Virus record (IMG/VR): IMGVR_UViG_3300044716_000219
Span: 1-61,093 of that record
From: a virus
Reading direction: 5' to 3' (one strand)
Length of the DNA stretch: 61,093 nt
Shown here: positions 1 through 61,093 of the stretch, piece after piece
Layout of the letters: the number at the start of each line of letters is the position of its first letter
Position numbering within the stretch: the first letter of the stretch is position 1
Translations under genes and position numbers: made by a program
The notes under the pieces: model-generated
What the model was told of the DNA's origin: nothing
Database searches by the model: none
What the model saw: only the letters and a program-made list of their open reading frames with translations

Positions 1-127
1 TCAATAACACAATGTCGTTCAGCATCTTCGTGTACGCCTGATCGATGGGGGCCATCGACTTGATTGGCTGGGTGACGAACGTCACCGAATACAGAAGCGC
101 CACGACAATGAAGCACAGGATGCAGGT
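1..127. repeat. Terminal direct repeat, left copy (circular overlap)
   Basis: Identical to 60967-61093. A gene reads through the junction in frame when the two ends are merged, so this is the overlap of a closed circular (or circularly permuted) 60,966-bp genome. A length of exactly 127 bp is typical of a short-read assembler k-mer overlap rather than a biological terminal repeat. Confidence 0.95.
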
Positions 128-223
128 GACTGCAACCACCACAAAGCCCCAGATGCGGACTTCGATATCTTCAGCGGTTAGGACTGGCTTCTGGAGCTGG
201 TTGGGCTGGTTGGTTTGTTGCAT
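1..223 (-). CDS. Holin-like two-TM lysis protein, N-terminal part (gene crosses the circle junction)
   Basis: The ATG at 223 has GGAG upstream. The frame runs off the left edge and continues from 60966 to the stop at 60659 in the right-hand copy; joined, the protein is 176 aa. It has a hydrophobic segment at about residues 25-49, a second at about 70-84 with a GGIGG core, then a Thr/Pro-rich stretch and an acidic Pro-rich tail. It lies directly upstream of the spanins and endolysin, so a holin or related lysis role is inferred from position and topology; I recognise no holin family. Its start lies 53 nt inside the preceding lipoprotein gene. Confidence 0.8.
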   Translation of the reverse strand, partial: MQQTNQPNQLQKPVLTAEDIEVRIWGFVVVAVTCILCFIVVALLYSVTFVTQPIKSMAPIDQAYTKMLNDIVLL

Positions 224-398
224 TGATTTGCTTCTCCAAGATGGGGGCTACAAGGTATTCGGGGCACTGCTGGGTAAACAAGCACTTTGGCTTTTGGCAT
301 TGTGCAGCATGGAAGTTTTCAGGGTTCTGGCAGAAATACCTGTACCGGTCTTCACATCCGGTCAGCATCAACGCCGCAAAAATAAAAATATACTTCAT
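171..398 (-). CDS. Small outer-membrane-type lipoprotein of the lysis cassette
   Basis: 75 aa. A short signal peptide with lipobox LTGC (lipidated Cys15) is followed by a cysteine-rich middle (Cys at about 23, 34, 39 and 45) and a Pro/Ala-rich C-terminus. The protein should be exported and lipid-anchored. It is not the Rz1 of this phage, because a nested Rz1 exists at 60236-60439. It starts in an ATGA overlap with the 58-aa gene upstream and overlaps the holin-like gene by 53 nt. Similar small lipoproteins occur next to lysis genes in uncultured freshwater phages; their function is unknown to me. The four cysteines suggest a disulfide-bonded periplasmic domain. Confidence 0.85.
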   Translation of the reverse strand: MKYIFIFAALMLTGCEDRYRYFCQNPENFHAAQCQKPKCLFTQQCPEYLVAPILEKQINATNQPAQPAPEASPNR

Positions 399-571
399 AC
401 CATGACGTCCACAGAGTTGGGTCTAGCCCATTGGTTGCGCACTTGTTGCAGTTTGTGATTCTGCTCGTTTTGATGGTTCAGGCGGTGCAGCTCCTGCAGA
501 TTCTTCTGCTGAATTATGCGGTATGTTTCCAACAAAATCTTGGCGTTGGCTTGGTAAGGAGTGACTCTCAT
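395..571 (-). CDS. Small hypothetical protein, Gln/Asn-rich helix
   Basis: 58 aa, starting MRVTPYQAN. The middle is rich in Gln, Asn, His and Leu and is likely one long helix or coiled coil (LLETYRIIQQKNLQELHRLN). ATGA overlaps at both ends, with the 49-aa gene upstream and the lipoprotein gene downstream, support it as a real, translationally coupled gene. Function unknown; cytoplasmic, since no signal or membrane segment is visible. Confidence 0.7.
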   Translation of the reverse strand: MRVTPYQANAKILLETYRIIQQKNLQELHRLNHQNEQNHKLQQVRNQWARPNSVDVMV

Positions 572-717
572 AACCCAATCTTCCCCAATAGAAGGTTAAC
601 AATCTTGTCTGACAGGTCATCTGGCAAAAAGCGTAGGAAGCCAAGGAACCACCACGCTGCGCAGCCGTAGCAGAACACCTTGCAGAACATGTCGAACTGC
701 TTTTGGTACTCGTTCAT
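568..717 (-). CDS. Small membrane-associated hypothetical protein
   Basis: 49 aa, starting MNEYQKQFDMF. A Cys- and aromatic-rich stretch (FCKVFCYGCAAWWFLGFLRFL) forms one probable membrane segment, followed by an amphipathic tail. The stop overlaps the next start as ATGA, and the gene begins 3 nt after the stop of the 165-aa protein gene. Compactness and coupling make it a credible gene of the lysis/tail-end operon; function unknown. Confidence 0.7.
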   Translation of the reverse strand: MNEYQKQFDMFCKVFCYGCAAWWFLGFLRFLPDDLSDKIVNLLLGKIGL

Positions 718-720
718 AGC

Positions 721-1218
721 TCATCTGCCGCAGCGCTTAGTGGTGTTGCAAAACTCCACCATCTCGTAAATGCCAATGCCAAGCAAAAATAACAGGAACG
801 CAATCGCACCAATCGCAACGGCCCACTCTTGCATCTCAGCGTCTTTTTCTTTTTGCTTCTTTTCCTCGGCTCTTAACGCTGCCATTTCTTTGGCGTCATC
901 TCTGTCCATCTCGGCTTGACGGGCTTTGATTTTGTTCCACACGTCGATCTTGCCGGTTTGCATGAACAGCATTTTGAGCTCCTCCTCGAAGGCGCGAGCT
1001 TGCTCAAGCGCCATTTCGATTTGCAGGGCGGTGCCCATGTTGGAGCCTTTTTTGTCGCGCTTAGCCTGCAGCATTGCCTTGGTCGCAGTGGACTTGGCAT
1101 CGAACATCTTGCCGATCATCGGCGCGAGTGAACCTAGGTCATTGGCTACTTTCGCAGCCTTCTTGACCATACTAATAGCCGACTGTATGCCAGCTAGGGC
1201 TGTTACGGGATCAATCAT
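721..1218 (-). CDS. Conserved phage protein with coiled coil and C-terminal TM
   Basis: 165 aa. The N-terminus (MIDPVTALAGIQSAI...) is Ala/Lys-rich and helical, the middle is a long charged coiled coil, and one TM segment lies at about residues 132-152 with a short tail. Proteins with this MIDPVTA start and layout recur beside lysis or tail genes in marine and freshwater podovirus-like phages. It starts in an ATGA overlap with the 44-aa gene. A membrane-anchored structural or lysis-accessory role is inferred only. Confidence 0.85.
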   Translation of the reverse strand: MIDPVTALAGIQSAISMVKKAAKVANDLGSLAPMIGKMFDAKSTATKAMLQAKRDKKGSNMGTALQIEMALEQARAFEEELKMLFMQTGKIDVWNKIKARQAEMDRDDAKEMAALRAEEKKQKEKDAEMQEWAVAIGAIAFLLFLLGIGIYEMVEFCNTTKRCGR

Positions 1219-1349
1219 TTTTTCTCAACTTTTTTCCATTCAAGGCATATTACCTTGCGGTTGTACACGTCCCCAGACCATGTCCACCGGACACAGCGGT
1301 ATTCCGTGTTTAAGCTGAAAACCAAGAGAGTCGCCGCTAGCCAATTCAT
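1215..1349 (-). CDS. Small exported-looking conserved phage protein
   Basis: 44 aa, starting MNWLAATLLVFSL, a short hydrophobic N-terminus that may be a signal or anchor. A conserved-looking domain with the pattern YRCxRWTWSGDVYNRKVxCLEW follows, with two cysteines that could pair. A GGAGG ribosome-binding site lies 6 nt before the ATG, and the stop overlaps the next start as ATGA. I recall the same short protein in other freshwater phage genomes; no function is known to me. Confidence 0.8.
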   Translation of the reverse strand: MNWLAATLLVFSLNTEYRCVRWTWSGDVYNRKVICLEWKKVEKK

Positions 1350-1363
1350 GGCGGCCTCCGTAT

Positions 1364-1543
1364 TTAGGTTCGGCTAAACAGGCGGGAAAGGGCAGTTTTA
1401 ATGGAGTTGAAAAAGCTACCGCGAGTGGGTTCTGCGTTTTTCACTTCGGGTTCTGGGGTCACAGGAAGCTCAACGGGCAGCGTAACAGATTCGGGTTGTA
1501 CAACCGTTACTGTTTTTTGCTTGGGTTTATTTGTTGTAGCCAT
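1364..1543 (-). CDS. Small hypothetical protein, Val/Pro/Glu-rich
   Basis: 59 aa, starting MATTNKPKQKT. The N-terminal half is low-complexity (VQPESVTLPVELPVTPEPE) and the C-terminus is an amphipathic basic helix (FFNSIKTALSRLF). An AGGATT ribosome-binding site precedes the ATG. It lies between the XhlA-like membrane protein gene and the 44-aa gene on the same strand. No recognised family; the C-terminal helix could bind membrane. Confidence 0.65.
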   Translation of the reverse strand: MATTNKPKQKTVTVVQPESVTLPVELPVTPEPEVKNAEPTRGSFFNSIKTALSRLFSRT

Positions 1544-1555
1544 ACAACAATCCTA

Positions 1556-1789
1556 TTACTTATCTTGCTTGGAGTCAAGCTTGTCGAAGATTTGGCGAAG
1601 GATGTCTTTGATCTCTTTGATGTCGGCCTTGTAGTCATCCTTTTGGACATAATCCTTCAAAATTTGTTCGCGCATGGCAGCCACATCGTCTTCCAGTTTC
1701 TGGATTTTGCGAGTGACCTGATTGAACACAAACACGGCCAAGAACGCGGCAATGGCCACGACGAAGTTAAAGATTTGTTGATTGTCCAT
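1556..1789 (-). CDS. Small N-terminal-TM coiled-coil protein (XhlA-like layout)
   Basis: 77 aa. One TM segment at about residues 8-24 (FVVAIAAFLAVFVF) is followed by a charged coiled coil to the end. This layout is seen in phage proteins of the haemolysin XhlA or spanin type, but no signature residue identifies it. Its place between tail genes and lysis genes agrees with a membrane/lysis accessory role. It ends 12 nt before the next gene. Confidence 0.8.
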   Translation of the reverse strand: MDNQQIFNFVVAIAAFLAVFVFNQVTRKIQKLEDDVAAMREQILKDYVQKDDYKADIKEIKDILRQIFDKLDSKQDK

Positions 1790-1796
1790 GATGGTC

Positions 1797-2372
1797 TTAG
1801 AAAATTATTTCAGGGTAAAGTTCAATGCCGGTCTTAGTTGCCACAATGTTAGAACCAGCGCTATTAGAGGAAATTTCAACAGTGTATGTCCGGTAACCTC
1901 CGCCATTTGCTGTTCTTGATACACCAAAATACAAAGTACTTGAGATTTGGTGCCAAACTCCTCTTGCGCTACCGTATACGGTCTGACCGGCACCAGAACT
2001 AGCAGTTTCAGTGAATCTTACCCAATAGCTTGATCCAATTCCAGTGGTGGTAGGCGATGCCCAGTTACCCGCACTTTGAGTACCGTCATTGCTGGTGCCC
2101 GCTTGGATGGTTCCATTACTGTTAAAAATTAGTTCAGCGAAAGCGGTATTACCCGGATATGCAGTGCCGAAAACACCCGCCAACGATGCCAAAGAAATAG
2201 TGATGGCAGATTTGCCCCAGCCATCGCTCATGCTAATTTGCCCGCTGGACGCAACCCCAAAAAGGGCTCGAACTGCTGAATCGCCAAGTCCAAGAGTGGC
2301 CGTAGCTGACCGCCCCAGCTCAGTGTTTACCTGAGACATGGATATCGTATTACCGGAGGCGGGCAGCGTCAC
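1797..2372 (-). CDS. Minor tail/virion protein
   Basis: 191 aa, starting MTLPASGNTISMSQVNTELG, a start that recurs in many tail-associated proteins of freshwater phages, often followed as here by an AVRxLFGVASSGxISMSDGWGK segment. The remaining 130 residues are beta-rich and Gly/Ser/Thr-rich, typical of a fibre tip or decoration domain. It lies directly downstream of the main fibre module on the same strand, so attachment to the tail is likely. The exact role is unknown. Confidence 0.85.
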   Translation of the reverse strand: MTLPASGNTISMSQVNTELGRSATATLGLGDSAVRALFGVASSGQISMSDGWGKSAITISLASLAGVFGTAYPGNTAFAELIFNSNGTIQAGTSNDGTQSAGNWASPTTTGIGSSYWVRFTETASSGAGQTVYGSARGVWHQISSTLYFGVSRTANGGGYRTYTVEISSNSAGSNIVATKTGIELYPEIIF

Positions 2373-2375
2373 GGC

Positions 2376-2744
2376 TTAAGGGGCGGCTGTTGGCGCAGGG
2401 GTTTCAACCACTGGAGCCCAAGGCATTGGAGTCTCAGTAATCGGAGTTGCTTTTTCAGCAATCTGCTTTGCAATCATGCCGTTGACGTGCTCTTCGTAGC
2501 TACCAATTACGACGGCTTGAATCCAGCCTAAAACCATTGCTTCGGTCAGTTCAGCAAGGGGCACAAAGGTGGAACCCTCTGGCATTGTGGTCGTCGTGAA
2601 AGGCGTTGCACCAGAGAATTCACCGGTGTTGCCGTTTTCGTCCGTACCGGTCTTTTTCCAGTAGGTCTGCACAACTGCGTTTTCGTTGCTGCCTTCAGTG
2701 CGGGTTTTGAGGCTTGTAACAGCCCATGTGTATGTAATGGCCAT
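2376..2744 (-). CDS. Conserved phage hypothetical protein next to the tail fibre
   Basis: 122 aa. It starts MAITYTWAVTSLKT and has a compact N-terminal domain to about residue 95, with the segment VVQTYWKKTGTDENG, followed by a Pro/Thr-rich tail. Small proteins starting MAxTYTW occur widely beside fibre genes in phages and cyanophages. It lies 2 nt downstream of the fibre gene, so a fibre-associated or chaperone role is possible, but no function is established. Confidence 0.8.
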   Translation of the reverse strand: MAITYTWAVTSLKTRTEGSNENAVVQTYWKKTGTDENGNTGEFSGATPFTTTTMPEGSTFVPLAELTEAMVLGWIQAVVIGSYEEHVNGMIAKQIAEKATPITETPMPWAPVVETPAPTAAP

Positions 2745-2746
2745 GG

Positions 2747-5700
2747 TTAATCTCCAATGAGTTTGTTGATGAGGGATTCTAACTGTGCTACGCGGTTTCG
2801 TAAATCAACGACTTCTTTTGCCAGTTCTACAGCAGAAACCATAGCGGCATTGCCATATGCGACTGCAAGATGTGGCCCTTCGTCCAAAACAGTTTCCGGC
2901 AAAACAGTCTGGAGGCTTTGAGCGCTAACACCTGCCTGCCTTGCACCCGTATCAGTTCTAGTATAAGTGCCGCTCTTGACTTTGGCTAGGGCTTCAACAA
3001 ACCCTGTGCATACATCTGACCAGTCTGTTTTTAAGCGTTCATCAGAATATGCTGTAACATTTCCTTTGGCAATAAAATCTGAACTACCTCGGAAAATAAA
3101 ATTGCAGTCGGCAACAGGCGAACCAAAGTGAATACCAATACTGTCTGATCCACCATACCCACCGCCACCTTGGAAATACGAAATCCCATAACCATCAGAA
3201 TTTCCAAAACTCCAAATGCGATTTCGGCCTGATTGATACCCTGCATTTTGAAAGCCGCCTCCGGTACCAGATGAAACAATCCCGTTACTTGAAAGAGATA
3301 GTCCTGAACTGCTTGGGTCTAAATAATAGGCTGTGCTGTTGGCGTCATAGAAAATAGTGCCGTCTACACGAGCGCCAAAGTAAGCGCCTTTGTTGCAGTA
3401 CACCCCGTACGCCGAATTGGTCGACGAAGTGCCAATACCCATGCAGTCGTTTGAAACTAGGTAATAAAAATACCATTTGCCATTGGCTTCGCGGTAAACA
3501 CCACCGTTACCAGCGCTGTCGTACATCATCCCATTAACAGCGCTGTGGGAAATATACATACCGCTGTACGAATTTTTACTACCGTCTATTTGCAACTGGG
3601 TGTACGTGGAGCCACCATTTGGGTAAAAATGCGCACCATAGTGGTTTGGCCAATAGATTCCTGCGGAATTGTCACATTGAATCCAAGTGTTCGGACGGAA
3701 ATATTGATTTCCAGACAAAACAAGGCCATACAAAAATGAACTACTACTGGGGTCACAGTAGTAAGCAGTATTTTCGTAATCATAAAAAACTGGTGCTCGA
3801 ACTGAGCCTGTAACAAGGAAATCTGCATTGTGGTTTAACTGCATCTTCCAAGTAGACCAGTTGGCGCTACCTGCTTTACTTGTATACCAATAGTGCTGGT
3901 GGTCTTCAGTTGCTCCGGTTCCCGCAGTTCTCCAGTGCCCTGAGTAATAATGAAGGTCGTTTCCGTAGGTTCTTAAAAATCCGGAGTAGTTTGATTGAAT
4001 GCCAAGTTCCAGAGAATCGTAATTTGAAAGGCCAGCGATCTTAATTGCAACCACACCATTGGCGTTAGAGCCGCCAGTTGCGGCTTGGTAGTTTGCGTAA
4101 TTAAGAACACTGTTGCTGGTTGGGTCTAAGTAGTAGTTTGTGTTGTTACTGTCGTAAAAGATTGGTGATCTAATAGATTCGCCATTTAGCAAGTAACCGC
4201 CGTTATCCATTAAAACGTTCGCGCCGCTAAACCTCATCTGCCACGTGTTGTTACCGCCAACATACAACTCATCGCCAGAGCCCGCTTTTATCATAGAAGC
4301 GTTTGTGCCAGCTGACGTAAGCGTTATATCAGAAGACCCGTTTACATAAAATATTGCAGTGGTTAATACACTGTTGCCATTTGGGTCTACGTAATAACCT
4401 GTGTTGTTGCTGTCGTAGAAGATTGGCGCGCGGGATGACACGCTTGTCTGGGATACACCCTGACTACTTACCCAAAAATCAGAGCCGCCTTGTGTAGCGG
4501 TTCCGCTTACATGAAGCCCAATATAATCAGGGCCGCCTTGGAAATACGAAATTCCGTAACTATCAGCATTGCCAAAACTCCAAATGCGGTTTCTGCCGCT
4601 TGTAAAAGTTCTATTTTGGAAACCCCCGTTTGTTCCAGTACCAGATGAAACAATGCCGTTAGTTGCTAACGCAAGGCCCGTGCTGTTTGGGTCTAAGTAA
4701 TAGCCTGTGTCGTTGCTGTCGTAGAAGATTGGTGCGCGTGAAGAACTATATGATGTTGTGTCCCCGCTGTTGTTAATGATAAACGCGTTTATAGTGTCAG
4801 CGCTATTGTTAAAGCGATAACCATAAGTTGGCGTACCCCTAGCGTATGATCCATCACCCGCCCAACTTTGAACACCTTGCCAGTTAGCAGCGTTTAAAAC
4901 AGATGTACCCGCCGGGTCTAAGTAACGGTTCGTGTCGTTGCTGTCGTAGAAAATTGGTGCATAAACTGCACTTGTGTTGTTTCCTGATTGCGTTGGTGGG
5001 TTAACAGTATGTGTTGCATTAATATTGTTATATGTAGATGAATTAAAACCTATTGACCAATTGTCATCCCAATTGGGGTAACCAGTATCTACATAACCAA
5101 CTTGAACATCAGTTATAAAAACTTGCGGGTATGACCAAGAACTTCCAAGTTCTCCAATATAAACATAAAGAGCACCACCGCCATAAGTAAACCGCACATT
5201 AAGGGCAGACCTATTTGCTGTACCCATGTAAGCAAATGTGTTGTACCAAGTTCCACCAGAAGTGTGACCACCGCAATAAATATCAAATGAAAGCCCATCG
5301 TATGTGTAAACACTAACCCTAAATCTCAGCATTGGGGAAAGTGATACTGGCAATGTAATAACAATCGCACCATTTACAGTGCCTGTTGTTGTGGTGTACG
5401 CGCCACCCGCAGGCATTACATTTCGCAATCCACCACTGTTATTGCTAACAGCAGAATTCACTAAGATACTGTTTAAATAAGAAAGATTTGAAGGGTCGGC
5501 ATAATACCCAGTATTGTTGCTGTCGTAGAAAATTGGTGATCTCAAAGACCCATTGTAAACATAACCCCCATCATTTGCCCCTTGAGCCATAAGCGTAAGG
5601 GGATGATTAGAGTATGTGCCAATCTTACCCACACCTTGCCCCGTATGGGAAAGCATTGTAGTAATAATCCCGTCACTATTACTTACAACGTCTAGCCTCG

Positions 5701-8413
5701 CATGGCTAGAACCGACAAGGTTCATTCGGGCGTTCCAATTACCATCGTTAGAAGACGCTACATTGCCCGCGAAAATGTGCGTTAGCCTAGAACCGCTGTT
5801 TGGGTCTACGTAATAGTTCGTGTCGTTGCTGTCGTAAAAGATTGGTGCACGCCAATCATCAGTTGCGAGTCCAGTACCACCTAAATGTAAATTGTAAGCA
5901 GGAGAACTTCCATAGTTAAGACCTGTGAAGCTACCGAAAAAAACAAGCCTGTGGATTGCTGCAACGTTGTCATATGCAGCGTAAAAGCGTCCATCGCCTA
6001 CACCCATTGAATAGTGAGTAGCTGTTGTGGCATCACCGCGGATATTAACTACGCCGTAGGCTGATCCATAAACTGTTATCTGTTTAGTACTACTAGCAGT
6101 CCCCCAAGCGGAATTAACTGGGCTGGTAGTACCAACACCTATACTACCTGCAAGAAGTGCAGCAGTAGTTGAATTTGGGTCTAAATAGTAAGTTGTGTCG
6201 TTGCTGTCGTAGAAAATTGGTGCGCGGTAGTCGCCGCTGGTTGTGTATGTGCCTGTACCGCCAGCTTTGTTTGTTAGATTGTTGTAGTCAACCGAGCCAG
6301 CAGAACCAGCAGACCCTGTGATATTAATAGCCCAAGTACCAGAAGCGCCTGTGCCGGTCAGAGTTGGGCTATAGCTGTTGTAGTTGGCTGCGTGAAGAAT
6401 GTTGTTGCCATTAATAAAAGCAAAAGAACCATCGGCAGCAATTCGTGTTGACAAAGTGCCATCGGCTTTACGCAACAACAGTTCACCAACATTTGTAGAA
6501 AACCAAATACCTGAATAATTTGCACCATTGGTGTTTGAGTAAACCCCCCAAGAACTGGCAGCTGTAGTTGTAAGCACAGAGCCAGTTATCGCTAATGGCC
6601 CTGTCAAAGTTCCGCCAGCCAAAGGCAAATAAGTACTAGCCGCAGACGCAGAAGTCAAATAGCCTGACAGCGCAGAACTTGTGATATACCCGCTTGGATT
6701 GCTATTGTTGTATGGTGTGAAGCCCAGAGCTGTGGTCACCATGCCGGATGTGATGCCGGTGATGTAGCCTGATGGGTTGCTGCTGTTGTAAGGCGTATAG
6801 CCCAAAGCCGTTGTGACCTGTATCGACGTGATGCCTGTCAGGTAGCCGTTAGGGTTTGTGCTGTTATAGGGTGTGAAGCCCAACGCAGTTGTAACATCAG
6901 CAGACGACAAAGTAATCGCGCCTGTGCGGGTGTTGAAACTGGTCACACCGCCGACGATGTTAATGACACCAGTGGCTGAGTCGTATGAGCCTGCACCAGT
7001 AACAGAGATCGCGCCGCGAGCGCCTGCCGCAGTAACAAACCCACTAGGATTCGTTGCGTTATATGGGGTAAACCCTAACGCTGTAGTGACGTCACTGGAT
7101 GTAATACCAGTGATATAGCCAGCTGGGTTGGTAGCGTTATATGGGGTAAACCCTAATGCTGTTGTAATATTACCACTAGTCAGCGAAGCCCATGAGGTGG
7201 ACGTGGCGTCAGTTGTCAGGAACTTACCTGCGTTACCTGCCTGAGATGGCAAAAAGCTGGCTTTAACAGCAGCAGTCAAAGTGCCACGAACAGTGTCAAC
7301 GCTCAAATACTGAGGGTGATCGTCGTCAGACAAACCAGACAAGTTACCGTGGTCAGTTATCAGTGAAGCTGCAACACCTGCCGCAGCGATCGAACGGATG
7401 TCGGTGATCGAAACCAGACTGGCTTTAACAGCGTTACTGAAACTGTCAGCGCATTGAAAAACGAGTCTATACAGTGGGCGGAATTCCACTGAAGGGAAAC
7501 CGGGAAGTTGCAACGATGTAAAGTCAACAGCTTCGGCAGCGCTCTGCAAATCACTTTCGGCTTGGCCGATGATTGCAATGACTGGGTATGTCAGGTTGTT
7601 CGTCGCCAGAATCCATGATGTGGCGTACTTGTTGTTTGCTACGTCGGCTGTTGACCAGACACCACCAGACAGTGCGTTGTATTGAGGACGAGCAGTACCT
7701 TGCTTGAGCGGGTAGTCAGTCGGTGCGTCGATGACCCAGCCTGTGCCGGACAAATACAACACTGGAATGCGAGCAGGGCTCAGAAGGTCTTGTTCCCACG
7801 TACCGGCTGTTGGTGTGTTGGTCGCAGTGACGATGATCTTCATGTCCTCGTCAAAGAACGTACCGCCTTCAAGCGTCAGTTGTGCGTGAGCATTTGAACT
7901 ACCATTACCTCCAAGGGTGTAGCCGCTTGCACCGAAGCCACTAGCTAGAGCAGCGCCGCGTGTGCGGTGTAGGTATTCGTGAGTCTGCCAATCAAGGACA
8001 ACGCCGTGACGCTCGTCACCAAAGTATGGGCAAGCACCGGTGGCAGCGTTCCAGTAAATGTACGCAGTTGGAGCTTCCTCAGAAAATGTGAAGTAACCAG
8101 CTTTAGCAGCTAGAGCGCCGTTCGCGTCGAAGTAAATCGAGTACATCCCCGATGTGTTGGGGATCGTAACGGTCTGCGCAGAGCTGACAACAACCTTCTT
8201 GCCTTTGCACCAAACTGTAAAGCTGGTGCTTACAGGTGCAATCGTGAACGTACGGGTCGATGCGTTGAAGCTAATCGTGGAGGTTGTACGGTCTTCATGA
8301 CCCATGGGTTCACCGGTAATACCGGATACTTCCGCTAGATTGGTGAAGTTTGCGTCGACTTCGTTATTTGTAAGAGGCGAGCCCTTACCCGCTCGGGTAA
8401 CAATATCAACCAT
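2747..8413 (-). CDS. Giant tail fibre/spike with C-terminal S74 intramolecular chaperone
   Basis: 1888 aa. The first 350 residues look like a virion-attachment and collagen-free shaft region. Five copies of an ALGFTPYN(x)nNPxGYIT repeat lie at about residues 420-590. Nine copies of an [22 protein letters not shown] repeat are spread to about residue 1740, separated by variable beta-rich domains. The last 100 residues are a peptidase S74 endosialidase-type chaperone beginning SDERLK, whose Ser is the usual autocleavage site, and end in a coiled coil. The fibre is expected to trimerise, with the chaperone removed after folding. It probably binds the host surface. The repeats offer sites for recombination between receptor-binding domains. 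Confidence 0.95.
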
Positions 8414-8431
8414 ACAACACTACTCCAAAAT

Positions 8432-8869
8432 TTAGCTAACTGTGATCGCCCATGTGATGCTCATGGCGTCATCTGCGCCTTTGTTAACAACAGCGAACAC
8501 GGTACGGCACAACATAGTACCGGAGGAAGAAGCGTTGAAAACGCCAGCCTCAACAACAGCACCAGTACCTGTACCAGCAGGGAAGCTAGCTACATAAGTA
8601 ACAACAGCGCCGGAGGATGTAGAAGATGACAACGCAACACGGCCCAATTCCGCGCCCAAGGCAGCGTCGTTAGTCGCAGCTGCTGTATTGTTAGAACCAA
8701 TAGCCATGTGAGACATAGCGGTCGGTGTGCCAACAATGCGTGATGCAATGAAGGTTTTACCTGTCGCAACGACGAGGTTTTTAATCTCGCGGCGATCTTT
8801 GATCTGGCCATCGGGGCCAGTGATTTCGACGACTACGTCGCCAGTAACTTTGAGTTGGTCGTTTAACAT
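8432..8869 (-). CDS. Conserved small tail/virion protein
   Basis: 145 aa. It starts MLNDQLKVTGDVVVEITGPDGQIKDRREIKNLVV and continues as an Ala/Ser/Thr-rich beta domain with a segment near SHMAIGSNNTAAA. Proteins of this type sit beside tail fibre genes in many Gram-negative phages and are thought to be tail components. It lies 9 nt downstream of the 394-aa repeat protein gene and 19 nt upstream of the fibre gene, within the tail operon. Exact role unknown. Confidence 0.85.
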   Translation of the reverse strand: MLNDQLKVTGDVVVEITGPDGQIKDRREIKNLVVATGKTFIASRIVGTPTAMSHMAIGSNNTAAATNDAALGAELGRVALSSSTSSGAVVTYVASFPAGTGTGAVVEAGVFNASSSGTMLCRTVFAVVNKGADDAMSITWAITVS

Positions 8870-8877
8870 GGGGGCTC

Positions 8878-10062
8878 CTATGAAAATGTTCGGGATTCAC
8901 CGACGTAGTCTTCTGCGAAGTATGACAGATCGCAGTAGTTTTGGGAAGACAAAATACCACTGCTGGCCAAAGATACCGAGTCGGCTTTGTTCGCATTCCA
9001 AGCCCTCGTGCTGGTGTCAGCAACAAAAACCAAGTTGGTTACGTATTTTACAGCTTGGTAAGTAATATTGTCTGCAAGATCGGCGCTATCATTCATCGCA
9101 ACGCCGTCGTTGATTACTCGCCCGATGATGCGGCTAGAGAAATCAGAAAGCACAAGGCTATCAAACACGCCTTTGTCGACAACTCTAGCCAAAGAATCGG
9201 AGTGACTAAAGGCGTCTGAGAAAACTTTAAACGTGTTTCTGACCGCAAAATCAGATAGCGGGAACGAATCCACCAGTGACTTACCAGCGTCTTTGGCTAC
9301 CAAATCAGTGTGTGTAAAGCTATCAAAAAGCGCCTTAGAAGTGTCCCGAGATATGCTGTCCGGCACATAGAACACATCCGCGGAGTGTTTTCCCAGATTA
9401 AATTGAGTCACATCCACCGTGCCAGCGCTGTCAACTAGTGCTTTACTAAATACGGTACGGAAGGTTTCTTGAAGGCTAACCGAGTGTGTGTACGCCAGTT
9501 GGTACAGAAATGTTGGAGCGGTGTCAGACAGAGAGAACGAGCTGGACAGAGGTTTGATAAACCCCTTAGCTGCAGAATCACTCAGTGCAAAATTATCTGC
9601 AAGAGGGCGGCTAAAGGTAAACGAAACTTGGTGGGCGAAATCGATCGTGTCTGTAAAATTACGAATGTACTCAAGCGTGCGGATGATAAAGTCCGGCAAA
9701 GACACACTGTCAGTGTAGGCAAGCTGCGTGTCAATGCTTGTAATATAGTCTGTCTGCCCGAACGTATCAGTAAGCGCTTTCTGCGTCGATCTAAACGATG
9801 CGTCAGCTACAAAAACTTCTTCAGGGAAAAACTGGAACCGCCCAGACGTATCAAGGTACGCGGCAGACGCTAGCAGTATGTAGTTCAGGTTAGCCGCAGG
9901 TACTATCACCGTCACCGATGCACCAGCAACGACAACAGAAGTAGCAGCAGCTAAAAGCGCAGCCGAAGTCTCGGCTACAGGCGCTACGATGACGACGCTT
10001 GCCCTTGCTCTGGTAACAGCCGTTGAAGCCGTTAGAGCAGTTCTGACAACCGTCACGCCCAT
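8878..10062 (-). CDS. Repetitive tail-associated protein
   Basis: 394 aa. The N-terminal 90 residues are hydrophobic, Ala/Val/Thr-rich and beta-like. From about residue 90 a degenerate repeat of roughly 18-25 residues with the pattern K-x-L-x-D-S-F-x-x-S-D runs ten or more times, as in KALFDSFTHTD and KSLVDSFPLSD. This looks like an elongated fibrous rod. The start overlaps the stop of the 110-aa gene by 1 nt. No enzyme motif is seen; a tail shaft or fibre connector is inferred from repeats and position. Confidence 0.8.
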   Translation of the reverse strand: MGVTVVRTALTASTAVTRARASVVIVAPVAETSAALLAAATSVVVAGASVTVIVPAANLNYILLASAAYLDTSGRFQFFPEEVFVADASFRSTQKALTDTFGQTDYITSIDTQLAYTDSVSLPDFIIRTLEYIRNFTDTIDFAHQVSFTFSRPLADNFALSDSAAKGFIKPLSSSFSLSDTAPTFLYQLAYTHSVSLQETFRTVFSKALVDSAGTVDVTQFNLGKHSADVFYVPDSISRDTSKALFDSFTHTDLVAKDAGKSLVDSFPLSDFAVRNTFKVFSDAFSHSDSLARVVDKGVFDSLVLSDFSSRIIGRVINDGVAMNDSADLADNITYQAVKYVTNLVFVADTSTRAWNANKADSVSLASSGILSSQNYCDLSYFAEDYVGESRTFS

Positions 10063-10394
10063 TAGAAGTCCTCGCGCAGCTTAAACTTCAACAAGTCGTA
10101 AACAGTTTGGATGGTTCCGTCGGAAAACGTGATCTGGATTTCGCCTTCGTAGTCACCGGCTTCACCCAACAACATAGCTGGAGCAGAGGCAGGGTAGAAC
10201 GCAACTTGGCCGTTAACGCCATCAGTTACAGAGCCAGTCACAGTAGCAGTCAGGTCGGCAGAACCTACAGCGCGGAACTTCAGCAGAACCGTGGCACCAG
10301 TCACCACAATGGGCAGACCGGTGATTTCATCGGTGATGTTGCAGACTAGCGCAGGTTTGGTGTCGCCCTGTACGAGTTTAATTTTCTCGGCCAT
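10062..10394 (-). CDS. BppU-like Ig-fold virion protein
   Basis: 110 aa. It starts MAEKIKLVQGDTKPALVCNITDE and has the look of the N-terminal domain of baseplate upper protein BppU: a QGDTxP start, GATVLLKF, then GDYEGEIQITFSDGTIQT near the C-terminus. It is an Ig-like beta sandwich that in other phages joins tail fibres to the tail. Here it lies between the adaptor genes and the repetitive tail protein, consistent with a fibre-docking role. Family assignment is from pattern memory. Confidence 0.75.
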   Translation of the reverse strand: MAEKIKLVQGDTKPALVCNITDEITGLPIVVTGATVLLKFRAVGSADLTATVTGSVTDGVNGQVAFYPASAPAMLLGEAGDYEGEIQITFSDGTIQTVYDLLKFKLREDF

Positions 10395-10402
10395 GTGTCA
10401 CC

Positions 10403-11062
10403 TCAGATTTTAGGCGCTACGCCTGTTGTACCGGCCATCTCAGTTGTCAACGCAGCTTGGAAAGCTCCATAGTGAGCCTGTGCGCGTTGAGCGTTACCAG
10501 CGTATTCGCTGTCCTTGGTGTAGGCGCGATACAAGATGTAATCGGCCAAGACGTTGCCGTAGATGTCAGGCAAACTGATATTACCGGCCACAGCGCTGTA
10601 TACAGCCCCATCAGCGGGTTCTGTGATATCAGTTGGATAGGCAGAGTACACAATCTCAACAGAAGCGCCTGAAGAGGCTGCTGGTGGGTATACGTAGAAC
10701 ACCTTGGGGTCACGAGGGTCGTACATGTAGTGCAGGACTTCGGTTACACCTGTCAGGTTGTACCAGTTAGGGCTCTGTGTGTCCAAGATGTTGCGCACGG
10801 TCATGCGAACAGAACGCTTTGTGCCAGAGGTATTACGGATCACGTCGATCAGTTTAGAACCGTTGGAGGGCAAGGCTTGCTTAGCGCCGCCTGCAAGAGC
10901 CACTGTGGCGTTAGTCACCATTGAGTCAGGGCGGTACAAGACCACTTCACGCTGACCATCATTGAGGTAACGAACAAGTTCAGCCACTGGCCAACGCACA
11001 GACGTGTTGTCCTGCATTGTCTCAACGACACGACGGATGATTGATTGTGCTGCAATGGTCAT
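10403..11062 (-). CDS. Head-tail/tail adaptor protein (DUF6682-like)
   Basis: 219 aa. The N-terminal helical part (IIRRVVETMQDNTSVRWPVAELVRYLNDGQREVVLYRPD) and a middle with VLHYMYDPRDPKVFYVYPP match the pattern of phage structural proteins annotated DUF6682. A C-terminal helical part has YILYRAYTKDSEYAGNAQRA. It lies immediately after the 210-aa adaptor gene in the capsid-to-tail part of the late operon, so it is probably a ring or adaptor between portal and tail. No enzymatic motif. Confidence 0.8.
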   Translation of the reverse strand: MTIAAQSIIRRVVETMQDNTSVRWPVAELVRYLNDGQREVVLYRPDSMVTNATVALAGGAKQALPSNGSKLIDVIRNTSGTKRSVRMTVRNILDTQSPNWYNLTGVTEVLHYMYDPRDPKVFYVYPPAASSGASVEIVYSAYPTDITEPADGAVYSAVAGNISLPDIYGNVLADYILYRAYTKDSEYAGNAQRAQAHYGAFQAALTTEMAGTTGVAPKI

Positions 11063-11070
11063 GATTTACC

Positions 11071-11703
11071 TCAAGCGAAAGGACGATAGCGAACACGCAT
11101 CGAACCACGGATTGACCCGTAGTTACCATCGATGCGAGCGGAATTGATTTGTCGTGCTACGGAGTCCATCAGTTGCTGGGCTCGAGCAAAGTTTGTAAAA
11201 GGTTGATCTGGAATCTGCATCGCACGGGCGATAGCGCCAGAGGCAACTGCATCACTCCATGTGTTAAACAGGTCGTCGTCCAGCTGAGTCGCAGTGATCG
11301 CAGGACGTAAAGTGACGGCCACCACAACGGTGTACTTGCCATCAGGTGGAGGGGACAGCTTCAGCGTAAAGACGTTGTCAGTGCGGTCAGTGTAAAAACC
11401 GCGTGGCTTCGCTTGTGCTGTGGGTAGGTCGTTGCGAATGGCTTCGAACAGACCAGCAGAGAGTTCTCTACCGTCAACCGCAACACTCATTACACGATCG
11501 ATCTCGTGGTTTGCTGTAGGCGGGTCTAGGTCATACTGGGTTACACCAGCGACAGTTTTGAATGAATCGAGGTTCTGGCGCAGAACTAACGAAGACTCAG
11601 CAAAGTCAATCGCAGAACTGACCAAAACCTGATTCACCAAAGGCTCCGAGCAGCCGGGTAAATACGGCAAGATTCTGGAATAAAAAACGCTCAGAGGTTG
11701 CAT
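11071..11703 (-). CDS. Head-tail adaptor protein
   Basis: 210 aa. Helical N-terminus with the segment LPGCSEPLVNQVLVSSAIDFAESSL, a beta-rich middle (VAVDGRELS, FTLKLSPPPDGKYTVVVAVTLRP) and a helical C-terminus (DAVASGAIARAMQIP) ending in an Arg-rich tail. This helix-sheet-helix plan is that of P22 gp4/T7 gp11-type adaptors that dock under the portal. It lies downstream of the capsid gene and precedes a second adaptor-like gene. Assignment rests on plan and synteny. Confidence 0.75.
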   Translation of the reverse strand: MQPLSVFYSRILPYLPGCSEPLVNQVLVSSAIDFAESSLVLRQNLDSFKTVAGVTQYDLDPPTANHEIDRVMSVAVDGRELSAGLFEAIRNDLPTAQAKPRGFYTDRTDNVFTLKLSPPPDGKYTVVVAVTLRPAITATQLDDDLFNTWSDAVASGAIARAMQIPDQPFTNFARAQQLMDSVARQINSARIDGNYGSIRGSMRVRYRPFA

Positions 11704-11711
11704 GATGTACC

Positions 11712-11984
11712 TTATTCGGTAGCTTGTGTGAGGCCAACTTCTGGCTCACCGGTAACTTCAACAGATTCTAACAGTTGTGTTTTACTTTTGCGAGTTTTTG
11801 TTGTAGCAGCTTCGGCCACAGCCAAATTGGAATGCTCGTTAGTCAACAAGACGCCGCGATCGGTCAAAACCCAGTCTTGGTCTTCAAGACGGGCAACAAT
11901 GACGATTTCACCTTCAATGTAAACACGGATTTTATTGTTCAGGATTTCGCCACCGAGGCGTTCCATCAGTTCAAGAGCGGTCAT
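11712..11984 (-). CDS. Small conserved virion-region protein
   Basis: 90 aa. It starts MTALELMERLGGEILNNKIRVYIEGEIVIVARLEDQDW, a small alpha/beta domain, followed by a low-complexity Thr/Lys/Glu tail. It lies between the capsid terminator and the first adaptor gene and is the first gene after that terminator, so its expression probably depends on read-through or a weak local promoter. Function unknown; head completion or capsid accessory is possible. Confidence 0.75.
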   Translation of the reverse strand: MTALELMERLGGEILNNKIRVYIEGEIVIVARLEDQDWVLTDRGVLLTNEHSNLAVAEAATTKTRKSKTQLLESVEVTGEPEVGLTQATE

Positions 11985-12000
11985 ATTATCTCCAAGGTTA

Positions 12001-12026
12001 AAACAAAAAAGGGGCCCGAAGGCCCC
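12001..12026 (-). terminator. Rho-independent terminator after the major capsid gene
   Basis: Read on the minus strand, GGGGCC-TTCG-GGCCCC (stem 12026-12021 with 12016-12011) is followed by a run of six T (12010-12005). It lies 16 nt after the capsid stop. It likely trims or partly terminates the late transcript so that capsid message exceeds tail-gene message. Confidence 0.9.
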
Positions 12027-12041
12027 CTCTTTATACCACTA

Positions 12042-13049
12042 TCAGGTGGCTGAGCCAACAACAGCAGTTACCATGGCTTCAGGCTTAACAACCTTGCGGC
12101 CATAAACAGCCAAACCGCGGACGATGTCGCCGAAGTCAGTCTGGTTACGCAGGGGTTCTGTCTTGTTAATAGTCATCGCGAAGGAAGTGGCATGCTTAGT
12201 ACCAGCAACCATCAAACGACGGGCCTTAGCGTTGGTGACAGCGCCACCAGTAGAAGTAGCGGACAAGCCAGCGACCAATGCCTTACCTGCTTCGCCGCGT
12301 GGCAACAAGTTAGACACATAGACGCTGAAGCGATCCAACATACCGATCTTGCCGGTACGGATGGTGCTTGACTGGTCGCCAGTGAAGTACGCCTGAGCAA
12401 TGTTAGATTGCATCAAGAGGTGACGGTCAAATGGGCTGATAACCAAGAAACGGCCATCTTCAGGAACGTTCTGCTCGTCCAAAACTGTAGACATGCGAAG
12501 AATACACTTCAACACGTTTTCAGGAGTGGCTTGGTCGATAGGAGCAACGTCTGTACCCAAGTTGTAGGCAGCAGAAATTCTACCGGCAGTAGCGCCTTCG
12601 TTGGCAGCAGCAGGGCCTTCGGTCACGAAGCTGTTGAAGAACACTTCGTTTTCGATGGAGATTTTCAACTGCTTGGCAGCGTCTTCTGTGAACATGTTCA
12701 TCAAGTTCATGTCGGACTGATAGGCCAACACGTCATTGACTTGCACGCCGAAGTACTTGCCCTTGTTCACTTGCATATCTTGGAAGATAGGAGTGGGGAC
12801 TTCGTACGACAAAGACTGACCAACAGTGTAGTCAGAGATGCTGATGGAAGGAGCCAAACGAATACGGACGGTATCGCCTTGGTTCTTCAATTCGCCTTCG
12901 TAGTCAGTGTTAGTGACTTCAGACAACATGGTGTTCTGGTAGAACTTAGCCAAGAGTTTGCCTGACCACAGTGTGGGGATAAAGGCACCAGAGTAAGAAG
13001 GGTTGGTATCAAATGCACCAGAGCCCGTGACGGGGAAAACAGCAGCCAT
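12042..13049 (-). CDS. Major capsid protein
   Basis: 335 aa. It follows a 321-aa scaffold gene and has the features of P22-type/HK97-fold coat proteins of podovirus-like phages: N-terminus with TLWSGKLLAKFYQNTMLSEV, then the NQGDTVRIRLAPSI and VGQSLSYEVP segments, an EVFFNSF helix and a C-terminal SFAMTINKTEPLRNQ. It forms the head shell. A strong AGGAGG ribosome-binding site precedes the ATG and a strong terminator follows, both in keeping with very high expression. Precise family needs a profile search, but the capsid role is well supported by order and pattern. Confidence 0.93.
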   Translation of the reverse strand: MAAVFPVTGSGAFDTNPSYSGAFIPTLWSGKLLAKFYQNTMLSEVTNTDYEGELKNQGDTVRIRLAPSISISDYTVGQSLSYEVPTPIFQDMQVNKGKYFGVQVNDVLAYQSDMNLMNMFTEDAAKQLKISIENEVFFNSFVTEGPAAANEGATAGRISAAYNLGTDVAPIDQATPENVLKCILRMSTVLDEQNVPEDGRFLVISPFDRHLLMQSNIAQAYFTGDQSSTIRTGKIGMLDRFSVYVSNLLPRGEAGKALVAGLSATSTGGAVTNAKARRLMVAGTKHATSFAMTINKTEPLRNQTDFGDIVRGLAVYGRKVVKPEAMVTAVVGSAT

Positions 13050-13098
13050 TTTGGCCTCCTAAATAAAAAACAGGTTGGGTAAACGCTGCCTTCAGAAA

Positions 13099-14064
13099 TT
13101 ACGCTCGAACGCGACCTTCTCTGTAAGCGGCATCAATTTCAGCTTCAAGTTTCATTGCTTCATCGCGCTGACCTCTAGAGCTCAGTTCAACAGACTTCTG
13201 GAACATCTTCTGGACTTGTGCGTCCGTGTATGTTTTAGCCTGCGGGGAAACTGGTGCATTAGATGCAGAACGTTTCGGCTGGATTTGTTTTTCAAGTTCA
13301 GCGGCTTTATCGCTTGGTTGCTCTGCAGGGGCAATGCTCGCTTTGAACATCCCAATGTAGTGTGCAACGGCTTCGGCATCGCCATGGTTAAACGCTTCTT
13401 GTGCGACAGATTTTCGTGGTGCTCGGAGCAGAGGGTCAACCTCGTTCAGCCAGCCAATCCAACGTTCGTCGGCGTTAACTTTCTGAAAGTCTGGTACCAA
13501 ACGGTACAGACGTTGCTCGAAGGATGCCTCTGATACTTGAGAGCCGGTTGTATTAAGCTGCTCGCGCAACTTCTCATTCTCAGCCTTCATAGCGTCGAGT
13601 TCACCTCGAAACTCTGCTGCCACTTCGCGGGCAACCTTGCGTTGGACTTCAATCAAGTCCTCACCAAATGCTTGAACATCAGCATCCGTAACCAACTTCT
13701 CTACTTTCGCGGTCTTTACAGGCTCGGCTGGCTTGGTCTCTGCGGCTTTGCGGAGGTTATCCACTTGGCCTTTAAGATCACGCAAATCGGCGTGCAATCG
13801 AGGCACTTCAGCGTCGTACATGCCCTTGAGGGTCTTGTATTTCTGCTGCCATGTCTCTTCCGGTACTTCCGGTTCAGTTGGCTTTTCTGGCTTCGCTTCG
13901 GGCTGTTGTGCAACCGGTTCAGGGTTCTGGGTAGGTTCTGCGGGCTCTGCGGGCTGTGGTGCAGGTTCTTCAGGGGTTGCCTGTGGATTCTGCTGTGCAG
14001 CTAGCTGCTTTTCGATCTCTTCCAGTTCTTTTAACTGGGCTTCAACTTGCCTTGGTAACGCCAT
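13099..14064 (-). CDS. Capsid scaffolding protein
   Basis: 321 aa from the ATG at 14064, chosen because AGGAG sits 6 nt upstream. The N-terminus is a coiled coil (VEAQLKELEEIEKQLAAQ), residues about 25-70 are a Pro/Glu/Ala/Gln-rich linker, then come long charged helices, and the last 30 residues are a Lys/Arg-rich helix of the kind scaffolds use to bind coat protein. It sits directly upstream of the capsid gene. The composition and order are diagnostic of a scaffold even though sequence conservation is low. Confidence 0.88.
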   Translation of the reverse strand: MALPRQVEAQLKELEEIEKQLAAQQNPQATPEEPAPQPAEPAEPTQNPEPVAQQPEAKPEKPTEPEVPEETWQQKYKTLKGMYDAEVPRLHADLRDLKGQVDNLRKAAETKPAEPVKTAKVEKLVTDADVQAFGEDLIEVQRKVAREVAAEFRGELDAMKAENEKLREQLNTTGSQVSEASFEQRLYRLVPDFQKVNADERWIGWLNEVDPLLRAPRKSVAQEAFNHGDAEAVAHYIGMFKASIAPAEQPSDKAAELEKQIQPKRSASNAPVSPQAKTYTDAQVQKMFQKSVELSSRGQRDEAMKLEAEIDAAYREGRVRA

Positions 14065-14153
14065 CAATATCTCCTAAAAGCTCCAACTCTGCTTAGGGCT
14101 CCTACTTCGGTCTGCCGTCCACATAATGGTTTGCTAGGACTACAAAATTCGGG

Positions 14154-14396
14154 TCATTTGACCCGGTCGAGAATCCCGGTCGATTTTTCAACCGACTCGA
14201 GAAAATCTGCTAAGACCTCTGCGCGACCTTGTAAACGGTGGATCAAAACTGAGTCTTCGGCTAGGACAAGGGCGTCTTTCGTCTGCTCAAGTTTCTTGCG
14301 GAACAAGTCCAGCAAGGCTCCGTTTTCGTCCAGCTTGCAGCGCTGTAGCGCAAACATGTGCTGGCGGTCAGGCTTTTGGCCTATAAAAATCTTCAT
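14154..14396 (-). CDS. Small conserved protein between portal and scaffold
   Basis: 80 aa, largely helical. It starts MKIFIGQKPDRQHMFALQ and contains AEDSVLIHRLQGRAEVLADFLESVEKS. I recall the same small protein with an IHRLQGRAE core in this position in other freshwater phages. It is cytoplasmic, with no metal or catalytic motif. A role in head assembly is suggested by position only. A gap of 85 nt without a gene separates it from the scaffold. Confidence 0.8.
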   Translation of the reverse strand: MKIFIGQKPDRQHMFALQRCKLDENGALLDLFRKKLEQTKDALVLAEDSVLIHRLQGRAEVLADFLESVEKSTGILDRVK

Positions 14397-14439
14397 ATGT
14401 CGTATTTATACCACTGACTTTTTTAACAGTCAACAATAT

Positions 14440-16542
14440 TTAAATTCCGTTAGGGCGTGGCGACATCATATTGCCTTCACGTCCACCTACTTGGCTACCA
14501 TCTGGGAGCATGTTCTTTGGCGCTGGGCCTGAAGTCATACCGCCACCGGGCATTCCGGGAGCCATGCCTGCATTCTGCAACTCGCCCATGATCGCTGCCA
14601 ACTGTTCTTGCAACTGAGCGATGGTCTGCTGTTGCTGCTGTACAACACTTAGCTGCTGACGATCAGGAACGATGCGGTCAATGTTGCCGCTCAGGTGTTT
14701 AGCTTGGTCGCGCAGCAACTCTGCAGTGCCATCCATACCAACGATCTGTTGTGCAACAGGGCTATTCAAAACAACCTGCAAGAACTCGTTACGGCGAACC
14801 GCTTCGGCTTCTTTAATCACGAGGCTAGATGCACCAGTCGCAACAACGTTCACGTCGCCGATCAGGTCAGGGTCTTTGCTGTAGCGCAAGTTGTCTTGGT
14901 ACAAGCGCTCGATGGCTGGCGTGATGACGTTCTTGTCGATGTTGCTGATAACCTGCTTGATACCCTTGCCAGCGTTGGAGATCAACATGGACAAGCCAGA
15001 TGATGTGCGTCCTGCGCCGGGTGTGTTCTCGCCAGTCATGTAGCGAGGGATCATTGTGTCTTCGTCAGCGCGTGCAGAGAATTTCTCAAACACGGCCATC
15101 AACTCGTTGGCATTGCTCTGGGGTTGGAAAAACGTGATTGGGGGTGAATTGTCACCGTAGTCAGAAGATGAGAACTGCCAAATCTTCCAAGGGTGCATGT
15201 CTGTGATGTCTTCGCCTGATGGCAAGCGAGAGATGTTGATACCAACCTGTGGGCCAGAGCTGATACCCATGTTGTTCGCAAGTGCGCGGCCTGATGCGTT
15301 CACCATCGCTTGTGCGTCACGGCACAAGTCAGTCACGCCTTTACCGTCTACTGAACCGGGCAGGTTCTCATAGCTTGTGAGGTAATAAGGCTTACGACCA
15401 AGCGGGTCGTAGTTAAGAACAGCACGAATGACGGTGCTACCGATGAGCCACACTTCGCATGGGTAGTTCAGTGCTGGGTCAGGAATCTCTTTAGGAGTCA
15501 GGCCCCACTCGAGCAGCAAGCTACCTTTGACAGAGTCCCACAGCTGCAGCGCGTCAATCAAGTCACCGGAAATAATTGCCTCAGTGACATACTTACCTTC
15601 AGCTTGTGCTTTCGATGCGTCAGACCACAGCCACTCTTTCATGCCCGATGTCGAGAAGTCGTTGAGCACTGTACGAATAGCGTCGTTGTTGTAACCGGGC
15701 ACATCAATCAGTGCTTGCAAGTCATCCGCTGTCATGCGGTGACGCTCGATCACATAACCATCGCCCAAGTTCCATGACCATGGAGCCCAGTACAACATGA
15801 ACGGATCAACACGCTCCCACTCGTTGCGAATCTCTTCGACGGGAACCAACTCGTTGTTCTGCCACTTCAGGGTCTTGCGTTTGCGCTTGATCGGGCCCTT
15901 CAGTACAGCGTATGGGAATGTAACGATGTCATCCAAGAATTCGTTGAACGCTTTATGCCAGCCGCCTTCTTGCAACTGGTCTTCCATCTTACGTTCCATG
16001 CGGGCTACGCGGTCTGCGGACATCTCGCGCATCTCACGCTCAGCTTCATCTTTCATCTGCACGGCCATCGTGCGCAGCTCTGAGGGACTAGGCTGCATGC
16101 CGCCTTGCTGCAAGTGAATTGCCAACTCATTCGCCAGTCGTGCCTGCAACTCCTGCATGATCTCGGGAGGCATATCTGGGTTTGGAGTCGCTGCAATTGC
16201 CCATGGCTTGTCAGAGCCAGAACCTAACAACGTGTCCCGCAACCAGCTTGTCGCTGCACGGCACTTAACTGAGGTTAGATTTATGTAGATATCTGAGCCG
16301 CCCTGCTCCTTGATCTCTTGCAATTTGTCTGGGTCATACTCACCGTTGCGCTGGCGCAGACACTGGAGCATGCGGTCTTCAAGAGTACGTTTCGCCGTAC
16401 GTGAGCTGTCCCAACGAGTGCGGACGTGCGCAGCCAAACCCTGAATAACGGGTTGATTCTGCATAGCGTCGCTACGCTTTCTTGACTCCGCCTCAAGGTC
16501 ACTTGCGCGGGCAACTGGAATGAGAGCAATACCTGTAGCCAT
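14440..16542 (-). CDS. Portal protein
   Basis: 700 aa, the usual size for podovirus head-tail connectors. The N-terminal 120 residues are basic and helical, followed by a stretch with SVKCRAATSWLRDTLLG typical of this portal group. The core has FEFPYAVLKGP-like (TFPYAVLKGP), WERVDPFMLYWAP and KPYYLTSYENLPGS segments. The C-terminus has a Gln-rich coiled coil (VVQQQQQTIAQLQEQL, about residues 635-655) and a Gly/Met/Pro tail, likely the barrel region. It lies next to TerL in the canonical order TerS-TerL-portal-scaffold-capsid. Confidence 0.93.
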   Translation of the reverse strand: MATGIALIPVARASDLEAESRKRSDAMQNQPVIQGLAAHVRTRWDSSRTAKRTLEDRMLQCLRQRNGEYDPDKLQEIKEQGGSDIYINLTSVKCRAATSWLRDTLLGSGSDKPWAIAATPNPDMPPEIMQELQARLANELAIHLQQGGMQPSPSELRTMAVQMKDEAEREMREMSADRVARMERKMEDQLQEGGWHKAFNEFLDDIVTFPYAVLKGPIKRKRKTLKWQNNELVPVEEIRNEWERVDPFMLYWAPWSWNLGDGYVIERHRMTADDLQALIDVPGYNNDAIRTVLNDFSTSGMKEWLWSDASKAQAEGKYVTEAIISGDLIDALQLWDSVKGSLLLEWGLTPKEIPDPALNYPCEVWLIGSTVIRAVLNYDPLGRKPYYLTSYENLPGSVDGKGVTDLCRDAQAMVNASGRALANNMGISSGPQVGINISRLPSGEDITDMHPWKIWQFSSSDYGDNSPPITFFQPQSNANELMAVFEKFSARADEDTMIPRYMTGENTPGAGRTSSGLSMLISNAGKGIKQVISNIDKNVITPAIERLYQDNLRYSKDPDLIGDVNVVATGASSLVIKEAEAVRRNEFLQVVLNSPVAQQIVGMDGTAELLRDQAKHLSGNIDRIVPDRQQLSVVQQQQQTIAQLQEQLAAIMGELQNAGMAPGMPGGGMTSGPAPKNMLPDGSQVGGREGNMMSPRPNGI

Positions 16543-16590
16543 CAGTCGTCCTTAAATAGTTACCGCATTGTACGCCGTCATGTCAAGCGG

Positions 16591-18063
16591 TCAAGTGTAT
16601 GCGTACTTAACTTTCTTCACTTCTTTCCTGCCCGAGCTGAGCGCCGCACCCCGCAAATTCATATCCATCACGGAGTCTGCGTACTGGTTCGCGTCGTGGA
16701 CGTGGGAGAACTCGTTCTTGTCCGGACGATCTTCCATCTCGCCATTCTTCTTGATCTTGTACCTATACCCGTACCGGAATCCCTTGATGAGCGAGGTGCA
16801 CGACGGATCGATCAGATACAGCGCCTTACCTTCCAGCTGCTGCATGAGCAGACGCTCCACCGCCTGAATCCTAAGCTCCGGCTTATTCGTCGGGGGCCGA
16901 ACGCACTTAAACCCTGCTTCTTTCAGAACATCAACCAGCGACATCTCGTTTTGCTGCTGTTTGGCGTAGCCGGCTGGATCAGGCGCAACTAAAAACGTAC
17001 AACCCTGCAAGTGATTCGCGATGTGCGGATTCAGTCTCGTCCGAATAAAAGTCTCGATACCCATGTTCTCCGAGACCAACTCTCCCAGTGTCACGACACG
17101 TCCGCGAGGGTCACGCTGCTTAAACACAGCTGCTGGAGTACGCCCAAAGTCAAGACCGATGATGATCGGATAGTCCGAACCACGAACCGGCTTGATGGAA
17201 TCCTTGGCCACATGGAAATCAAACGTGAAGGTCTTTTCGTACACCGGGGTACCTGAGAGCGACCTACCGTACTCCGATCTCAGATACACACGTAGCCAGT
17301 CCTCAGTCTTGCCGGGGATCAAGTTGGGATAGTACTGTTTGGGCAGGTGGTTGTAGTTGTCCGCCTCTGGATTGACACACCATTCTTGAGCGTCCTTATC
17401 CAGCAGGACTTCTTCAGGTTCTTCACCGAAGCGTTCTGTGTAGACGTCGGGTTTAAGAATCGCAGCCGGCTGTTTGTAGATCGACCAGTTGCTAGGTGGT
17501 TCTTCCATTTTGTTATGCCACCACGTATCTTCGTCCGGCATGTTGGTATCAAACAGTGCGCATGACCGTGTAGGCCCACCGTCTTTCATTGACGGATAAC
17601 GGTTCAGACGACCGAGCAGGCCATCCACAACGTCTTGGTGTAATTCTCGGGATTCGTTTCCCCAGATGAACGTCGTCTCTAGTGACAGCGCTTTTCGCAC
17701 GTCGTCTGGTGTATCCAGAGCAATGAATAGCCACTCCGATTCGACCGTGGTGCCGTCGGCTAATTTAGCCATCAGTATAAACGTCTTTTCAACGGCTTTC
17801 CATATCCCAGCCTCACCGGGGGGCAACCAATCGAACACCGTTTTCCTTGTCGTCAGCGCCAGCTGGTCAGCCGTGTTACGCACAATAACCGCTCTGGTTT
17901 TTCGAATTTTTTTCGAATTTGGCGCTTGACCCATGGCAAGACGTACGAGTTCATGTACGCAAGTCACAGATTTACCACCACCAACTGGCCCTGCCAAAAC
18001 TCGGACGTAGTTTTCGTCCAACATGAATTCACGCTGCGTTGCCGTCGGTTTGTAAACGCTCAT
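16591..18063 (-). CDS. terL: Terminase large subunit
   Basis: 490 aa. Motor and nuclease of DNA packaging. The ATPase domain has Walker A GPVGGGKS at residues 25-32 and a Walker B region TFIWGNESRE at 131-140, whose Glu is the likely catalytic carboxylate. The RNase H-like nuclease domain begins with IIIGLDFGRT (Asp305), with a later acidic motif at VAPDPAG. The ATG overlaps the TerS stop as ATGA. The headful or cohesive-end mode cannot be told from the sequence by eye. Confidence 0.95.
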   Translation of the reverse strand: MSVYKPTATQREFMLDENYVRVLAGPVGGGKSVTCVHELVRLAMGQAPNSKKIRKTRAVIVRNTADQLALTTRKTVFDWLPPGEAGIWKAVEKTFILMAKLADGTTVESEWLFIALDTPDDVRKALSLETTFIWGNESRELHQDVVDGLLGRLNRYPSMKDGGPTRSCALFDTNMPDEDTWWHNKMEEPPSNWSIYKQPAAILKPDVYTERFGEEPEEVLLDKDAQEWCVNPEADNYNHLPKQYYPNLIPGKTEDWLRVYLRSEYGRSLSGTPVYEKTFTFDFHVAKDSIKPVRGSDYPIIIGLDFGRTPAAVFKQRDPRGRVVTLGELVSENMGIETFIRTRLNPHIANHLQGCTFLVAPDPAGYAKQQQNEMSLVDVLKEAGFKCVRPPTNKPELRIQAVERLLMQQLEGKALYLIDPSCTSLIKGFRYGYRYKIKKNGEMEDRPDKNEFSHVHDANQYADSVMDMNLRGAALSSGRKEVKKVKYAYT

Positions 18064-18572
18064 TTAATTTCCTTAGTTTCCACATCCAATGTAACAGGCT
18101 GCATTACCGGCTGGTTTCCAAGACTGATTGTCTGCCCGCCACCAAGATCGATCGAAAGTGTAAAGCTCGGCCCCGTATTCTGCACTTTTTCTTCTTTTGG
18201 CTCCAGACCGCCGGCCTTGATGAGCGTTTTAAGAACTTCGTGCTTCTGACTGAGCGATGCATCTTTGCTTGCTGCACTGACATACACCTGATCGAGCAAG
18301 TCTGCCGCCATCCAAACTGCTTTTGCCTTGAATGTGATGCCGTTCTTCTCAAATTCCGAGCGTTTCATGGCAATTTGGAGCTGAAACCACTTCTGTTTCT
18401 CCAAAACTTGGTACTGCTCAACACTTAAACCGTGCCGAGCTGCCACGATCAGCTCATCTTCCATGCCTAGTGCTATGGATGCAACCATTTCATCGCTGAT
18501 TTGGGGGAATGAGACCGTTTTTTCGCCGTATTCCAATGGTTCGTCACCAATTTCGGGGTCAAGCTGTGACAT
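18060..18572 (-). CDS. Terminase small subunit
   Basis: 170 aa. It lies immediately upstream of TerL with an ATGA overlap. The N-terminus is acidic, then a helical DNA-binding-like region (GLSVEQYQVLEKQKWFQLQIAMKRSEFEKNG, about residues 49-80) and a helical middle. The C-terminus is beta-like, with SIDLGGGQTISLG and many polar residues, as in oligomeric TerS rings. It should recognise the packaging start site; two 23-bp repeats 340 bp upstream are one candidate site. Assignment is mainly by position, size and layout. Confidence 0.85.
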   Translation of the reverse strand: MSQLDPEIGDEPLEYGEKTVSFPQISDEMVASIALGMEDELIVAARHGLSVEQYQVLEKQKWFQLQIAMKRSEFEKNGITFKAKAVWMAADLLDQVYVSAASKDASLSQKHEVLKTLIKAGGLEPKEEKVQNTGPSFTLSIDLGGGQTISLGNQPVMQPVTLDVETKEIK

Positions 18573-18744
18573 TTTCGGCCTCCGCCAGTGCTTTTTCGTG
18601 CTTTTCTACGGCTACAAGGTACTTTTCTAGGGCAATTCTGACCACATCAGCGGACGAAACACCCCGTTTTTTAGCCAAATTTTGGGTTTTTTCTAGCAAA
18701 TTTACGGGGATAAACAGGTTCCAACGCTTCATTTCCGAGATCAT
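18559..18744 (-). CDS. Ribbon-helix-helix transcription regulator
   Basis: 61 aa from the ATG at 18744, chosen because AAAGGAG lies 6 nt upstream; a GTG at 18774 in the same frame lies inside the operator and is rejected. Residues 5-12 (MKRWNLFI) form the DNA-contacting ribbon. The two helices follow: PVNLLEKTQNLAKKRG and SSADVVRIALEKYLVAVEKHE. This is the MetJ/Arc/CopG plan, which binds short palindromes as dimers. It is the first gene of the late arm and overlaps TerS by 14 nt. The perfect palindrome GTGTGTATACACAC in its own leader suggests autoregulation. Confidence 0.85.
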   Translation of the reverse strand: MISEMKRWNLFIPVNLLEKTQNLAKKRGVSSADVVRIALEKYLVAVEKHEKALAEAENVTA

Positions 18745-18760
18745 TTTGGGCTCCTTTGAG

Positions 18761-18877
18761 GTGTGTATACACACATTATACGGCTTTTTTTAATTTTTTA
18801 CGTGCGTATACATACAAAAGGTGTGTATGTACTTTATTTTTTAGCCTGCTGTAAGACTGAGACGTAAGCATACACGC
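18761..18877 (-). promoter_or_regulatory. Late-arm promoter with palindromic operator boxes
   Basis: On the minus strand a perfect TATAAT lies at 18780-18775. It abuts a perfect 14-bp palindrome GTGTGTATACACAC (18761-18774) covering the expected transcription start. A second near-palindrome GTGCGTATACATAC (18802-18815) lies around the -35 region, with centres 41 bp apart, about four helical turns. Further half-sites are GTGTGTATGTAC (18821-18832) and GCATACACGC (18868-18877). I find no good -35 hexamer. The layout is that of a repressor-controlled promoter for the RHH-TerS-TerL operon. Confidence 0.75.
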
Positions 18878-19413
18878 GGGGTGGGGGCGGGTCGGGGGGC
18901 CTCTGGGGGGTGCCGATTATCAAGCCAGCCTACCTTGTAGGGGCCTCGGATTATCAAGGTTGCCTACCTTGAGGCGGTGATCGTACCGCTTGCATGACAA
19001 GTTCTTTTGAGTAGCACTACGGGGCTACTCCGACACTACGGGGTCGTGAACTCTAATGCATTTCTCATGTGATCTTTAAAAATTTAAGACTGTAATCCGC
19101 TAGGGTAGCGCCTAGTGTGTCGTTGGTATCAAGCTAGAACGACTGAAAGTTACGATTGTTACCCAGTCGTGCAATCCGAATATCGGGGCTAACAGGGACA
19201 AGTACAGCCATCTAATGCGTGACCATGTGTCGTGGGCGTGTGGGTGTGTCGAGGCTTGGTGCATGGAATCCTTATATTCAATGGAACACGAATGACGGGA
19301 CATAGTAGACAGTTTAGGCGGTAAGAATCCGACTTAGGCTGAGGTCACACGGAAAAGTCTATCTGTGTGCAGTACCGCCGACTAACGGGCGTGTGAGGCA
19401 CTATCAATAAGAA
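18878..19413. other. Non-coding divergent region with hairpins and short repeats
   Basis: About 540 bp without a credible gene between the two transcription arms. It starts with a G-rich stretch (18878-18911), then two 23-bp repeats. Small hairpins follow: CAAGGT/ACCTTG (18955-18971), GCGGT/ACCGC (18974-18989) and GTAGC/GCTAC (19011-19028). CACTACGGGG is present twice (19015-19024 and 19034-19043), followed by an AT-rich element at 19074-19088 and an imperfect CACAC/GTGTG inverted repeat at about 19346-19368. It could hold the packaging site, an origin or a structured RNA; nothing decides between these. Confidence 0.6.
18915..18971. repeat. Two 23-bp direct repeats, period 34 bp
   Basis: GATTATCAAG-nnn-GCCTACCTTG occurs at 18915-18937 and 18949-18971, identical except for the three central bases (CCA and GTT). 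Each has CAAG facing CTTG. The form, two conserved arms with a free spacer, suggests a protein-binding site. Candidates are TerS (the terminase operon starts 170 bp away), a replication initiator or a regulator. Confidence 0.75.
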
Positions 19414-19459
19414 ACCCGAGCCGAGAACAGAAATCGGGTGCTAAGCCCTGCGAGGGCTT
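19414..19459 (+). promoter_or_regulatory. Tandem hairpins in the early leader
   Basis: Two stems in a row: ACCCGA (19414-19419) pairs with TCGGGT (19434-19439), and AAGCCCT (19443-19449) pairs with AGGGCTT (19453-19459) over a GCG loop. They end 55 nt before the first early start. No T-run follows, so this is not a classical terminator; an RNA-stability, attenuation or processing element is possible. Confidence 0.5.
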
Positions 19460-19514
19460 CATTATGTATTCACTCCGAGTACATAACCAAGCTCAACCAA
19501 CCAAGGAAAAAATC

Positions 19515-20027
19515 ATGGAACTCGCAAAATACACTCCCGCCATCATCAATGTAACTGGCAAAACCAAGACAGATCGTCAATTATCTGTCGTCAATCAAGC
19601 CTCTGGTTATACCAAGATGGCACTCGCCAACGCCAAGGGTAAGGTCGGTCAAGCCGCCCGCAATGGTATCGCCAATGGTGGTATCCAAGCCATTGCCAAG
19701 CAAGCCGCTTTCCCAACTTGCAACTACAAGCCTGTCGGTGAATACTTCGCGGCTCAACTCGGTGAGCCTATGGTGATCTCTAATCGTGCCGCCTTCGAGT
19801 CACTCGCAGATCAATTCGAGGCTCGCATCATGAAAATCAAAATGTCCAAGACTGGTGGCTATGTCACCGATAAAAAGACTGGTGCCGAAAAAGCTGGTGC
19901 GACATTGGCTAAGGCTATGGAATTGAAAGCCATCGCCATCGAAATGGTTGCCGCCGCCGAGTACTACACCAACGAAGCCAAGGCTGAGCAAGCCAAGCAA
20001 GCTGACGCCAAAGCCCTGACTGCCTAA
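19515..20027 (+). CDS. First early-arm protein, unknown function
   Basis: 170 aa from the ATG at 19515 (AAGGA upstream). It is Lys/Ala-rich and mostly helical, with no recognised motif. The C-terminal 40 residues are a long Ala/Lys/Glu helix (AIAIEMVAAAEYYTNEAKAEQAKQADAK). It stands alone, with 540-bp non-coding regions on both sides, unlike the packed genes that follow, and its codon use looks strong and regular. Such a first, isolated early gene is often highly expressed. It could be a DNA-binding or host-takeover protein; no function can be assigned. Confidence 0.85.
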   Translation: MELAKYTPAIINVTGKTKTDRQLSVVNQASGYTKMALANAKGKVGQAARNGIANGGIQAIAKQAAFPTCNYKPVGEYFAAQLGEPMVISNRAAFESLADQFEARIMKIKMSKTGGYVTDKKTGAEKAGATLAKAMELKAIAIEMVAAAEYYTNEAKAEQAKQADAKALTA

Positions 20028-20368
20028 TTATCCAAGGGTATGAGGCTGGATAATTCAATGGATAATTCGATTTGCCAATGAAATCAAGTAGTTAGCTCTT
20101 CGAATTATCCAATTATCCAATTATCCAAAGAAAACACACTCGTGTGTAATATGAGAAATCTTGTGACGCATAGTGTGTCGCGAGCGCATTACGCACGATC
20201 TCTAAAAACCCACACCCCCTTTCCAGCCCTTGGATAATTCGCCAAGGGTTTACCCTATGCACCTTGCAAGCCCAGTATTCATGCGGGTTTCAAGCCACAT
20301 ACACACCAATTCTAATTATCCAGAGCCTATTTATTTGGATAATTCAACACATCCACTTTGGATAATTC
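20026..20368. repeat. Array of ten GGATAATT/AATTATCC 8-mers (candidate iterons)
   Basis: Exact 8-mers occur as AATTATCC at 20026, 20103, 20111, 20119 and 20314, and as GGATAATT at 20048, 20060, 20232, 20337 and 20360. Most extend to TTGGATAATTC. The three copies at 20103-20126 are directly adjacent. The array fills an otherwise non-coding 550-bp region of the early arm. Ten copies in about 340 bp is far above chance. An initiator or regulator binding array, possibly a replication origin, is the simplest reading. GATAAT also resembles a -10 box, so clustered promoters are the alternative. Confidence 0.8.
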
Positions 20369-20768
20369 AACATACGCATACACACAATGTATGTATACAC
20401 ACCATGCCGTCAGGTGATTAGTTGACGAGCGGGGCTACGCATACACACATAGTGTGTGCATCAGCTTGGGGGGTGGCGCTCCCTTAACCCATCAGTTCGC
20501 CTCAAGCACCATCATGTCCTGAGCATGACATTAAACGGCTCATCCCATACACATACACACCTTGGAGATACACACATGAACTCAGTCAACTTTGCCATAG
20601 GGTTTACCCTAATGTTCTGTGCCTCGCTGTTCTTTGGTATTAACGATACATCCCTATTCACACAACAAGTAGCCTTGGTGTTCTCGGGCTTCTGTCTTGC
20701 AGGTGTCGTGATCTTAATCTTGGAGGAAATGTAATGCGCATACACACATTGGCTAAGGGTATACACCT
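20296..20768 (+). promoter_or_regulatory. Cluster of GCATACACAC / GTATACACAC boxes in the early leader
   Basis: Boxes matching the RHH-promoter palindrome occur here: CACATACACACC (20296-20307), GCATACACAC (20376-20385), GTATGTATACACAC (20389-20402, 13 of 14 bases of the palindrome), GCATACACACATAGTGTGTGC (20439-20459, an inverted pair), CATACACATACACAC (20546-20560), GATACACACATG (20567-20578), GCGCATACACAC (20736-20747) and GTATACACC (20759-20767). They interleave with the start of the small-gene operon. Control by the phage RHH protein is a reasonable inference. Confidence 0.6.
20576..20734 (+). CDS. Small two-TM membrane protein
   Basis: 52 aa from the ATG at 20576 (GGAG 8 nt upstream; an operator-like box overlaps the ribosome-binding region). 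Two hydrophobic segments, about residues 3-20 (VNFAIGFTLMFCASLFF) and 29-49 (QVALVFSGFCLAGVVILIL), are joined by a short polar loop. It is the first of the tightly packed early micro-genes and its stop overlaps the next start (TAATG). Probably an inner-membrane protein acting on the host early in infection; function unknown. Confidence 0.75.
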   Translation: MNSVNFAIGFTLMFCASLFFGINDTSLFTQQVALVFSGFCLAGVVILILEEM

Positions 20769-20892
20769 AGCACCCTTATATCTACGCAAGCCCCGCAACC
20801 CTGCCCCTCATCATTGCGATGTTGTTGGGCCCTACACCTTACTGCCTTGGGTTCGCCCGATGAGTGGTGAGGCGGCTAGGGGTAGGCTGTGA
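20734..20892 (+). CDS. Small hypothetical protein
   Basis: 52 aa, starting MRIHTLAKGIHLAPLYLRKP. GGAGG lies 7 nt upstream of the ATG, which overlaps the previous stop as TAATG. It is rich in Pro, His and Arg, with no motif. An operator-like box (20736-20747) lies within its first codons, so part of this frame may be shaped by the regulatory sequence. The start context supports translation, but composition is unusual and the gene is uncertain. Confidence 0.4.
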   Translation: MRIHTLAKGIHLAPLYLRKPRNPAPHHCDVVGPYTLLPWVRPMSGEAARGRL

Positions 20893-21098
20893 CTGACGAG
20901 GTCGTTACCTCCCCAAGTTTGCTTCAAGATGAAGCCGAGGGCTATGAATGTCAACGGCTCAGTAAATGGTTTGCGAGCAGGTTAGATGCTCGTGAAGTTG
21001 TTCGTAAATATCACACAAGGAATCAAAATGACACGCTTTCCACACAGCAAGTACACACACTCAATCACAAACTTCAGCCTGACAGTCACATGGAATGA
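20889..21098 (+). CDS. Doubtful small ORF (GTG start)
   Basis: 69 aa from a GTG that overlaps the preceding stop as GTGA. Its 3' third overlaps the better supported 62-aa gene at 21028 in another frame. Without it, 135 nt (20893-21027) would be empty in an otherwise gapless operon. There is no motif. It may be a decayed gene or simply leader sequence. Confidence 0.25.
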   Translation: MTDEVVTSPSLLQDEAEGYECQRLSKWFASRLDAREVVRKYHTRNQNDTLSTQQVHTLNHKLQPDSHME

Positions 21099-21216
21099 CG
21101 GCATGGTTGAGGACTTGACGGAGTCACTACCCGAGTCGTTGCTCAACGAGATCGAACAGCATCTTGTCGACATGGATGACTTGCGTACACAAAACCCCTT
21201 GGGGTATGGGGTATGA
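21028..21216 (+). CDS. Small acidic hypothetical protein
   Basis: 62 aa from the ATG at 21028 (AAGGA 6 nt upstream). It starts MTRFPHSKYTHSITNFSLTVTWNDG, a beta hairpin-like part, followed by an acidic helix (EDLTESLPESLLNEIEQHL). The stop overlaps the next start as ATGA. No family is recognised; a small soluble protein, possibly protein-binding through its acidic helix. Confidence 0.7.
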   Translation: MTRFPHSKYTHSITNFSLTVTWNDGMVEDLTESLPESLLNEIEQHLVDMDDLRTQNPLGYGV

Positions 21217-21464
21217 GATCGAAGATCAAAGTAGACGGCAAGTTCTACAAAGTCGTGCCGTGGCTGAAACACGAGGACTGTGACGGCTGTTACTTTTGGG
21301 AACAAACGCACATAGCGGCTGAATGTCCCAACCAACAAACCAAGGAGCAGTTCTGCGATACAGGCGGAGAGTTCTACGGCAAGGTGTTCATCGCACATGG
21401 CAAGGAAGGTCTTGCTAGATATATAGCAGTCAAACTGGAGGGTTCAAATGACCAACATGGATAA
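21213..21464 (+). CDS. Small cysteine-rich, probably zinc-binding protein
   Basis: 83 aa, starting MRSKIKVDGKFYKVVPW. Cysteines in a C-x2-C pair (ECDGC-like, residues 23-26) plus two more at about 38 and 48 could form one zinc site, with FCDTGGEFYGKVFI following. An ATGA overlap links it to the gene upstream, and its 3' end overlaps the next start by 17 nt. A small zinc-knuckle regulator or host-interaction protein is likely; function unknown. Confidence 0.75.
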   Translation: MRSKIKVDGKFYKVVPWLKHEDCDGCYFWEQTHIAAECPNQQTKEQFCDTGGEFYGKVFIAHGKEGLARYIAVKLEGSNDQHG

Positions 21465-21615
21465 CTTAACGCAGGAAGAGTACGAAGACATTATCGTTGC
21501 TCTACTCAAAGACATATCAGCTAACCCTGATGCACGACGATTCATGGCATCCAAGATGTCAATGGTTGCGGCTTGCCTTGCTGTACACAAACGACTACTG
21601 GAGGAATCCAAATGA
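21448..21615 (+). CDS. Small helical hypothetical protein
   Basis: 55 aa, starting MTNMDNLTQEEYEDIIVALLKDIS, mostly helical with an acidic N-terminus and a basic C-terminus. Preceded by GGAGG at about the right spacing inside the upstream gene, and joined to the next gene by ATGA. No recognised domain. Confidence 0.65.
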   Translation: MTNMDNLTQEEYEDIIVALLKDISANPDARRFMASKMSMVAACLAVHKRLLEESK

Positions 21616-21842
21616 AGGTGCGTAAGAACAAACACAAGATACTCGATCGCATGGCTCATCCATCATTGATAGCAGACAGCAACACGATGTGGTTTATCAG
21701 GGATGCTAGACCATGCCCAAGCTACGACAAAGATTGTCCCGAATGTAACGCTGTCTTGTTCCCCAAAGAGCATGGCAGATTCCCATACACACAACAGGAA
21801 TGGTTTGACTACCTACACAAGAAATCAACGGAGGAATTATGA
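21612..21842 (+). CDS. Small zinc-ribbon-like protein
   Basis: 76 aa from the ATG at 21612 (GGAGGAATCC upstream, ATGA overlap). A C-x5-C-x2-C cluster (RPCPSYDKDCPECNAVLF) resembles half of a zinc ribbon, and the N-terminus is basic (MKVRKNKHKILDR). A TQQEWFDYLHKK helix ends the protein. It may bind nucleic acid or protein; no family is recognised. The stop overlaps the next ATG. Confidence 0.75.
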   Translation: MKVRKNKHKILDRMAHPSLIADSNTMWFIRDARPCPSYDKDCPECNAVLFPKEHGRFPYTQQEWFDYLHKKSTEEL

Positions 21843-22084
21843 GAAGCATATGGATAGCAATGGGGCGTGATGACGCCTTTGGTGATGCACACACAGTCGA
21901 GGATGTGTATGTGTTCGAGTCATCGTTCGATGCATACAAGTTCATTGCGGGTATCAAACACTACAAGGATATCCCCGAGAGGATTCGCAACCAAAAGTGG
22001 TCGGTTGATGAATACCCTATCAACCCTAACAAGATGGAGGCGATCATCGACTTTCACAAAACCCACAAACTGGAGGAATCATGA
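21839..22084 (+). CDS. Small hypothetical protein
   Basis: 81 aa, starting MRSIWIAMGRDDAFGDAHTVEDVYVFESSFDAYKFI, an alpha/beta protein with no known motif. ATGA overlaps on both sides. The beta-strand/helix alternation suggests a compact soluble domain. Phage early proteins of this size are often host inhibitors, but nothing in the sequence says so. Confidence 0.75.
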   Translation: MRSIWIAMGRDDAFGDAHTVEDVYVFESSFDAYKFIAGIKHYKDIPERIRNQKWSVDEYPINPNKMEAIIDFHKTHKLEES

Positions 22085-22167
22085 CCAAGATGGAAAAGAT
22101 CGAGCGAGTTGTGTTCCTTGTAGGAATCATCGTGGTACTGTTAGACCTTTATATATGGAGACCATGA
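22081..22167 (+). CDS. 28-aa single-span membrane peptide
   Basis: Starts MTKMEKIERVVFLVGIIVVL and ends DLYIWRP: a charged N-terminus, then one TM helix. It is held between ATGA overlaps with the 81-aa and 61-aa genes, so although very short it fills exactly the gap between them. This is in keeping with small phage membrane peptides that act on the host envelope; function unknown. Confidence 0.6.
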   Translation: MTKMEKIERVVFLVGIIVVLLDLYIWRP

Positions 22168-22349
22168 TGACAGACCTAGAGATTGTGCTATTGATTGCAT
22201 TCGTATTCATGTACTGGATGTATCGCAAGGCACATCGTGCTATGTGCAAATACAAATCAGCGCTTGTTGCTGTGGGCTTAGGTCATGCGACTGTCCATGT
22301 CAATGAGCAGAGTAAACGATTCAAAGTGGAGATGCATACCAATGACTAA
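22164..22349 (+). CDS. Small N-terminal-TM protein
   Basis: 61 aa. It starts MMTDLEIVLLIAFVFMYWMY, one TM helix (residues 5-21), followed by a basic cytoplasmic part with CKYKSALVAVGLGHATVHV. A 160-codon frame is open further upstream but overlaps real genes; the ATG at 22164 is chosen for its ATGA overlap. Membrane-anchored; function unknown. Confidence 0.7.
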   Translation: MMTDLEIVLLIAFVFMYWMYRKAHRAMCKYKSALVAVGLGHATVHVNEQSKRFKVEMHTND

Positions 22350-22464
22350 ACATACATACTGTGGCACGCATTACTCGATGTGGGTAGACGATGGCTTCGG
22401 ACACCTGACACGCATCGATCATGGGCAACTCATCAGCCGCATCGTGACAGGGTGGATGCGATGA
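22342..22464 (+). CDS. 40-aa hypothetical protein
   Basis: Starts MTKHTYCGTHYSMWVDDGFGHLTRID and ends in a basic stretch. The start overlaps the preceding stop by 8 nt and the stop overlaps the next ATG as ATGA. It contains one Cys and several His residues but no clear metal site. Supported by packing only. Confidence 0.6.
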   Translation: MTKHTYCGTHYSMWVDDGFGHLTRIDHGQLISRIVTGWMR

Positions 22465-22748
22465 AGATCAAATGGCACCCAAAGGCTAATAACTATTGGC
22501 TTGCGAGACTGGAAGAGCCTGCAAAGGTTCTACTCAAGAGCTTCGATGGTAACTATCACGACAGTAACATTGGAGACCTTGCATATGTATACCGAAACAA
22601 GCAACAGTTTGCTATCAGATTCTATGGTTCTTTGTACAGCGGTACACACCCAGTCGAGCGCATGGAATTCGCAACAAAAGAAAAAGCGATGGCAATCGCA
22701 GAAGAATATGCAACGGCAATCTTAGCCGCCAAGATACTGTCACGCTAG
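22461..22748 (+). CDS. Small hypothetical protein
   Basis: 95 aa from the ATG at 22461 (ATGA overlap). It starts MKIKWHPKANNYWLARLEEPAK, has a beta-rich middle (YVYRNKQQFAIRFYGSLY) and ends in a long Ala-rich helix (EEYATAILAAKILSR). The plan is that of a small DNA- or protein-binding alpha/beta domain. It is the last gene of the micro-gene block; 121 nt of regulatory sequence follow. Confidence 0.75.
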   Translation: MKIKWHPKANNYWLARLEEPAKVLLKSFDGNYHDSNIGDLAYVYRNKQQFAIRFYGSLYSGTHPVERMEFATKEKAMAIAEEYATAILAAKILSR

Positions 22749-22760
22749 TGACAGGGCAAT

Positions 22761-22817
22761 ACATACACACATAAGACAATCCAATCATTCGGCTACCCGA
22801 TCGTTCATGCGTACACG
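22761..22817 (+). promoter_or_regulatory. Operator-like boxes upstream of the MoxR gene
   Basis: ACATACACAC (22761-22770) and GCGTACACGC (22808-22817, a perfect 10-bp palindrome) lie in the 121-nt gap before the MoxR cluster. They resemble the boxes at 18761-18877 and 20296-20768. No good -10/-35 pair is visible. Confidence 0.4.
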
Positions 22818-22869
22818 CATCGGGGCATGCATCCAGTACGCGCCAACCTTTTCAACCACAAGGAAAATC

Positions 22870-23868
22870 ATGCGTTATTCAAATATCAAGACATCTATTG
22901 TCGAGCAGTTTCGTGCAACCAACGGACACAAGGTCGTGCCGTTCATCCTCGGTGCGCCTGGCGGTGGTAAGTCAGCCTGTGCCCGTGACATTGTTCGTGA
23001 GCTTGGCATCGAGAATGTCGTAGAGTTCACGGCTTCGCTTCGTGATCCAGTCGATGTGCTTGGCACACCTAACAACACAGGCGAGTACACACGCTGGGTT
23101 CCGCCCGAGGAGTTCTATCGCTTACGCGCTGGTGTCGGTCGTGCGGCACTCATTCTAGAGGAGTTGTCTGACGCTCAGATTCCCATGCAGAACGCCTTGT
23201 GCGGTGTTGCCTACGATCGTCGTGCGGGTCAACTACAACTGTCTGACCAACTGTTCATCATCGCGACTGGCAATCGTACCGAGGACAAGTCAGGTGCTAA
23301 TCGCATCACATCCAAGCTAGCCAATCGTACCCGTCGCTTTGACTTCCAAGAGAATGTCGATGACTGGACTGACTGGGCGTTAGACAATGACATTGATCCT
23401 GTATTGATTCAGTTCTTGCGCTTCCGCCCTGCGTTGCTGTCTGACTTCGATCCTAACCGCTTCGCCAATCCTACGCCTCGTTCGTGGGAGCGTGTCAACA
23501 TGATACCCGCATCCTTGGACAGTGGACTCTTCTTCGACAATTGTGCAGGTGAGGTCGGTGAGGGTGCCGCCGCTGAGTACACAGGCTTCCGCCGTATCTA
23601 CTTAGCGTTGCCTAACATCGAGAGCATCTTGCTTGACCCTGCTGGTGCTGATGTACCTGCTGACCCTGCGACTCTGTATGCCTTGACTGGTGCGTTGGCT
23701 CGTAAGTCTACCAAGGACAACTTCGATCGTGTATCCAAGTACTTGTCACGCATGAGCCCTGAGTTCAATGTGATGGCAACCAAGGATGCGATCAAGCTGT
23801 GTCCTCAGATCAAGTCGACTCGTGCATTCGTCGAGTGGGCTAGCAAAAATGCCGAGGTGTTAATGTGA
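22870..23868 (+). CDS. MoxR-type AAA+ ATPase
   Basis: 332 aa from the ATG at 22870 (AAGGAAAATC upstream). Walker A GAPGGGKS at residues 28-35, Walker B ALILEEL at 93-99, sensor 1 ATGNR at 132-136 and an Arg-rich segment (ANRTRRF, 151-157) for the arginine finger. The rest is the AAA+ lid and a family-specific C-terminus. MoxR ATPases act as remodelling chaperones with a VWA-domain partner; that partner is at 25763. The next gene starts at a GTG overlapping the stop. Target and role in the phage are unknown; it may load metal or remodel a complex. Confidence 0.92.
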   Translation: MRYSNIKTSIVEQFRATNGHKVVPFILGAPGGGKSACARDIVRELGIENVVEFTASLRDPVDVLGTPNNTGEYTRWVPPEEFYRLRAGVGRAALILEELSDAQIPMQNALCGVAYDRRAGQLQLSDQLFIIATGNRTEDKSGANRITSKLANRTRRFDFQENVDDWTDWALDNDIDPVLIQFLRFRPALLSDFDPNRFANPTPRSWERVNMIPASLDSGLFFDNCAGEVGEGAAAEYTGFRRIYLALPNIESILLDPAGADVPADPATLYALTGALARKSTKDNFDRVSKYLSRMSPEFNVMATKDAIKLCPQIKSTRAFVEWASKNAEVLM

Positions 23869-24095
23869 CATACAGTTGGGCTTACAACCCCGGCATGGGC
23901 ACGCACTTCCTGATGGGGCCTTGGGTGGCTCCTGACGGGAGGGTTGACCACAAAGAGCAGAGGCAGTACGCACACATCCTAGACCCGGGAGGCACGGTGT
24001 ACTGGGCATGTCTTAACCCAAACGAGAAGCCAACAAAGTTCTTCGATCTTGAGGAAGCTAAGGCGTTCTTACTGGCATCGGTAGTACTGCGATGA
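23865..24095 (+). CDS. Small protein of the MoxR cluster (paralogue A)
   Basis: 76 aa from a GTG overlapping the MoxR stop. It starts MTYSWAYNPGMGTHFLMGPW and ends in DLEEAKAFLLASVVLR. This C-terminal helix matches the next gene product (SLDEAKDWAKAVVLL), so the two are likely distant paralogues. Beta-rich N-terminus. Function unknown; coupling to the ATPase suggests a shared role. Confidence 0.75.
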   Translation: MTYSWAYNPGMGTHFLMGPWVAPDGRVDHKEQRQYAHILDPGGTVYWACLNPNEKPTKFFDLEEAKAFLLASVVLR

Positions 24096-24319
24096 AGTTA
24101 GTGTGGAGGGCTGACAGCGACTACACGCACACACTACTCAAGCAAGACACACCTACCAAAATTCCTCAAAGGATGGCGTGGATTGCTAGGGTGTTTGCTT
24201 CCAACACACCACCACATATGTGGCGAGCGCAAATCATCTCTTCACAAGAGAGAGGCGTGTTTACCTCATTAGACGAAGCCAAAGACTGGGCTAAAGCAGT
24301 CGTTCTTCTCAACCAATGA
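24092..24319 (+). CDS. Small protein of the MoxR cluster (paralogue B)
   Basis: 75 aa, starting MKLVWRADSDYTHTLLKQD, in an ATGA overlap with paralogue A. It has a beta-strand core (WIARVFASN, WRAQIISSQERGVFTS) and ends SLDEAKDWAKAVVLLNQ, resembling the last 16 residues of the preceding protein. Such domains with a terminal (D/S)LDEAK helix occur as small phage proteins of unknown role. Confidence 0.75.
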   Translation: MKLVWRADSDYTHTLLKQDTPTKIPQRMAWIARVFASNTPPHMWRAQIISSQERGVFTSLDEAKDWAKAVVLLNQ

Positions 24320-24329
24320 AAGGCACTAT

Positions 24330-25205
24330 ATGCAACCAACTAAACTGGCAGATAAGGTAATCCTTGTCAAGCTGACACAACGCAAAGTCGCATTGACTAA
24401 ACGCGATGCATTCCTATCAGACAAGATACAACGGCAGGAGGGTGACGCATCATTGACGGTGCTTACTAAGTTGTTCAGGTCTAAGGGCAATGCCATTGCA
24501 CAGATCATGACCAAGTTCAACGAGGTGTATGCGTATCACAAGAAGCACACGCTACCCTATGTGGATGCAGGCCCTCGCATCTTGCCTAACGATCTGTACT
24601 TCGAGTACACACAAGAGACTAAGCATCTCATCGCACAGGTGGACAATCTCAAGCGCACTTACATGCCACAGTATGACCAGCTAGTGTTAGAGGATGTGAT
24701 GTATCGCAACAGTGGACACGCGGCAGGTAGGGCTAGTGTGGATGACTACCCGACAGCAGAGCAGTTCGATAGTGCCATGTCGATTGACATTCGCTTCCAA
24801 CCCATGCCTGACTCAAGACACTTCCTATTCGATCTTAGTGACGAGGACTTGCAATCGTTCCAAGCATCAGAGAGCGAGGCATCAGCGGCAATGAACGCAG
24901 ACATTCTTTCGAGGATGCTCAAGCCATTGTCAGCACTCACTCAGCGCTTGCAGGAATATCAGGGTCAGAAGGGTGAACGCTTCCACAACAGTCTTGTCGA
25001 GAATGTGATCGAAGGTTGTGACCTAGCTATGAAGTTGGCAATCAACCCATCGCACGAGTTCATCGACGAGATCAACAAGCTCAAAGCAATGGCGACTGGC
25101 TGTCTCAACACAGTCGAAGTCATCAAAGGATCAGCGAACGCTAGGCATGACGCCAAAGCCAAGCTCGAAGCAGTAGCCGCTCGTATGGCGGATTTCAATT
25201 TCTAA
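24330..25205 (+). CDS. DUF3150-like protein
   Basis: 291 aa. It starts MQPTKLADKVILVKLTQRK and continues through long helices, with a GPRILPNDLYFEYTQE segment at about residues 81-96 and a later DDYPTAEQF followed by a beta part (SIDIRFQPMPDSRHFLFDL). This order (A-D-K-x-x-L-V-x-L start, R-I-L-P middle, D-Y-P) matches my memory of DUF3150 proteins, which sit beside MoxR/VWA genes in phages and proteobacteria. The C-terminal half is coiled coil. It may be the adaptor or substrate of the ATPase; no catalytic residue is seen. Confidence 0.75.
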   Translation: MQPTKLADKVILVKLTQRKVALTKRDAFLSDKIQRQEGDASLTVLTKLFRSKGNAIAQIMTKFNEVYAYHKKHTLPYVDAGPRILPNDLYFEYTQETKHLIAQVDNLKRTYMPQYDQLVLEDVMYRNSGHAAGRASVDDYPTAEQFDSAMSIDIRFQPMPDSRHFLFDLSDEDLQSFQASESEASAAMNADILSRMLKPLSALTQRLQEYQGQKGERFHNSLVENVIEGCDLAMKLAINPSHEFIDEINKLKAMATGCLNTVEVIKGSANARHDAKAKLEAVAARMADFNF

Positions 25206-25214
25206 GGAGGATAT

Positions 25215-25760
25215 ATGATGAGACCAACGCTTTATCAAGCATCTAGGATGCTAACAACTGCAGGTGTATCAGCGCACATTCAGTTCGACCCAACCAAGAT
25301 CACCAACCGACTCAAGAAGTCTATTCAACGGCAGGTGGCGAATGGGGTTCTCACTGGAGGCTATTCATCACACGCCACACGCATCGCCAAGTATCTGTGC
25401 AAGCAGTTTAGTGTCAAATACACAGACAACAGTTGGTATGGTATTCGTGTACCGGCTATGCCAGTAGATCATCGCGAGAAGTTTGTTGAGTTAGTTCAGG
25501 CAGACCTTGCGGCTTACCTATTAGACAACGATACATATAACCCACAATGGGATAAAGACATGGCTAACAAAGCAATCAGTTCAATTAGAGCGGGCTCTGA
25601 TACTGATGTACGAACGCACAGTAAAGAATACAGAGAGAAGCTAGCAATGCTTATTGCAAAGACTCGCACACCTGAAGAGATTAAGAAAGCGGCAGACATT
25701 GCCGCAATGCTTGACGCAGGACTTCCAATCACCATCAACCAATACAACGCAGAGGAGTAA
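25215..25760 (+). CDS. Hypothetical protein of the MoxR-VWA cluster
   Basis: 181 aa. AAGGAGG precedes the ATG at 25215. Mostly helical, with a basic region at residues 27-40 (KITNRLKKSIQRQV) and a central ARIAKYLCKQFSVKYTDNSWYGI segment; the C-terminus is a charged coiled coil. It lies between the DUF3150-like and VWA genes, 2 nt before the latter. No family is recognised. Conserved placement would make it the fourth component of the module. Confidence 0.75.
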   Translation: MMRPTLYQASRMLTTAGVSAHIQFDPTKITNRLKKSIQRQVANGVLTGGYSSHATRIAKYLCKQFSVKYTDNSWYGIRVPAMPVDHREKFVELVQADLAAYLLDNDTYNPQWDKDMANKAISSIRAGSDTDVRTHSKEYREKLAMLIAKTRTPEEIKKAADIAAMLDAGLPITINQYNAEE

Positions 25761-25762
25761 TC

Positions 25763-26869
25763 ATGGCAGTAACTACACTAGACAAAGCTAAAGTGTCCAT
25801 CGTGACACAGCATCCATTCTTCGCATCCATCCTTATGAAGCGACAGCTTATCGAGGATGAGACTATACCAACAGCCGCAGTAGATCAGCGCAACCAGATA
25901 TACATCAACCCAGTCTGGTTCAACACATTGTCTGTTGACGAGATCGTGTTCGTGCTAGCCCACGAGATCGGTCATGTCATCGGTCAGCATGCAACGCGCC
26001 GTGGCACTCGCAACGCTAAGAAGTGGAACATTGCAGGCGATGCTTGGATCAACGACATGCTCAAGGCATCAGGCATTGGTCAGCCAATTAATGGCTGTGT
26101 CGACATGCCCGGCTCCAAGGATGAGACAGTCGATGAGATTTACAACAAGCTCCCCGATGGTGACGGTGAAGGCCCCGGCGGTACAGGCGATGACATCATC
26201 GAGCGCGGCTCACCATTGACACCAGAAGAAGCTACACGCATTGATGCCGAAACTCGTGTTGAGATTGCACAGGCGGCTCAAGCGGCTAAGGCTCAGGGCA
26301 AGATGCCAGCGGCATTGGCTAAGATCATTGCAGACTTGATCGACCCCGGCACACCATGGCATGAGATTCTCGAGCGGTACATGACTTCGTACACTCGTGG
26401 TGACTACACATGGTCACGCCCTAACCGTCGCTTCGCTGACATTGCTTACTTACCAAGCACAGGCAAGGTTGCCGAGATGGGCGAGATCGTCGTGCAGGTC
26501 GATGTGTCTGGCTCTATCAGTCAGCGTGAGTTGGCTCATTACAACGGTCATCTGTCTCGCATCATCGAGCAGTGCAACCCCGAGCGTGTGCATGTCTTGT
26601 ATGTTGACACTGCAGTATGCAAGCATCAGGTGTTCGAGCAGGGCGAGGAAGTAACACTAGAGTTCTACTCTGGCGGCGGTACTGACATGGAGGCAGGCTT
26701 CGACTTCATCGCCAAGGAGGGTATTGACCCCGAGGTATTCGTCTGCTTGACCGATGGTTATACCGACTTCAATGTCGCCAACGCGCCAAGTTATCCAGTT
26801 TTATGGTGTATCTCTAGTGACATTGTGGCTCCTTACGGCGAGAATATCCACTTTTCACTGGAGGAATAA
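25763..26869 (+). CDS. VWA-domain metallopeptidase-like protein (DUF2201 type)
   Basis: 368 aa. The N-terminal zincin-like domain has HEIGH at residues 67-71 and a further His76. A following WNIAGDAWIND (88-98) supplies the third ligand (Asp93), as in the DUF2201 family. A Gly/Asp-rich linker covers 130-150. The C-terminal VWA domain has an intact MIDAS: DVSGS at 247-251, GGGTD at 304-308 and LTDG at 329-332. Both the metal-binding and the MIDAS motifs are complete, so activity is plausible. It should pair with the MoxR ATPase. Chaperone-with-protease, or a pseudo-enzyme that binds a client, are the two readings. Confidence 0.92.
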   Translation: MAVTTLDKAKVSIVTQHPFFASILMKRQLIEDETIPTAAVDQRNQIYINPVWFNTLSVDEIVFVLAHEIGHVIGQHATRRGTRNAKKWNIAGDAWINDMLKASGIGQPINGCVDMPGSKDETVDEIYNKLPDGDGEGPGGTGDDIIERGSPLTPEEATRIDAETRVEIAQAAQAAKAQGKMPAALAKIIADLIDPGTPWHEILERYMTSYTRGDYTWSRPNRRFADIAYLPSTGKVAEMGEIVVQVDVSGSISQRELAHYNGHLSRIIEQCNPERVHVLYVDTAVCKHQVFEQGEEVTLEFYSGGGTDMEAGFDFIAKEGIDPEVFVCLTDGYTDFNVANAPSYPVLWCISSDIVAPYGENIHFSLEE

Positions 26870-27019
26870 ATGGCTGACAACATCGACGACGCAATCACCG
26901 AACTGACCGAACAGTACGATGAGGTATTACAGGCATGCTACGACGCACTAGCGGAGGGCGTGTCACAAGAGCAACGCAATGCTATCAGGGAATCGATAGC
27001 AAAGCATTTAGGCAAGTAA
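26870..27019 (+). CDS. Small acidic helical protein
   Basis: 49 aa, starting MADNIDDAITELTEQYDEVLQ, highly acidic at the N-terminus and helical throughout. GAGGAAT lies upstream of the ATG, which directly follows the VWA gene stop. A terminator lies 5 nt after its stop, so it is the last gene of the MoxR-VWA transcription unit. Function unknown. Confidence 0.7.
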   Translation: MADNIDDAITELTEQYDEVLQACYDALAEGVSQEQRNAIRESIAKHLGK

Positions 27020-27023
27020 CCAC

Positions 27024-27045
27024 GGGGCTTCGGCCCCATTCTTTT
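27024..27045 (+). terminator. Rho-independent terminator ending the MoxR-VWA unit
   Basis: GGGGC (27024-27028), TTCG loop, GCCCC (27033-27037), then ATTCTTTT. A short stem with a stable UUCG loop and a T-rich tail. It separates the MoxR-VWA genes from the next block. Confidence 0.75.
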
Positions 27046-27065
27046 CAACCACAAAGGAAGTTATC

Positions 27066-27734
27066 ATGGCGACAGTAAACATTACAAAAGAGTTCAAAGA
27101 ACGAGTAGAGCAACGTATTCGCGGCATGCACCGCAAGGAGTTAGAGGCTGAGTTACCTAACCTTAACAAAGCCCATTCAATCGACGCCCATTACTTGTAT
27201 CACTATGGCTGTTGGGGTAAGGATTACATGCACTTAGTGCATGAGATTCCCGGAGAATGGTTAGCCAAGGTAAGCGACTCCCATGTCGAAATACACGGTA
27301 AGAATGACGACGGCAAAGATGTGTCTTGCAGTGTTCGTTTCGTTGGCATGAGCGCGTTTCAACGCCCCAAGGATAGCTACTATGGACACACTCGCTCTGT
27401 TGTGCAGTATGAACAGTTGTTAGCTATGCCCGACGTCGTAGCCGGTAGAGCCGAGGCACTTGCGGCATGGGAAGAGAACAAGCAAGTAGTATTTCTAAAG
27501 GCTAAGTGGGACAAGGTTGAGAAAGATATTCTCGAATTCCTTGGTAAGTGCAAGACACTTAATGAAGCAGTTAGATTGTTTCCCGGTGTTCGTATGTATG
27601 TACAACGCGATGACCTCGAGCGCTTAGATCGTAAGGTCGAACGCTTTAGTGAGCGTAAGAAGATTGTGGAAGAGATGGCAACCGATGAACTAACAGCAGC
27701 CGCCATCGCTGCGAGACTTGCAGGAGCAGTATGA
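27066..27734 (+). CDS. Hypothetical protein, weakly Nmad5-like
   Basis: 222 aa. The N-terminus is basic and helical (ITKEFKERVEQRIRGMHRKELEAEL), the middle beta-rich, and the last third is helical with CKTLNEAVRLFPGVRMYVQRDDLERLDRKVER. The order helical start, PGEWL-type segment, then KTLNEA-LFP resembles phage Nmad5 (nucleotide-modification-associated) proteins, which are of unknown biochemistry. I put that forward as a weak match only. AAGGA precedes the ATG and the stop overlaps the next gene as ATGA. Confidence 0.7.
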   Translation: MATVNITKEFKERVEQRIRGMHRKELEAELPNLNKAHSIDAHYLYHYGCWGKDYMHLVHEIPGEWLAKVSDSHVEIHGKNDDGKDVSCSVRFVGMSAFQRPKDSYYGHTRSVVQYEQLLAMPDVVAGRAEALAAWEENKQVVFLKAKWDKVEKDILEFLGKCKTLNEAVRLFPGVRMYVQRDDLERLDRKVERFSERKKIVEEMATDELTAAAIAARLAGAV

Positions 27735-27919
27735 AATACATGTCTAAAGCACTACCGTCAACTCCAGTCGGCCATCCCAATTACCGATGGACACCACATG
27801 GAGATGTACAAGCCATATGGCGTAAGTTCGGGTGGGTTCCCCCATCTGAAAACATGGCTCCGCCTCCTCCCGAAAAACAAACCGATTTCACCACTCATCA
27901 AAGGAACTATCGTGCCTGA
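27731..27919 (+). CDS. Small Pro-rich hypothetical protein
   Basis: 62 aa, starting MKYMSKALPSTPVGHPNYRW, with a central VQAIWRKFGWVPPSE segment and four consecutive prolines. An ATGA overlap joins it to the gene upstream, and the next start lies 8 nt before its stop. The W-x-x-F-G-W-x-P-P-S-E pattern recurs in small phage proteins of unknown function. Confidence 0.65.
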   Translation: MKYMSKALPSTPVGHPNYRWTPHGDVQAIWRKFGWVPPSENMAPPPPEKQTDFTTHQRNYRA

Positions 27920-28409
27920 CCTACAGACAGAACTCAAGAAATTAGAAACCCTTGCCTTCGACGATGAAGGCTCAATAACCACGGAGAAAACTATGACCTT
28001 ACCTCACGCATTCAAAACATCTAACAACGTCAGCCGCGAGACATTCAACTACATCAAGAACAACCCCGGCCTACGTCGTGTGCAGATAGCACATGCTATG
28101 GCAGATCGTGGATTCAAGAAAAGCTCAGCAATGGCTTTGTCTAGTCAGTTCGTTCGCAATGGTATGGCTCGTGTCGTCGATGGTGGCGTGTTCGTTGCAC
28201 AGTCGGAGTACACACCTATCAAATCATTACCGAAGAAAGCAAAGGGAGTCTCCAAAGTGACAGCCAAGAAAGTACAAAAGGCTATCATGGAGGCTCCTGT
28301 GCAACCGATAGTGAGCCACGACACCTTGGTGAAAGCCATGCTGTCAAGGATGTCTATCATTCAAGCGCGGGAAATGTACGACGAACTCAAGAAAATCTTT
28401 GCATCATGA
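27912..28409 (+). CDS. Winged-helix-like DNA-binding protein
   Basis: 165 aa from a GTG at 27912 with AAGGA upstream; an ATG at 27992 with CGGAG upstream would give 139 aa. A helix-turn-helix with a wing is likely in the segment from KNNPGLRRVQIAHAMADRG to NGMARVVDGGVFV. The second half is a basic linker and helix (LPKKAKGVSKVTAKKVQKA). It may regulate phage or host transcription. Identification is by pattern, not family. Confidence 0.7.
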   Translation: MPDLQTELKKLETLAFDDEGSITTEKTMTLPHAFKTSNNVSRETFNYIKNNPGLRRVQIAHAMADRGFKKSSAMALSSQFVRNGMARVVDGGVFVAQSEYTPIKSLPKKAKGVSKVTAKKVQKAIMEAPVQPIVSHDTLVKAMLSRMSIIQAREMYDELKKIFAS

Positions 28410-28732
28410 GCTTAAGAACACGATTCTTTAAATGGCTGACACACGGGCAGTTGCACGTTAATGAGCCAGTTGAGGCTAAGATGCCCAACCCTTACGCCAT
28501 GACGGTGCAACCGCAGATCGCCTTTGGAAAAGATACAGTGGCTGAAGAGCAATCAAGCATCACACTGAAATTTATCAAAGCAATGAACGGAAGAGTAGTT
28601 GAAGTCAGCACATTTGCTCCAAATAAGCACGGGCACTTTGATCGCACTATAGAAACATATGTTGTTACTGAAGACGAAAAGATCAGTGACACCATTATGC
28701 AAATCCTTGCAATAAAAGCATTGGAGAAGTAA
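28406..28732 (+). CDS. Hypothetical protein
   Basis: 108 aa, starting MSLRTRFFKWLTHGQLHVNEP, with an amphipathic basic N-terminus and a beta-rich body (SITLKFIKAMNGRVVEVSTFAPN). An ATGA overlap with the upstream gene. GGAG at its 3' end serves as ribosome-binding site for the next gene. Function unknown; soluble. Confidence 0.75.
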   Translation: MSLRTRFFKWLTHGQLHVNEPVEAKMPNPYAMTVQPQIAFGKDTVAEEQSSITLKFIKAMNGRVVEVSTFAPNKHGHFDRTIETYVVTEDEKISDTIMQILAIKALEK

Positions 28733-28733
28733 C

Positions 28734-29207
28734 TTGCGTAAACGCAGTAAGTACCGCCCTCGTGCGGTACTGGCAAACCCCTTGGGCTATGTGCTTGAAA
28801 GTATCAAGCCAGTGGCACACCATGAGCAGTACCTTGTGGAACTTAAGATCAAGAACCACTTGGCAATGACAACCCTGACAAGGGGCGAAGCAACACGCAG
28901 TGATATCGATACGCTCATTGCATCAGTCAACATAGTAGAAGCACTATACCGACTTGGGTTTGGTAAAGAGTATGCTGACGTTGTGCGTGAAGGGCTTGAT
29001 GCGTTGCGTGATGTAGGTAAACGAGGCGTGGAGTCTGGTAGATTTATTTTGAAGTCAACTGAGATGAACGCGCTTAACTTGGTGATGGAACTGCACGATG
29101 CGCAGATGGACTTAATCACGATCAAGGACATGGACAAAGCCGTTGAACTTGTGAAGGAAGAGTTTCGTCAACGCAAGATGCGACCTATTGTGGAAAGTAA
29201 AACATGA
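28734..29207 (+). CDS. Conserved phage protein, unknown function
   Basis: 157 aa from a TTG start (GGAGAAG 5 nt upstream). It starts MRKRSKYRPRAVLANPLGYVLESIKP, then KIKNHLAMTTLTRGEATRSDIDTL and a C-terminal ELHDAQMDLITIKDMDKAV. Proteins with this KNH...A..L..G...DIDTL...ELHDAQ pattern are common in phages of Burkholderiales and relatives, which is one hint for the host. Mostly helical; may bind nucleic acid through its basic N-terminus. Confidence 0.85.
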   Translation: MRKRSKYRPRAVLANPLGYVLESIKPVAHHEQYLVELKIKNHLAMTTLTRGEATRSDIDTLIASVNIVEALYRLGFGKEYADVVREGLDALRDVGKRGVESGRFILKSTEMNALNLVMELHDAQMDLITIKDMDKAVELVKEEFRQRKMRPIVESKT

Positions 29208-29296
29208 GCAACAAGGAGATTTTCATATGGATAGCGATATGCCTAGCCACCTTTTGGGCGTTTGTGTACCTGACAATAACAAGCGCGATGCTGTGA
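29204..29296 (+). CDS. 30-aa single-span membrane peptide
   Basis: Starts MSNKEIFIWIAICLATFWAF, then VYLTITSAML: almost entirely one TM helix. ATGA overlap with the gene upstream and a GTGA overlap with the 30-aa frame downstream. It competes with a 52-aa frame starting at 29227 in another frame; the membrane peptide is preferred because the overlaps match the style of this operon. Confidence 0.5.
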   Translation: MSNKEIFIWIAICLATFWAFVYLTITSAML

Positions 29297-29385
29297 CATG
29301 GCCGTTCCCAAACAAACCGCCTGAGCATGAACCACTACACAAACTGCCATTCAACATAGATAACTATGAGGATGCACCCCTATGA
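29293..29385 (+). CDS. Small Pro-rich peptide (start uncertain)
   Basis: 30 aa from a GTG that overlaps the previous stop as GTGA, starting MTWPFPNKPPEHEPLHKLPF. The same frame is open back to an ATG at 29227 (52 aa, with AAGGAG upstream), which would overlap the membrane peptide. The stop overlaps the XRE start as ATGA. No recognised motif. Confidence 0.45.
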   Translation: MTWPFPNKPPEHEPLHKLPFNIDNYEDAPL

Positions 29386-29624
29386 CTAAAGACGAAGCAT
29401 TACGCCTTGCATTGGATGAAAAAGTAACCCTTGGTGAATATTTAAGAGGGCTACGGCTTTGCCAAACTGATATGTCGTTAGAAAAAATGGCCAAAAAAAT
29501 TGGCTGTGCAAAATCTTACTTGTCTGATGTAGAAAACAACAAGGTAATGCCCACGTTGGCAAAGTCAGCAATCATGGCTAAAGCCTACAAAACAAGTTTG
29601 AACCAGATGGGGCAATACTTATGA
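29382..29624 (+). CDS. XRE-family helix-turn-helix regulator
   Basis: 80 aa. An HTH_3 (Cro/CI-type) domain covers about residues 16-72, with the core SLEKMAKKIGCAKSYLSDVENNKVMPT. It has no oligomerisation or cleavage domain, so it is a Cro-like rather than a full CI-like protein. ATGA overlaps at both ends. Its first 15 codons share a 19-nt exact repeat with the next gene. With no integrase present it is more likely a lytic-cycle regulator than a lysogeny repressor. Confidence 0.88.
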   Translation: MTKDEALRLALDEKVTLGEYLRGLRLCQTDMSLEKMAKKIGCAKSYLSDVENNKVMPTLAKSAIMAKAYKTSLNQMGQYL

Positions 29625-29965
29625 CACATACAGAAACATTACGCCTTGCATTGGAGGCGTTGGGATGGACTGATGAATGGCGTCCTCAAGGACTCAAAGA
29701 AGAAGCCATCACCGCCATTAAAGCCGCACTAGAAGCGAAGGATGAGCCTGTGGCGTGGATAAAACGAAGCGCCAAAGGAAACATCTATGACTTGCTAAGT
29801 GAGCCTGACGATGGCTATGAACCCGTCTACACCACCCCACCACAGCGCAAGCCGCTGACGGATGAGGAGATTTATCTTTGCACAAACCACATAGACCGAA
29901 ATGCACGGGGATGGGCAAATGAGTTTGCCCGAGCCATCGAAGCCAAACTTAAGGAGCAAAAATGA
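29621..29965 (+). CDS. Hypothetical protein with phage-common EPVAW domain
   Basis: 114 aa. It starts MTHTETLRLALEALG, then a helical part, then DEPVAWIKRSAKGNIYDLLSEP and YTTPPQRKPLTDEEI. These segments recur in mosaic phage and prophage proteins of unknown role that are built from interchangeable short modules. ATGA overlaps at both ends. The 5' end duplicates part of the XRE gene. Confidence 0.75.
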   Translation: MTHTETLRLALEALGWTDEWRPQGLKEEAITAIKAALEAKDEPVAWIKRSAKGNIYDLLSEPDDGYEPVYTTPPQRKPLTDEEIYLCTNHIDRNARGWANEFARAIEAKLKEQK

Positions 29966-30165
29966 TTCACACCGATGAAGACGATGAGTTCGAACGCATT
30001 GCACGTGAGAACAACATGAAGGGGCAACCCTACCATTTTGATCCTGTGTATGTTTCTCCATCACAGCGCAACCAAGTATTAGAGGAAGCTGCAAAGGCAA
30101 TTGATGAACACCCAACTTGGACTGGGCGTATGTGCGCTCAAGAAATTAGGAATATGAAGACATGA
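29962..30165 (+). CDS. Small hypothetical protein
   Basis: 67 aa, starting MIHTDEDDEFERIARENNMKG, with YVSPSQRNQVLEEAAKAIDEH. The V-Y-x-S-P-S-Q-R stretch echoes the V-Y-T-T-P-P-Q-R stretch of the previous protein, and the second part (LEEAAKAIDEH...CAQEIRNM) is a helical module common in phage micro-proteins. ATGA overlaps at both ends. Confidence 0.7.
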   Translation: MIHTDEDDEFERIARENNMKGQPYHFDPVYVSPSQRNQVLEEAAKAIDEHPTWTGRMCAQEIRNMKT

Positions 30166-30416
30166 GAATCATCGTATACACAAAAGACAACTGCCCCAAC
30201 TGCACATCGGCAAAGCAACTACTAGAGTCGAAAGGCTTGGAGTACATCGATGTAGATATAGAACGAGGTACTCGGTGGGAGAACATGCTGAAGGAATACC
30301 CCGATGCACGTCAGATGCCTCAGATATTCATTAACGATCAGCGCGTAGGTGGCCTTGCAGGACTACAGGCGGCGCTCAAGAAACTGGAGGAAATCAATGG
30401 ACACTACAAGTCTTGA
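30162..30416 (+). CDS. Glutaredoxin
   Basis: 84 aa. Thioredoxin fold with the dithiol active site CPNC at residues 11-14, the TVP-type cis-Pro segment as QMPQIFIN (about 46-53) and the glutathione-binding GGLAGLQ (about 59-65). A small dithiol reductase of the cytoplasm. In phages it usually supplies electrons to ribonucleotide reductase, but no such enzyme is seen in this genome, so it probably serves the host enzyme or redox control of the host. ATGA overlap upstream; the next gene starts inside its 3' end. Confidence 0.93.
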   Translation: MRIIVYTKDNCPNCTSAKQLLESKGLEYIDVDIERGTRWENMLKEYPDARQMPQIFINDQRVGGLAGLQAALKKLEEINGHYKS

Positions 30417-30540
30417 AGAAGAACGAAAGCGTTGCGCTGCAATTGTTCGTCGAGCAATCGTTCGAAACAGAGACAACATCATGCATGTGCAGATACTGAA
30501 GCGTGTGCTTGAGAAGATAACCAACCCGAGAAATAAATGA
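30397..30540 (+). CDS. Small basic helical protein
   Basis: 47 aa from the ATG at 30397 (GGAGG 6 nt upstream, within the glutaredoxin gene). It starts MDTTSLEEERKRCAAIVRRA and is a single basic helix (IVRRAIVRNRDNIMHVQILKRVLEKI). The E-E-E-R-x-R-C-A-x-I-V start is common in phage micro-proteins. The stop overlaps the next ATG. Confidence 0.65.
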   Translation: MDTTSLEEERKRCAAIVRRAIVRNRDNIMHVQILKRVLEKITNPRNK

Positions 30541-30716
30541 ACGGCTTCGCCAGACAACAAATGGACATTGGTAGTAAACAACCAATACACCAACTAAAAC
30601 TTTGCAACAAATGCGAAGAGAAAAGACCGCCCGAAGGCGGCATTCAAATGAACCCAAGCAAGTGGTATTGCGCTTCGTGCTGGGCCAAGCGAGTCACCGT
30701 TAGAAACCTTAAGTAA
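30537..30716 (+). CDS. Small zinc-ribbon protein
   Basis: 59 aa, starting MNGFARQQMDIG. Two C-x2-C pairs, CNKC (residues 23-26) and CASC (45-48), separated by 18 residues make a complete treble-clef or zinc-ribbon site, with a basic C-terminus (WAKRVTVRNLK). ATGA overlap upstream. Likely binds nucleic acid or protein. Confidence 0.75.
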   Translation: MNGFARQQMDIGSKQPIHQLKLCNKCEEKRPPEGGIQMNPSKWYCASCWAKRVTVRNLK

Positions 30717-30730
30717 CCACAAGGAGCATC

Positions 30731-30952
30731 ATGGACAATCCAAACGAAATGCAAGTGGGCGGCAGTCATTACAAAGACATGCCAGTACAGCCATGGGAAG
30801 TCATGGAAGCCGTACTCACACCTGAAGAATTCAGAGGATTCCTCAAGGGCAATGTCATCAAGTACTCGATGCGAGCAGGCCGCAAGGAAGGTAGTGACGA
30901 TGCAGGCAAGGCGTACCACTACAGGATGAAACTCAAAGAGGTGCAGTCATGA
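30731..30952 (+). CDS. DUF3310 protein
   Basis: 73 aa. The domain begins QVGGSHYKDMPVQPWEVM and continues GFLKGNVIKYSMRAGRKEG, matching the DUF3310 pattern (VGGxHYKxMxIQP ... FxxGNxIKYxxR) found in many phages and sometimes fused to nucleotide kinases. The function of the lone domain is not known; a link to nucleotide metabolism is suspected. AAGGAG precedes the ATG and an ATGA overlap follows. Confidence 0.9.
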   Translation: MDNPNEMQVGGSHYKDMPVQPWEVMEAVLTPEEFRGFLKGNVIKYSMRAGRKEGSDDAGKAYHYRMKLKEVQS

Positions 30953-31257
30953 GTCTGCTAGGCGCACTAATCGGCAGTACCACTGGTGGTTTGTTTGCGG
31001 CTTCTCAGGCACAACAGAATGTCGCCATAGGGCAGGCACAACTACACGGCTCATCAGTTCACTACTCCGACAAGCCACGCATGAAGAACAAAACACTTTT
31101 CAGCGGGCGTATTGAAGTACAGCAAGTGAGCAACGGCTACATCGTCAACATCGCAACGCGAGAAGGCTATGAGTTCGACACGCACATCGCGGCAACTGTC
31201 AAAGATGTTAACGACATCATCTCCACAGCAATCGTGGCATTCCAACTGGAGGCTTAA
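30949..31257 (+). CDS. Hypothetical protein upstream of the DNA polymerase
   Basis: 102 aa, starting MSLLGALIGSTTGGLFAASQAQ, a Gly/Ala-rich, possibly membrane-seeking N-terminus, followed by a beta domain with GRIEVQQVSNGYIVNIATREGYEFD and a helix (VKDVNDIISTAIVAF). It overlaps DUF3310 as ATGA and the polymerase start by 1 nt. No recognised family. Confidence 0.75.
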   Translation: MSLLGALIGSTTGGLFAASQAQQNVAIGQAQLHGSSVHYSDKPRMKNKTLFSGRIEVQQVSNGYIVNIATREGYEFDTHIAATVKDVNDIISTAIVAFQLEA

Positions 31258-33209
31258 TGAAGCCAATATACCTAGACTTTGAGACGTACTGGGATGCAAC
31301 CCACACGCTCTCTCGTATGTCACCAACTGAGTACATACAACACCCTGATACAGAAATCATCTCGGTGTCGATCAAGGAAGGCGACGAGCCAACCTATGTC
31401 CTGTTTGGTGAAGACAACATTCGCAAGCACATGCAGGCAATGGACTGGTCAGACGCAATGGCTATCGGTCATAACATGTCTGGCTTTGACGCAATGATCC
31501 TTGCATGGCGCTTGGGTATCAATCCTAAGATGTACGGGTGTACGGCTGCAATGGCACGTTCCAAGTACTCTAAGACCTCTGTGTTCTTTGGTGGCAAAAA
31601 CCTTACAGGCGTGTCACTCAAGAAGCTAGCCGCTGAGTTTGGTATCGGTGCAAAGCTAGACCTTGAAGCTACCAACACCAAAGGCAAACACCTCGTCAAC
31701 TTCAGCGAAGATGAGATCGCCGCAATGGAGGAGTACAACAAGGTCGATACTGATCTGTGTGCAAAGCTGTTCAAGCAATTGGCCAAGGGATTCCCGAAGC
31801 AGGAGCTGGTGTTGATAGACATGACTACACGCATGCTTGTCGAGCCGCAGTTTGAATTGGATAAGCCCAAGGTTAAGCTAGCTCTACAACAAGTCAAAGT
31901 AGACAAGCGCGAGTCTTTACTTGCGTTGGCTAAAGCCTTAGACATTGGCACGTTTGCAGCTAGCGCCCTTGAAGGTAATAGCATGGAAGAAACTGTGCGT
32001 AGCGAGTTGGCATCAGCCGCCAAGTTCGGTGCGTTACTGGAGAAGCTCGGTGTTGAAATACCCATGAAGGTATCGCCAACTAACCCAGCCAAGATGACAC
32101 AGGCACTGGCTAAGACAGACGAGGCGTTCATAGCCCTACAAACGCATAAAAACCCCCTTGTAGCCGCCGCAGCTATGGCTAGGCTAGAAGTTAAGTCTAC
32201 GCTGTTAGAAACGCGCCTAGAGGCTTTTATCAAGGCCGCTAATGTATGCGACGGCAAGATACCCGTGCCGCTCAAGTACGCTGGTGCAGACACTACAGGC
32301 AGATGGTCGGGTGAGCAGTACAACATGCAGAACTTACCTCGCATCGGCCCATCACCTAGACCATCAGATGCGTTGCGCATGTCGCTCCGGGCTCCCGAGG
32401 GCTACAAGATCATCGTGTCCGATCTGTCGGGTATCGAGTTGCGTGTCAACATGTTCTTATGGAAGGTTCCCTATGCTATCGAATTATTTAAGGCCAGCCC
32501 TGATAAAGCAGACTTGTACAAGTACTTTGCTGCGAACAATCTCTACCGAATTGAGGAGAGTCAAGTCACCAAAACCCAACGTCAAGTTGGCAAGGTCGCA
32601 CATCTTGGGCTGGGGTTCGGCGCAGGCGGCGCTACGTTCCAAAAGGTTGCGAAGCTAATGGGCGGTGTGGACATGGACTTGCAGGAAGCTACAAAGGTAG
32701 TAACCGCATATCGCGACGCACACTCCGAGATTGCCGATGGGTGGAAGGCGTTTCAAAGCAACCTCACCAATATCAAGCAAGGCATCGAGTCATCCATCGA
32801 TCCATGGGGCATGTGCGTTACAGAGAAGAACGCAGTTCGCTTGCCATCAGGTCGTTGCATCTACTACCCTGACTTGAAACAAGAACGTGATGACAACGGC
32901 AAGCTTGAATGGTGGTATGGCAACGGTCGCACTCGCGCTCGCATCTATGCAGGAAAGGGTGTAGAGAATTTAGTTCAAGCACTTGCACGAGATGTCATTG
33001 CCGAGCATGCAGTCAAGTTCTTTAAGGCTACCGGTATGCGGCCAGCACTCACGGTGCATGACGAGCTTGTGTATGTAGTTCCAGAAGATTCCGCAGAGTC
33101 TCACTTAGACACATTGCAGAGCATCATGCGTCAAGGCGTGTCATGGTGGCCCGAGTTGGTGACGTGGTCTGAAGGTGATATTGCAAGCTGTTATGGCGAA
33201 GCAAAATAG
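31257..33209 (+). CDS. Family A DNA polymerase with 3'-5' exonuclease
   Basis: 650 aa. The 3'-5' exonuclease begins at the N-terminus with DFET (Asp7, Glu9); later exo residues lie in GHNMSGFDA and YNKVDTDL. The polymerase domain has motif A SDLSGIELR (Asp389), motif B with Arg442, Lys446 and Gly451, and motif C VHDEL (His601-Asp602). There is no 5'-3' exonuclease domain. The residue equivalent to E. coli PolI Phe762 is Leu450, a variant common in virioplankton. This is the replicative polymerase. The start overlaps the previous stop as TAATG. Confidence 0.95.
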   Translation: MKPIYLDFETYWDATHTLSRMSPTEYIQHPDTEIISVSIKEGDEPTYVLFGEDNIRKHMQAMDWSDAMAIGHNMSGFDAMILAWRLGINPKMYGCTAAMARSKYSKTSVFFGGKNLTGVSLKKLAAEFGIGAKLDLEATNTKGKHLVNFSEDEIAAMEEYNKVDTDLCAKLFKQLAKGFPKQELVLIDMTTRMLVEPQFELDKPKVKLALQQVKVDKRESLLALAKALDIGTFAASALEGNSMEETVRSELASAAKFGALLEKLGVEIPMKVSPTNPAKMTQALAKTDEAFIALQTHKNPLVAAAAMARLEVKSTLLETRLEAFIKAANVCDGKIPVPLKYAGADTTGRWSGEQYNMQNLPRIGPSPRPSDALRMSLRAPEGYKIIVSDLSGIELRVNMFLWKVPYAIELFKASPDKADLYKYFAANNLYRIEESQVTKTQRQVGKVAHLGLGFGAGGATFQKVAKLMGGVDMDLQEATKVVTAYRDAHSEIADGWKAFQSNLTNIKQGIESSIDPWGMCVTEKNAVRLPSGRCIYYPDLKQERDDNGKLEWWYGNGRTRARIYAGKGVENLVQALARDVIAEHAVKFFKATGMRPALTVHDELVYVVPEDSAESHLDTLQSIMRQGVSWWPELVTWSEGDIASCYGEAK

Positions 33210-33211
33210 TG

Positions 33212-33239
33212 TTGACGAATCGCAGAAACCTGTTAAAGT
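33212..33239 (+). promoter_or_regulatory. Candidate sigma70 promoter inside the replication block
   Basis: TTGACG (33212-33217), a 16-nt spacer and TAAAGT (33234-33239), directly after the polymerase stop and in the 99-nt gap before the Cas4-like gene. Two hexamers at 5/6 and 4/6 with an acceptable spacer; suggestive only. Confidence 0.4.
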
Positions 33240-33307
33240 GGGGTCTAACAACCACGAGTCTCCAAGCAACGAATGTCGCTTTGGGGGCGAAACCCTATGG
33301 AGCAAGC

Positions 33308-33961
33308 ATGGCTAACCCAGCTTGGACTTATTCGCAACTAGACACGTTTGAAACGTGCCCGAAGAAGTTCTATCACCTTAAAGTAATCCGCGATATTGTG
33401 GAACCCCCAACGATTCACACCGAGTGGGGAACCAAAGTGCATACGGCATTTGAGAACTTCATCTTGCATGGAGAACTCTTGCCCGAAGGCATGACACAGT
33501 GGCAACCACTGGCTGACAAACTTGCAGCGCTCAAGGGTGCGAAGTTTCCTGAAAGGCAATACGCTGTTGACAGAGACTTCCAACCTTGCGACTGGAAGAA
33601 CGCATGGACACGAGGCATCGCAGACCTTGTTGTGATCTCAGGTAAGAACGCCGCCGTCATGGACTACAAGACTGGTAAGCGTAAGCCCACAGAACAACTT
33701 GATCTGTATGCCGCCTATGTGTTTCACCATCACCCCGAAGTACAGAAGGTAACGACTGGCTTCGTGTGGCTCAAGGAAAAGAAGATCGACTGGCAAGTGC
33801 GTGAGCGTGCAGACCTTGCAGGTATATGGCAGAACCTACTGCCGCGAGTACGCAAACTTGAATCAGCATACGAGCGTGATTCATGGCCAGCTAAAACATC
33901 AGGCTTGTGTAAGGCGTGGTGCCCTGTGACATCGTGTGACTTTAACGGGAGGAAGACATGA
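33308..33961 (+). CDS. Cas4/RecB-like PD-(D/E)XK nuclease with Fe-S cysteines
   Basis: 217 aa from the ATG at 33308 (GGAG upstream); the frame is open to 33209 but that part has no protein-like features. It starts with SQLDTFETCPKKFYHLKV, then a His/Glu helix (WGTKVHTAFENF), then the nuclease core RGIADLVVIS...VMDYKTGK with Asp and Lys catalytic residues. Cys in CPKKF plus three Cys in LCKAWCPVTSC are placed to hold a 4Fe-4S cluster as in Cas4 and AddB. Acts on DNA ends in replication, recombination or host DNA breakdown. The stop overlaps the next ATG. Confidence 0.9.
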   Translation: MANPAWTYSQLDTFETCPKKFYHLKVIRDIVEPPTIHTEWGTKVHTAFENFILHGELLPEGMTQWQPLADKLAALKGAKFPERQYAVDRDFQPCDWKNAWTRGIADLVVISGKNAAVMDYKTGKRKPTEQLDLYAAYVFHHHPEVQKVTTGFVWLKEKKIDWQVRERADLAGIWQNLLPRVRKLESAYERDSWPAKTSGLCKAWCPVTSCDFNGRKT

Positions 33962-34245
33962 CATACGACGAACGAAAAAAGAAATGGTGGGCTTGGCATA
34001 AAGACAATCCCGATGTGTGGAATTACTTTCAACGCTTCAGCATGGAAGCTGTTGCCAAGAATCGAAAGAAGATTAGCCACTGGCTTGTTGTTAATCGCAT
34101 CCGCTGGGAAACAAACATCATCACTACTGGCGAAGACTTCAAGATCAGTAATGACTACATTGCGTTCTACGCTCGCCTGTGGAAAGTTAAGTATCCGCAG
34201 TACGCAGACTTGTTTACGACCAAGCGCATGAAGGGCGAACATTAA
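33958..34245 (+). CDS. Conserved phage protein between nuclease genes
   Basis: 95 aa. It starts MTYDERKKKWWAWHKDNPDVWNYFQRF and has KKISHWLVVNRIRWETNI, FKISNDYIAFYARLW. The AWHKxNPxVWxxFxRF...RIRWxT...FKIxNxYxxxYAR pattern is a familiar phage/prophage family of unknown function that often sits beside VRR-NUC and recombination genes. Basic and helical; probably binds nucleic acid or a replication partner. ATGA overlap upstream; TAATG overlap downstream. Confidence 0.85.
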   Translation: MTYDERKKKWWAWHKDNPDVWNYFQRFSMEAVAKNRKKISHWLVVNRIRWETNIITTGEDFKISNDYIAFYARLWKVKYPQYADLFTTKRMKGEH

Positions 34246-34577
34246 TGACACCCGAAGGAAAAGTTAAGGAAGCTTGCAAGAAGTTCCTTAGAGAACGCAA
34301 AGCATTTTTCTTTATGCCTGTGTCCAACGGTATGGGTCAAGTCGGTATCCCTGACATCATCATTTGCTATCGAGGCGTCTTTGTCGCCATTGAGACAAAA
34401 GCTCCGGGCAAACGTAACAATGTAACTGACAATCAGAAAAGAATCATGGAGAATATACGAGACGCCGATGGCTTTGCATGGGTAGTAGATGACCCAGCAG
34501 ACCTTGGTGCTTTGTTTAACGCCATAGATGCATACTTAGTATTGGAGCCCCGAAATGCCAGCCTCAAGCAAACGTAA
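34245..34577 (+). CDS. VRR-NUC nuclease
   Basis: 110 aa. The compact VRR-NUC version of the PD-(D/E)XK fold: GIPDIIICYRG (catalytic Asp at about 44) followed by VAIETKAPG (Glu-x-Lys) and a TDNQKRIMENI helix. Stand-alone phage members act as structure-specific nucleases on branched DNA, useful for resolving replication intermediates before packaging. Located between the Cas4-like nuclease and SNF2 helicase genes. Its 3' end overlaps the HNH-like gene by 23 nt. Confidence 0.92.
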   Translation: MTPEGKVKEACKKFLRERKAFFFMPVSNGMGQVGIPDIIICYRGVFVAIETKAPGKRNNVTDNQKRIMENIRDADGFAWVVDDPADLGALFNAIDAYLVLEPRNASLKQT

Positions 34578-34821
34578 ACTGGAATATCAAAAAGCATACA
34601 ACGCACGGCCTGAAGAAGTAGCCAAGCGTGTGAAGAACAACGCCGCACGACGCGAAGCTATCAAAGATGGCAAGGCTCGTGTAGGTGATGGCAAAGACGT
34701 TGCACACAAGAAGTCACTGGAGAACGGTGGCGGTAATCACAAATCAAATGTGGCTGTGCAAGATAGATCAACCAACAGAGGATGGAGGAAAGGGAGCGGC
34801 TCCTATAACCCTGACAAGTAA
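34555..34821 (+). CDS. HNH-like protein, possibly degenerate
   Basis: 88 aa. A basic N-terminal half (KRKLEYQKAYNARPEEVAKRVKNNAARREAIK) leads to GDGKDVAHKKSLENGGGNHKSNVAVQDR. This matches a small phage HNH family (GDGKDVDHxxPLxxGGxNxxxNL), but the usual Asp before His is Ala here, so the catalytic pair is A-H instead of D-H. It may be an inactive nuclease or a DNA-binding derivative. No upstream gap; overlaps the VRR-NUC gene. Confidence 0.8.
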   Translation: MPASSKRKLEYQKAYNARPEEVAKRVKNNAARREAIKDGKARVGDGKDVAHKKSLENGGGNHKSNVAVQDRSTNRGWRKGSGSYNPDK

Positions 34822-36389
34822 TGCAGATTCACAAAGAAAAAAAGGCGGTCATCCTCCGCCTAAAAAATCCAAGTCGGGTGACAACAGTTATACCGACAGC
34901 TATCGAAGTAGACCACAAAGGACAACGGCTTGTAGCCGTTCCACACCGCCCCGACGAAACTCGGGTGTTAAGAAACTTAGGCTTTGAGATTCCTGATCCC
35001 ATGCCTATGCACTATGCGTTTCCTAAAGTCAGCGGCAAGCACGAACCGTTTGCTGCACAGAGGGAGACTGCATCGTTTTTGTCCATGCACAGTAGGGCGT
35101 TTTGCTTGAACGGTATGGGCACTGGCAAGACCAACAGCGCACTGTGGGCGTATGACTACATGCGTCGCACAAAGATCGTGAACAAGGTTTTGATTGTGTG
35201 CCCGCTCTCTACTATGGAACGCACATGGGCTGACTCTGTGTTCAACACCTTTCCGCATCTCGATGCGGTAGTATTACACGGAACACGCGACAAGCGCTTG
35301 AAGCTCTTGAAGGAGGATGTACACATCTACATCATCAACATCGATGGCTTGACCACGATCAAAGACGACCTTGCCAAGCGACCTGACATTGATCTGATTG
35401 TTGTGGATGAGCTAGCCCTTGCACGGAACTCAAGCACCGAGCGATGGAAGACACTGAACACAATCTGCAACAGACAATCTGTTCGTCGAGTCTGGGGTAT
35501 GACAGGATCACCAACACCCAATGCACCAACAGATGCGTGGGCACAGTGCAAATTGATTACACCCGACAACACAAGTGTGCCTAAATACTTCGGTGCGTTT
35601 CGTGATCGTGTAATGCGACAGTTGACACAGTTCAAGTGGGCAGCGCGACCCGAGGCTAACGACGTGATCTATCAGATGATGCAGCCAGCCATTCGGTTTT
35701 CGCTTGACGACTGTACTGACTTGCCTGAGCAGATGTTCATTACACGCGAAGTTGAGATGACACCCGAGCAGAAGAAGGCTTACAAGGACATGCTGTCTAA
35801 GCTAACAGCAGAGTACGCCGGCGGTCAAATCTTGGCTGTGAACGAAGCGATCAAAGCAAACAAGCTAATTCAAATAGCCTGCGGTGTCGCGTATGGGACA
35901 GATGGGGTGGAGGTAGTTATCCCATCTAAGCCTAGAATAGATGTACTCAAAGAAATCATTGAAGAGTCTGAAGGCAAAGTAATTGTGTTTGTGCCATTGA
36001 CTGGCGCTCTTGAACACGTAGCCGCAGAGCTACGCAAGGACTGGTCTGTGGAAATTGTCCATGGCGGCACTAGCAAGAACGAACGCGATCAGATTTTTTC
36101 AAACTTTCAACGAGGGTTTGACCCGAGAGTATTGGTGGCAAATGCAGCTACCATGTCACACGGGCTAACGCTAACAGCGGCAACTACCATCGTATGGTAC
36201 GCACCGGTGCATAGCAATGAGATTTACGAACAGGCTTGCGCTAGGGTTAGACGCCCCGGCCAGACCAAGACCACTGTGATTGTGCATATCGCAGGCACAG
36301 ACGTCGAAAGACGAGTTTACAAACGGCTGCAGGACAAACAGTCTATGCAGGGATTGCTACTTGAAATGATGAAAGACCAACCGGAATAG
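34821..36389 (+). CDS. SNF2-family helicase/ATPase
   Basis: 522 aa. Superfamily 2: Walker A NGMGTGKT at about residues 97-104, DEXX box VVDELA (about 195), MTGSPTPN (motif III, about 230), then the second RecA lobe with VIVFVPLTGAL, and motif VI ACARVRRPGQ (about 475). The N-terminal 80 residues are a variable domain. Phage SNF2 proteins are thought to remodel DNA-protein complexes or help recombination. The start overlaps the previous stop as TAATG. A 57-nt gap follows before the next gene. Confidence 0.93.
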   Translation: MQIHKEKKAVILRLKNPSRVTTVIPTAIEVDHKGQRLVAVPHRPDETRVLRNLGFEIPDPMPMHYAFPKVSGKHEPFAAQRETASFLSMHSRAFCLNGMGTGKTNSALWAYDYMRRTKIVNKVLIVCPLSTMERTWADSVFNTFPHLDAVVLHGTRDKRLKLLKEDVHIYIINIDGLTTIKDDLAKRPDIDLIVVDELALARNSSTERWKTLNTICNRQSVRRVWGMTGSPTPNAPTDAWAQCKLITPDNTSVPKYFGAFRDRVMRQLTQFKWAARPEANDVIYQMMQPAIRFSLDDCTDLPEQMFITREVEMTPEQKKAYKDMLSKLTAEYAGGQILAVNEAIKANKLIQIACGVAYGTDGVEVVIPSKPRIDVLKEIIEESEGKVIVFVPLTGALEHVAAELRKDWSVEIVHGGTSKNERDQIFSNFQRGFDPRVLVANAATMSHGLTLTAATTIVWYAPVHSNEIYEQACARVRRPGQTKTTVIVHIAGTDVERRVYKRLQDKQSMQGLLLEMMKDQPE

Positions 36390-36446
36390 GAGGCTCTATC
36401 GAATACCGAACCCATACCCCATTCAACCACAAACAAAGGATACAAA

Positions 36447-36830
36447 ATGAAACTCTCAGATGCAGTCAGCCTGTACATAAAGATGCGGGACAAGAAAGCA
36501 CAGATGAAAGCAGAGTTTGATGCCAGTGTCGCTCCTCTAAACGAGAAGATGGAAAAGCTAGAAGCCAAGCTGCTAGACGTTTTCAACAAGACCGGCATGG
36601 ACTCAGTCAAGACCGAATTCGGAACAGCGTATACCACGACTCGCGTCACTGCAAGCGTGGCAGATCGAGATATTTTTATGACCCATGTCAGGGAAAACGA
36701 TGACTGGGCGCTGTTGGAAGTTCGTGCTTCTAAATCTGCTGTTGAACAGTACCGTGAAAACAACAATGACTTACCCCCGGGGATATCTATGCGTGAAGAA
36801 CGTGTAGTAAATGTCCGCCGTTCGTCGTAA
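36447..36830 (+). CDS. Conserved phage protein (DUF7173-like)
   Basis: 127 aa. A coiled-coil N-terminus (YIKMRDKKAQMKAEFDASVAPLNEKMEKLEAKLLDVF) is followed by KTGMDSVKTEFGTAYTTTR and a C-terminus with NNDLPPGISMREERVVNVRRS. The pattern is widespread beside ssDNA-binding genes in phages of Gram-negatives and matches what I recall as DUF7173. Its position suggests a replication or recombination accessory protein. AAAGGA precedes the ATG. Confidence 0.85.
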   Translation: MKLSDAVSLYIKMRDKKAQMKAEFDASVAPLNEKMEKLEAKLLDVFNKTGMDSVKTEFGTAYTTTRVTASVADRDIFMTHVRENDDWALLEVRASKSAVEQYRENNNDLPPGISMREERVVNVRRSS

Positions 36831-36858
36831 ACTCTTTCCCCCAACCACTGAAAAAACC

Positions 36859-37758
36859 ATGAATATCATTCCATTTGACTCCGGCTCCAACCTGCCTTCA
36901 TTCTTGAAAAACGTTGACCGTGCAAACCTAAACGCAGATTTAATTGCACACGCCAGTAGCGGCTTCCCCGTAATCTCCATCAAGGGCAAAGTGTTTGCAG
37001 TTGTCCGCGACGGTGAGCGTGAGTTGCAGATGAACCCGAAAGACCCTGACAGCGCAGCTACCAGCCTGAACGTGGTGTTGTTAAAAGTCAACAAGAGCGC
37101 CAGCAAGGTGTTCTACCTCAAGGGCTACGACAAAGATACAAGCGAAGGCCAAAAGCCTGACTGCTACTCCAACGACGGTATCGAGCCTGCAGCCGATGCT
37201 CAGAACAAGCAAGCCAAGAAGTGCGCAACCTGTGCTCACAATCAGTGGGGCTCTCGTATCAGCGAGCGAGGTGCTACTAAGGGTAAGGCATGTTCCGATG
37301 CAGTTCGTATGGCTGTAGCCCCCGCTGGCCAGCTTAACGACGCTATGCTGTTGCGCCTCCCTCCCGCGTCCATCAAGGCGATTGGTGAGTACGGTCAGAT
37401 GTTGGCCAAGCGCGGTGTTGAGGCTCACATGGTTGTTACCAAGGTAGGCTTTGACTTGCAAGCTGAGTCACCCAAGCTGACATTCAGCGCGGTTGGTTTG
37501 CTGGACGACGAAGGCTTTGCCGAAGTTCAAGAAATGCGCCGAGCTGACATTGTTGCTAGCATCCTCGGTAGTACACCCAATGCTGGTGAGTACACCCCCG
37601 CTCTCGAAGTCGAGGAAGCTCCCGCCCCTAAAGCTGCACCAAAGGAAGAAGCGCCTGCGCCCAAAGCCGAGGTGAAAGCCAAGCCCGCTAAAGCCAAGCC
37701 TGCTCCAGTTGAGGACGATCTCGACCTCGATCTCGACGGTATCAGCTTCGACGACTAA
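36859..37758 (+). CDS. Candidate ssDNA-binding protein
   Basis: 299 aa from the ATG at 36859; no clear ribosome-binding site is visible, so the start is uncertain. The body is beta-rich, with a zinc-like CATC pair (about residues 115-118) and a further Cys in GKACSD. A long Ala/Pro/Lys linker leads to a very acidic tail (DDLDLDLDGISFDD) ending in Phe-Asp-Asp. An acidic, aromatic-tipped tail is the hallmark of ssDNA-binding proteins that recruit partners. Followed by a hairpin terminator. The assignment is an inference from layout and the replication context. Confidence 0.75.
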   Translation: MNIIPFDSGSNLPSFLKNVDRANLNADLIAHASSGFPVISIKGKVFAVVRDGERELQMNPKDPDSAATSLNVVLLKVNKSASKVFYLKGYDKDTSEGQKPDCYSNDGIEPAADAQNKQAKKCATCAHNQWGSRISERGATKGKACSDAVRMAVAPAGQLNDAMLLRLPPASIKAIGEYGQMLAKRGVEAHMVVTKVGFDLQAESPKLTFSAVGLLDDEGFAEVQEMRRADIVASILGSTPNAGEYTPALEVEEAPAPKAAPKEEAPAPKAEVKAKPAKAKPAPVEDDLDLDLDGISFDD

Positions 37759-37768
37759 GCAACTCAAC

Positions 37769-37790
37769 GGGGCTTCGGCCCCAACTTCTC
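37769..37790 (+). terminator. Hairpin after the ssDNA-binding gene
   Basis: GGGGC-TTCG-GCCCC (37769-37782) 11 nt after the stop, followed by AACTTCTC. The tail is poor in T, so termination may be partial. The same hairpin core occurs at 27024. Confidence 0.6.
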
Positions 37791-37811
37791 CCCCACTAAC
37801 TAGGAAATCAA

Positions 37812-38027
37812 ATGAACTACTCAATCAAATTGGAAATGAACCTCGACGCTAACGCTCTGCAAGTGTTGCTCCGTACTTTAGATGCTGGCCCTCACGGTCT
37901 GATGCGCGGCATGATCGACAACATCATTCAACAAGCTCAAGCTCAAGAGAACGAAGCACGAGCCAAGGCTGAAGCTGCACCCACAGACGTAGTTGACGGC
38001 ATGCCTGTCAGCCCACTACCCAACTAA
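37812..38027 (+). CDS. Small acidic/helical protein
   Basis: 71 aa, starting MNYSIKLEMNLDANALQVLLRTLDAGPHGLM, then a Gln/Ala/Glu-rich helix and a short Pro-containing tail. AGGAAATC precedes the ATG. It lies alone between two hairpin terminators. No family is recognised. Confidence 0.75.
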   Translation: MNYSIKLEMNLDANALQVLLRTLDAGPHGLMRGMIDNIIQQAQAQENEARAKAEAAPTDVVDGMPVSPLPN

Positions 38028-38049
38028 ACGACGATTAATTCAATCGGGG

Positions 38050-38075
38050 AGCCCGTGCGCGGGCTTTCTTTCGTT
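38050..38075 (+). terminator. Rho-independent terminator upstream of the primase gene
   Basis: AGCCCG (38050-38055), TGCG loop, CGGGCT (38060-38065), then TTCTTTCGTTT. A good stem and T-rich tail. It isolates the primase-helicase gene from the upstream unit. Confidence 0.8.
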
Positions 38076-38089
38076 TAAATGGAGTAGTC

Positions 38090-38137
38090 ATGAGTTGCAA
38101 AAATACAACAGCCGGAGGTTACGATGGATGCTCTTGA
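38090..38137 (+). CDS. Possible 15-aa leader peptide overlapping the primase start
   Basis: GGAG and an ATG at good spacing open a frame (MSCKNTTAGGYDGCS) that ends 12 nt inside the primase gene. The GGAGG used by the primase lies within it. Translational coupling or a leader is possible, or it may be chance. Confidence 0.35.
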   Translation: MSCKNTTAGGYDGCS

Positions 38138-41100
38138 GTTCCTCCGCACAATCCTGCCCGAATACGGCATCCACTACCTGACGCTTTTTACTAAAGACGT
38201 CAATCCAAAGACGAACAAGCCTTACACGTACCACAAGTTTTACCTAAGCTTGGAAGAGATGGCGGATGCCATCCCGCACTGGGAGAATGATCCTAAGTTC
38301 GTGGCGACGTACCATGCTTGCGCGTCCTACCTAAAGCCATACATTGAAGTTGAGAAAGACGGCGAGACTCGTAAGAAGTATCGCGTCGAAGAGAACTGGG
38401 ATCGTGCTAAATCCTTTTGGATTGACATTGACTGCGGTCAAAAGAAACATGACACCGGTCAAGGCTACCTGACACAGATGGATGGCGTCAAAGCCATTGC
38501 GGCATTTGCCAAAAAGGTGGGTTTACCCCGCCCTATGATCGTGGACTCCGGTAACGGTATCCATGCGTACTGGCCATTGACCAAAGACATCAGTCACACT
38601 AAGTGGGTCATGGTTGCTAAGTGGCTCAAGTCATGCCTAGCGCACGAGGGTGTCCTAGCAGATTCGTCACGCACTGCTGATTTTGCAAGCATCTTGCGCC
38701 CTGTTGGGTCAGCAAACCGTAAGGGTGATGCCAAGGATGTGAAGGTTCGCTCGACATGCCAGCCCATTGAGCCCGCAGAATTTGCCCAAGCCCTACAAAG
38801 TTTCGTGGCTGAGAACGATGTCAAACTCATCAAGGAGTCTGTCAAGAAGACTTACAACACCGATCTGAATTCAGACCTAACGGCTCACTTGCCTACATAT
38901 CCTGACGTACCTGTAGACGCCAACGAGATGGCCAATAAATGCCTCCAAGCGGCTGCTATGCGTGACTCTAAGGGTGACGTAGGGTACGAGCCTTGGCGTG
39001 GTGTTATCGGCTTGCTTAAGTACTGTGAGAACGGCGAGACGCTGGCCGAGGAATGGAGCTCTGACCGTGACGCTACCGGCCACGATCAAGTGGACTGGCA
39101 GAACAAATACAACACATGGGAAGCTGGCCCAACACGTTGCTCATTTTTTGAGCAGCACAACAGCCCGGGCTGTGTAGGCTGTGAGTTCAAAGGCAAGGTC
39201 AACACCCCATTGGTGTTAGGTAGGGTAATCCCTATAGTCGAAGAATCTACCGCTGAGATCGTTACAGACGAAGGCGTTGTAGAGGAAGCTGCCATACCTG
39301 CTCTACCATACGGCTATGTATGGGATGGTAAATTGCTTAGCCGTCTGCTCCCGGACAAGGAGGGCGTGTTACAACCCCTGCCATTCTGTGAGAACTTGTT
39401 CTACCCGACCAGCCGTATTCGCACCGAAGATGGTACGTTTCGGTATGGCATGCGATTCCACTTGCCCGACAAGCGCATCCGCGACTTTGACATCTTAGGG
39501 GAATCAGTTGCTTCGTCGACAGACTTACTACGGGCTTTGGCTCGGTATGAGTTGACAAAGAGTAACCACAAAAACGCAGGAGACCACATGTCTGCATACT
39601 TGCTTGACCAGTTGCAAGCATTGAAGCGACGCATCGCTGAGACCAACACCCTCACAACCTTTGGTTGGCGGGATCAACACAAAGCATTCTTGCTTGGTGA
39701 CAAGCTGTTTACTAAGGGAGCCGAGCCGATTGAAGTATTGATTGGCGGCAATGCCAAAGAGAAAGCCAACACGTTTACACCCAACAACGGATCGATTGAA
39801 GGCTACGCTGAAGCCCTGAACTTTCTTTACAACCGAGAAGGTGCGACACACTGGCAGTACACGATCTGCGCAGGCTGGGGTTCTTTGTTGGCGCATCATT
39901 GCGAGGACTTGTACAAGGGGCTCATTTTGGCGTTGCAGGGTGGAAACACCGCTCGCGGTAAGACGACTGTCTGCCATGCAGCACTTGCTGCGTTTGGCAA
40001 TCCTGAGAAGCTGACTTTAGGTTCCAAGGATGGTTTTACTACCAACGCTTTGTGGGCGACGCTTGGGGTGTTCAACAACATTCCGGTGCTTGCTGACGAG
40101 ATGACGAGCATTGACCCTGCAATTTTTAGTGATGTGGCTTATGGCGTGTCGAACGGCAAAGAAAAAGTTCGCATGACTTCTAAGAGCGGGAGTGTGGTGT
40201 TTGCGAAGTCTGCTGAATGGCGGCTTAACTTGTACGTCACTGGCAACAAAGATTTCCACGGCACACTGGCTGCTCACCAAGCCAACTCGCAAGCTGAAGC
40301 TGTTCGTCTAATCCAAGTCAACATCGATCGGTATCCTCCGCTGGTATTGGCTGACCGTTCTCTGTACCCTGAAGGCGAATCTGGCGACACCGCTTGGAAC
40401 GCTGCCTCTGCATTGGTTGCTGCCGAACACATTAAACGCATGACACAGAACAGTGGCCATGCCGGTGCTGCCATGATTAAGTACATCTTGGATAACGAGG
40501 CATCGGTTGCCAAGGCTATGACGGATATGATTACCCGCTTCACGCAGGTTCTCCCAAATCCCAAGTACCGGTTCTACCGCGCTCATAGTGCGTGTACGAT
40601 TGTTGCTGCTCAGATCGCCAAGAAGTTGGGCATCATTGATTTTGATGTCAAAGAGCTGTATGCATTTACAGTTAACTTGATTGTCGAACTGGCCGACTCG
40701 GTCATGGAAAGTAACTCCATCTCATCAGAGGATGCATTCTCTAGTGTGGTCAGCTACCTTGCCCCGCGCATCATTACAACCACAGAGTACCGTGACAAGC
40801 GCGACGGTAGAGGCCCTGAGTCTCCACGCACTCGTATCATGGGTGAAGTGGCAGGACGGTATGTGCTTGGTTCAGCAAACCATAAAGAGCACGCCGGTCA
40901 CTTGATCTTGTCACAGAAAGAAGTACGCGACTGGTGTATGAAACACCGAATGGATTATCCTGCGCTGATAAGTTCCTTGCAGAAGGAGGGCGCATTGGTG
41001 AAGCAGGGTGAGAAGTTTACGCTGACTCGAGGTACAGACTACCCGATGGTACAGCAGCGATGCATTATTGTGGACTTACTTAAGCTCGACAAAGACGCAG

Positions 41101-41162
41101 TAACTCCTGCATTAACCCTAGTCTCTAATCAATTTGACGGAGACGCAGTTGGGGATGTATGA
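38124..41162 (+). CDS. Primase fused to a DUF927-type helicase/ATPase
   Basis: 1012 aa. The N-terminal 250 residues look like an archaeo-eukaryotic-type primase: FWIDIDCG (about 95-102, Asp-x-Asp), then IVDSGNGIHAYWPL (SxH-type motif) and DFASILRPVGSANRKGD. The middle holds a DUF927-like region, and an ATPase core has Walker A GGNTARGKTT (about 610) and Walker B IPVLADEM (about 650). A C-terminal winged-helix-like part (LILSQKEVRDWCMKHRMDYPALI) closes the protein. No separate DnaB-type helicase is present, so this is the phage primase-helicase. It ends at the 41.2 kb terminator, last gene of the early arm. Confidence 0.92.
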   Translation: MDALEFLRTILPEYGIHYLTLFTKDVNPKTNKPYTYHKFYLSLEEMADAIPHWENDPKFVATYHACASYLKPYIEVEKDGETRKKYRVEENWDRAKSFWIDIDCGQKKHDTGQGYLTQMDGVKAIAAFAKKVGLPRPMIVDSGNGIHAYWPLTKDISHTKWVMVAKWLKSCLAHEGVLADSSRTADFASILRPVGSANRKGDAKDVKVRSTCQPIEPAEFAQALQSFVAENDVKLIKESVKKTYNTDLNSDLTAHLPTYPDVPVDANEMANKCLQAAAMRDSKGDVGYEPWRGVIGLLKYCENGETLAEEWSSDRDATGHDQVDWQNKYNTWEAGPTRCSFFEQHNSPGCVGCEFKGKVNTPLVLGRVIPIVEESTAEIVTDEGVVEEAAIPALPYGYVWDGKLLSRLLPDKEGVLQPLPFCENLFYPTSRIRTEDGTFRYGMRFHLPDKRIRDFDILGESVASSTDLLRALARYELTKSNHKNAGDHMSAYLLDQLQALKRRIAETNTLTTFGWRDQHKAFLLGDKLFTKGAEPIEVLIGGNAKEKANTFTPNNGSIEGYAEALNFLYNREGATHWQYTICAGWGSLLAHHCEDLYKGLILALQGGNTARGKTTVCHAALAAFGNPEKLTLGSKDGFTTNALWATLGVFNNIPVLADEMTSIDPAIFSDVAYGVSNGKEKVRMTSKSGSVVFAKSAEWRLNLYVTGNKDFHGTLAAHQANSQAEAVRLIQVNIDRYPPLVLADRSLYPEGESGDTAWNAASALVAAEHIKRMTQNSGHAGAAMIKYILDNEASVAKAMTDMITRFTQVLPNPKYRFYRAHSACTIVAAQIAKKLGIIDFDVKELYAFTVNLIVELADSVMESNSISSEDAFSSVVSYLAPRIITTTEYRDKRDGRGPESPRTRIMGEVAGRYVLGSANHKEHAGHLILSQKEVRDWCMKHRMDYPALISSLQKEGALVKQGEKFTLTRGTDYPMVQQRCIIVDLLKLDKDAVTPALTLVSNQFDGDAVGDV

Positions 41163-41211
41163 TTGCCACGCTAGTTGCCATGACTAGTTCCTTTTCGTGG
41201 TTGAAAAGACG

Positions 41212-41243
41212 AACCCCCGGCGTAACAACCGGGGGTTTTTTTA
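41212..41243. terminator. Bidirectional terminator where the two arms meet
   Basis: AACCCCCGG (41212-41220), an 8-nt loop, CCGGGGGTT (41229-41237), then T to 41242. The plus-strand T run ends the early arm. On the minus strand the same stem is followed by CGTCTTTTC and ends the late arm just after the 45-aa gene. The stop of that gene (41241-41243) overlaps the terminator. Confidence 0.9.
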
Positions 41244-41378
41244 CTTCTTACCTTTGGCTAAGCACTTACCAACGGCTGCGCACTTACCGGGCATCTTGCA
41301 GCCAGCGCATGGTTTGAAAGGTGCAGCTTTTTTGCCTGCGGGTTTGGCGGGGGCCATCATCATTTTCTTGCCGTACAT
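41241..41378 (-). CDS. Small Lys/Cys-rich protein
   Basis: 45 aa, starting MYGKKMMMAPAKPAGKK. A basic, Ala/Pro/Lys-rich N-terminus and C-x2-C...C...C cysteines (CAGC at 24-27, GKC, GKC) give it a zinc-knuckle-like look. GGAG precedes the ATG. It is the last gene of the late arm. Similar short basic proteins are found in this place in other freshwater phages; they may coat or condense DNA. Confidence 0.75.
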   Translation of the reverse strand: MYGKKMMMAPAKPAGKKAAPFKPCAGCKMPGKCAAVGKCLAKGKK

Positions 41379-41397
41379 AATAATCTCCAATCAAGGG

Positions 41398-41631
41398 TTA
41401 ACGAAAGTTCGCGGTTTTTGCAGCAATCTTTTTGGGTTGAGCTACAAACTGTTTGCCTTGCGCTTTACCTGCACGCTTGGCCCGTGTCGTTGCTGCGTAC
41501 TCAGCAGGACTCAATGATTTTATAGCAGCTTCAGGCAAATAGCGCTCACCAGTTTTACTGGATGGCTTGCCTGACTTGGTACGCCACTTCTGGTCTGTCC
41601 AGTCTTTAAGTGATTTCTGAGAGGCTTTCAA
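41398..41631 (-). CDS. Small basic conserved protein (DUF5872-like)
   Basis: 77 aa. It starts MKASQKSLKDWTDQKWRTKSGKPS and has TGERYLPEAAIKSLSPAEYAATTRAKRAGKAQGKQF, a pattern I recall as DUF5872, common in large DNA viruses and phages. Highly basic with W-rich and KxGK segments. May bind DNA; function not established. The ATG overlaps the upstream stop by 4 nt. Confidence 0.85.
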   Translation of the reverse strand: MKASQKSLKDWTDQKWRTKSGKPSSKTGERYLPEAAIKSLSPAEYAATTRAKRAGKAQGKQFVAQPKKIAAKTANFR

Positions 41632-41816
41632 TCTCTATACCCCCCACCGGCTGCCTTGTACTTCTTGGCAACGAGTTGTGCTTTACGGGCAGACCATTGA
41701 CCTGCACCAGTGCCTTGCGTAGCAGCTGCTTTTACCTGAGACACAATCCGCTTGCGCAGTTCAGGTTTGGTGTAGTTGCCAGCCGCATTGACTGTGGATT
41801 TAGACTTGGTAGCCAT
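41628..41816 (-). CDS. Small basic conserved protein
   Basis: 62 aa. It starts MATKSKSTVNAAGNYTKPELRKRI and ends GQWSARKAQLVAKKYKAAGGGYRD. This NAAGNYTKPxxRKR...QWSARKAQxxAKxYKxxGGGY pattern recurs beside DUF5872 in phages. Basic and helical; a DNA- or RNA-binding accessory is plausible. The stop overlaps the next ATG (ATGA). Confidence 0.85.
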   Translation of the reverse strand: MATKSKSTVNAAGNYTKPELRKRIVSQVKAAATQGTGAGQWSARKAQLVAKKYKAAGGGYRD

Positions 41817-41817
41817 G

Positions 41818-42072
41818 TCAGCAGTTCCATGCGCGCAATGATTTATTGATGCGGGAGTTCGGGTCTTTAGCCGTTTTCTCGCTTGTGAGCTTTTTCTTCA
41901 TGCCTTCCATGCGGGCACAGAACGAGTCACGTCGTGGGCCGCCCTCTGGTTGGGGAGCTTTGAGCCCCGGCTTGCCGGGATTTGCTTTGTTGTAAGAGGC
42001 ACGCCCCTTAGCGTTGAGCCCGCCCTTTTCGGACTTGCCCTCTTTACGTTGCCATGCTGGTGTCTTAGCCAT
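41818..42072 (-). CDS. Small basic protein (DUF6321-like)
   Basis: 84 aa from the ATG at 42072 (AGGAGATTAGT upstream). It starts MAKTPAWQRKEGKSEKGGLNAKGRASYNK and ends TAKDPNSRINKSLRAWNC. The pattern PAWxRKEGK...GGLNxKGR...PRRxSFCARMxGMKKKLTS...DPxSRINKSLRxW matches DUF6321, found in phages and large viruses, function unknown. It is the first of four small basic genes after the giant ejection protein and ends 1 nt before the next. Confidence 0.88.
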   Translation of the reverse strand: MAKTPAWQRKEGKSEKGGLNAKGRASYNKANPGKPGLKAPQPEGGPRRDSFCARMEGMKKKLTSEKTAKDPNSRINKSLRAWNC

Positions 42073-42082
42073 ACTAATCTCC

Positions 42083-45000
42083 TTAGTCAATCTGCTCTGC
42101 AATCTTAGTCTCACGCTTGCGCTGCTCTTGTGGTGCGCGCAACAAACTCGACAGTGGCTGAGGTTTTAAGTCATTACGCCTACGGGCTTCTTGCAGATTC
42201 TTCCACGATTCGCGTGCTTTGGCCATACCCTCGCTGTCTTGTTCGCGATATGCCTTGGCAAACTGATTTTTAATTTTAGTCGAACGCTCAGTAAAGTTCT
42301 TTTCCAAATCCAAAGCAGATTGGCGAGCTTGATAAGTCTCAGCAACCTTGGCAGATGGCAGACCCATGGCAGCAAACACTTGGCCTACTTGGGAAACATC
42401 ATCCGCACTTAGGATCACATCGCCGTTACGACGTGTCAAGCCTTCACCAGCAATGCGTCCTGCTTTGAGCATGTCGCTGATACCCTTTGGCATTGTCTGC
42501 TCGAGGCCGCGATATATATCTCCATTTGCCATAAGGCCAAGGCCGTCTACCATACGAGCGGTCATACCACCGGCTGCACCGCCAGCAATAGTACCGATAG
42601 CTTGAGCAACTCCAGCTTGGGTAGTCAAGTCAAGATCAGCAAATGGTGCAATTGAAAGCATGTTGCCAGCACCAATCTTGCCGGACAAATCTACACCGAT
42701 CAGTGTTGGCGTGCCGCGCATCACAAGCTGCGACCACTCTGGGCCAAGCTCTTTACGCATCCACTCAGTTAAATCAAACGGCTCGTCTTCGTCACCCAAG
42801 AAGAATCCTGCAAGCGCTGCAACGGCGGCGTAGCCGGGTAGACCCATCGCGCCAGCGAAGATTCCGGTGTGAGCAAGGGAGAAGCCCAGTGTACGCAATG
42901 CTGCCTTACGCTCTTTGGGATCGCGAATGTCGTTAAGTAATTTGACGTAGAAACCGATCTGTACCAACTGAAACTTGCGGAACTGCAAAGCAATCTTACC
43001 GAAATTGCTGTTGAAGATTCTCGGTGCATTCATCGACGTGTAGTCGCCGTGCGTATCTTGCAGAATGCCGGCAGCGTATTCGATGGCGGCTTGTTTGTTG
43101 CCTTTCGTTCTAGCCAGCTCAAGACGGTAGGCAGCCATGGCGGTAGACAAACGGTTAATCGCTTCAGTCTTTTGGATGGCAAGGCGCATAGCCTTATTGA
43201 CACGCTGTGCCGACTGGCTGAGCTTGCTATCTGCTTCGACCTTATATTCGTTGATCTCGGTTGCCAAACCAATGTCAATACTTCCACGCTTGACCAAAGT
43301 GTCAATCGCTTCACGCACGTCATCAGGCACTTGGGTAAAGTCAAACTGTTGACCGAACAGCTTAGTGTTTTTAAACAACGGGCCAAGTTCAGAGTACGCC
43401 GTCCACAATGCAGTGCCGACTTTGTTGTAGTCGTGACGACCTGCCATAGCAGGTACAGACATCATGAATGGCTGTGTCAAGTTCTGAATGTAATAGCCGG
43501 GGCTCGTTGCCAAGAAATACTTGGATGACAAGTTCGTCAGCTTTTCCACCCATGGGGTGACGTTGTAGTTTAGAGACTCAACGTAGCGTGTGCTTAGTTC
43601 GTCAAACAGTTCTGTCCGGCGAGTCACATCCCCCTTCTTGGACTCTTTGCGCATAGCTTGCAGAGACTCTTGAATCTCAGGACTAAACTCAATCGAAGCC
43701 AAGAAGTTGGCATCAGCGCGACCTTGTGTTGTGAAGGACTGAAGCATATCTACTTCACCGGAAATACCACGGCGACGCATCTCAGACTTACGGGCGCTGT
43801 CTTCTGCCAAAGTCTCAAGGTACAACTGACTAATCAAATTGTAGACCTTAGCGTTAGCAGTACCTTCGTTGGCGTCTACGGTTGCACGCAGTTTTGTCAA
43901 TGCAGGCAATAAAGCCTCACTGTTGAACTTGTCCATGGCTTCGGCGCGTTTGATAATGCCTGTCGACAAGCCGGGGAACTCTTCGCCAATTTTTGCTTCT
44001 AAGTTGCGGGCTTCCCACTTGGAGTCAACAAAGGACACTTGGTAGTGCTCTGGGTCTTTTTCCAGTTCTTTGATTCGCTTAGTATCTTTGGCGTTCACAG
44101 CAGCAACATATTCGTCAGATCGACTGACAACTGCCCAAGGGCCAGTACGCTTAATTGGCGCATAGGGTAAACCCTCGCGAATCTTGAACAGAGTTTTAAA
44201 GCGCTCTAGTGTGTTGGCTTTCTCGGTCTTCAGTTCGGTTTCCGTCTTTGTGTCACCAGCTTGTTTAGCAATTGCGATAAGCGCGTCGTACTCGGAGGTA
44301 GCAGAATTTAGAACAGTCTGCTTTTTCTCTGACAGCATAGTATTACCGTGCTGAAACACCGCTTTGACAAACGCCTGAGCTTTAGGCTTTAAAGCGTTAA
44401 ACATGGCAGCCATTGCAGGATCGGCTTTCAACGAGCCGCTGTCATAACCCCACTTGGCTTGGCGTGTAGATTCAAGCAAGAAATCATTAACAGTACCGGG
44501 GCCTCGGCCTTTGTGTTCGTCTTCGATCGTGGCATACATATCAGCGATCTTCTCGATGCGGCGCTCACGCTCGCTAGCAGCGGCTGTTCTGTTGGCTAAA
44601 GCTTTGGCAAAACGTTCAGCAGGAAGGCCCGCTTTGGTGGCACGAGCAACCAGATCACTGGTGAATACCACGTAGTCCAAACCTCGGCCCATGATGTCAC
44701 CAAGACCACCAACAATGTTAGTAGCCGGCTGTCTTAGCTGCTGGGGTAGCTTGTTAATGTTGCGATTGATTGCACCTTGATTTGGCGCGTTCTTCCCAAA
44801 CTGCATACGTTGACGGTCAGCCGCCGCTTGAGAGCCGACGCGGAAAATATTCTGGTCGTTAAACACAACGATGTTGCGGGTTGGGTTGCCTAACCGAATG
44901 ACTTTTCGTTTAAGGCGTTCGACATCTTGGCGAACTTGTTCTGCTTGAAACTCCGCAGCTGTCCTAGCATCTACCGCATTCAACCACGTCTTGCGAGCGT

Positions 45001-48000
45001 ATTCTTTCTGCTCTGGAGGAGCTTTATCTTGCAAAGACTCCCACTTATCGGCTTCTTTGGTAGCTTTCTCAACCGCAAGTTCTTTTTCCCGCAGAACTTC
45101 TTGCAGTTGCTGTAGTTTGATTTGCGTTTGGAATTGATTGCCGCGACTGTTTTGATCTAAGAACTTAAGAGCTGGAATGCCGAGCTTTTCATCCAAGTAC
45201 TTGGACACGATTTCCTTAAAGCCGGTGTTAGCCAATCGCTTGTTGTAGTCCTCAACGTCAAACTCTTCACTGACAGCACCAGTTCGCACTTCAACAAAAC
45301 CAAGCCCGCGATAAAACTCATCGCCGGTCATGTCAGCGAGATCAGCACCAACTTGGTCTTCAACGTCTTCGCGCAAAATATCTGATATGGACGCTTCAAT
45401 TTTTGCCAAGATGGCTGGTTGTTTAGACAACGGCTCATCCCAGTTAAGAACATCTTCATCAGCAATGGGAATGTCTACACGCATGAGGCTGCCTTTAGGG
45501 GCAACTGTAGTTTCTGGGGTAACAGAAAACTTTGCGGGATCAAGCGACTTTATGGCAGCAAGGTCTTCACTTGAAGTTTCAATGGTGCTTGTAAGGACAT
45601 CGACATAACCCTGCTCTGGGCCAGAGGGCTTTGAGCTTGACCGTTTTTCAGCTAAAGTTCTTTTTGCAGACTCTAAAACAGTCTTCTTCTTTGCAATATA
45701 ACGTTCTAGGTCGGCGCTTGCTTCTTTAATAGCTTCAGCAGCGGTTAGCCCACGCTCGAACATTAACTTGTACACTGGAACAGTTGCAGCGTTTTGTTCA
45801 GGGCTAGCACGTCCTATTGCGACGCCGTCGTAAAGGGCTTTTGCTTTAGTAGTTACTGTTTTGCGTTCCACGTCAGCTGACCAGTAGCCCTTGGCAATTC
45901 CAACACTTTGTGCAAAGTAAGAACCCCAGCCATAAGCCTGAGCGCCTTCGCCAGTGCCCATAAAGTCATGGTTAAATCTACGGAAAGCTGCTGCAGTTCC
46001 GTGCCACGTGCCATTAATTTCCAAACGAGCCGCACCAAACGCCAAGTTAACAACGTCTTGAGCGGTTAAAGATTCTGGTTTGAAACCGAGCTTACGAGCG
46101 GCAATCTTGAACGCAGCCCACAACGTACGGAACCAGTCCATTAGAGGGCCTGACTCTTTGGAAACTGCTGTAGGATCAATGCCAGCATCGATGGCTTCTT
46201 CGAGGAAGTAAGCTAAGAGTTCGTTGTTTTGCTGAGTTTCAGCTGTGCCAGCGCTTTCAAAACGTTTCGTTGCGCGTTGCGCTAATACAGATTCAATAGA
46301 ACCATCTTTCTTCTTAGCCCAGCTTTGTAACTGCTCGATTAATTTGTTGTAGGTTTGTTTTGTAAGTAGATTTTCCAAACCAAGGTGAGCCCCAACCTCG
46401 TGCATGAACTTGGCACGTCCAGAACCCCGATTAATTCGATCTGCGATCAAATACGCACGGCCATCTGTGGCAACGCCGTAGGCATTCTCTTTTTGAATTG
46501 CCTCACCAACCGCTCTAACTTTTGAATCGGGGTCGTTGAGTAGATCGTCTATGGTGTTAACCACCATGAGTTTGCGACCGGGTATGTCGGCACGGATGAA
46601 ATCTTTTAACTCTGCCAGCAGTTGTTTTGCCGTGTATGGTTTCTTGGCTTTGCCGTCTTTACCAAACAGCATGTTCTCTTCTTTGGCAACCACAGTGCGA
46701 TCAGCAGCAGCCTGTGTTGTAGCTGACTTGACAGGCGTAGAAACTGTCTTCGTCACTGGCTGTACACCCTCACGCACGAGGCGGTCATCAGGGACATTTC
46801 CGGTGATAAAGTCATTGACTGTATTCTGTGCATCAGGAACCACGAACAACTTAGAGCCATCCATGTTGTCGCCGTACTTGGTAATCAAGTCACGGTAAGT
46901 TTCTTTGTCAACGTTGATACAGCCAAATGAGTAACGAGAATCGCCAGCGGCTTCGCTTTTTAAAGCAGCAGCACGTTGGGGAGCGTCTTTTTCTTTTAGC
47001 CAGACAGAATGCATAAATGTCACAACTGCGTCCGGGTCTTCCAAAGCAAACACTTTGCCGAAGTCGTAGTCACCTGCAGTTACTGCTGCGCTACCGCCTT
47101 TAGCTGCATCAATTATTTTGATGCCGAACAAACCGGCTGGAGTCACGCGGTTTTGTGGCAGGTCGTTGTTACCGATATACAAGTCACCTTTAGCCAGACC
47201 AAACAAAGACTTCTTTTGCAGAACAAAAGAACCGTCGGCTTTAAAAACAAAGATACGACCGCTTGGTTTATCGGCAATCGTAATAAACTTGTTACCAATT
47301 TTGTCTTTCAAAGCAGGAACTAAACGGGCATAAGCCTGTTTGCCAGCGTCAGACATCATGGCAGCTTCGGCAGGAACCTCGGCCAACACTTGTTGCGTGG
47401 TTACTTTTGTCTCTTGTGGAATCACCATAAATGATTCAATTTGAGAGATTGCTCCGGGGTTAAAAATCATGGCCACCGAAAGCACACCTGCATGCAACGT
47501 TTTAATAATGTCGCGAATAGCACCTGCCACCGCTTCTGCACCCTTGGTAGCGTACAGAACAACATCTTCTTTAACCTTGGCTAAGAACTCAGCGCTATCT
47601 CGTTTAAGGTTGTAGTGTTTTTCAAGCCGGTTAACTTGCGGTGCAGGCAAAGCAGCAACACGCGGGCCAACGGTTTCCTCAATCACGCGAGCTTCAACAT
47701 CAATAGTCACTGGCTCTTTGGTCAGCAACTGCTGCAAGCCCATCTCTTTAGCAACTACGGGTTTACCATTGGTACGAACAGCCAAATCGGTCAGGTATTC
47801 CTGCTCAAGCTTAGTCAACTGCTCGTATGGAACCAAACCGGGTGTCTTATCAGAAAGGCTCTCCCACAGGGCTCTGCCTCTATCTACTTGGCCTTTGGCT
47901 TGGCCTTGGGTTTGACCTTTGCCGGCAGGCTTTTCGGTACGCCGTACTTGGCCGCCCACTCCTTGGCCAGCTTGGGTTTCTGGCTGAACAGGTACGACTG

Positions 48001-50866
48001 CTGCGCCTTGGACTTGAACGGCATTTGTTTTCTCCAGTTTAGCCATCTTGACAGACAGCTCTTTAGTTTGACCGCTTTGGAAATCAACGGTCACGATGGT
48101 TGCATCTCCGTCGCCGGAGAATCCTTTGACCACGCCGGTACCCAACTTAGGGTTTACTACGGTGTCGCCAACTTCAAGACCCTTACGGTCAGCAGCACGT
48201 TTAGCAGCGGCTTCGGCACGAAGTTTTTCAGCTTCAGCTGCTTTTGCGGCATCTTTTTCTTCGGCGGCTTTTTGAGCAGCTTCAGTTTTCTTTTCAGCTT
48301 TAGTTTGTTTGCGTTCAGCTTTAGGAGCAGTAATACTTTCTGTCAGCGCAGTGTAGTCAGCTGTTAAAGCGTTAATGCGTTCGGTAGCAGCAGCCTCGGC
48401 TTGAGCCAATCCAAGTTGTTTTAGTTCGGCGGCAGCGGCTTGCAATTCAGCAATTTTGTCTGCAATGTTTACCAACTTCACGGCCATCTGGCTTCCGGCG
48501 GTACTGGCTTTCTGCCATTCGCGAGAATCATCTAAGCTGGCAAACATTTCACCGGCTTCACCTTCAAGACCTAAGTTCTTCAAAGCAGACGTCAAATCAC
48601 CAGACTCAATGTTTCCTTTGACCTGATCGATTTTTTCACTGAGCTCCGACATCTTGGCAATGTCAGCTTTAGAGGGCGACGCTTTAGCTTCCAGTTTGGC
48701 AAGATCACTTTCCAATTTGCCGAGTTCTGTCGAGGCGGCTTTCTGTGCGGAGTCAATGCCCAAATGAGTAAACACTTGGTTGCGATCAAAGCCCATGTCC
48801 TCTGCAATATCTGCAAGGATTTCTGGGTTACCGATCTGACGAACGCGAGACGCATCAATACCAAAGGTGTCAGCAACTTCCTTAGCGACGTTACCTTTGT
48901 AGCCTTCAGGTACAGATTTACGGGCAAGAATATACGCCTGCAAGATTTTGCGGTCGCGCTCTTTATTCTTTGACTTGGCGAGGTGCTGGTCAATGACAGC
49001 TTCCATTTCGTTATTGCCAAAGTCGAGTTGATCTGCGCGACCGCCTTCTTGGTCTTGGCGCATGGCTTCAATCTCGGCAGCGTTGCCTGTGGCACGAGCA
49101 ATCTCTAACGCATCATCTGAAGTGTCGACCAGATTAGTAGTACCGGGTGCACTGCGAGTAGTTTGGCCTTGGTCTACAACGGTAGATGGTTGGCCACTGG
49201 TGCTTGGAAGAACTCCAGCTTGTTGAGGTGGGGCTCCAGCTGCGGTGGTATCTCCACCCACTGTTCCTTGGACAGCAACATCTGATCCTGCAGCTCCCAC
49301 AGTTCCCGGAACGACAGCGCCCCCGACTCCCAAGCCTCCTGCAGGCTGTTGTACAGTAGAAATTCCTGTGCCACTTGATGCCTCCTTGCGTGCTTGAATA
49401 ATAGCAGCATCGAGAAGTTGTTGCACTTTCTCCAAACGCTTAGGAGTCATTGGCTTTGGGTCTGAGGCGTAATTCCACACGTCCTGAAATACAGGGCTAG
49501 ACAACTCAAGGTTGTTTTCCTTAGCGAGTTTCTGTATCTCATCAAAAAACTGCAAAGACGAGGGCGTAGCGATAACACCGAATGTGTCGCGCAACTCGGT
49601 TCTGGGAGTAACTGTCAAGGGAGCTGGAGCGCTACCCAACAAATTTGCTCCGCTAAGAGGGTTGCCCATCAACGAAGACGCCGCTGTACCTGTAAGACTT
49701 TCGCCCAACGGTTGAGTCAGATCAGTTTCTTCACTAATTAAAGTTGGTGTTGTTAGTTTAGGGCCGCCTAAAGGATTAGCCATTAACGCAGCAGGATCAG
49801 TACCCGTGAGGCTTGCTCCAAGAGGTGCTTTTGTTTCAAGACCAACTTGTGGCTGCTCTGGAGCCAGCAAATTTAATTCTTGCTGAGGGGCTTGATACTG
49901 TTCACTACGACGCCAGCCGCCAGCTGCACCACCAATAGTGCCGCCAAGAAGCGCACCGCCAATAGCTGATTCTTTATAGCGAGCAAGCGCAGCATCAGAC
50001 AAGAACTGCTCGTTAGGGTCAACGGCCATACGGCCAAGCTGACTAGTCATTTCCTGAAGGGTCTCAGTGCCACCTTCTACCAAACCGGTAGTTAAGCCTG
50101 TGGCTGCTGTGCGAGCCACACCGCCTCTAAATCCAGAAAGGTCATCAAGCGCTCTAACACCCGATCGGAAACCCTGCTGCCTAGCCAACGCGCCTTCTAG
50201 ACCGAGAGCGTTCAGAGCTGAGTAGGGGACACCAAGAGCTGCTGCAGCACCTAAATTTGTTTGACCGTCAGCCTGTTCTCGTTGGGCTTGCAGAATATCG
50301 CCGACTGCGGATGGGTAGCCAGCAGTGACACCGCCAAGAGTCTGGCCTGTACGGAGCGCTCTAGTAGCCTGTGCGGCAGCGTTTACATCTCCGGCAGTTT
50401 GTGCAGCGCCGAGGGCTGCACGAGTACCAGTCATCAAACCACGAGCAACTAAACCACCACCAAGGGCCTCAGCCATGTATGGGGCGGAGCCAATAGCCAA
50501 ACCGCCAATGTAGCTTGGCAGATCAGAAACACCTCGAACATCTTCAAAGCTTTCAATGGCACCTTGTGCGCGAGCTCGTTCGGAGGCTACGTTAGCTTCA
50601 AACTCATTGGCCTCACGACCACGACGGAAGAAGTCTGCGCCTGTAACCGCTTCACCCAAACCATACAAACCTGCTTGATATCGGTCAAGAGCTGCACCAG
50701 TGCGAAGTCCAGAGATTCCAGACTGTGTAGGCTTGTAACCATATTCCGAAGCAATCCTACCGGGGGATACACCCGCCGCAGTAGAAGCTAATTGCAGAAG
50801 CTGCTCATCGCTTTTATCGTTAGCAAACGCCCCGAGGGCGGATCGCAGGTCTGCAATAGACGGCAT
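42083..50866 (-). CDS. 2927-aa polyvalent ejection/virion protein with L,D-transpeptidase, zincin and ART-like domains
   Basis: An N-terminal hydrophobic, Gly/Ala-rich region lies at about residues 60-320. Low-complexity linkers, a coiled coil (about 700-890) and a tudor/KOW-like domain (GDTVVNPKLGTGVV, about 898-942) follow. An L,D-transpeptidase (YkuD) domain has His1286 and the catalytic SFGCINV Cys1316. A zincin-like HEVGAH (His1489-His1494) comes next, with a downstream ELLAYFLEE. A polyvalent-type ADP-ribosyltransferase-like region begins WHG (His1622) with YGWGSYFA near 1647, and has a NIVVFND end near 2005. The C-terminus has an FGKIALQFRKF segment (about 2620) of the PLxRFG type. Likely packaged and injected to cut peptidoglycan and modify host targets. 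Confidence 0.9.
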   Translation of the reverse strand: MPSIADLRSALGAFANDKSDEQLLQLASTAAGVSPGRIASEYGYKPTQSGISGLRTGAALDRYQAGLYGLGEAVTGADFFRRGREANEFEANVASERARAQGAIESFEDVRGVSDLPSYIGGLAIGSAPYMAEALGGGLVARGLMTGTRAALGAAQTAGDVNAAAQATRALRTGQTLGGVTAGYPSAVGDILQAQREQADGQTNLGAAAALGVPYSALNALGLEGALARQQGFRSGVRALDDLSGFRGGVARTAATGLTTGLVEGGTETLQEMTSQLGRMAVDPNEQFLSDAALARYKESAIGGALLGGTIGGAAGGWRRSEQYQAPQQELNLLAPEQPQVGLETKAPLGASLTGTDPAALMANPLGGPKLTTPTLISEETDLTQPLGESLTGTAASSLMGNPLSGANLLGSAPAPLTVTPRTELRDTFGVIATPSSLQFFDEIQKLAKENNLELSSPVFQDVWNYASDPKPMTPKRLEKVQQLLDAAIIQARKEASSGTGISTVQQPAGGLGVGGAVVPGTVGAAGSDVAVQGTVGGDTTAAGAPPQQAGVLPSTSGQPSTVVDQGQTTRSAPGTTNLVDTSDDALEIARATGNAAEIEAMRQDQEGGRADQLDFGNNEMEAVIDQHLAKSKNKERDRKILQAYILARKSVPEGYKGNVAKEVADTFGIDASRVRQIGNPEILADIAEDMGFDRNQVFTHLGIDSAQKAASTELGKLESDLAKLEAKASPSKADIAKMSELSEKIDQVKGNIESGDLTSALKNLGLEGEAGEMFASLDDSREWQKASTAGSQMAVKLVNIADKIAELQAAAAELKQLGLAQAEAAATERINALTADYTALTESITAPKAERKQTKAEKKTEAAQKAAEEKDAAKAAEAEKLRAEAAAKRAADRKGLEVGDTVVNPKLGTGVVKGFSGDGDATIVTVDFQSGQTKELSVKMAKLEKTNAVQVQGAAVVPVQPETQAGQGVGGQVRRTEKPAGKGQTQGQAKGQVDRGRALWESLSDKTPGLVPYEQLTKLEQEYLTDLAVRTNGKPVVAKEMGLQQLLTKEPVTIDVEARVIEETVGPRVAALPAPQVNRLEKHYNLKRDSAEFLAKVKEDVVLYATKGAEAVAGAIRDIIKTLHAGVLSVAMIFNPGAISQIESFMVIPQETKVTTQQVLAEVPAEAAMMSDAGKQAYARLVPALKDKIGNKFITIADKPSGRIFVFKADGSFVLQKKSLFGLAKGDLYIGNNDLPQNRVTPAGLFGIKIIDAAKGGSAAVTAGDYDFGKVFALEDPDAVVTFMHSVWLKEKDAPQRAAALKSEAAGDSRYSFGCINVDKETYRDLITKYGDNMDGSKLFVVPDAQNTVNDFITGNVPDDRLVREGVQPVTKTVSTPVKSATTQAAADRTVVAKEENMLFGKDGKAKKPYTAKQLLAELKDFIRADIPGRKLMVVNTIDDLLNDPDSKVRAVGEAIQKENAYGVATDGRAYLIADRINRGSGRAKFMHEVGAHLGLENLLTKQTYNKLIEQLQSWAKKKDGSIESVLAQRATKRFESAGTAETQQNNELLAYFLEEAIDAGIDPTAVSKESGPLMDWFRTLWAAFKIAARKLGFKPESLTAQDVVNLAFGAARLEINGTWHGTAAAFRRFNHDFMGTGEGAQAYGWGSYFAQSVGIAKGYWSADVERKTVTTKAKALYDGVAIGRASPEQNAATVPVYKLMFERGLTAAEAIKEASADLERYIAKKKTVLESAKRTLAEKRSSSKPSGPEQGYVDVLTSTIETSSEDLAAIKSLDPAKFSVTPETTVAPKGSLMRVDIPIADEDVLNWDEPLSKQPAILAKIEASISDILREDVEDQVGADLADMTGDEFYRGLGFVEVRTGAVSEEFDVEDYNKRLANTGFKEIVSKYLDEKLGIPALKFLDQNSRGNQFQTQIKLQQLQEVLREKELAVEKATKEADKWESLQDKAPPEQKEYARKTWLNAVDARTAAEFQAEQVRQDVERLKRKVIRLGNPTRNIVVFNDQNIFRVGSQAAADRQRMQFGKNAPNQGAINRNINKLPQQLRQPATNIVGGLGDIMGRGLDYVVFTSDLVARATKAGLPAERFAKALANRTAAASERERRIEKIADMYATIEDEHKGRGPGTVNDFLLESTRQAKWGYDSGSLKADPAMAAMFNALKPKAQAFVKAVFQHGNTMLSEKKQTVLNSATSEYDALIAIAKQAGDTKTETELKTEKANTLERFKTLFKIREGLPYAPIKRTGPWAVVSRSDEYVAAVNAKDTKRIKELEKDPEHYQVSFVDSKWEARNLEAKIGEEFPGLSTGIIKRAEAMDKFNSEALLPALTKLRATVDANEGTANAKVYNLISQLYLETLAEDSARKSEMRRRGISGEVDMLQSFTTQGRADANFLASIEFSPEIQESLQAMRKESKKGDVTRRTELFDELSTRYVESLNYNVTPWVEKLTNLSSKYFLATSPGYYIQNLTQPFMMSVPAMAGRHDYNKVGTALWTAYSELGPLFKNTKLFGQQFDFTQVPDDVREAIDTLVKRGSIDIGLATEINEYKVEADSKLSQSAQRVNKAMRLAIQKTEAINRLSTAMAAYRLELARTKGNKQAAIEYAAGILQDTHGDYTSMNAPRIFNSNFGKIALQFRKFQLVQIGFYVKLLNDIRDPKERKAALRTLGFSLAHTGIFAGAMGLPGYAAVAALAGFFLGDEDEPFDLTEWMRKELGPEWSQLVMRGTPTLIGVDLSGKIGAGNMLSIAPFADLDLTTQAGVAQAIGTIAGGAAGGMTARMVDGLGLMANGDIYRGLEQTMPKGISDMLKAGRIAGEGLTRRNGDVILSADDVSQVGQVFAAMGLPSAKVAETYQARQSALDLEKNFTERSTKIKNQFAKAYREQDSEGMAKARESWKNLQEARRRNDLKPQPLSSLLRAPQEQRKRETKIAEQID

Positions 50867-50896
50867 AGAGGCACCTTTGTTCTAACTGCTAATAGT

Positions 50897-52546
50897 TTAC
50901 TTCAAACCAAACCTTTTCGCACGAATTTCCTCGTCGGCGGTTAGAGGTTGTTTGCTGGCTATTTTGGATTCTAAGTAAGCTTTATAGCGAGCCTGACCAG
51001 CATCAAGCCCCTGACCCACAGCAGCCACCAAGTTAGGAGCGGTTGGAGGTGTTTCACGAGCAACTCCTGTGACAGAACTAACATTTGTCTTTGGACGATT
51101 TGGGTCAAGTCCAAGATTAGTAGATGTCTTTGCCGGAGCCGACGCTGCAGCTGGAGCAGAAGCATTTGGTTTTTCGTTGGCCAGAATTTGTTTAGCCAAC
51201 GCCGCAGGATCAAGGCTTGCGTTAGCGCCGCCAGTGCCTAAATACTGATTAAAGATTTGGTCTGTAATAGCTTGTCTAGCTGACTGAAAAGTATGCTGGG
51301 GGCCTTTTTTGTTGGTCGGGTCTACGGGAGTACCCACCAATTGTTCAGCAGCCTTAGCGATTTTCTCAGGGTCAAGCGCGCCAATAGGAACCACATTTCG
51401 CTCTAAAGGAATTTGCACACTCTCAAGGTCACCGCTTTGTCTGTTAAAACGCAAAGCACTCATCACCTGAATAGGATTGCCTTTCTCGTCTCGAGAATAT
51501 CCCACCTGCACACCAGACAATTGGTTTGCAGCGCTTCCGCCCTCTTGGGAGGCTTTTTTTGCCATTGCGTTGTAGTAACCAACTTGGGCCTTTTTTGTGT
51601 CTTCGTCCAAGCGAAACTTAGCCAACTCAAACGCGCCGCCTTCTCTGATTCGAGAATCAACACTAAGAGCAAATTCATCAGCAGACTTCGCTTCGAGGAA
51701 AGGAACACGCGTGCCGTCCTTGTTAACTTGCGTTACTTTAAAGCCGTCAATTTCAAGTGTGAAACTATCGTTTAACTCGTCAATAGCTTTAAGCGCAGCG
51801 GCTGGGCCTTTTAGCCTAGCCTGCCTAATAGTCTGGTCAAACTTAGTACCATCAATCAAAAGTTTGTTGCGCTCATTAGTGCTGTAGTTTGCTTGCAGCG
51901 CAGCAGCAGCTTCAGGGCCTCTGAATTGGGCCACAGCAGCCAAAACGGCAGCATCTTTATCTTCTGGCTTATCGTATTTAGTGTCGTTAATCTTTGCAAA
52001 TGCTGCGTCAAAATTAGTAGTTTTTTCCTGTGCTGTTCGCGCTTGGCCAACTTGGATACCTCCCAATTCAACTTGCTGGCGCAAAGCTTGCGCTTGTAAA
52101 GGAGCCATCTCATCTTCGCGTTCTGCCCTGACAATGTCTCTTCGCATCTGGAGACCAGCTGTTGGATTCCGCTCGGCGACTACGTCAGCAATCGCGTACT
52201 GTCTAGCGCGCTCAATTTCTGCCTGATTAGGCATCTGATTAAAAGTCTGCTGGCCTACTTGGTAGCGGCTCAAACCAATCCGCTGACCCTCCACCGGCAT
52301 TTGAGGGGCGTAATTTACTTGTTCTTGGGGAGTTAGGCCAAACACCTCGGCGTCTTGGACTGCCATTGCTTGTGCTTCTGCACGAGCGCGGCCAATTTCT
52401 TCTGGTGTAGCTTGTCGCTGTTGAACTTCTTGAGGGGTCAGTGCTTTCGCTGCACGAATCCCTTCTTGCTCTTTAACTCGGTCGTAAACGTCTAGTGCTT
52501 GTCTAGCTACCTGCGAACCTGCCTGAAAACCTGATGCCCATCCCAT
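50897..52546 (-). CDS. Internal virion/ejection-type protein
   Basis: 549 aa from the ATG at 52546 (GGAGG upstream); the frame is open further up but that part overlaps the next gene. It starts MGWASGFQAGSQVARQALDVYDRVKEQ, then long Ala/Gln-rich helices with repeated Q-x-G-V-Q-V-G patterns, and a C-terminus with Pro/Ala-rich linkers ending QPLTADEEIRAKRFGLK. No enzyme motif. Placed upstream of the giant protein gene and downstream of the S74 virion protein gene, it is probably an ejection-complex component. Confidence 0.8.
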   Translation of the reverse strand: MGWASGFQAGSQVARQALDVYDRVKEQEGIRAAKALTPQEVQQRQATPEEIGRARAEAQAMAVQDAEVFGLTPQEQVNYAPQMPVEGQRIGLSRYQVGQQTFNQMPNQAEIERARQYAIADVVAERNPTAGLQMRRDIVRAEREDEMAPLQAQALRQQVELGGIQVGQARTAQEKTTNFDAAFAKINDTKYDKPEDKDAAVLAAVAQFRGPEAAAALQANYSTNERNKLLIDGTKFDQTIRQARLKGPAAALKAIDELNDSFTLEIDGFKVTQVNKDGTRVPFLEAKSADEFALSVDSRIREGGAFELAKFRLDEDTKKAQVGYYNAMAKKASQEGGSAANQLSGVQVGYSRDEKGNPIQVMSALRFNRQSGDLESVQIPLERNVVPIGALDPEKIAKAAEQLVGTPVDPTNKKGPQHTFQSARQAITDQIFNQYLGTGGANASLDPAALAKQILANEKPNASAPAAASAPAKTSTNLGLDPNRPKTNVSSVTGVARETPPTAPNLVAAVGQGLDAGQARYKAYLESKIASKQPLTADEEIRAKRFGLK

Positions 52547-52547
52547 A

Positions 52548-53573
52548 TCAAACCTCCAACATCTCAATGCCGAGACCGGCGTAATTAACTGCTTTGTAGC
52601 CGTCAGGCATTGTGAACACCATTTCAGGGTAACGTTTTTCAACGTCGTCGGCCATCACGCCCAAGAAGCGTTGGCCGGTACCGCCAATATATTCAAACTC
52701 ATAGAGTGGCAACATGGTACGCTTATCGTGGCCAACCACTTCAATATTTTCTTTGAGGCGGCGATCAGACTTGGCAAGACCGGCTGCGCCCAATGTGGCA
52801 CCAGCGCCGAGGATAGAACCCCACATTTCGCCTTGAGCGTTAAGACCTGTGTTGTACGCACTTGTTTGAGAGCCGAGAATTTGACCTTGACCTGTAATAC
52901 CCATCTGAGCGCCGCCCATCATATAACCAGCGCCTTGGCCAAATGCAGAGCTGTACTGATTACCCGGAGCCATGGCAGAACTAAGTCCAGTAGAACCTGA
53001 AGTGTTAGCGCCGCCATAAGCACCAAGAGAAGCACCTGCAAGACCACGACCCAAGCCAGTGACATCTAAACTACGAGCGAAACCTGTTTGTTCGGCTTGG
53101 CGACGAGCGTTAGTAGCTGCACCGGCAGTCATACCTGCAAGACCAAGGGCGTTCTGGTTTCTCATCATCAAAGCAGCGCCAGACGAGGCGTTAATACCGC
53201 GACGAGCCATCTCTCGATTGCTTACACCTTGAGCAGACTGGAATGCATTAGCTGCATCGGCTGCGGCTTGAGCGGCAAGTTGTTGTCTATTGCCTTCGGT
53301 GTTGTAGGCTTGGGCCTGTGCGACTAGACCTTGTTCCAACGGTCGGAACGTTTGCCTCTGGTAGTCGTAGTAATCGCGCCCCTGTCGCATCAGTTCTTCT
53401 TGAGCAGCCATTTGCTGGGCAGCAACTCGTTCAGCCAGAGGTTTCATTTCCTCATACTGACGTTGTGCAAAGTCCATTTGACGATTGCCTAGACGCTCTG
53501 CAGTAGCAATACCACGTTCCGTGGCAGCGGCCATCGCCGAATAGTCTGGTGGTGCTGCTGATTTTCCGCCCAT
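52548..53573 (-). CDS. Virion protein with C-terminal S74-like domain
   Basis: 341 aa from the ATG at 53573 (AAGGAG upstream). It starts MGGKSAAPPDYSAMAAATERG, a start shared by internal virion proteins of freshwater podovirus-like phages. A helical Gln/Arg region (to about 120) and a Gly/Ala/Ser-rich region (about 150-260) follow. The last 70 residues (SDRRLKENIEVVG...YIGGTGQRFLGVMADDVEKRYP) form a short peptidase-S74-type chaperone, unusual outside tail fibres. The gene ends 2 nt before the 549-aa gene. Confidence 0.82.
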   Translation of the reverse strand: MGGKSAAPPDYSAMAAATERGIATAERLGNRQMDFAQRQYEEMKPLAERVAAQQMAAQEELMRQGRDYYDYQRQTFRPLEQGLVAQAQAYNTEGNRQQLAAQAAADAANAFQSAQGVSNREMARRGINASSGAALMMRNQNALGLAGMTAGAATNARRQAEQTGFARSLDVTGLGRGLAGASLGAYGGANTSGSTGLSSAMAPGNQYSSAFGQGAGYMMGGAQMGITGQGQILGSQTSAYNTGLNAQGEMWGSILGAGATLGAAGLAKSDRRLKENIEVVGHDKRTMLPLYEFEYIGGTGQRFLGVMADDVEKRYPEMVFTMPDGYKAVNYAGLGIEMLEV

Positions 53574-53575
53574 AT

Positions 53576-53992
53576 TTACTCCTTGCGCAGCCAACGACAG
53601 GTGTCAGGCCGCATTACCAAAATCTGCATATCAGCGCCGGGAGCGCCGTCTTTCATTACAAACTCTTCTTCAAACCCAAGATGCTTATCGAATTCTATGA
53701 TATGTGGTTCATTTGTGGGCACCATACCAGTGAGTCTTTTTAACTGGCAGTGGTTAAATGCATAGTTGCACACATGCTCGAAGAGGGGAATGATTTGCTT
53801 CGTCTGCCGTGCGATGGCTATATGACATGTAGCGTTTGATCCATTGTAGTTGTTTATGACTACTCCGGCTAGAACCTCGTCACCCTGCATGACACCGAGT
53901 GCGTAGAAACTTCCCCAGTCTGCGTTCTGACCGACACGCTCAGCAACCCAAGCGCCAATACGATCTTTCTGGTCAAAGACAAGTTCTGCCAT
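53576..53992 (-). CDS. GNAT-like acetyltransferase-fold protein
   Basis: 138 aa. It has the strand order of GNAT enzymes: YALGVMQGDEVLAGVVINNY, TCHIAIARQTKQIIPLFEHVCNYAFNHCQLKRLTGMVPTNEPHIIEFDKHLGFEEEFVMKDG. A typical Q/R-x-x-G-x-A acetyl-CoA loop is not clear, so activity is uncertain. Such proteins occur in the tail region of many phages and may modify a virion or host protein. It ends 2 nt before the S74 virion protein start. Confidence 0.8.
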   Translation of the reverse strand: MAELVFDQKDRIGAWVAERVGQNADWGSFYALGVMQGDEVLAGVVINNYNGSNATCHIAIARQTKQIIPLFEHVCNYAFNHCQLKRLTGMVPTNEPHIIEFDKHLGFEEEFVMKDGAPGADMQILVMRPDTCRWLRKE

Positions 53993-54006
53993 GTGCGTAT
54001 TATGTC

Positions 54007-54513
54007 TTATTGCGGTGGAGTTGGCCAGATGATTTCTGTAGGATAGCCGGATTGTTCTGTGATGTCACGCAGCTCTTGTCGGTAGGTTGCCCATGCAGTT
54101 TTAGTAGCCAACAGTACATCAGGCATTTGAGTCCAATCAGAAGCAGCAAGAAAACGATTGCGTCGCTCTCTAGCTTTGGTTTCTAGTACCGGAATGTCGG
54201 GAATCCACTCTTTAGTGACATAGTCAAAGATGTAGTCGGCGGCAGGTGGAAAGCTACTTGTAATAGTCCCACCAACAACTTCAACCCATGGAGCTGTCCG
54301 TGCATCGTCGGGTTGGTCTGAGATTTCGTACTTTTTGGTGTCTGAGTTAAACCAAGTCGTACCGCGGTAGTCGGCAGTAAGTACCCATGTTAAGCCATTC
54401 CATTTGGGGCGCAACTTACCTTGAGCCTCGGGTGGGGCCTCAGATACTCCAGCAGGCGAATCCACATAGATTGTCCCGCTGTAGAAATTGTCATTGTCGT
54501 ATGTGTATTTCAT
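54007..54513 (-). CDS. Tail fibre assembly chaperone-like protein
   Basis: 168 aa. The C-terminal half has the phage tail assembly chaperone pattern RNRFLAASDWTQMPDVL...WATYRQELRDITEQSGYPTEIIWPTPP, in keeping with the PF16778-type chaperones that help fold fibres. The N-terminal half is beta-rich (WNGLTWVLTADYRGTTWFN). It overlaps the 3' end of the 1121-aa fibre gene by 4 nt (ATGA), so it probably serves that fibre. Confidence 0.88.
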   Translation of the reverse strand: MKYTYDNDNFYSGTIYVDSPAGVSEAPPEAQGKLRPKWNGLTWVLTADYRGTTWFNSDTKKYEISDQPDDARTAPWVEVVGGTITSSFPPAADYIFDYVTKEWIPDIPVLETKARERRNRFLAASDWTQMPDVLLATKTAWATYRQELRDITEQSGYPTEIIWPTPPQ

Positions 54514-57500
54514 GCTCGGTTAAGTATCCATCGTACTTGCGTGGGGACTGTGAGGTAGGTAAAAGTGCTTGATACGTTTGTAATGATGTAGTGCCGCAGA
54601 AAAATAAAAACCCGATTATCGTCTGTGGTCGTAGACCCGCCAACTGAGTAACGTCTGTTTACAACGACTTCAGCAACAACAGTGATATTAAACTGCCCAT
54701 CCCCGCCAGAATAGTTAGACTCGGACAAAGGCTGAGCACTACAAGAAAACGGCTGTCTGAGGATGACGGCTAGAGGGAACGCCGAAAAATAATCGTCAGT
54801 TATGTTTGTTGGGACTACACGATTAATATTGACAAGCTGAGATGTTCCGACTGGAAGGGGGGTGTCAATGTAGTAGCCGCCCTCACCGTCGTTCATATAA
54901 GTACTGGTATAACCCAATAATGTCTGAGATGGCAGGGTAAGAACTCCACTTTCCAGAACGTTACGACGGGCGACGTTCATGCTGTCAGCAGTCAGCGTAG
55001 ATGCTGTTACAGCTCCAGAAAAACTACCAGTCGCACCAGACAGAGCGCCACTAAAGGTGCCGGTAGCACCAGACAACGCACCACTGAACGTACCAGACGC
55101 ACCAGTCAAATCACCCTTGAACGTGGCGTTACCCGCATTGTCCAGAGCAAAAGTTGTTAGGCCGTTCTTAGTTCCAACGATACCAGTGCTGCCGATGTAG
55201 AAACCATTGAAGCCCGGTTGGCCGTTTAGCGCAGGGTTGCCCACAGTGATTGCGGATGCTGCGTTTAGCGTCACAGGGCCAGTCAGAACCTGAGCACCAG
55301 CCCTTGCAAGTTTAGCGTCAGCAGCGGATTGAGCTGCAGCAGCGGCAGAGGCAGCGGAGTTAGCAGTAGACTGAGCAGTTGAAGCTGCGGAGGCAGCGTT
55401 GTTGGCTGTGTTCTGTGCAGTAGAGGCCGCAGAAACGGCGGTATTCGCCGTACCTTGAGCCGTAGAAGCCGCTGCAACGGCAGAATTTGCCGTTGAGTTA
55501 GCCGTGTTGGCTGTTGAGTTAGCATTGTTAGCTGTATTGACAACAGTAGAAGCAGTAGTTCCAGCGATCGAACCTGTGACATCACCAGAAAAAGAACTGG
55601 CTCCAAGGCTAGAACCCGCAGACAGAATCACTGTGCCGTCAGCCGCACGGATTGACAGACCGTTTGAATTAATCTGAGACGCAACCAACTGGCCACGGAT
55701 GGAGGCAGCACCAAACTCAGCGGAGCCACTACCATCGATCTTCCAGCCAGCAGAACCATTGACATAGTTGGCAGATTGAATGTACTGACCAACGCTGATG
55801 GAACCAGCTCTGATTTTGTCAGCAGACAAAGAAGCAATCTTGGCATTGTCCACCGCGAGGTTGGCGATCTTAGCGTTAGTGATCGTGCCGTTCTGGATGT
55901 AGCCGTCAGTGATATACACACCAACAGGAACCTCTACACCGCCAATAGTTACGGGTGTTGTCCGGACAATAAACGGCATCGTGGGCGTGATGCCCGGGCC
56001 GCTAGGGCTTGCAATATAGAACGAGTCAGAACGAACAGCAAAGGTACTGGTTGCCCCCGCATCATTAGCCGTAGAAGCCAGACCGAAACCAGAGACATAA
56101 CCGTTTAGGTCAACCTTGACTGTGTACTTGCCTTCAAGCGCAGTACCGCTAGCCTTGGTGAAGTAGTTAGCCTGCAACGCCGCAGTCGTTGTGTAGTTGT
56201 TCAGTGTGCTGGTTGAGACAAGCGTAGACGTAGCAGAACTGATTGCCGAGTCCGTGGCTGTCTTGGTGTAATAGTTTGTTGTCAGTGTGGCGTTAGTAGG
56301 GTAATTACCTAGTGTTGTAGCTAAGCCACTGTTTGAAACCAAATTGGTTGTTGCGGAACTAATCGCACTGTCAGCCTGAGTCTTGGTGTAGTAGTTTGTT
56401 GTCAGGGACGCCGTGGTTGTATAACTACCAAGAGCTGTGTTCAGAGCGGTCGTCGATACCAAGTTAGACGTAGCCGCACTAATTGCAGAGTCCGCACCTG
56501 TCTTGGTGTAGTACAACGAGTTCAGGGTAGCCGTGTTGGTGTACGAACTTAGCGCAGTATTTAACGCAGTCGTGGAAACCAAGTTCTGAGTTGCTTGGCT
56601 AATGGCCGAGTCTGCGGCTGTCTTTGTGTAGTAGTTGGCAGTCAGTGTCGCCGTGTTGGTGTACGCGGTTAGAGCCGTGTTTAGCGCAGTCGTAGAAACT
56701 AAGAACTGCGTAGCCGAACTGATTGCAGAATCTGTCGCTGTCTTTGTGTAGTAGTCCGCCACCAAACCTGCGGTATTGGTGTAGTTGCCCAGAGCGGTGT
56801 TTAGCGCAGTTGTGGAAACCAACGTGCTTGTCGCAGAACTAATGGCTGAATCAGTTGCTGCCTTGGTGTAGTAGTTCGTCAGCAAAGTCGAGCGAGTCGC
56901 TGGCAGGCCAGTTGTAGCGTCATTGACTTGTGCACTAAGGGACTGGCGAAGCGTTGACTCAGCACTTAAATCGCTAACAACAGTTGCAATCTGTGTAGTG
57001 TGCGCAGCAACAACCTGACCAAGTGATGTGTAGTCACCGACCTTTGTCCAGTAAGTGGTGTTGGTTGGTAGATTGCCAGTCGTAGTTGACTTGGCTTGAT
57101 AAATAGCGCCGTTGTATGTGACTAGATCGTTTGTCGCATAGGTCGTTGTGTTTGAATACGCAGGAGTATTCTGAATATCATTGACCTGTGCTTGCACCGC
57201 ACCAACGCGAGCATTGACTGACCCGGGAACACTGGCTGCAGCGTCAATTAAATCAATGCGAGCGCCTAGGTCGGTATAAAGCTGTGCGGCTGTAAGTTCC
57301 CCAGTCAGGGCTTCAAGAAGCTTAGCTACATCTTGGCCTGTAGTAACAACAAGACCGTTAGTTCCGCCAGCAGGGGATGCGCTTAAAACGCCATCAATAG
57401 ATTCCCACTTAATCCACAAGTGCCACTCGGTGGCTGGGTTTGTAGAGTAAGACGTAACCGCGCCAGAAAACTGGGTAATCTCAACAGCATCTGCAAAGAC

Positions 57501-57875
57501 AGGCTGAGGCGCAGTGCCTGCACGAGTAGCGCCATAAATGCGAGAAAGCCTGTGACCGTGGCCTTGTGAGTAGACTGGGTCGTCGCACTCAATGATGATG
57601 TTTGAAATCGCAGCGGTAGCGGTAAACCCAGTAGGTGTAGGCGGCGGTGTTAAATCGGGAACGTAAGCGTTAGTAATGGATGGGCCAGCAAGAAGAGGAG
57701 CAGAGCCGCCGCCGAACTTAAAGTTGCTGAGAGACGCAAAGCCAGAGTCAACCAAGTCACGAATCGTGATACCACGGTCAAGCGGGTCGCCCTGCTTGCC
57801 TAAATAGGTCATCAAGGTTTCGCGAACGCGAGAGCCAAAGTTACTGGCGCTGTCGCTTGGGATGTCGTTTCTCAT
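54510..57875 (-). CDS. Repetitive tail fibre protein with chitin-binding-like module
   Basis: 1121 aa. The N-terminal 90 residues (MRNDIPSDSASNFGSRVRETLM...) anchor it; an Ig/FN3-like domain lies at about 75-170. A CBM5/12-type module with YATNDLVTYNGAIYQAKS and TYWTKVGDY lies near residues 246-282. Six copies of a 38-residue YYTKTATDSAISSAT-LVSTTALNTAL repeat run at about 340-570. An Ala/Ser/Thr heptad region (STANSTANSAVAAAS) and three LSGATGTFSGA repeats follow, then a beta domain. Probable side or central fibre; the carbohydrate module hints at a polysaccharide receptor. Confidence 0.92.
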   Translation of the reverse strand: MRNDIPSDSASNFGSRVRETLMTYLGKQGDPLDRGITIRDLVDSGFASLSNFKFGGGSAPLLAGPSITNAYVPDLTPPPTPTGFTATAAISNIIIECDDPVYSQGHGHRLSRIYGATRAGTAPQPVFADAVEITQFSGAVTSYSTNPATEWHLWIKWESIDGVLSASPAGGTNGLVVTTGQDVAKLLEALTGELTAAQLYTDLGARIDLIDAAASVPGSVNARVGAVQAQVNDIQNTPAYSNTTTYATNDLVTYNGAIYQAKSTTTGNLPTNTTYWTKVGDYTSLGQVVAAHTTQIATVVSDLSAESTLRQSLSAQVNDATTGLPATRSTLLTNYYTKAATDSAISSATSTLVSTTALNTALGNYTNTAGLVADYYTKTATDSAISSATQFLVSTTALNTALTAYTNTATLTANYYTKTAADSAISQATQNLVSTTALNTALSSYTNTATLNSLYYTKTGADSAISAATSNLVSTTALNTALGSYTTTASLTTNYYTKTQADSAISSATTNLVSNSGLATTLGNYPTNATLTTNYYTKTATDSAISSATSTLVSTSTLNNYTTTAALQANYFTKASGTALEGKYTVKVDLNGYVSGFGLASTANDAGATSTFAVRSDSFYIASPSGPGITPTMPFIVRTTPVTIGGVEVPVGVYITDGYIQNGTITNAKIANLAVDNAKIASLSADKIRAGSISVGQYIQSANYVNGSAGWKIDGSGSAEFGAASIRGQLVASQINSNGLSIRAADGTVILSAGSSLGASSFSGDVTGSIAGTTASTVVNTANNANSTANTANSTANSAVAAASTAQGTANTAVSAASTAQNTANNAASAASTAQSTANSAASAAAAAQSAADAKLARAGAQVLTGPVTLNAASAITVGNPALNGQPGFNGFYIGSTGIVGTKNGLTTFALDNAGNATFKGDLTGASGTFSGALSGATGTFSGALSGATGSFSGAVTASTLTADSMNVARRNVLESGVLTLPSQTLLGYTSTYMNDGEGGYYIDTPLPVGTSQLVNINRVVPTNITDDYFSAFPLAVILRQPFSCSAQPLSESNYSGGDGQFNITVVAEVVVNRRYSVGGSTTTDDNRVFIFLRHYIITNVSSTFTYLTVPTQVRWILNRA

Positions 57876-59515
57876 AGCTGTTTGAGTTCCTCAACAGATG
57901 TCGCGATAGCCACGTCTTGCACTGGATTTGTACCCTCGAGCTCAATCTGGAATTCAAATGCGCGGTAACCGCTAGGCAATCTAAACGGATTGCGGTCTGC
58001 AACGGTCTGCGTGTGCTTAAGATCGCCGTCTGCGTACAAACGGAATGTGACGGGGTAAGCATTGGCTACCACCACGGCAGCAGCAAAGTTAATCGGTGAG
58101 CCCTGACGGAATGGCTTGCTACGTGAGCGATAGGTCAGCGATGTACCAGTGTCCCACTTGCCGATGTTTGTACCTGTTAAAACATACAGCTGATCTTTCA
58201 GACTGTCGAAGTACATGGCAGAGTAGCCAGTGTCAAGGAAATAAATACCGCCGCCATTGGGATCAATGAGGAAACCTTTGCGGCCAGAGCCGTCGTCGTA
58301 ACTACCTAAGTAGAAACCCTCATACATCTTACCGATGATGCTGCTTGGAACCAGAGCTTGCCAGTCTTCGCGGAGCATGACGCCATTAGTAATAACACGA
58401 GCGCCGCCATCGCCAAACCAGCACAAACCGTCTTCAGAGGCCCAAGCCACGCCATTACCCATGCTCACAACAGAACGTGCTGAAACGCAGGCTTGTTGTA
58501 TTTCTAAGGGACGTTGATCCATGCCATCAGGGGTTGAGCCTTGCACGAGTAGGGGGCGGCCAGTTGTCAGCACCAAGAGACTTTGCCCAAACACACCGAG
58601 GCCAACAGGTTTGCTGTCTGGTGGAATGATCTCGTAGTTTGCAGGCCAAGCGTATGGTGTGTAGGGCTCGCAGATGCGTACCGAGTTACCCGAGATACCA
58701 CTCATCATTCCATTCCACATTGCTGTGAGGTTTGACAGGGTTGGCTCAGTAATACTCGTCGCGCCACCAGTAGGAACACCGGGTGCTGGGAACCACAAGT
58801 TAGTCGCTAGGTTTTCACCAAGGGTTTGATTATCATCAGTAGTTGAGGACGTAGCAAGCGCAATCTCGCGCAGGAAGTAAAAGTCTGTACCAGTCGAGCT
58901 ACCCTGTGTGCGGTAGATGCGGATCGTGGCAATGTCGTAGTTGCCCGATGGCACAGAACTAAAGCCAGAAATAGCAGTCGAGCCTAGGTTGTCCCGGGTG
59001 ACTAGGGCGCTCACAGGTGACGGAGCAGATTCCCAGCCAAGGCTGTTAACGTATGTGTAGACGTAGTAGTAATACTCAATGACTGGCGATGTTGCACCAG
59101 AGTTTGTGCCCGCCACTGTAGGAGCGCCAGCTGGAGCTGGAATGCCCATAGGACGGTTAGCTGTAGGGTATGGTGCTGTGGCCAAACCGATCACATTGTT
59201 AGTGAACTTGGGAGCGCCGTCGCCAGTGTAGTACGTCTGTTCGGTTGTATCAGCAGCATCAAAGCCACGAACAACATTGACTGCGGTAGTCCAGCTTAGC
59301 CAGTACTGAGCGTCGGAGTCTACGTCACGACCCATGCGGTAAATGGTTTGACGGCCAGAAGGAACTGTAGCTACGGTTGCTGGGGATTTCCAAGCACGCA
59401 AGTCGCCACGCCCGGGCTTTTGGTTGCGGGAGACGACACCTACTGTGTCGGGCAACATAACGGGGTTGATCGCTCGGTTCTCACCGGCAAAGCCCCCATA
59501 GCGAATAACGGCCAT
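57872..59515 (-). CDS. Tail/nozzle-type structural protein
   Basis: 547 aa, beta-rich throughout. It starts MAVIRYGGFAGENRAINPVMLPD and has segments YYYYVYTYVNSLGWESAPSPVS, GLGVFGQSLLVLTTGRPLLVQGSTPDGM and MYEGFYLGSYDDGSGRKGFLIDPNGG that look like beta-propeller or jelly-roll blades. Proteins of this type form the tail nozzle or needle in podovirus-like phages; assignment is by pattern and neighbourhood. The stop overlaps the start of the 1121-aa fibre by 4 nt. Confidence 0.8.
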   Translation of the reverse strand: MAVIRYGGFAGENRAINPVMLPDTVGVVSRNQKPGRGDLRAWKSPATVATVPSGRQTIYRMGRDVDSDAQYWLSWTTAVNVVRGFDAADTTEQTYYTGDGAPKFTNNVIGLATAPYPTANRPMGIPAPAGAPTVAGTNSGATSPVIEYYYYVYTYVNSLGWESAPSPVSALVTRDNLGSTAISGFSSVPSGNYDIATIRIYRTQGSSTGTDFYFLREIALATSSTTDDNQTLGENLATNLWFPAPGVPTGGATSITEPTLSNLTAMWNGMMSGISGNSVRICEPYTPYAWPANYEIIPPDSKPVGLGVFGQSLLVLTTGRPLLVQGSTPDGMDQRPLEIQQACVSARSVVSMGNGVAWASEDGLCWFGDGGARVITNGVMLREDWQALVPSSIIGKMYEGFYLGSYDDGSGRKGFLIDPNGGGIYFLDTGYSAMYFDSLKDQLYVLTGTNIGKWDTGTSLTYRSRSKPFRQGSPINFAAAVVVANAYPVTFRLYADGDLKHTQTVADRNPFRLPSGYRAFEFQIELEGTNPVQDVAIATSVEELKQL

Positions 59516-59545
59516 AGCTCACTCCTATATGCCTAGATTGTAGTG

Positions 59546-60160
59546 TTAACCACCCAAAACAGCTAGGGCCTGATTGATGTGTTTGATGCGATCGTCAAGT
59601 CCGATTGTGCCGCCGTTGATGCGTTTCGTCATGGTCACAAAGTCGCGGCCATCAGCGTGCTGATTAATCTTGTGTGTCTGCCAGAACCAACCTGCTGTTT
59701 GAGCGGCGTACTTGGGAGTGCGCACGAGTTCAGGCTCCATCACGAAGTCCACACCGAGGGCTTTGCCTGCGTGGTAGAAGTTGCTATGACCGGTCAGCTG
59801 GAGAAATCCGGAGCCGCGGAACCGCCAGCCATCCCCAGAAGCCTCGTCACGGTTTCCCATACGATTGCCGTAAATGCGATTGGCGATACGTTTAGGCTGT
59901 TTCTCGTAGGCCGCAGCTTCCTCGGGTGTAAAGCCCCATGCACGTTTAGGCGTACGGGGGAACAGCTTCAAAAGCGTAGCAGCTCTGTAGTTCAGGTTCT
60001 CTTCCATGATCTTGAAGTTGCCGCACTCGTGCCCGCACTGACCAATCCAGCTTGCTTGCTGCAAAGGCGTGAGGATGCCAAACCGCTCGAAGGTTTCGTT
60101 GAACGCATCGGCCAATGTGGGGTCGATGTGCATTTGTTTGAGTTGGTCACTTGTTACCAT
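59546..60160 (-). CDS. Endolysin, GH19 chitinase-like lysozyme
   Basis: 204 aa. The GH19 lysozyme pattern is clear: GHECG at residues 43-47 with catalytic Glu45, then NRIYGNRMGNRDEASGDG with a second acidic residue (Glu106) and FRGSGFLQLTGHSNF. It has no signal peptide, so it needs a holin to reach the peptidoglycan. It cuts the glycan backbone between N-acetylmuramic acid and N-acetylglucosamine. It follows the spanins, overlapping Rz by 14 nt. Confidence 0.95.
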   Translation of the reverse strand: MVTSDQLKQMHIDPTLADAFNETFERFGILTPLQQASWIGQCGHECGNFKIMEENLNYRAATLLKLFPRTPKRAWGFTPEEAAAYEKQPKRIANRIYGNRMGNRDEASGDGWRFRGSGFLQLTGHSNFYHAGKALGVDFVMEPELVRTPKYAAQTAGWFWQTHKINQHADGRDFVTMTKRINGGTIGLDDRIKHINQALAVLGG

Positions 60161-60656
60161 TTAAGAGATTCCTTACGTCGTTGTATGCGTCTATGCACGC
60201 ATTCAGTTGTGCAGTGTTCTTGTCGCCTTGGGCCACTATTTCTGCGATGGCTTGGAGGGTTGCTCGCTCGGCATCAGAAGCTTGGTCAGTCTGTCGGTTA
60301 GGTTCACTTCTTGTTTCTGGGCTATTTGTGGGGGCAGGGGCGGGACTTGCGGGGGCTTGTACGCAACTTGGGGCGGGGAGGCGCACCCGACCAGCAGCAA
60401 TGAGGCGATTAAGATCAGTTTGCTTTTGATTAACGACATTGTTAGTCTCCTGAAGTTTAGCGGCAGTGGTGTTGATCTGTTCGTTTAGTTTCTGCTCAGT
60501 CTGACGAGCTTCCTCATTCTTCTTGGCAATTTCTGCCTGCATCTCTGCATCCCGTTTGTTCCAGCCTTTGTCATAGCCAAAAAAGTATGTGCCGACGAAC
60601 AACACTATGACAGCGATGACTGCGTACACCCAGCGGGGGAGAGATAGCAAAAACAT
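60147..60656 (-). CDS. Rz: i-spanin (Rz-type)
   Basis: 169 aa. An N-terminal signal-anchor (residues about 9-27, VYAVIAVIVLFVGTYFFGY) is followed by a long periplasmic coiled coil (EMQAEIAKKNEEARQTEQKL...) and a Pro-rich hinge. The C-terminus is helical. It joins the inner membrane to the outer-membrane Rz1 and drives fusion in the last lysis step. The o-spanin gene is nested within it in the +1 frame. It starts 2 nt after the holin-like gene stop and ends inside the endolysin start. Confidence 0.92.
   Translation of the reverse strand: MFLLSLPRWVYAVIAVIVLFVGTYFFGYDKGWNKRDAEMQAEIAKKNEEARQTEQKLNEQINTTAAKLQETNNVVNQKQTDLNRLIAAGRVRLPAPSCVQAPASPAPAPTNSPETRSEPNRQTDQASDAERATLQAIAEIVAQGDKNTAQLNACIDAYNDVRNLLNGNK
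60236..60439 (-). CDS. Rz1: o-spanin (Rz1-type) lipoprotein nested in Rz
   Basis: 67 aa. A signal peptide with lipobox LVGC (Cys19) and a Pro-rich mature part (PPQVAYKPPQVPPLPPQ). It lies wholly inside the Rz gene in a different frame, the classical lambda-like arrangement. The mature protein sits in the outer membrane and pairs with Rz. Confidence 0.9.
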   Translation of the reverse strand: MSLIKSKLILIASLLLVGCASPPQVAYKPPQVPPLPPQIAQKQEVNLTDRLTKLLMPSEQPSKPSQK

Positions 60657-60658
60657 AA

Positions 60659-61093
60659 TCAGGTCTCCTTACGAGCGGCTGCAATCTCTGCACGGTCATC
60701 ATCAGGCTCCATGTGCTCTGGAGGCGTTGTAGGTGGAGGCCCGGGAGTCCACGACTCATCAAGGTCTGGGTTCTTGTAGCCCATCCAGTTGAAGTTAGGC
60801 ATGATCGATGAAGCCGCTGGGGCGGTAGAAACCACCGTTGCCTGCACAGGTATTGGTGTGCTAGGGGTTGTCGTCGTAGCCGTCGTTGTAGGAGGATGAG
60901 GAGCCATGGCTTGAGCCGCAGCGCCCACAGCGCGTTTACTCATCACACCGCCAATACCACCTACTATCAATAACACAATGTCGTTCAGCATCTTCGTGTA
61001 CGCCTGATCGATGGGGGCCATCGACTTGATTGGCTGGGTGACGAACGTCACCGAATACAGAAGCGCCACGACAATGAAGCACAGGATGCAGGT
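60659..61093 (-). CDS. Holin-like two-TM lysis protein, 3' part reaching the right edge
   Basis: Continuation of the gene at 1-223; the frame enters from beyond 61093 in the circular genome. This copy covers the end of TM1, TM2 (DIVLLIVGGIGGVM), the Thr/Pro-rich region and the acidic tail. The stop at 60659 is 2 nt before the Rz start. Confidence 0.8.
   Translation of the reverse strand, partial: TCILCFIVVALLYSVTFVTQPIKSMAPIDQAYTKMLNDIVLLIVGGIGGVMSKRAVGAAAQAMAPHPPTTTATTTTPSTPIPVQATVVSTAPAASSIMPNFNWMGYKNPDLDESWTPGPPPTTPPEHMEPDDDRAEIAAARKET
60967..61093. repeat. Terminal direct repeat, right copy (circular overlap)
   Basis: Identical to 1-127; see the left copy. Removing one copy gives a 60,966-bp circle. 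Confidence 0.95.

What the first reader, a model, noticed from the sequence alone, without database searches (positions are those of the whole stretch)
22870..26869. Phage MoxR ATPase / DUF3150-like / VWA-zincin module
An intact MoxR AAA+ ATPase and an intact VWA protein with MIDAS plus an HExxH-type site are separated by two small paralogues, a DUF3150-like and an unknown 181-aa gene, all in one coupled unit ending in a terminator. Bacterial MoxR-VWA pairs remodel or activate protein complexes, and some belong to conflict systems. Why a lytic phage carries a full module is not known; it may inactivate a host complex or defence.
Basis: partly seen in the sequence, partly recalled or inferred. 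Interest (0 to 1): 0.75.

Follow-up and report, generated by a model that had tools for sequence, protein, structure and literature searches.

The report
Phage MoxR/DUF3150/VWA-protease remodelling module
A freshwater phage carries a conserved set of genes for an ATP-driven protein-remodelling machine with a built-in protease; the same three-gene core is found on conjugative plasmids and integrated elements, so it looks like shared mobile-element equipment, but its target is unknown.

Summary
Of 66 related viral loci holding both ends, 65 keep ATPase-DUF3150-VWA in that order. Every tested Walker B, sensor, HExxH and MIDAS residue is invariant. The 181-aa gene is common but optional; the small ORFs vary. 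An independent anchor (DNA polymerase) finds the VWA gene in all 38 loci with enough upstream sequence.

A two-gene form (ATPase plus zincin-VWA) is already known: N4 gp24/gp25, core middle genes of N4-like phages, and group 2.2 jumbo phages (Iyer 2021). What appears undescribed is the three-gene form with DUF3150, shared by this lineage, cyanophages, Burkholderiales plasmids and a Chitinophaga conjugative-type element.

Best reading: a non-virion, infection-phase MoxR/VWA chaperone-protease that remodels a protein complex. A host target is inferred, not shown; virion assembly and replication are live rivals. 'HNH endonuclease' labels for this family are unsupported. Novelty: new variant of a known kind.

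The parts
22870..23868 (+). MoxR-type (AAA_5-like) AAA+ ATPase, 332 aa: Walker A GAPGGGKS, Walker B LILEE, sensor-1 N135, putative Arg finger R153, putative sensor-2 R204
   Evidence: bacterial homologues pass PF07728
23865..24095 (+). small ORF, 76 aa, GTG start; variable accessory
   Evidence: homologues in about 10 of 80 loci
24092..24319 (+). small ORF, 75 aa; variable accessory, weakly related to the preceding ORF
   Evidence: homologues in 38 loci
24330..25205 (+). DUF3150-related protein, 291 aa, predicted mostly helical; third constant gene
25215..25760 (+). 181-aa protein, fast-evolving, optional; confident mixed alpha/beta model (pLDDT 88) with no convincing PDB match
25763..26869 (+). 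DUF2201 protein, 368 aa: N-terminal zincin (HExxH 67-71, H76, D93), C-terminal VWA with MIDAS (D247xSxS, T307, D331)
26870..27019 (+).
   Evidence: homologue in 61 of 80 loci, nearly always right after VWA
27024..27037 (+). terminator-like GC hairpin with TTCG loop followed by ATTCTTTT
   Evidence: 21 sites found vs 12.9 expected by chance, so a single site is only suggestive

Best explanation
The module encodes a protein-remodelling machine. The AAA+ ATPase forms a ring; the DUF2201 protein is its co-chaperone. Its VWA/MIDAS face grips an acidic surface of a target complex, the ring uses ATP to pull or twist it, and the attached zincin can cut the exposed target. The DUF3150 protein is a third constant subunit (adaptor or scaffold). 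The 181-aa protein is an optional factor, perhaps for specificity. The module is made with the replication genes, not the structural genes, and acts inside the infected cell on a host or host-element protein complex rather than as a virion part. Shown: gene content, order, conservation of catalytic residues, co-inheritance, presence on phages, plasmids and a conjugative-type element. Inferred from NorQ/NorD, CbbQ/CbbO, RavA/ViaA and ATV: ring formation, MIDAS target binding, remodelling. Inferred with little support: that the zincin is active, the subunit roles of DUF3150 and the 181-aa protein, and that the target is a host complex.
For: Catalytic and metal-binding residues invariant over wide divergence. 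Purifying selection: dN/dS 0.02-0.22 for ATPase, 0.04-0.22 for DUF3150, 0.07-0.14 for VWA. Order ATPase-DUF3150-VWA in 65 of 66 viral loci, and with an independent polymerase anchor the VWA gene in all 38 loci with at least 6.4 kb upstream. The same triad on conjugative plasmid pBMC401 directly before T4SS genes (VirB11-type ATPase, VirB2, VirB3, VirB4), on a Variovorax SRS16 plasmid, and (order ATPase-VWA-DUF3150) in Chitinophaga beside TraM/TraN-like genes as read by eye; no virion exists there. The module lies on the + strand upstream of polymerase, exonuclease, helicase and primase genes; terminase, portal and capsid are on the - strand. N4 gp24/gp25 are homologues, are middle transcripts, and are among 14 core genes of 25 N4-like phages (PMC4193335). 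The N4 and LIT1 virion proteins named in the passages read do not include them (PMC3715699). The NorQ ring with NorD VWA, whose MIDAS is needed for target activation, is experimental precedent (PMC9976466).
Against: No target, interaction, ATPase or protease activity is known to me for any homologue of the full triad. Early expression is inferred from strand and neighbours; no transcript data exist for this phage. The LIT1 virion list was read only in passages, not in the full table. An assembly chaperone need not be in the virion. The 181-aa protein evolves fast but no faster than accessory neighbours 27066 and 27798, so no arms race is shown. PADLOC gave no convincing match. Two-gene versions sit in ordinary chromosomes near non-conflict genes such as type IV pilus-like genes.
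Confidence: 0.42

Rival explanations
1. Virion-assembly chaperone-protease: the machine helps assemble or mature head or tail proteins and the zincin processes them, as proposed by Iyer et al. for group 2.2 jumbo phages and as with the ATV p618/p892 pair.
For: Published proposal (PMC7824862); ATV p618 with VWA protein p892 binds virion proteins and was assigned a role in tail development (PMC4124505). RPP1 has a second structural module near the gp24/25 homologues expressed in mid-infection (PMC4193335).
Against: Not in the structural transcription unit here. The same triad is on plasmids and a conjugative-type element without virions, although T4SS assembly would be an analogous job. Phages with unrelated virions share the ATPase-VWA pair.
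Confidence: 0.22
2. Replication or recombination remodelling: the ring loads, unloads or dismantles phage DNA-replication complexes (helicase, primase, polymerase).
For: Gene neighbourhood: upstream of polymerase, exonuclease, helicase and primase genes here; beside a helicase and the DNA polymerase in LIT1 and K479; core in N4-like phages.
Against: On pBMC401 and the Chitinophaga element the neighbours are transfer genes. No DNA-binding domain was recognised. Neighbourhood alone is weak.
Confidence: 0.22
3. Element-borne defence or exclusion system: a conflict module against competing phages or plasmids, like the host MoxR-vWA ternary systems with peptidase effectors.
For: MoxR-vWA ternary systems with peptidase effectors are proposed conflict systems (PMC7159879; PMC12839542). 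Mobile distribution.
Against: Core gene in every N4-like phage compared and in this lineage, not patchy; core genes conserved, without swapped effector domains; no convincing PADLOC match.
Confidence: 0.1

Closest known systems
Phage N4 gp24/gp25 and N4-like core genes
   Same: Homologous ATPase (HMM E 4e-48) and zincin-VWA protein (E 5e-43), same order, HExxH and MIDAS residues present
   Different: Two genes only: no DUF3150-related gene or 181-aa gene seen between or beside them in N4; different phage family
MoxR plus metallopeptidase-vWA pairs of group 2.2 jumbo phages (Iyer et al. 2021, PMC7824862)
   Same: AAA+ ATPase with a vWA co-chaperone carrying an N-terminal metallopeptidase domain
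   Different: No DUF3150 subunit mentioned in the passage read; proposed for virion assembly; the pair here sits with replication genes
ATV p618/p892
   Same: Viral MoxR ATPase with an interacting VWA partner (PMC4124505)
   Different: No peptidase domain according to Iyer et al.; p618 is a virion component; archaeal virus
MoxR-vWA ternary systems (VMAP, iSTAND; PMC7159879, PMC12839542)
   Same: Three components built on a MoxR-vWA pair, often with peptidase domains
   Different: Third component is DUF3150-related, not a recognised VMAP or iSTAND; gene order differs from VMAP-MoxR-vWA; on phages and plasmids; no variable effector fusions seen
NorQ/NorD and CbbQ/CbbO
   Same: MoxR ring plus VWA co-chaperone using MIDAS to remodel a target enzyme (PMC9976466)
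   Different: No zincin domain (own knowledge); known metabolic targets

Membership tests
MoxR AAA+ / VWA chaperone pairs | AAA+ ATPase with Walker A/B, sensor and Arg-finger residues | tested here: met
   Walker B reads EE rather than DE; Arg finger and sensor 2 are assigned by position only
MoxR AAA+ / VWA chaperone pairs | Membership of the MoxR/AAA_5 clade by profile | tested here: inconclusive
   Window protein below the PF07728 cut-off (12.8 vs 22 bits); homologues L171, L146, L090 and L174 above it; no MoxR subfamily tree made
MoxR AAA+ / VWA chaperone pairs | Adjacent VWA protein with complete MIDAS | tested here: met
MoxR AAA+ / VWA chaperone pairs | Physical complex and ATP-dependent remodelling | not testable with these tools
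   needs biochemistry; an apparent ATPase-VWA fusion in L120 contains unknown bases and was discarded
DUF2201 (PF13203 + PF09967) | Both domains above the curated cut-offs | tested here: met
   175 vs 23.2 bits and 78 vs 26.4 bits
DUF3150 (PF11348) | Match above the family cut-off | tested here: not met
   no match to PF11348 in the window or in 15 family members
DUF3150 (PF11348) | Homology through an intermediate sequence | tested here: met
   P0004 profile hits L089 (77.7 bits) and L102 (116.9 bits) proteins; these match PF11348 at 28.5 bits (over cut-off) and 22.8 bits (just under)
HNH endonuclease (label of phrog_1314) | HNH/beta-beta-alpha metal nuclease domain | tested here: not met
   no HNH family among Pfam hits; zincin and VWA domains match residues 5-143 and 242-363
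VMAP/iSTAND ternary conflict systems | Third component VMAP or inactive STAND | tested here: inconclusive
   no such Pfam match for the third protein; remote relation not excluded, model confidence low

The most novel reading that the evidence does not exclude
ATPase, DUF3150 protein and zincin-VWA protein form a distinct three-subunit remodelling protease of mobile genetic elements, shared by unrelated phages and conjugative elements, which dismantles a conserved host complex (a defence or housekeeping assembly) during establishment of incoming DNA, with exchangeable small adaptors setting the target.
Probability: 0.22. Interest if true: 0.8.

Novelty: new variant of a known kind. Interest (0 to 1): 0.48.

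Why it matters
Homologues of this ATPase and protease-VWA pair are core genes of N4-like phages, including the laboratory phage N4, yet their job is unknown and they carry a misleading 'HNH endonuclease' label. Showing that the same pair travels with a third subunit on phages, plasmids and a conjugative-type element points to a need common to incoming mobile DNA rather than to particle building alone, and gives tractable models (N4 gp24/gp25, Burkholderia plasmids) for finding the target.

Tried and rejected
blastn of the module against phage records: no match, so all comparison was at protein level. tblastn of the 181-aa protein in phage records: none. PDB fold searches with the 181-aa model: no Foldseek match at E <= 0.001; VIA-align best Z 7.2 to PedB over 65 residues of a helical part, within the background for such models. 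Viral library: one relative-like hit, an unnamed phage protein of 183 aa (E 1e-6). The DUF3150-like model is poor (pLDDT 67) and was not searched. Apparent ATPase-VWA fusion in L120: unknown bases at the joint, rejected. Apparent 181-aa homology of the L088 ATPase: 21 residues, 10 bits, rejected. The gene between ATPase and VWA in Vibrio phage K479 and in LIT1 is not the 181-aa protein by profile; the K479 one reads as a homing-endonuclease-type gene (by eye). The 181-aa gene as evidence of an arms race: rejected, neighbours evolve as fast. A first pass on the 49-aa ORF used a wrong frame and was redone. CRISPRi-ART paper: no mention of N4-type phages or MoxR. DUF3150 is named in no paper of the library.

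Full report
What is there. The window is a 61,093-base virus record with terminase, portal and capsid genes on the - strand and DNA polymerase, exonuclease, helicase and primase genes on the + strand. The module sits on the + strand upstream of the polymerase. A GC hairpin followed by T-rich sequence lies at 27024-27037; the scan found 21 such sites against 12.9 in shuffles, so one site is only suggestive.

Identity of the parts. The last large protein matches PF13203 (putative metallopeptidase) at 175 bits and PF09967 (VWA-like) at 78 bits. The ATPase matches PHROG 1297; Pfam AAA_5 is below its cut-off for the window protein but above it for plasmid and chromosomal homologues. The 291-aa protein matches no Pfam family convincingly, on its own or in 15 family members, but its profile hits third-gene proteins in Paraflavitalea (L089) and Variovorax (L102), and these match PF11348/DUF3150 at 28.5 bits (over the cut-off) and 22.8 bits (just under it). 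So it is a remote DUF3150 relative. Many database records call the VWA protein 'HNH endonuclease'; no HNH domain is found and the two recognised domains match residues 5-143 and 242-363, so the label is probably a propagated error.

Conservation and co-occurrence. A scan of IMG/VR with the VWA protein gave 80 loci. In 66 of them the ATPase gene is also held; 65 of these have the DUF3150-related gene between ATPase and VWA, the exception being L068. The 181-aa gene is usually just before VWA at 20-77% identity (81% in the near-identical L042), sits after VWA in L071 and L072, and is not found in several loci (L050, L051, L053, L056, L064, L066, L069, L070). Small ORFs come and go. A second scan anchored on the DNA polymerase, not on the module, found the VWA gene in all 38 loci with at least 6.4 kb of upstream sequence. 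Walker B, sensor and putative Arg-finger residues are invariant in 65 homologues; HExxH, H76, N89/A91/D93 and MIDAS residues in 78. The HExxH and MIDAS residues also hold in LIT1, K479, Deifobo and the cyanophage Pra-JY27, and in N4 gp25 by reading. dN/dS is 0.02-0.22 for the three core genes and 0.18-0.42 for the 181-aa gene. In L042 the 181-aa gene has a much higher dS (0.37) than the genes beside it (0.09-0.13), which suggests local exchange. The 181-aa gene is nevertheless no more variable than accessory neighbours 27066 and 27798.

Where else it occurs. 689 phage records have a VWA match and 756 an ATPase match, among them N4-like phages, Vequintavirinae and jumbo phages. N4 gp24 and gp25 are homologues. 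In phage records the DUF3150-related gene was found only in three cyanophage records of equal length. Among plasmids, 120 records have the VWA protein, 109 the ATPase, and 44 a relative of the Chitinophaga DUF3150-type protein, mostly Burkholderiales. On pBMC401 (conjugative, MOBP, MPF_T) and Variovorax SRS16 plasmid 2 the order is ATPase-DUF3150-VWA; on pBMC401 T4SS genes follow directly. In Chitinophaga cymbidii (L090) the order is ATPase-VWA-DUF3150 near genes that read as TraM/TraN and ParB by eye. Many bacterial contigs carry the two-gene form. In trees of ATPase and VWA proteins the three-gene label needs 6 and 5 changes against 13 in shuffles: the third gene is strongly clustered but has been gained or lost several times. 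Some two-gene labels come from short contigs and could be wrong.

How it likely works. MoxR/VWA pairs studied by others act as ATP-driven remodellers: in NorQ/NorD the ring is plugged by the VWA protein, whose MIDAS is needed for target activation and is proposed to bind acidic residues of the target (PMC9976466). The conserved ATPase and MIDAS residues here fit that scheme. The conserved zincin site suggests the target, or part of it, is cut, but catalysis is not shown. The DUF3150 protein is constant in this lineage and mostly helical by a low-confidence model, so adaptor or scaffold is a guess. In phage N4, gp24 and gp25 are middle transcripts and belong to 14 genes shared by 25 N4-like phages (PMC4193335). 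The virion proteins named for N4 and LIT1 in the passages read do not include them (PMC3715699; the full table was not read). Together with the plasmid occurrence, this favours a role inside the cell during infection or establishment over a role in the particle, but not decisively.

What is known and what is new. Iyer et al. 2021 reported the MoxR plus metallopeptidase-vWA pair in group 2.2 jumbo phages and proposed virion assembly and processing (PMC7824862); ATV p618/p892 is an experimental viral precedent without the peptidase (PMC4124505). Host MoxR-vWA ternary systems use VMAP or iSTAND third components (PMC7159879, PMC12839542). The library holds no paper naming DUF3150, so the DUF3150 three-gene form on phages, plasmids and a conjugative-type element appears undescribed, within the limits of an open-access library. 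It is a new variant of a known kind, with the target as the open question.

Noticed in passing
window 25763-26869; N4 NC_008720 gp25 (L254:3165-4307): PHROG 1314, which this DUF2201 zincin-VWA protein matches, is labelled 'HNH endonuclease', and many phage records carry that label for it; it looks like a propagated misannotation.
   Followed up: partly
L042:2967-3509: The 181-aa gene of a near-identical relative (ATPase and DUF3150 proteins 99-100% identical) is only 81% identical, with about 3-4 times higher dS than its neighbours, suggesting local allelic exchange.
   Followed up: partly
L255:3454-4494 (Planktothrix phage Pag-Yong1): Two genes downstream of the cyanophage VWA gene is a protein annotated as anti-CRISPR AcrVA2; whether this neighbour recurs beside the module was not checked.
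   Followed up: no
L068 / L230 (contig IMGVR_UViG_3300031857_000280): The only viral locus with ATPase and VWA but no detectable DUF3150-related gene between them; it keeps a divergent 181-aa homologue.
   Followed up: partly
L172 (Sphaerotilus plasmid pSna507_unt13) and L174 (Synechocystis pSYSA): Two-gene MoxR/zincin-VWA pairs lie near DUF262 genes, and on the Sphaerotilus plasmid also near a Sir2-family gene, a setting that resembles defence-gene neighbourhoods.
   Followed up: no
window 42083-50866 (-): A 2927-aa protein is encoded on the - strand with the structural genes; its function was not examined.
   Followed up: no

Follow-up and report, generated by a model that had tools for sequence, protein, structure and literature searches.

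A giant polyvalent protein of an uncultured short-tailed phage contains a predicted YkuD L,D-transpeptidase domain on an exchangeable cassette

Phage polyvalent proteins are giant multi-domain chains encoded in late operons, in which zincin metallopeptidases (including an HEXXXH subset), ADP-ribosyltransferases (ART) of the HYD2 type and polyvalent-associated C-terminal domains are found, and these proteins are believed to be carried in the virion and injected (Iyer et al., 2017; PMC5512222). The peptidoglycan modules described for them comprise a lysozyme, a SpoIID-like transglycosylase, a DD-peptidase and a zeta-toxin-like kinase, whereas the words 'transpeptidase' and 'YkuD' occur nowhere in the main text of that paper (PMC5512222). 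Moreover, no paper on polyvalent proteins with a transpeptidase, or on YkuD transpeptidases in phage virions, was found among the open-licence literature. The giant protein analysed here shares the domain and operon features of the class and also carries a predicted YkuD L,D-transpeptidase; the class itself is already known, and the L,D-transpeptidase module appears to be a new addition to it.

The window, that is, the whole stretch of 61,093 nucleotides that was analysed (IMG/VR virus record IMGVR_UViG_3300044716_000219), comes from an apparently complete but uncultured, short-tailed phage. Its two ends overlap exactly over 127 bases (positions 1-127 and 60967-61093), which fits a closed circular assembly. 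The coordinates and the length of 2927 residues given for the giant in the original prediction are correct, and the gene lies on the minus strand (Table 1), behind same-strand genes for the terminase, portal, major head protein, tail fibres and an internal virion protein, together with a GH19 endolysin-like gene; an endolysin-like gene separate from the giant is located at 59546-60160. Directly upstream of the giant, a gene without a PHROG or Pfam match (50897-52642) encodes a 581-residue protein ending in ...RAKRFGLK, which resembles the FG junction word discussed below, possibly by chance. Besides, an acyl-CoA N-acyltransferase-like gene lies between the tail-fibre genes (53576-53992; phrog_4470, E 2.7e-25), and an N-acyltransferase is also found close to the giant of Rhizobium phage RHph_TM29. 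A PADLOC search returned no match.

Table 1. Features of the giant gene, with positions in the window.
Feature	Residues	Position	Strand	Remarks
Giant polyvalent protein	2927 aa	42083..50866	-	Final gene of minus-strand late (structural) operon
N-terminal domain	1-330	49877..50866	-	Shared by numerous sister giants, both YkuD-bearing and YkuD-less
Possible sigma-70 region 4-like helix-turn-helix	636-678	48833..48961	-	Pfam E 0.11 in window
UvrD/PcrA C-terminal tudor-like domain	879-945	48032..48232	-	TIGR01075 E 3.3e-5
YkuD cassette	1029-1398	46673..47782	-	Present or cleanly absent in relatives
Basic-then-hydrophobic helix directly before YkuD, signal-anchor-like	about 1113-1138	47453..47530	-	Conserved in 45 relatives
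Predicted YkuD L,D-transpeptidase catalytic domain	about 1190-1350	46817..47299	-	Conservation, Pfam, fold, tblastn
Catalytic His codon	1286	47009..47011	-	Invariant in aligned relatives
Catalytic Cys codon	1316	46919..46921	-	Invariant in aligned relatives
Junction motif 1, MLFGKD, between YkuD and zincin	1399-1404	46655..46672	-	Motif counts; low pLDDT
Zincin-like metallopeptidase domain	1405-1615	46022..46654	-	Conserved motif and Glu; other zincins fill the slot in relatives
HExxxH active-site motif, HEVGAH	1489-1494	46385..46402	-	Invariant in 30 relatives
ART-PolyVal (HYD2-type) ADP-ribosyltransferase domain	1616-2015	44822..46021	-	Pfam, H-Y-D triad, model
Junction motif 2, MQFGKN, between ART and C-terminal module	2021-2026	44789..44806	-	Motif counts; low pLDDT
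C-terminal PLxRFG / 'DarB-like' module	2027-2927	42086..44788	-	NF032893, phrog_10089

The YkuD domain had been proposed with His1286 and Cys1316, and both are found at these positions, within the H...S-x-GC-x-N context of YkuD L,D-transpeptidases, C1316 being the sole cysteine of the whole giant. Across 45 aligned rows, H1286, S1287, D1309-S1310-R1311, S1313, G1315, C1316 and N1318 are invariant, while the pattern S-x-GC-[IV]-[NR] arose in none of 2000 shuffles of the giant. The Pfam YkuD match of the window sequence alone is weak and below the cut-off (E 0.092), and 18 of 21 relatives match the same profile (best E 1.3e-5); in addition, annotated bacterial L,D-transpeptidases were matched by tblastn at E 3e-8. 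Structure prediction of the region, which had been suggested as a check, gave an AlphaFold model of residues 1029-1399 with a core pLDDT above 90, and its top 43 Foldseek matches in the PDB were all L,D-transpeptidases (best E 3e-5), with TM-scores of just 0.15-0.41, a low range that partly reflects the disordered termini and the helical portion included in the query. Matches of the YkuD profile to NHL/TRIM71 were judged to be chance, reflecting a short 'DKPSGRVFVFKADG' stretch that resembles beta-propeller repeats. The helix that precedes the domain is present in all aligned rows and is only moderately hydrophobic. Taken together, sequence and model indicate that the giant contains a YkuD L,D-transpeptidase domain in which the catalytic residues are kept and whose activity is predicted.

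Bacterial YkuD L,D-transpeptidases (Variovorax QRF63153.1 and similar) share with this domain the His ... [DN]xR-x-S-x-GCIN[VI] motif and the fold, but they are small, stand-alone enzymes (that of Sphingomonas begins with a signal-like stretch), whereas the domain described here is embedded in a giant and has loops of its own. The rarity originally ascribed to L,D-transpeptidase folds in phage virions agrees with our searches, in which no phage among 50,697 records held a recognisable relative of the YkuD cassette. In tblastn searches of the whole giant against cultured phages, the C-terminal part was matched in 32 of 33 records and YkuD in none, and Sulfitobacter phage phiGT1 matched the ART but not the C-terminal part. 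Relatives of the cassette, down to about 45% identity, are carried by several dozen distinct IMG/VR contigs, and a scan of genome contigs with narrow DNA patterns for the cassette yielded no match. Elsewhere in phages, YkuD is on record in a few lytic proteins (10 in PhaLP), in a gut endolysin and, as a stand-alone domain, in phage XacN1 and its relatives; small free-standing genes resembling L,D-transpeptidases were observed in Xanthomonas phage XacN1 (L138:2447-2794) and in Stenotrophomonas phage DLP5 (L139:3004-3354), the latter annotated as hypothetical. The YkuD cassette also has fold matches within giants of uncultured phages in UniProt, namely A0A6J5S7V6 (LPD protein) and A0A8S5MBC9 ('L,D-TPase catalytic domain-containing protein'), which carry automatic annotation and for which no description was found in the papers searched.

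A second, separate case of a giant combining predicted YkuD and LPD38 domains was identified by sequence in the E. coli phage-like plasmid pSTEC648_2 (CP061838.1). This 2318-residue protein has YkuD above the Pfam cut-off and LPD38 in one chain, and it is locally similar to the window's giant across YkuD and the preceding helix (E 3e-14), although the remainder is barely alignable and a small tree separates its YkuD from the window family. The 60.5-kb 'plasmid' that encodes it at L135:8722-15678 also carries a holin and a lysozyme and looks like a phage-plasmid. No DNA match to this giant was obtained in 5,426 complete E. coli genomes.

Behind the YkuD cassette, the original prediction had placed a zincin with an HExxH motif; that motif is absent, the actual one being HEVGAH (HExxxH, at 1489), and a zincin-like domain is supported, HExGxH and the downstream E1549 and E1556 being invariant in 30 rows. 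The HExxxH pattern arises in 0.35% of 2000 shuffles of the giant. In the predicted model, HEVGAH lies in a helix (1483-1500) after short strands and E1549/E1556 lie in another (1543-1560), which agrees with the description of polyvalent metallopeptidases, where a helix with HEXXH, or HEXXXH in a named subset, is combined with a glutamate on another helix that follows a beta sheet (PMC5512222). Pfam MPTase-PolyVal gave a single weak match within the family (E 0.038), and a fold search with the zincin-ART model yielded no significant PDB match and was uninformative, with coiled coils dominating. One sister giant, in alignment A5, matched a Pfam lethal-factor-type metallopeptidase (E 1e-4), in accordance with published work that connects polyvalent zincins with this fold. 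The polyvalent-type ART-like region was likewise recovered: ART-PolyVal matches 19 of the 30 relatives (best E 1.9e-30), and the conserved H1622, Y1650 and D1904 correspond to the H-Y-D triad published for ART-PolyVal / Tox-ART-HYD2. Ahead of the last strand, a long coiled coil is inserted in the window and in some relatives. The giant is thus predicted to carry an HExxxH zincin and a HYD2-type ART, both of which keep their catalytic residues.

Among the remaining modules, the N-terminal domain is 41-65% identical in the sister giants L010, L008, L101, L097 and L102. A sigma-4-like helix-turn-helix is only suggested, by Sigma70_r4_2 matches in some sister giants (best E 5e-5 and 1.4e-4). The tudor-like domain that had been predicted proved to be of the UvrD/PcrA type, and the PcrA_UvrD_tudor match is significant in sister giants. 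At the C-terminus, residues 2269-2923 match NCBIfam NF032893 'PLxRFG domain-containing protein' (E 8.1e-97) and the module also matches phrog_10089 (E 4.6e-62), so that the anticipated PLxRFG-type family was found, while the literal PLxRFG motif is absent from the sequence. This module is shared with the family labelled 'DarB-like antirestriction' in PHROG, whose phages include Klebsiella phages LASTA and SopranoGao, Serratia phage Parlo and Rhizobium phage RHph_TM29, the giant of the last being syntenic with the one described here. LPD38, LPD39 and LPD23 domains were found in sister giants; Pfam matches to CPL, CBM_35 and HTH_63 were set aside as weak. We place the giant among the phage polyvalent proteins on the basis of its domain architecture, with several unrelated enzymatic domains in one polypeptide (YkuD, zincin and ART) and linked polyvalent-associated domains, its position among late/virion genes on one strand, and its C-terminal family.

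Comparison of sister giants revealed how these modules are distributed. The YkuD cassette is present in L010, L001 and L006 and absent in L103, L101, L097 and L098. L103 matches residues 37-1028 and from 1399 onward, with YkuD missing and about 20 residues between, while L010 matches 1-1397 (64%) and 2030-2921 (62%) with another zincin (HEIGH) between. Similarly, L010, L001, L008 and L025 are without the HExxxH-ART and have an HExxH zincin in the same place. By sequence, YkuD is an exchangeable cassette with defined borders, missing in relatives that keep both flanks, which is new here. A further new observation is that a peptidase motif comes after YkuD in every non-redundant YkuD giant checked except L075, which ends after YkuD, even though the type varies (HEIGH, HELGH, HEVAH, HESIH, HELFH, HEILH, HELVH, HEAMH, HELTH, HEALGH). 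The giants were gathered with YkuD or zincin queries, which biases the frequencies but not the presence/absence pairs. A Pfam scan of 17 YkuD-less giants detected no other wall enzyme. As part of the explanation favoured below, the YkuD and zincin(-ART) cassettes have probably been swapped independently between related phages, making the giant a carrier of swappable effectors.

The zincin-ART module is bracketed by MLFGKD and MQFGKN, both in linkers of the window's giant. The pattern [MIVL][KRQL]FG[KTSEVNI] was seen 44 times against 5.2 expected from shuffles in 30 non-redundant HExxxH giants, a count made after the motif had been spotted by inspection and inflated by the shared ancestry of the carriers, and 3 times against 6.2 expected in 37 other giants. 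Most sites lie either some 90 residues ahead of HExxxH or 415-600 behind it, and further copies surround extra modules. At comparable places, two giants with another zincin type have VKASLR twice and IKFSLR (L044) or IRYSLR and LRLSLR (L092). This [MIVL][KRQL]FG junction motif, which marks module junctions only in HExxxH-zincin giants, is a candidate self-processing cleavage site. Only slightly less than an even chance is given to the motif being a trace left by recombination or a site of internal translation initiation rather than a protease site, as it sits at cassette exchange points and frequently starts with ATG. However, Shine-Dalgarno sequences are not enriched and Val, Ile, Leu or Ala can stand in place of the methionine, on which grounds a start at the motif ATG was rejected; the synonymous positions vary (TTT/TTC, GGT/GGC/GGG), which indicates that conservation acts at the protein level, and giants with other zincins show no enrichment though they exchange cassettes too. 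A more far-reaching idea, which we regard as distinctly doubtful, is that the giant is a true polyprotein in which the resident zincin would cut at a specific linker code ([KQRL]FG for the HExxxH type, different words for other zincins), phages would swap protease-effector cassettes with the matching code, and the wall-modifying L,D-transpeptidase would act first.

Packaging of the giant in the virion and its injection are most likely, by analogy with giants such as JC1 gp69, detected by mass spectrometry in purified virions (PMC9144972), and P1 DarB, located in the phage head (PMC9024508), which are non-homologous or distant and represent the nearest experimental support. The JC1 giant is a relative of BcepIL02 gp70, which fails to match the window's C-terminal profile, and the BcepIL02 giant was accordingly not retained as a homologue of that C-terminus. 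The domain set of the original prediction is real and the polyvalent placement holds, while the virion location and injection it proposed are probable by such analogies. Wall passage first and host modification later is a reasonable order. One long chain, made late, would be packaged in the head via the terminal modules and ejected together with the DNA; YkuD, led by the hydrophobic helix, could then reach the periplasm and alter the peptide stems of peptidoglycan at the entry point (by carboxypeptidase action, amino-acid exchange or cross-link rearrangement), which may ease DNA passage or limit the damage it causes. The zincin would cut the chain in its disordered linkers, with the recurring [KQRL]FG as the probable site, freeing the modules, and the released ART may modify host proteins in the cytoplasm. 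This account as a whole, of a late-made, packaged and ejected polyvalent protein with a wall-acting YkuD, a self-cutting zincin and a host-modifying ART, is the one we consider fairly probable.

Other roles for the YkuD domain were weighed against it. The T6SS effector Tlde1 trims tetrapeptides or exchanges D-amino acids, blocking cross-linking, and YkuD might in the same way be an antibacterial or superinfection weapon acting in the periplasm on the host or a competitor. The Tlde1a structure is among the L,D-transpeptidase fold matches (rank 43, weak, E 0.16), and intact catalytic residues in an optional cassette are expected of an accessory effector, but by sequence the domain is closest to ordinary bacterial L,D-transpeptidases and not to Tlde1, and we consider this role unlikely. 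L,D-transpeptidases are also known to anchor proteins such as Lpp to the wall, and the cassette is the best conserved stretch of the YkuD-bearing giants; still, it seems improbable that YkuD acts other than by peptidoglycan trimming, either by linking a portion of the ejected protein covalently to the wall or as a structural relic, and the invariant catalytic residues speak against a relic. Equally improbable is that the giant, as the product of a late-operon gene, acts in assembly or lysis inside the producing cell and is not injected, given that its C-terminal family and domain mix fit polyvalent proteins, that virions of P1 and JC1 contain giant DarB-like proteins (PMC9024508; PMC9144972), and that the phage already encodes an endolysin-like protein elsewhere.

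Overall, an L,D-transpeptidase appears to join the peptidoglycan enzymes of injected phage proteins. Its presence or absence in close relatives shows that such giants are assembled from cassettes with defined borders. Besides, the junction motif provides named sites at which self-processing by polyvalent zincins, a proposal of long standing, can be tested directly.
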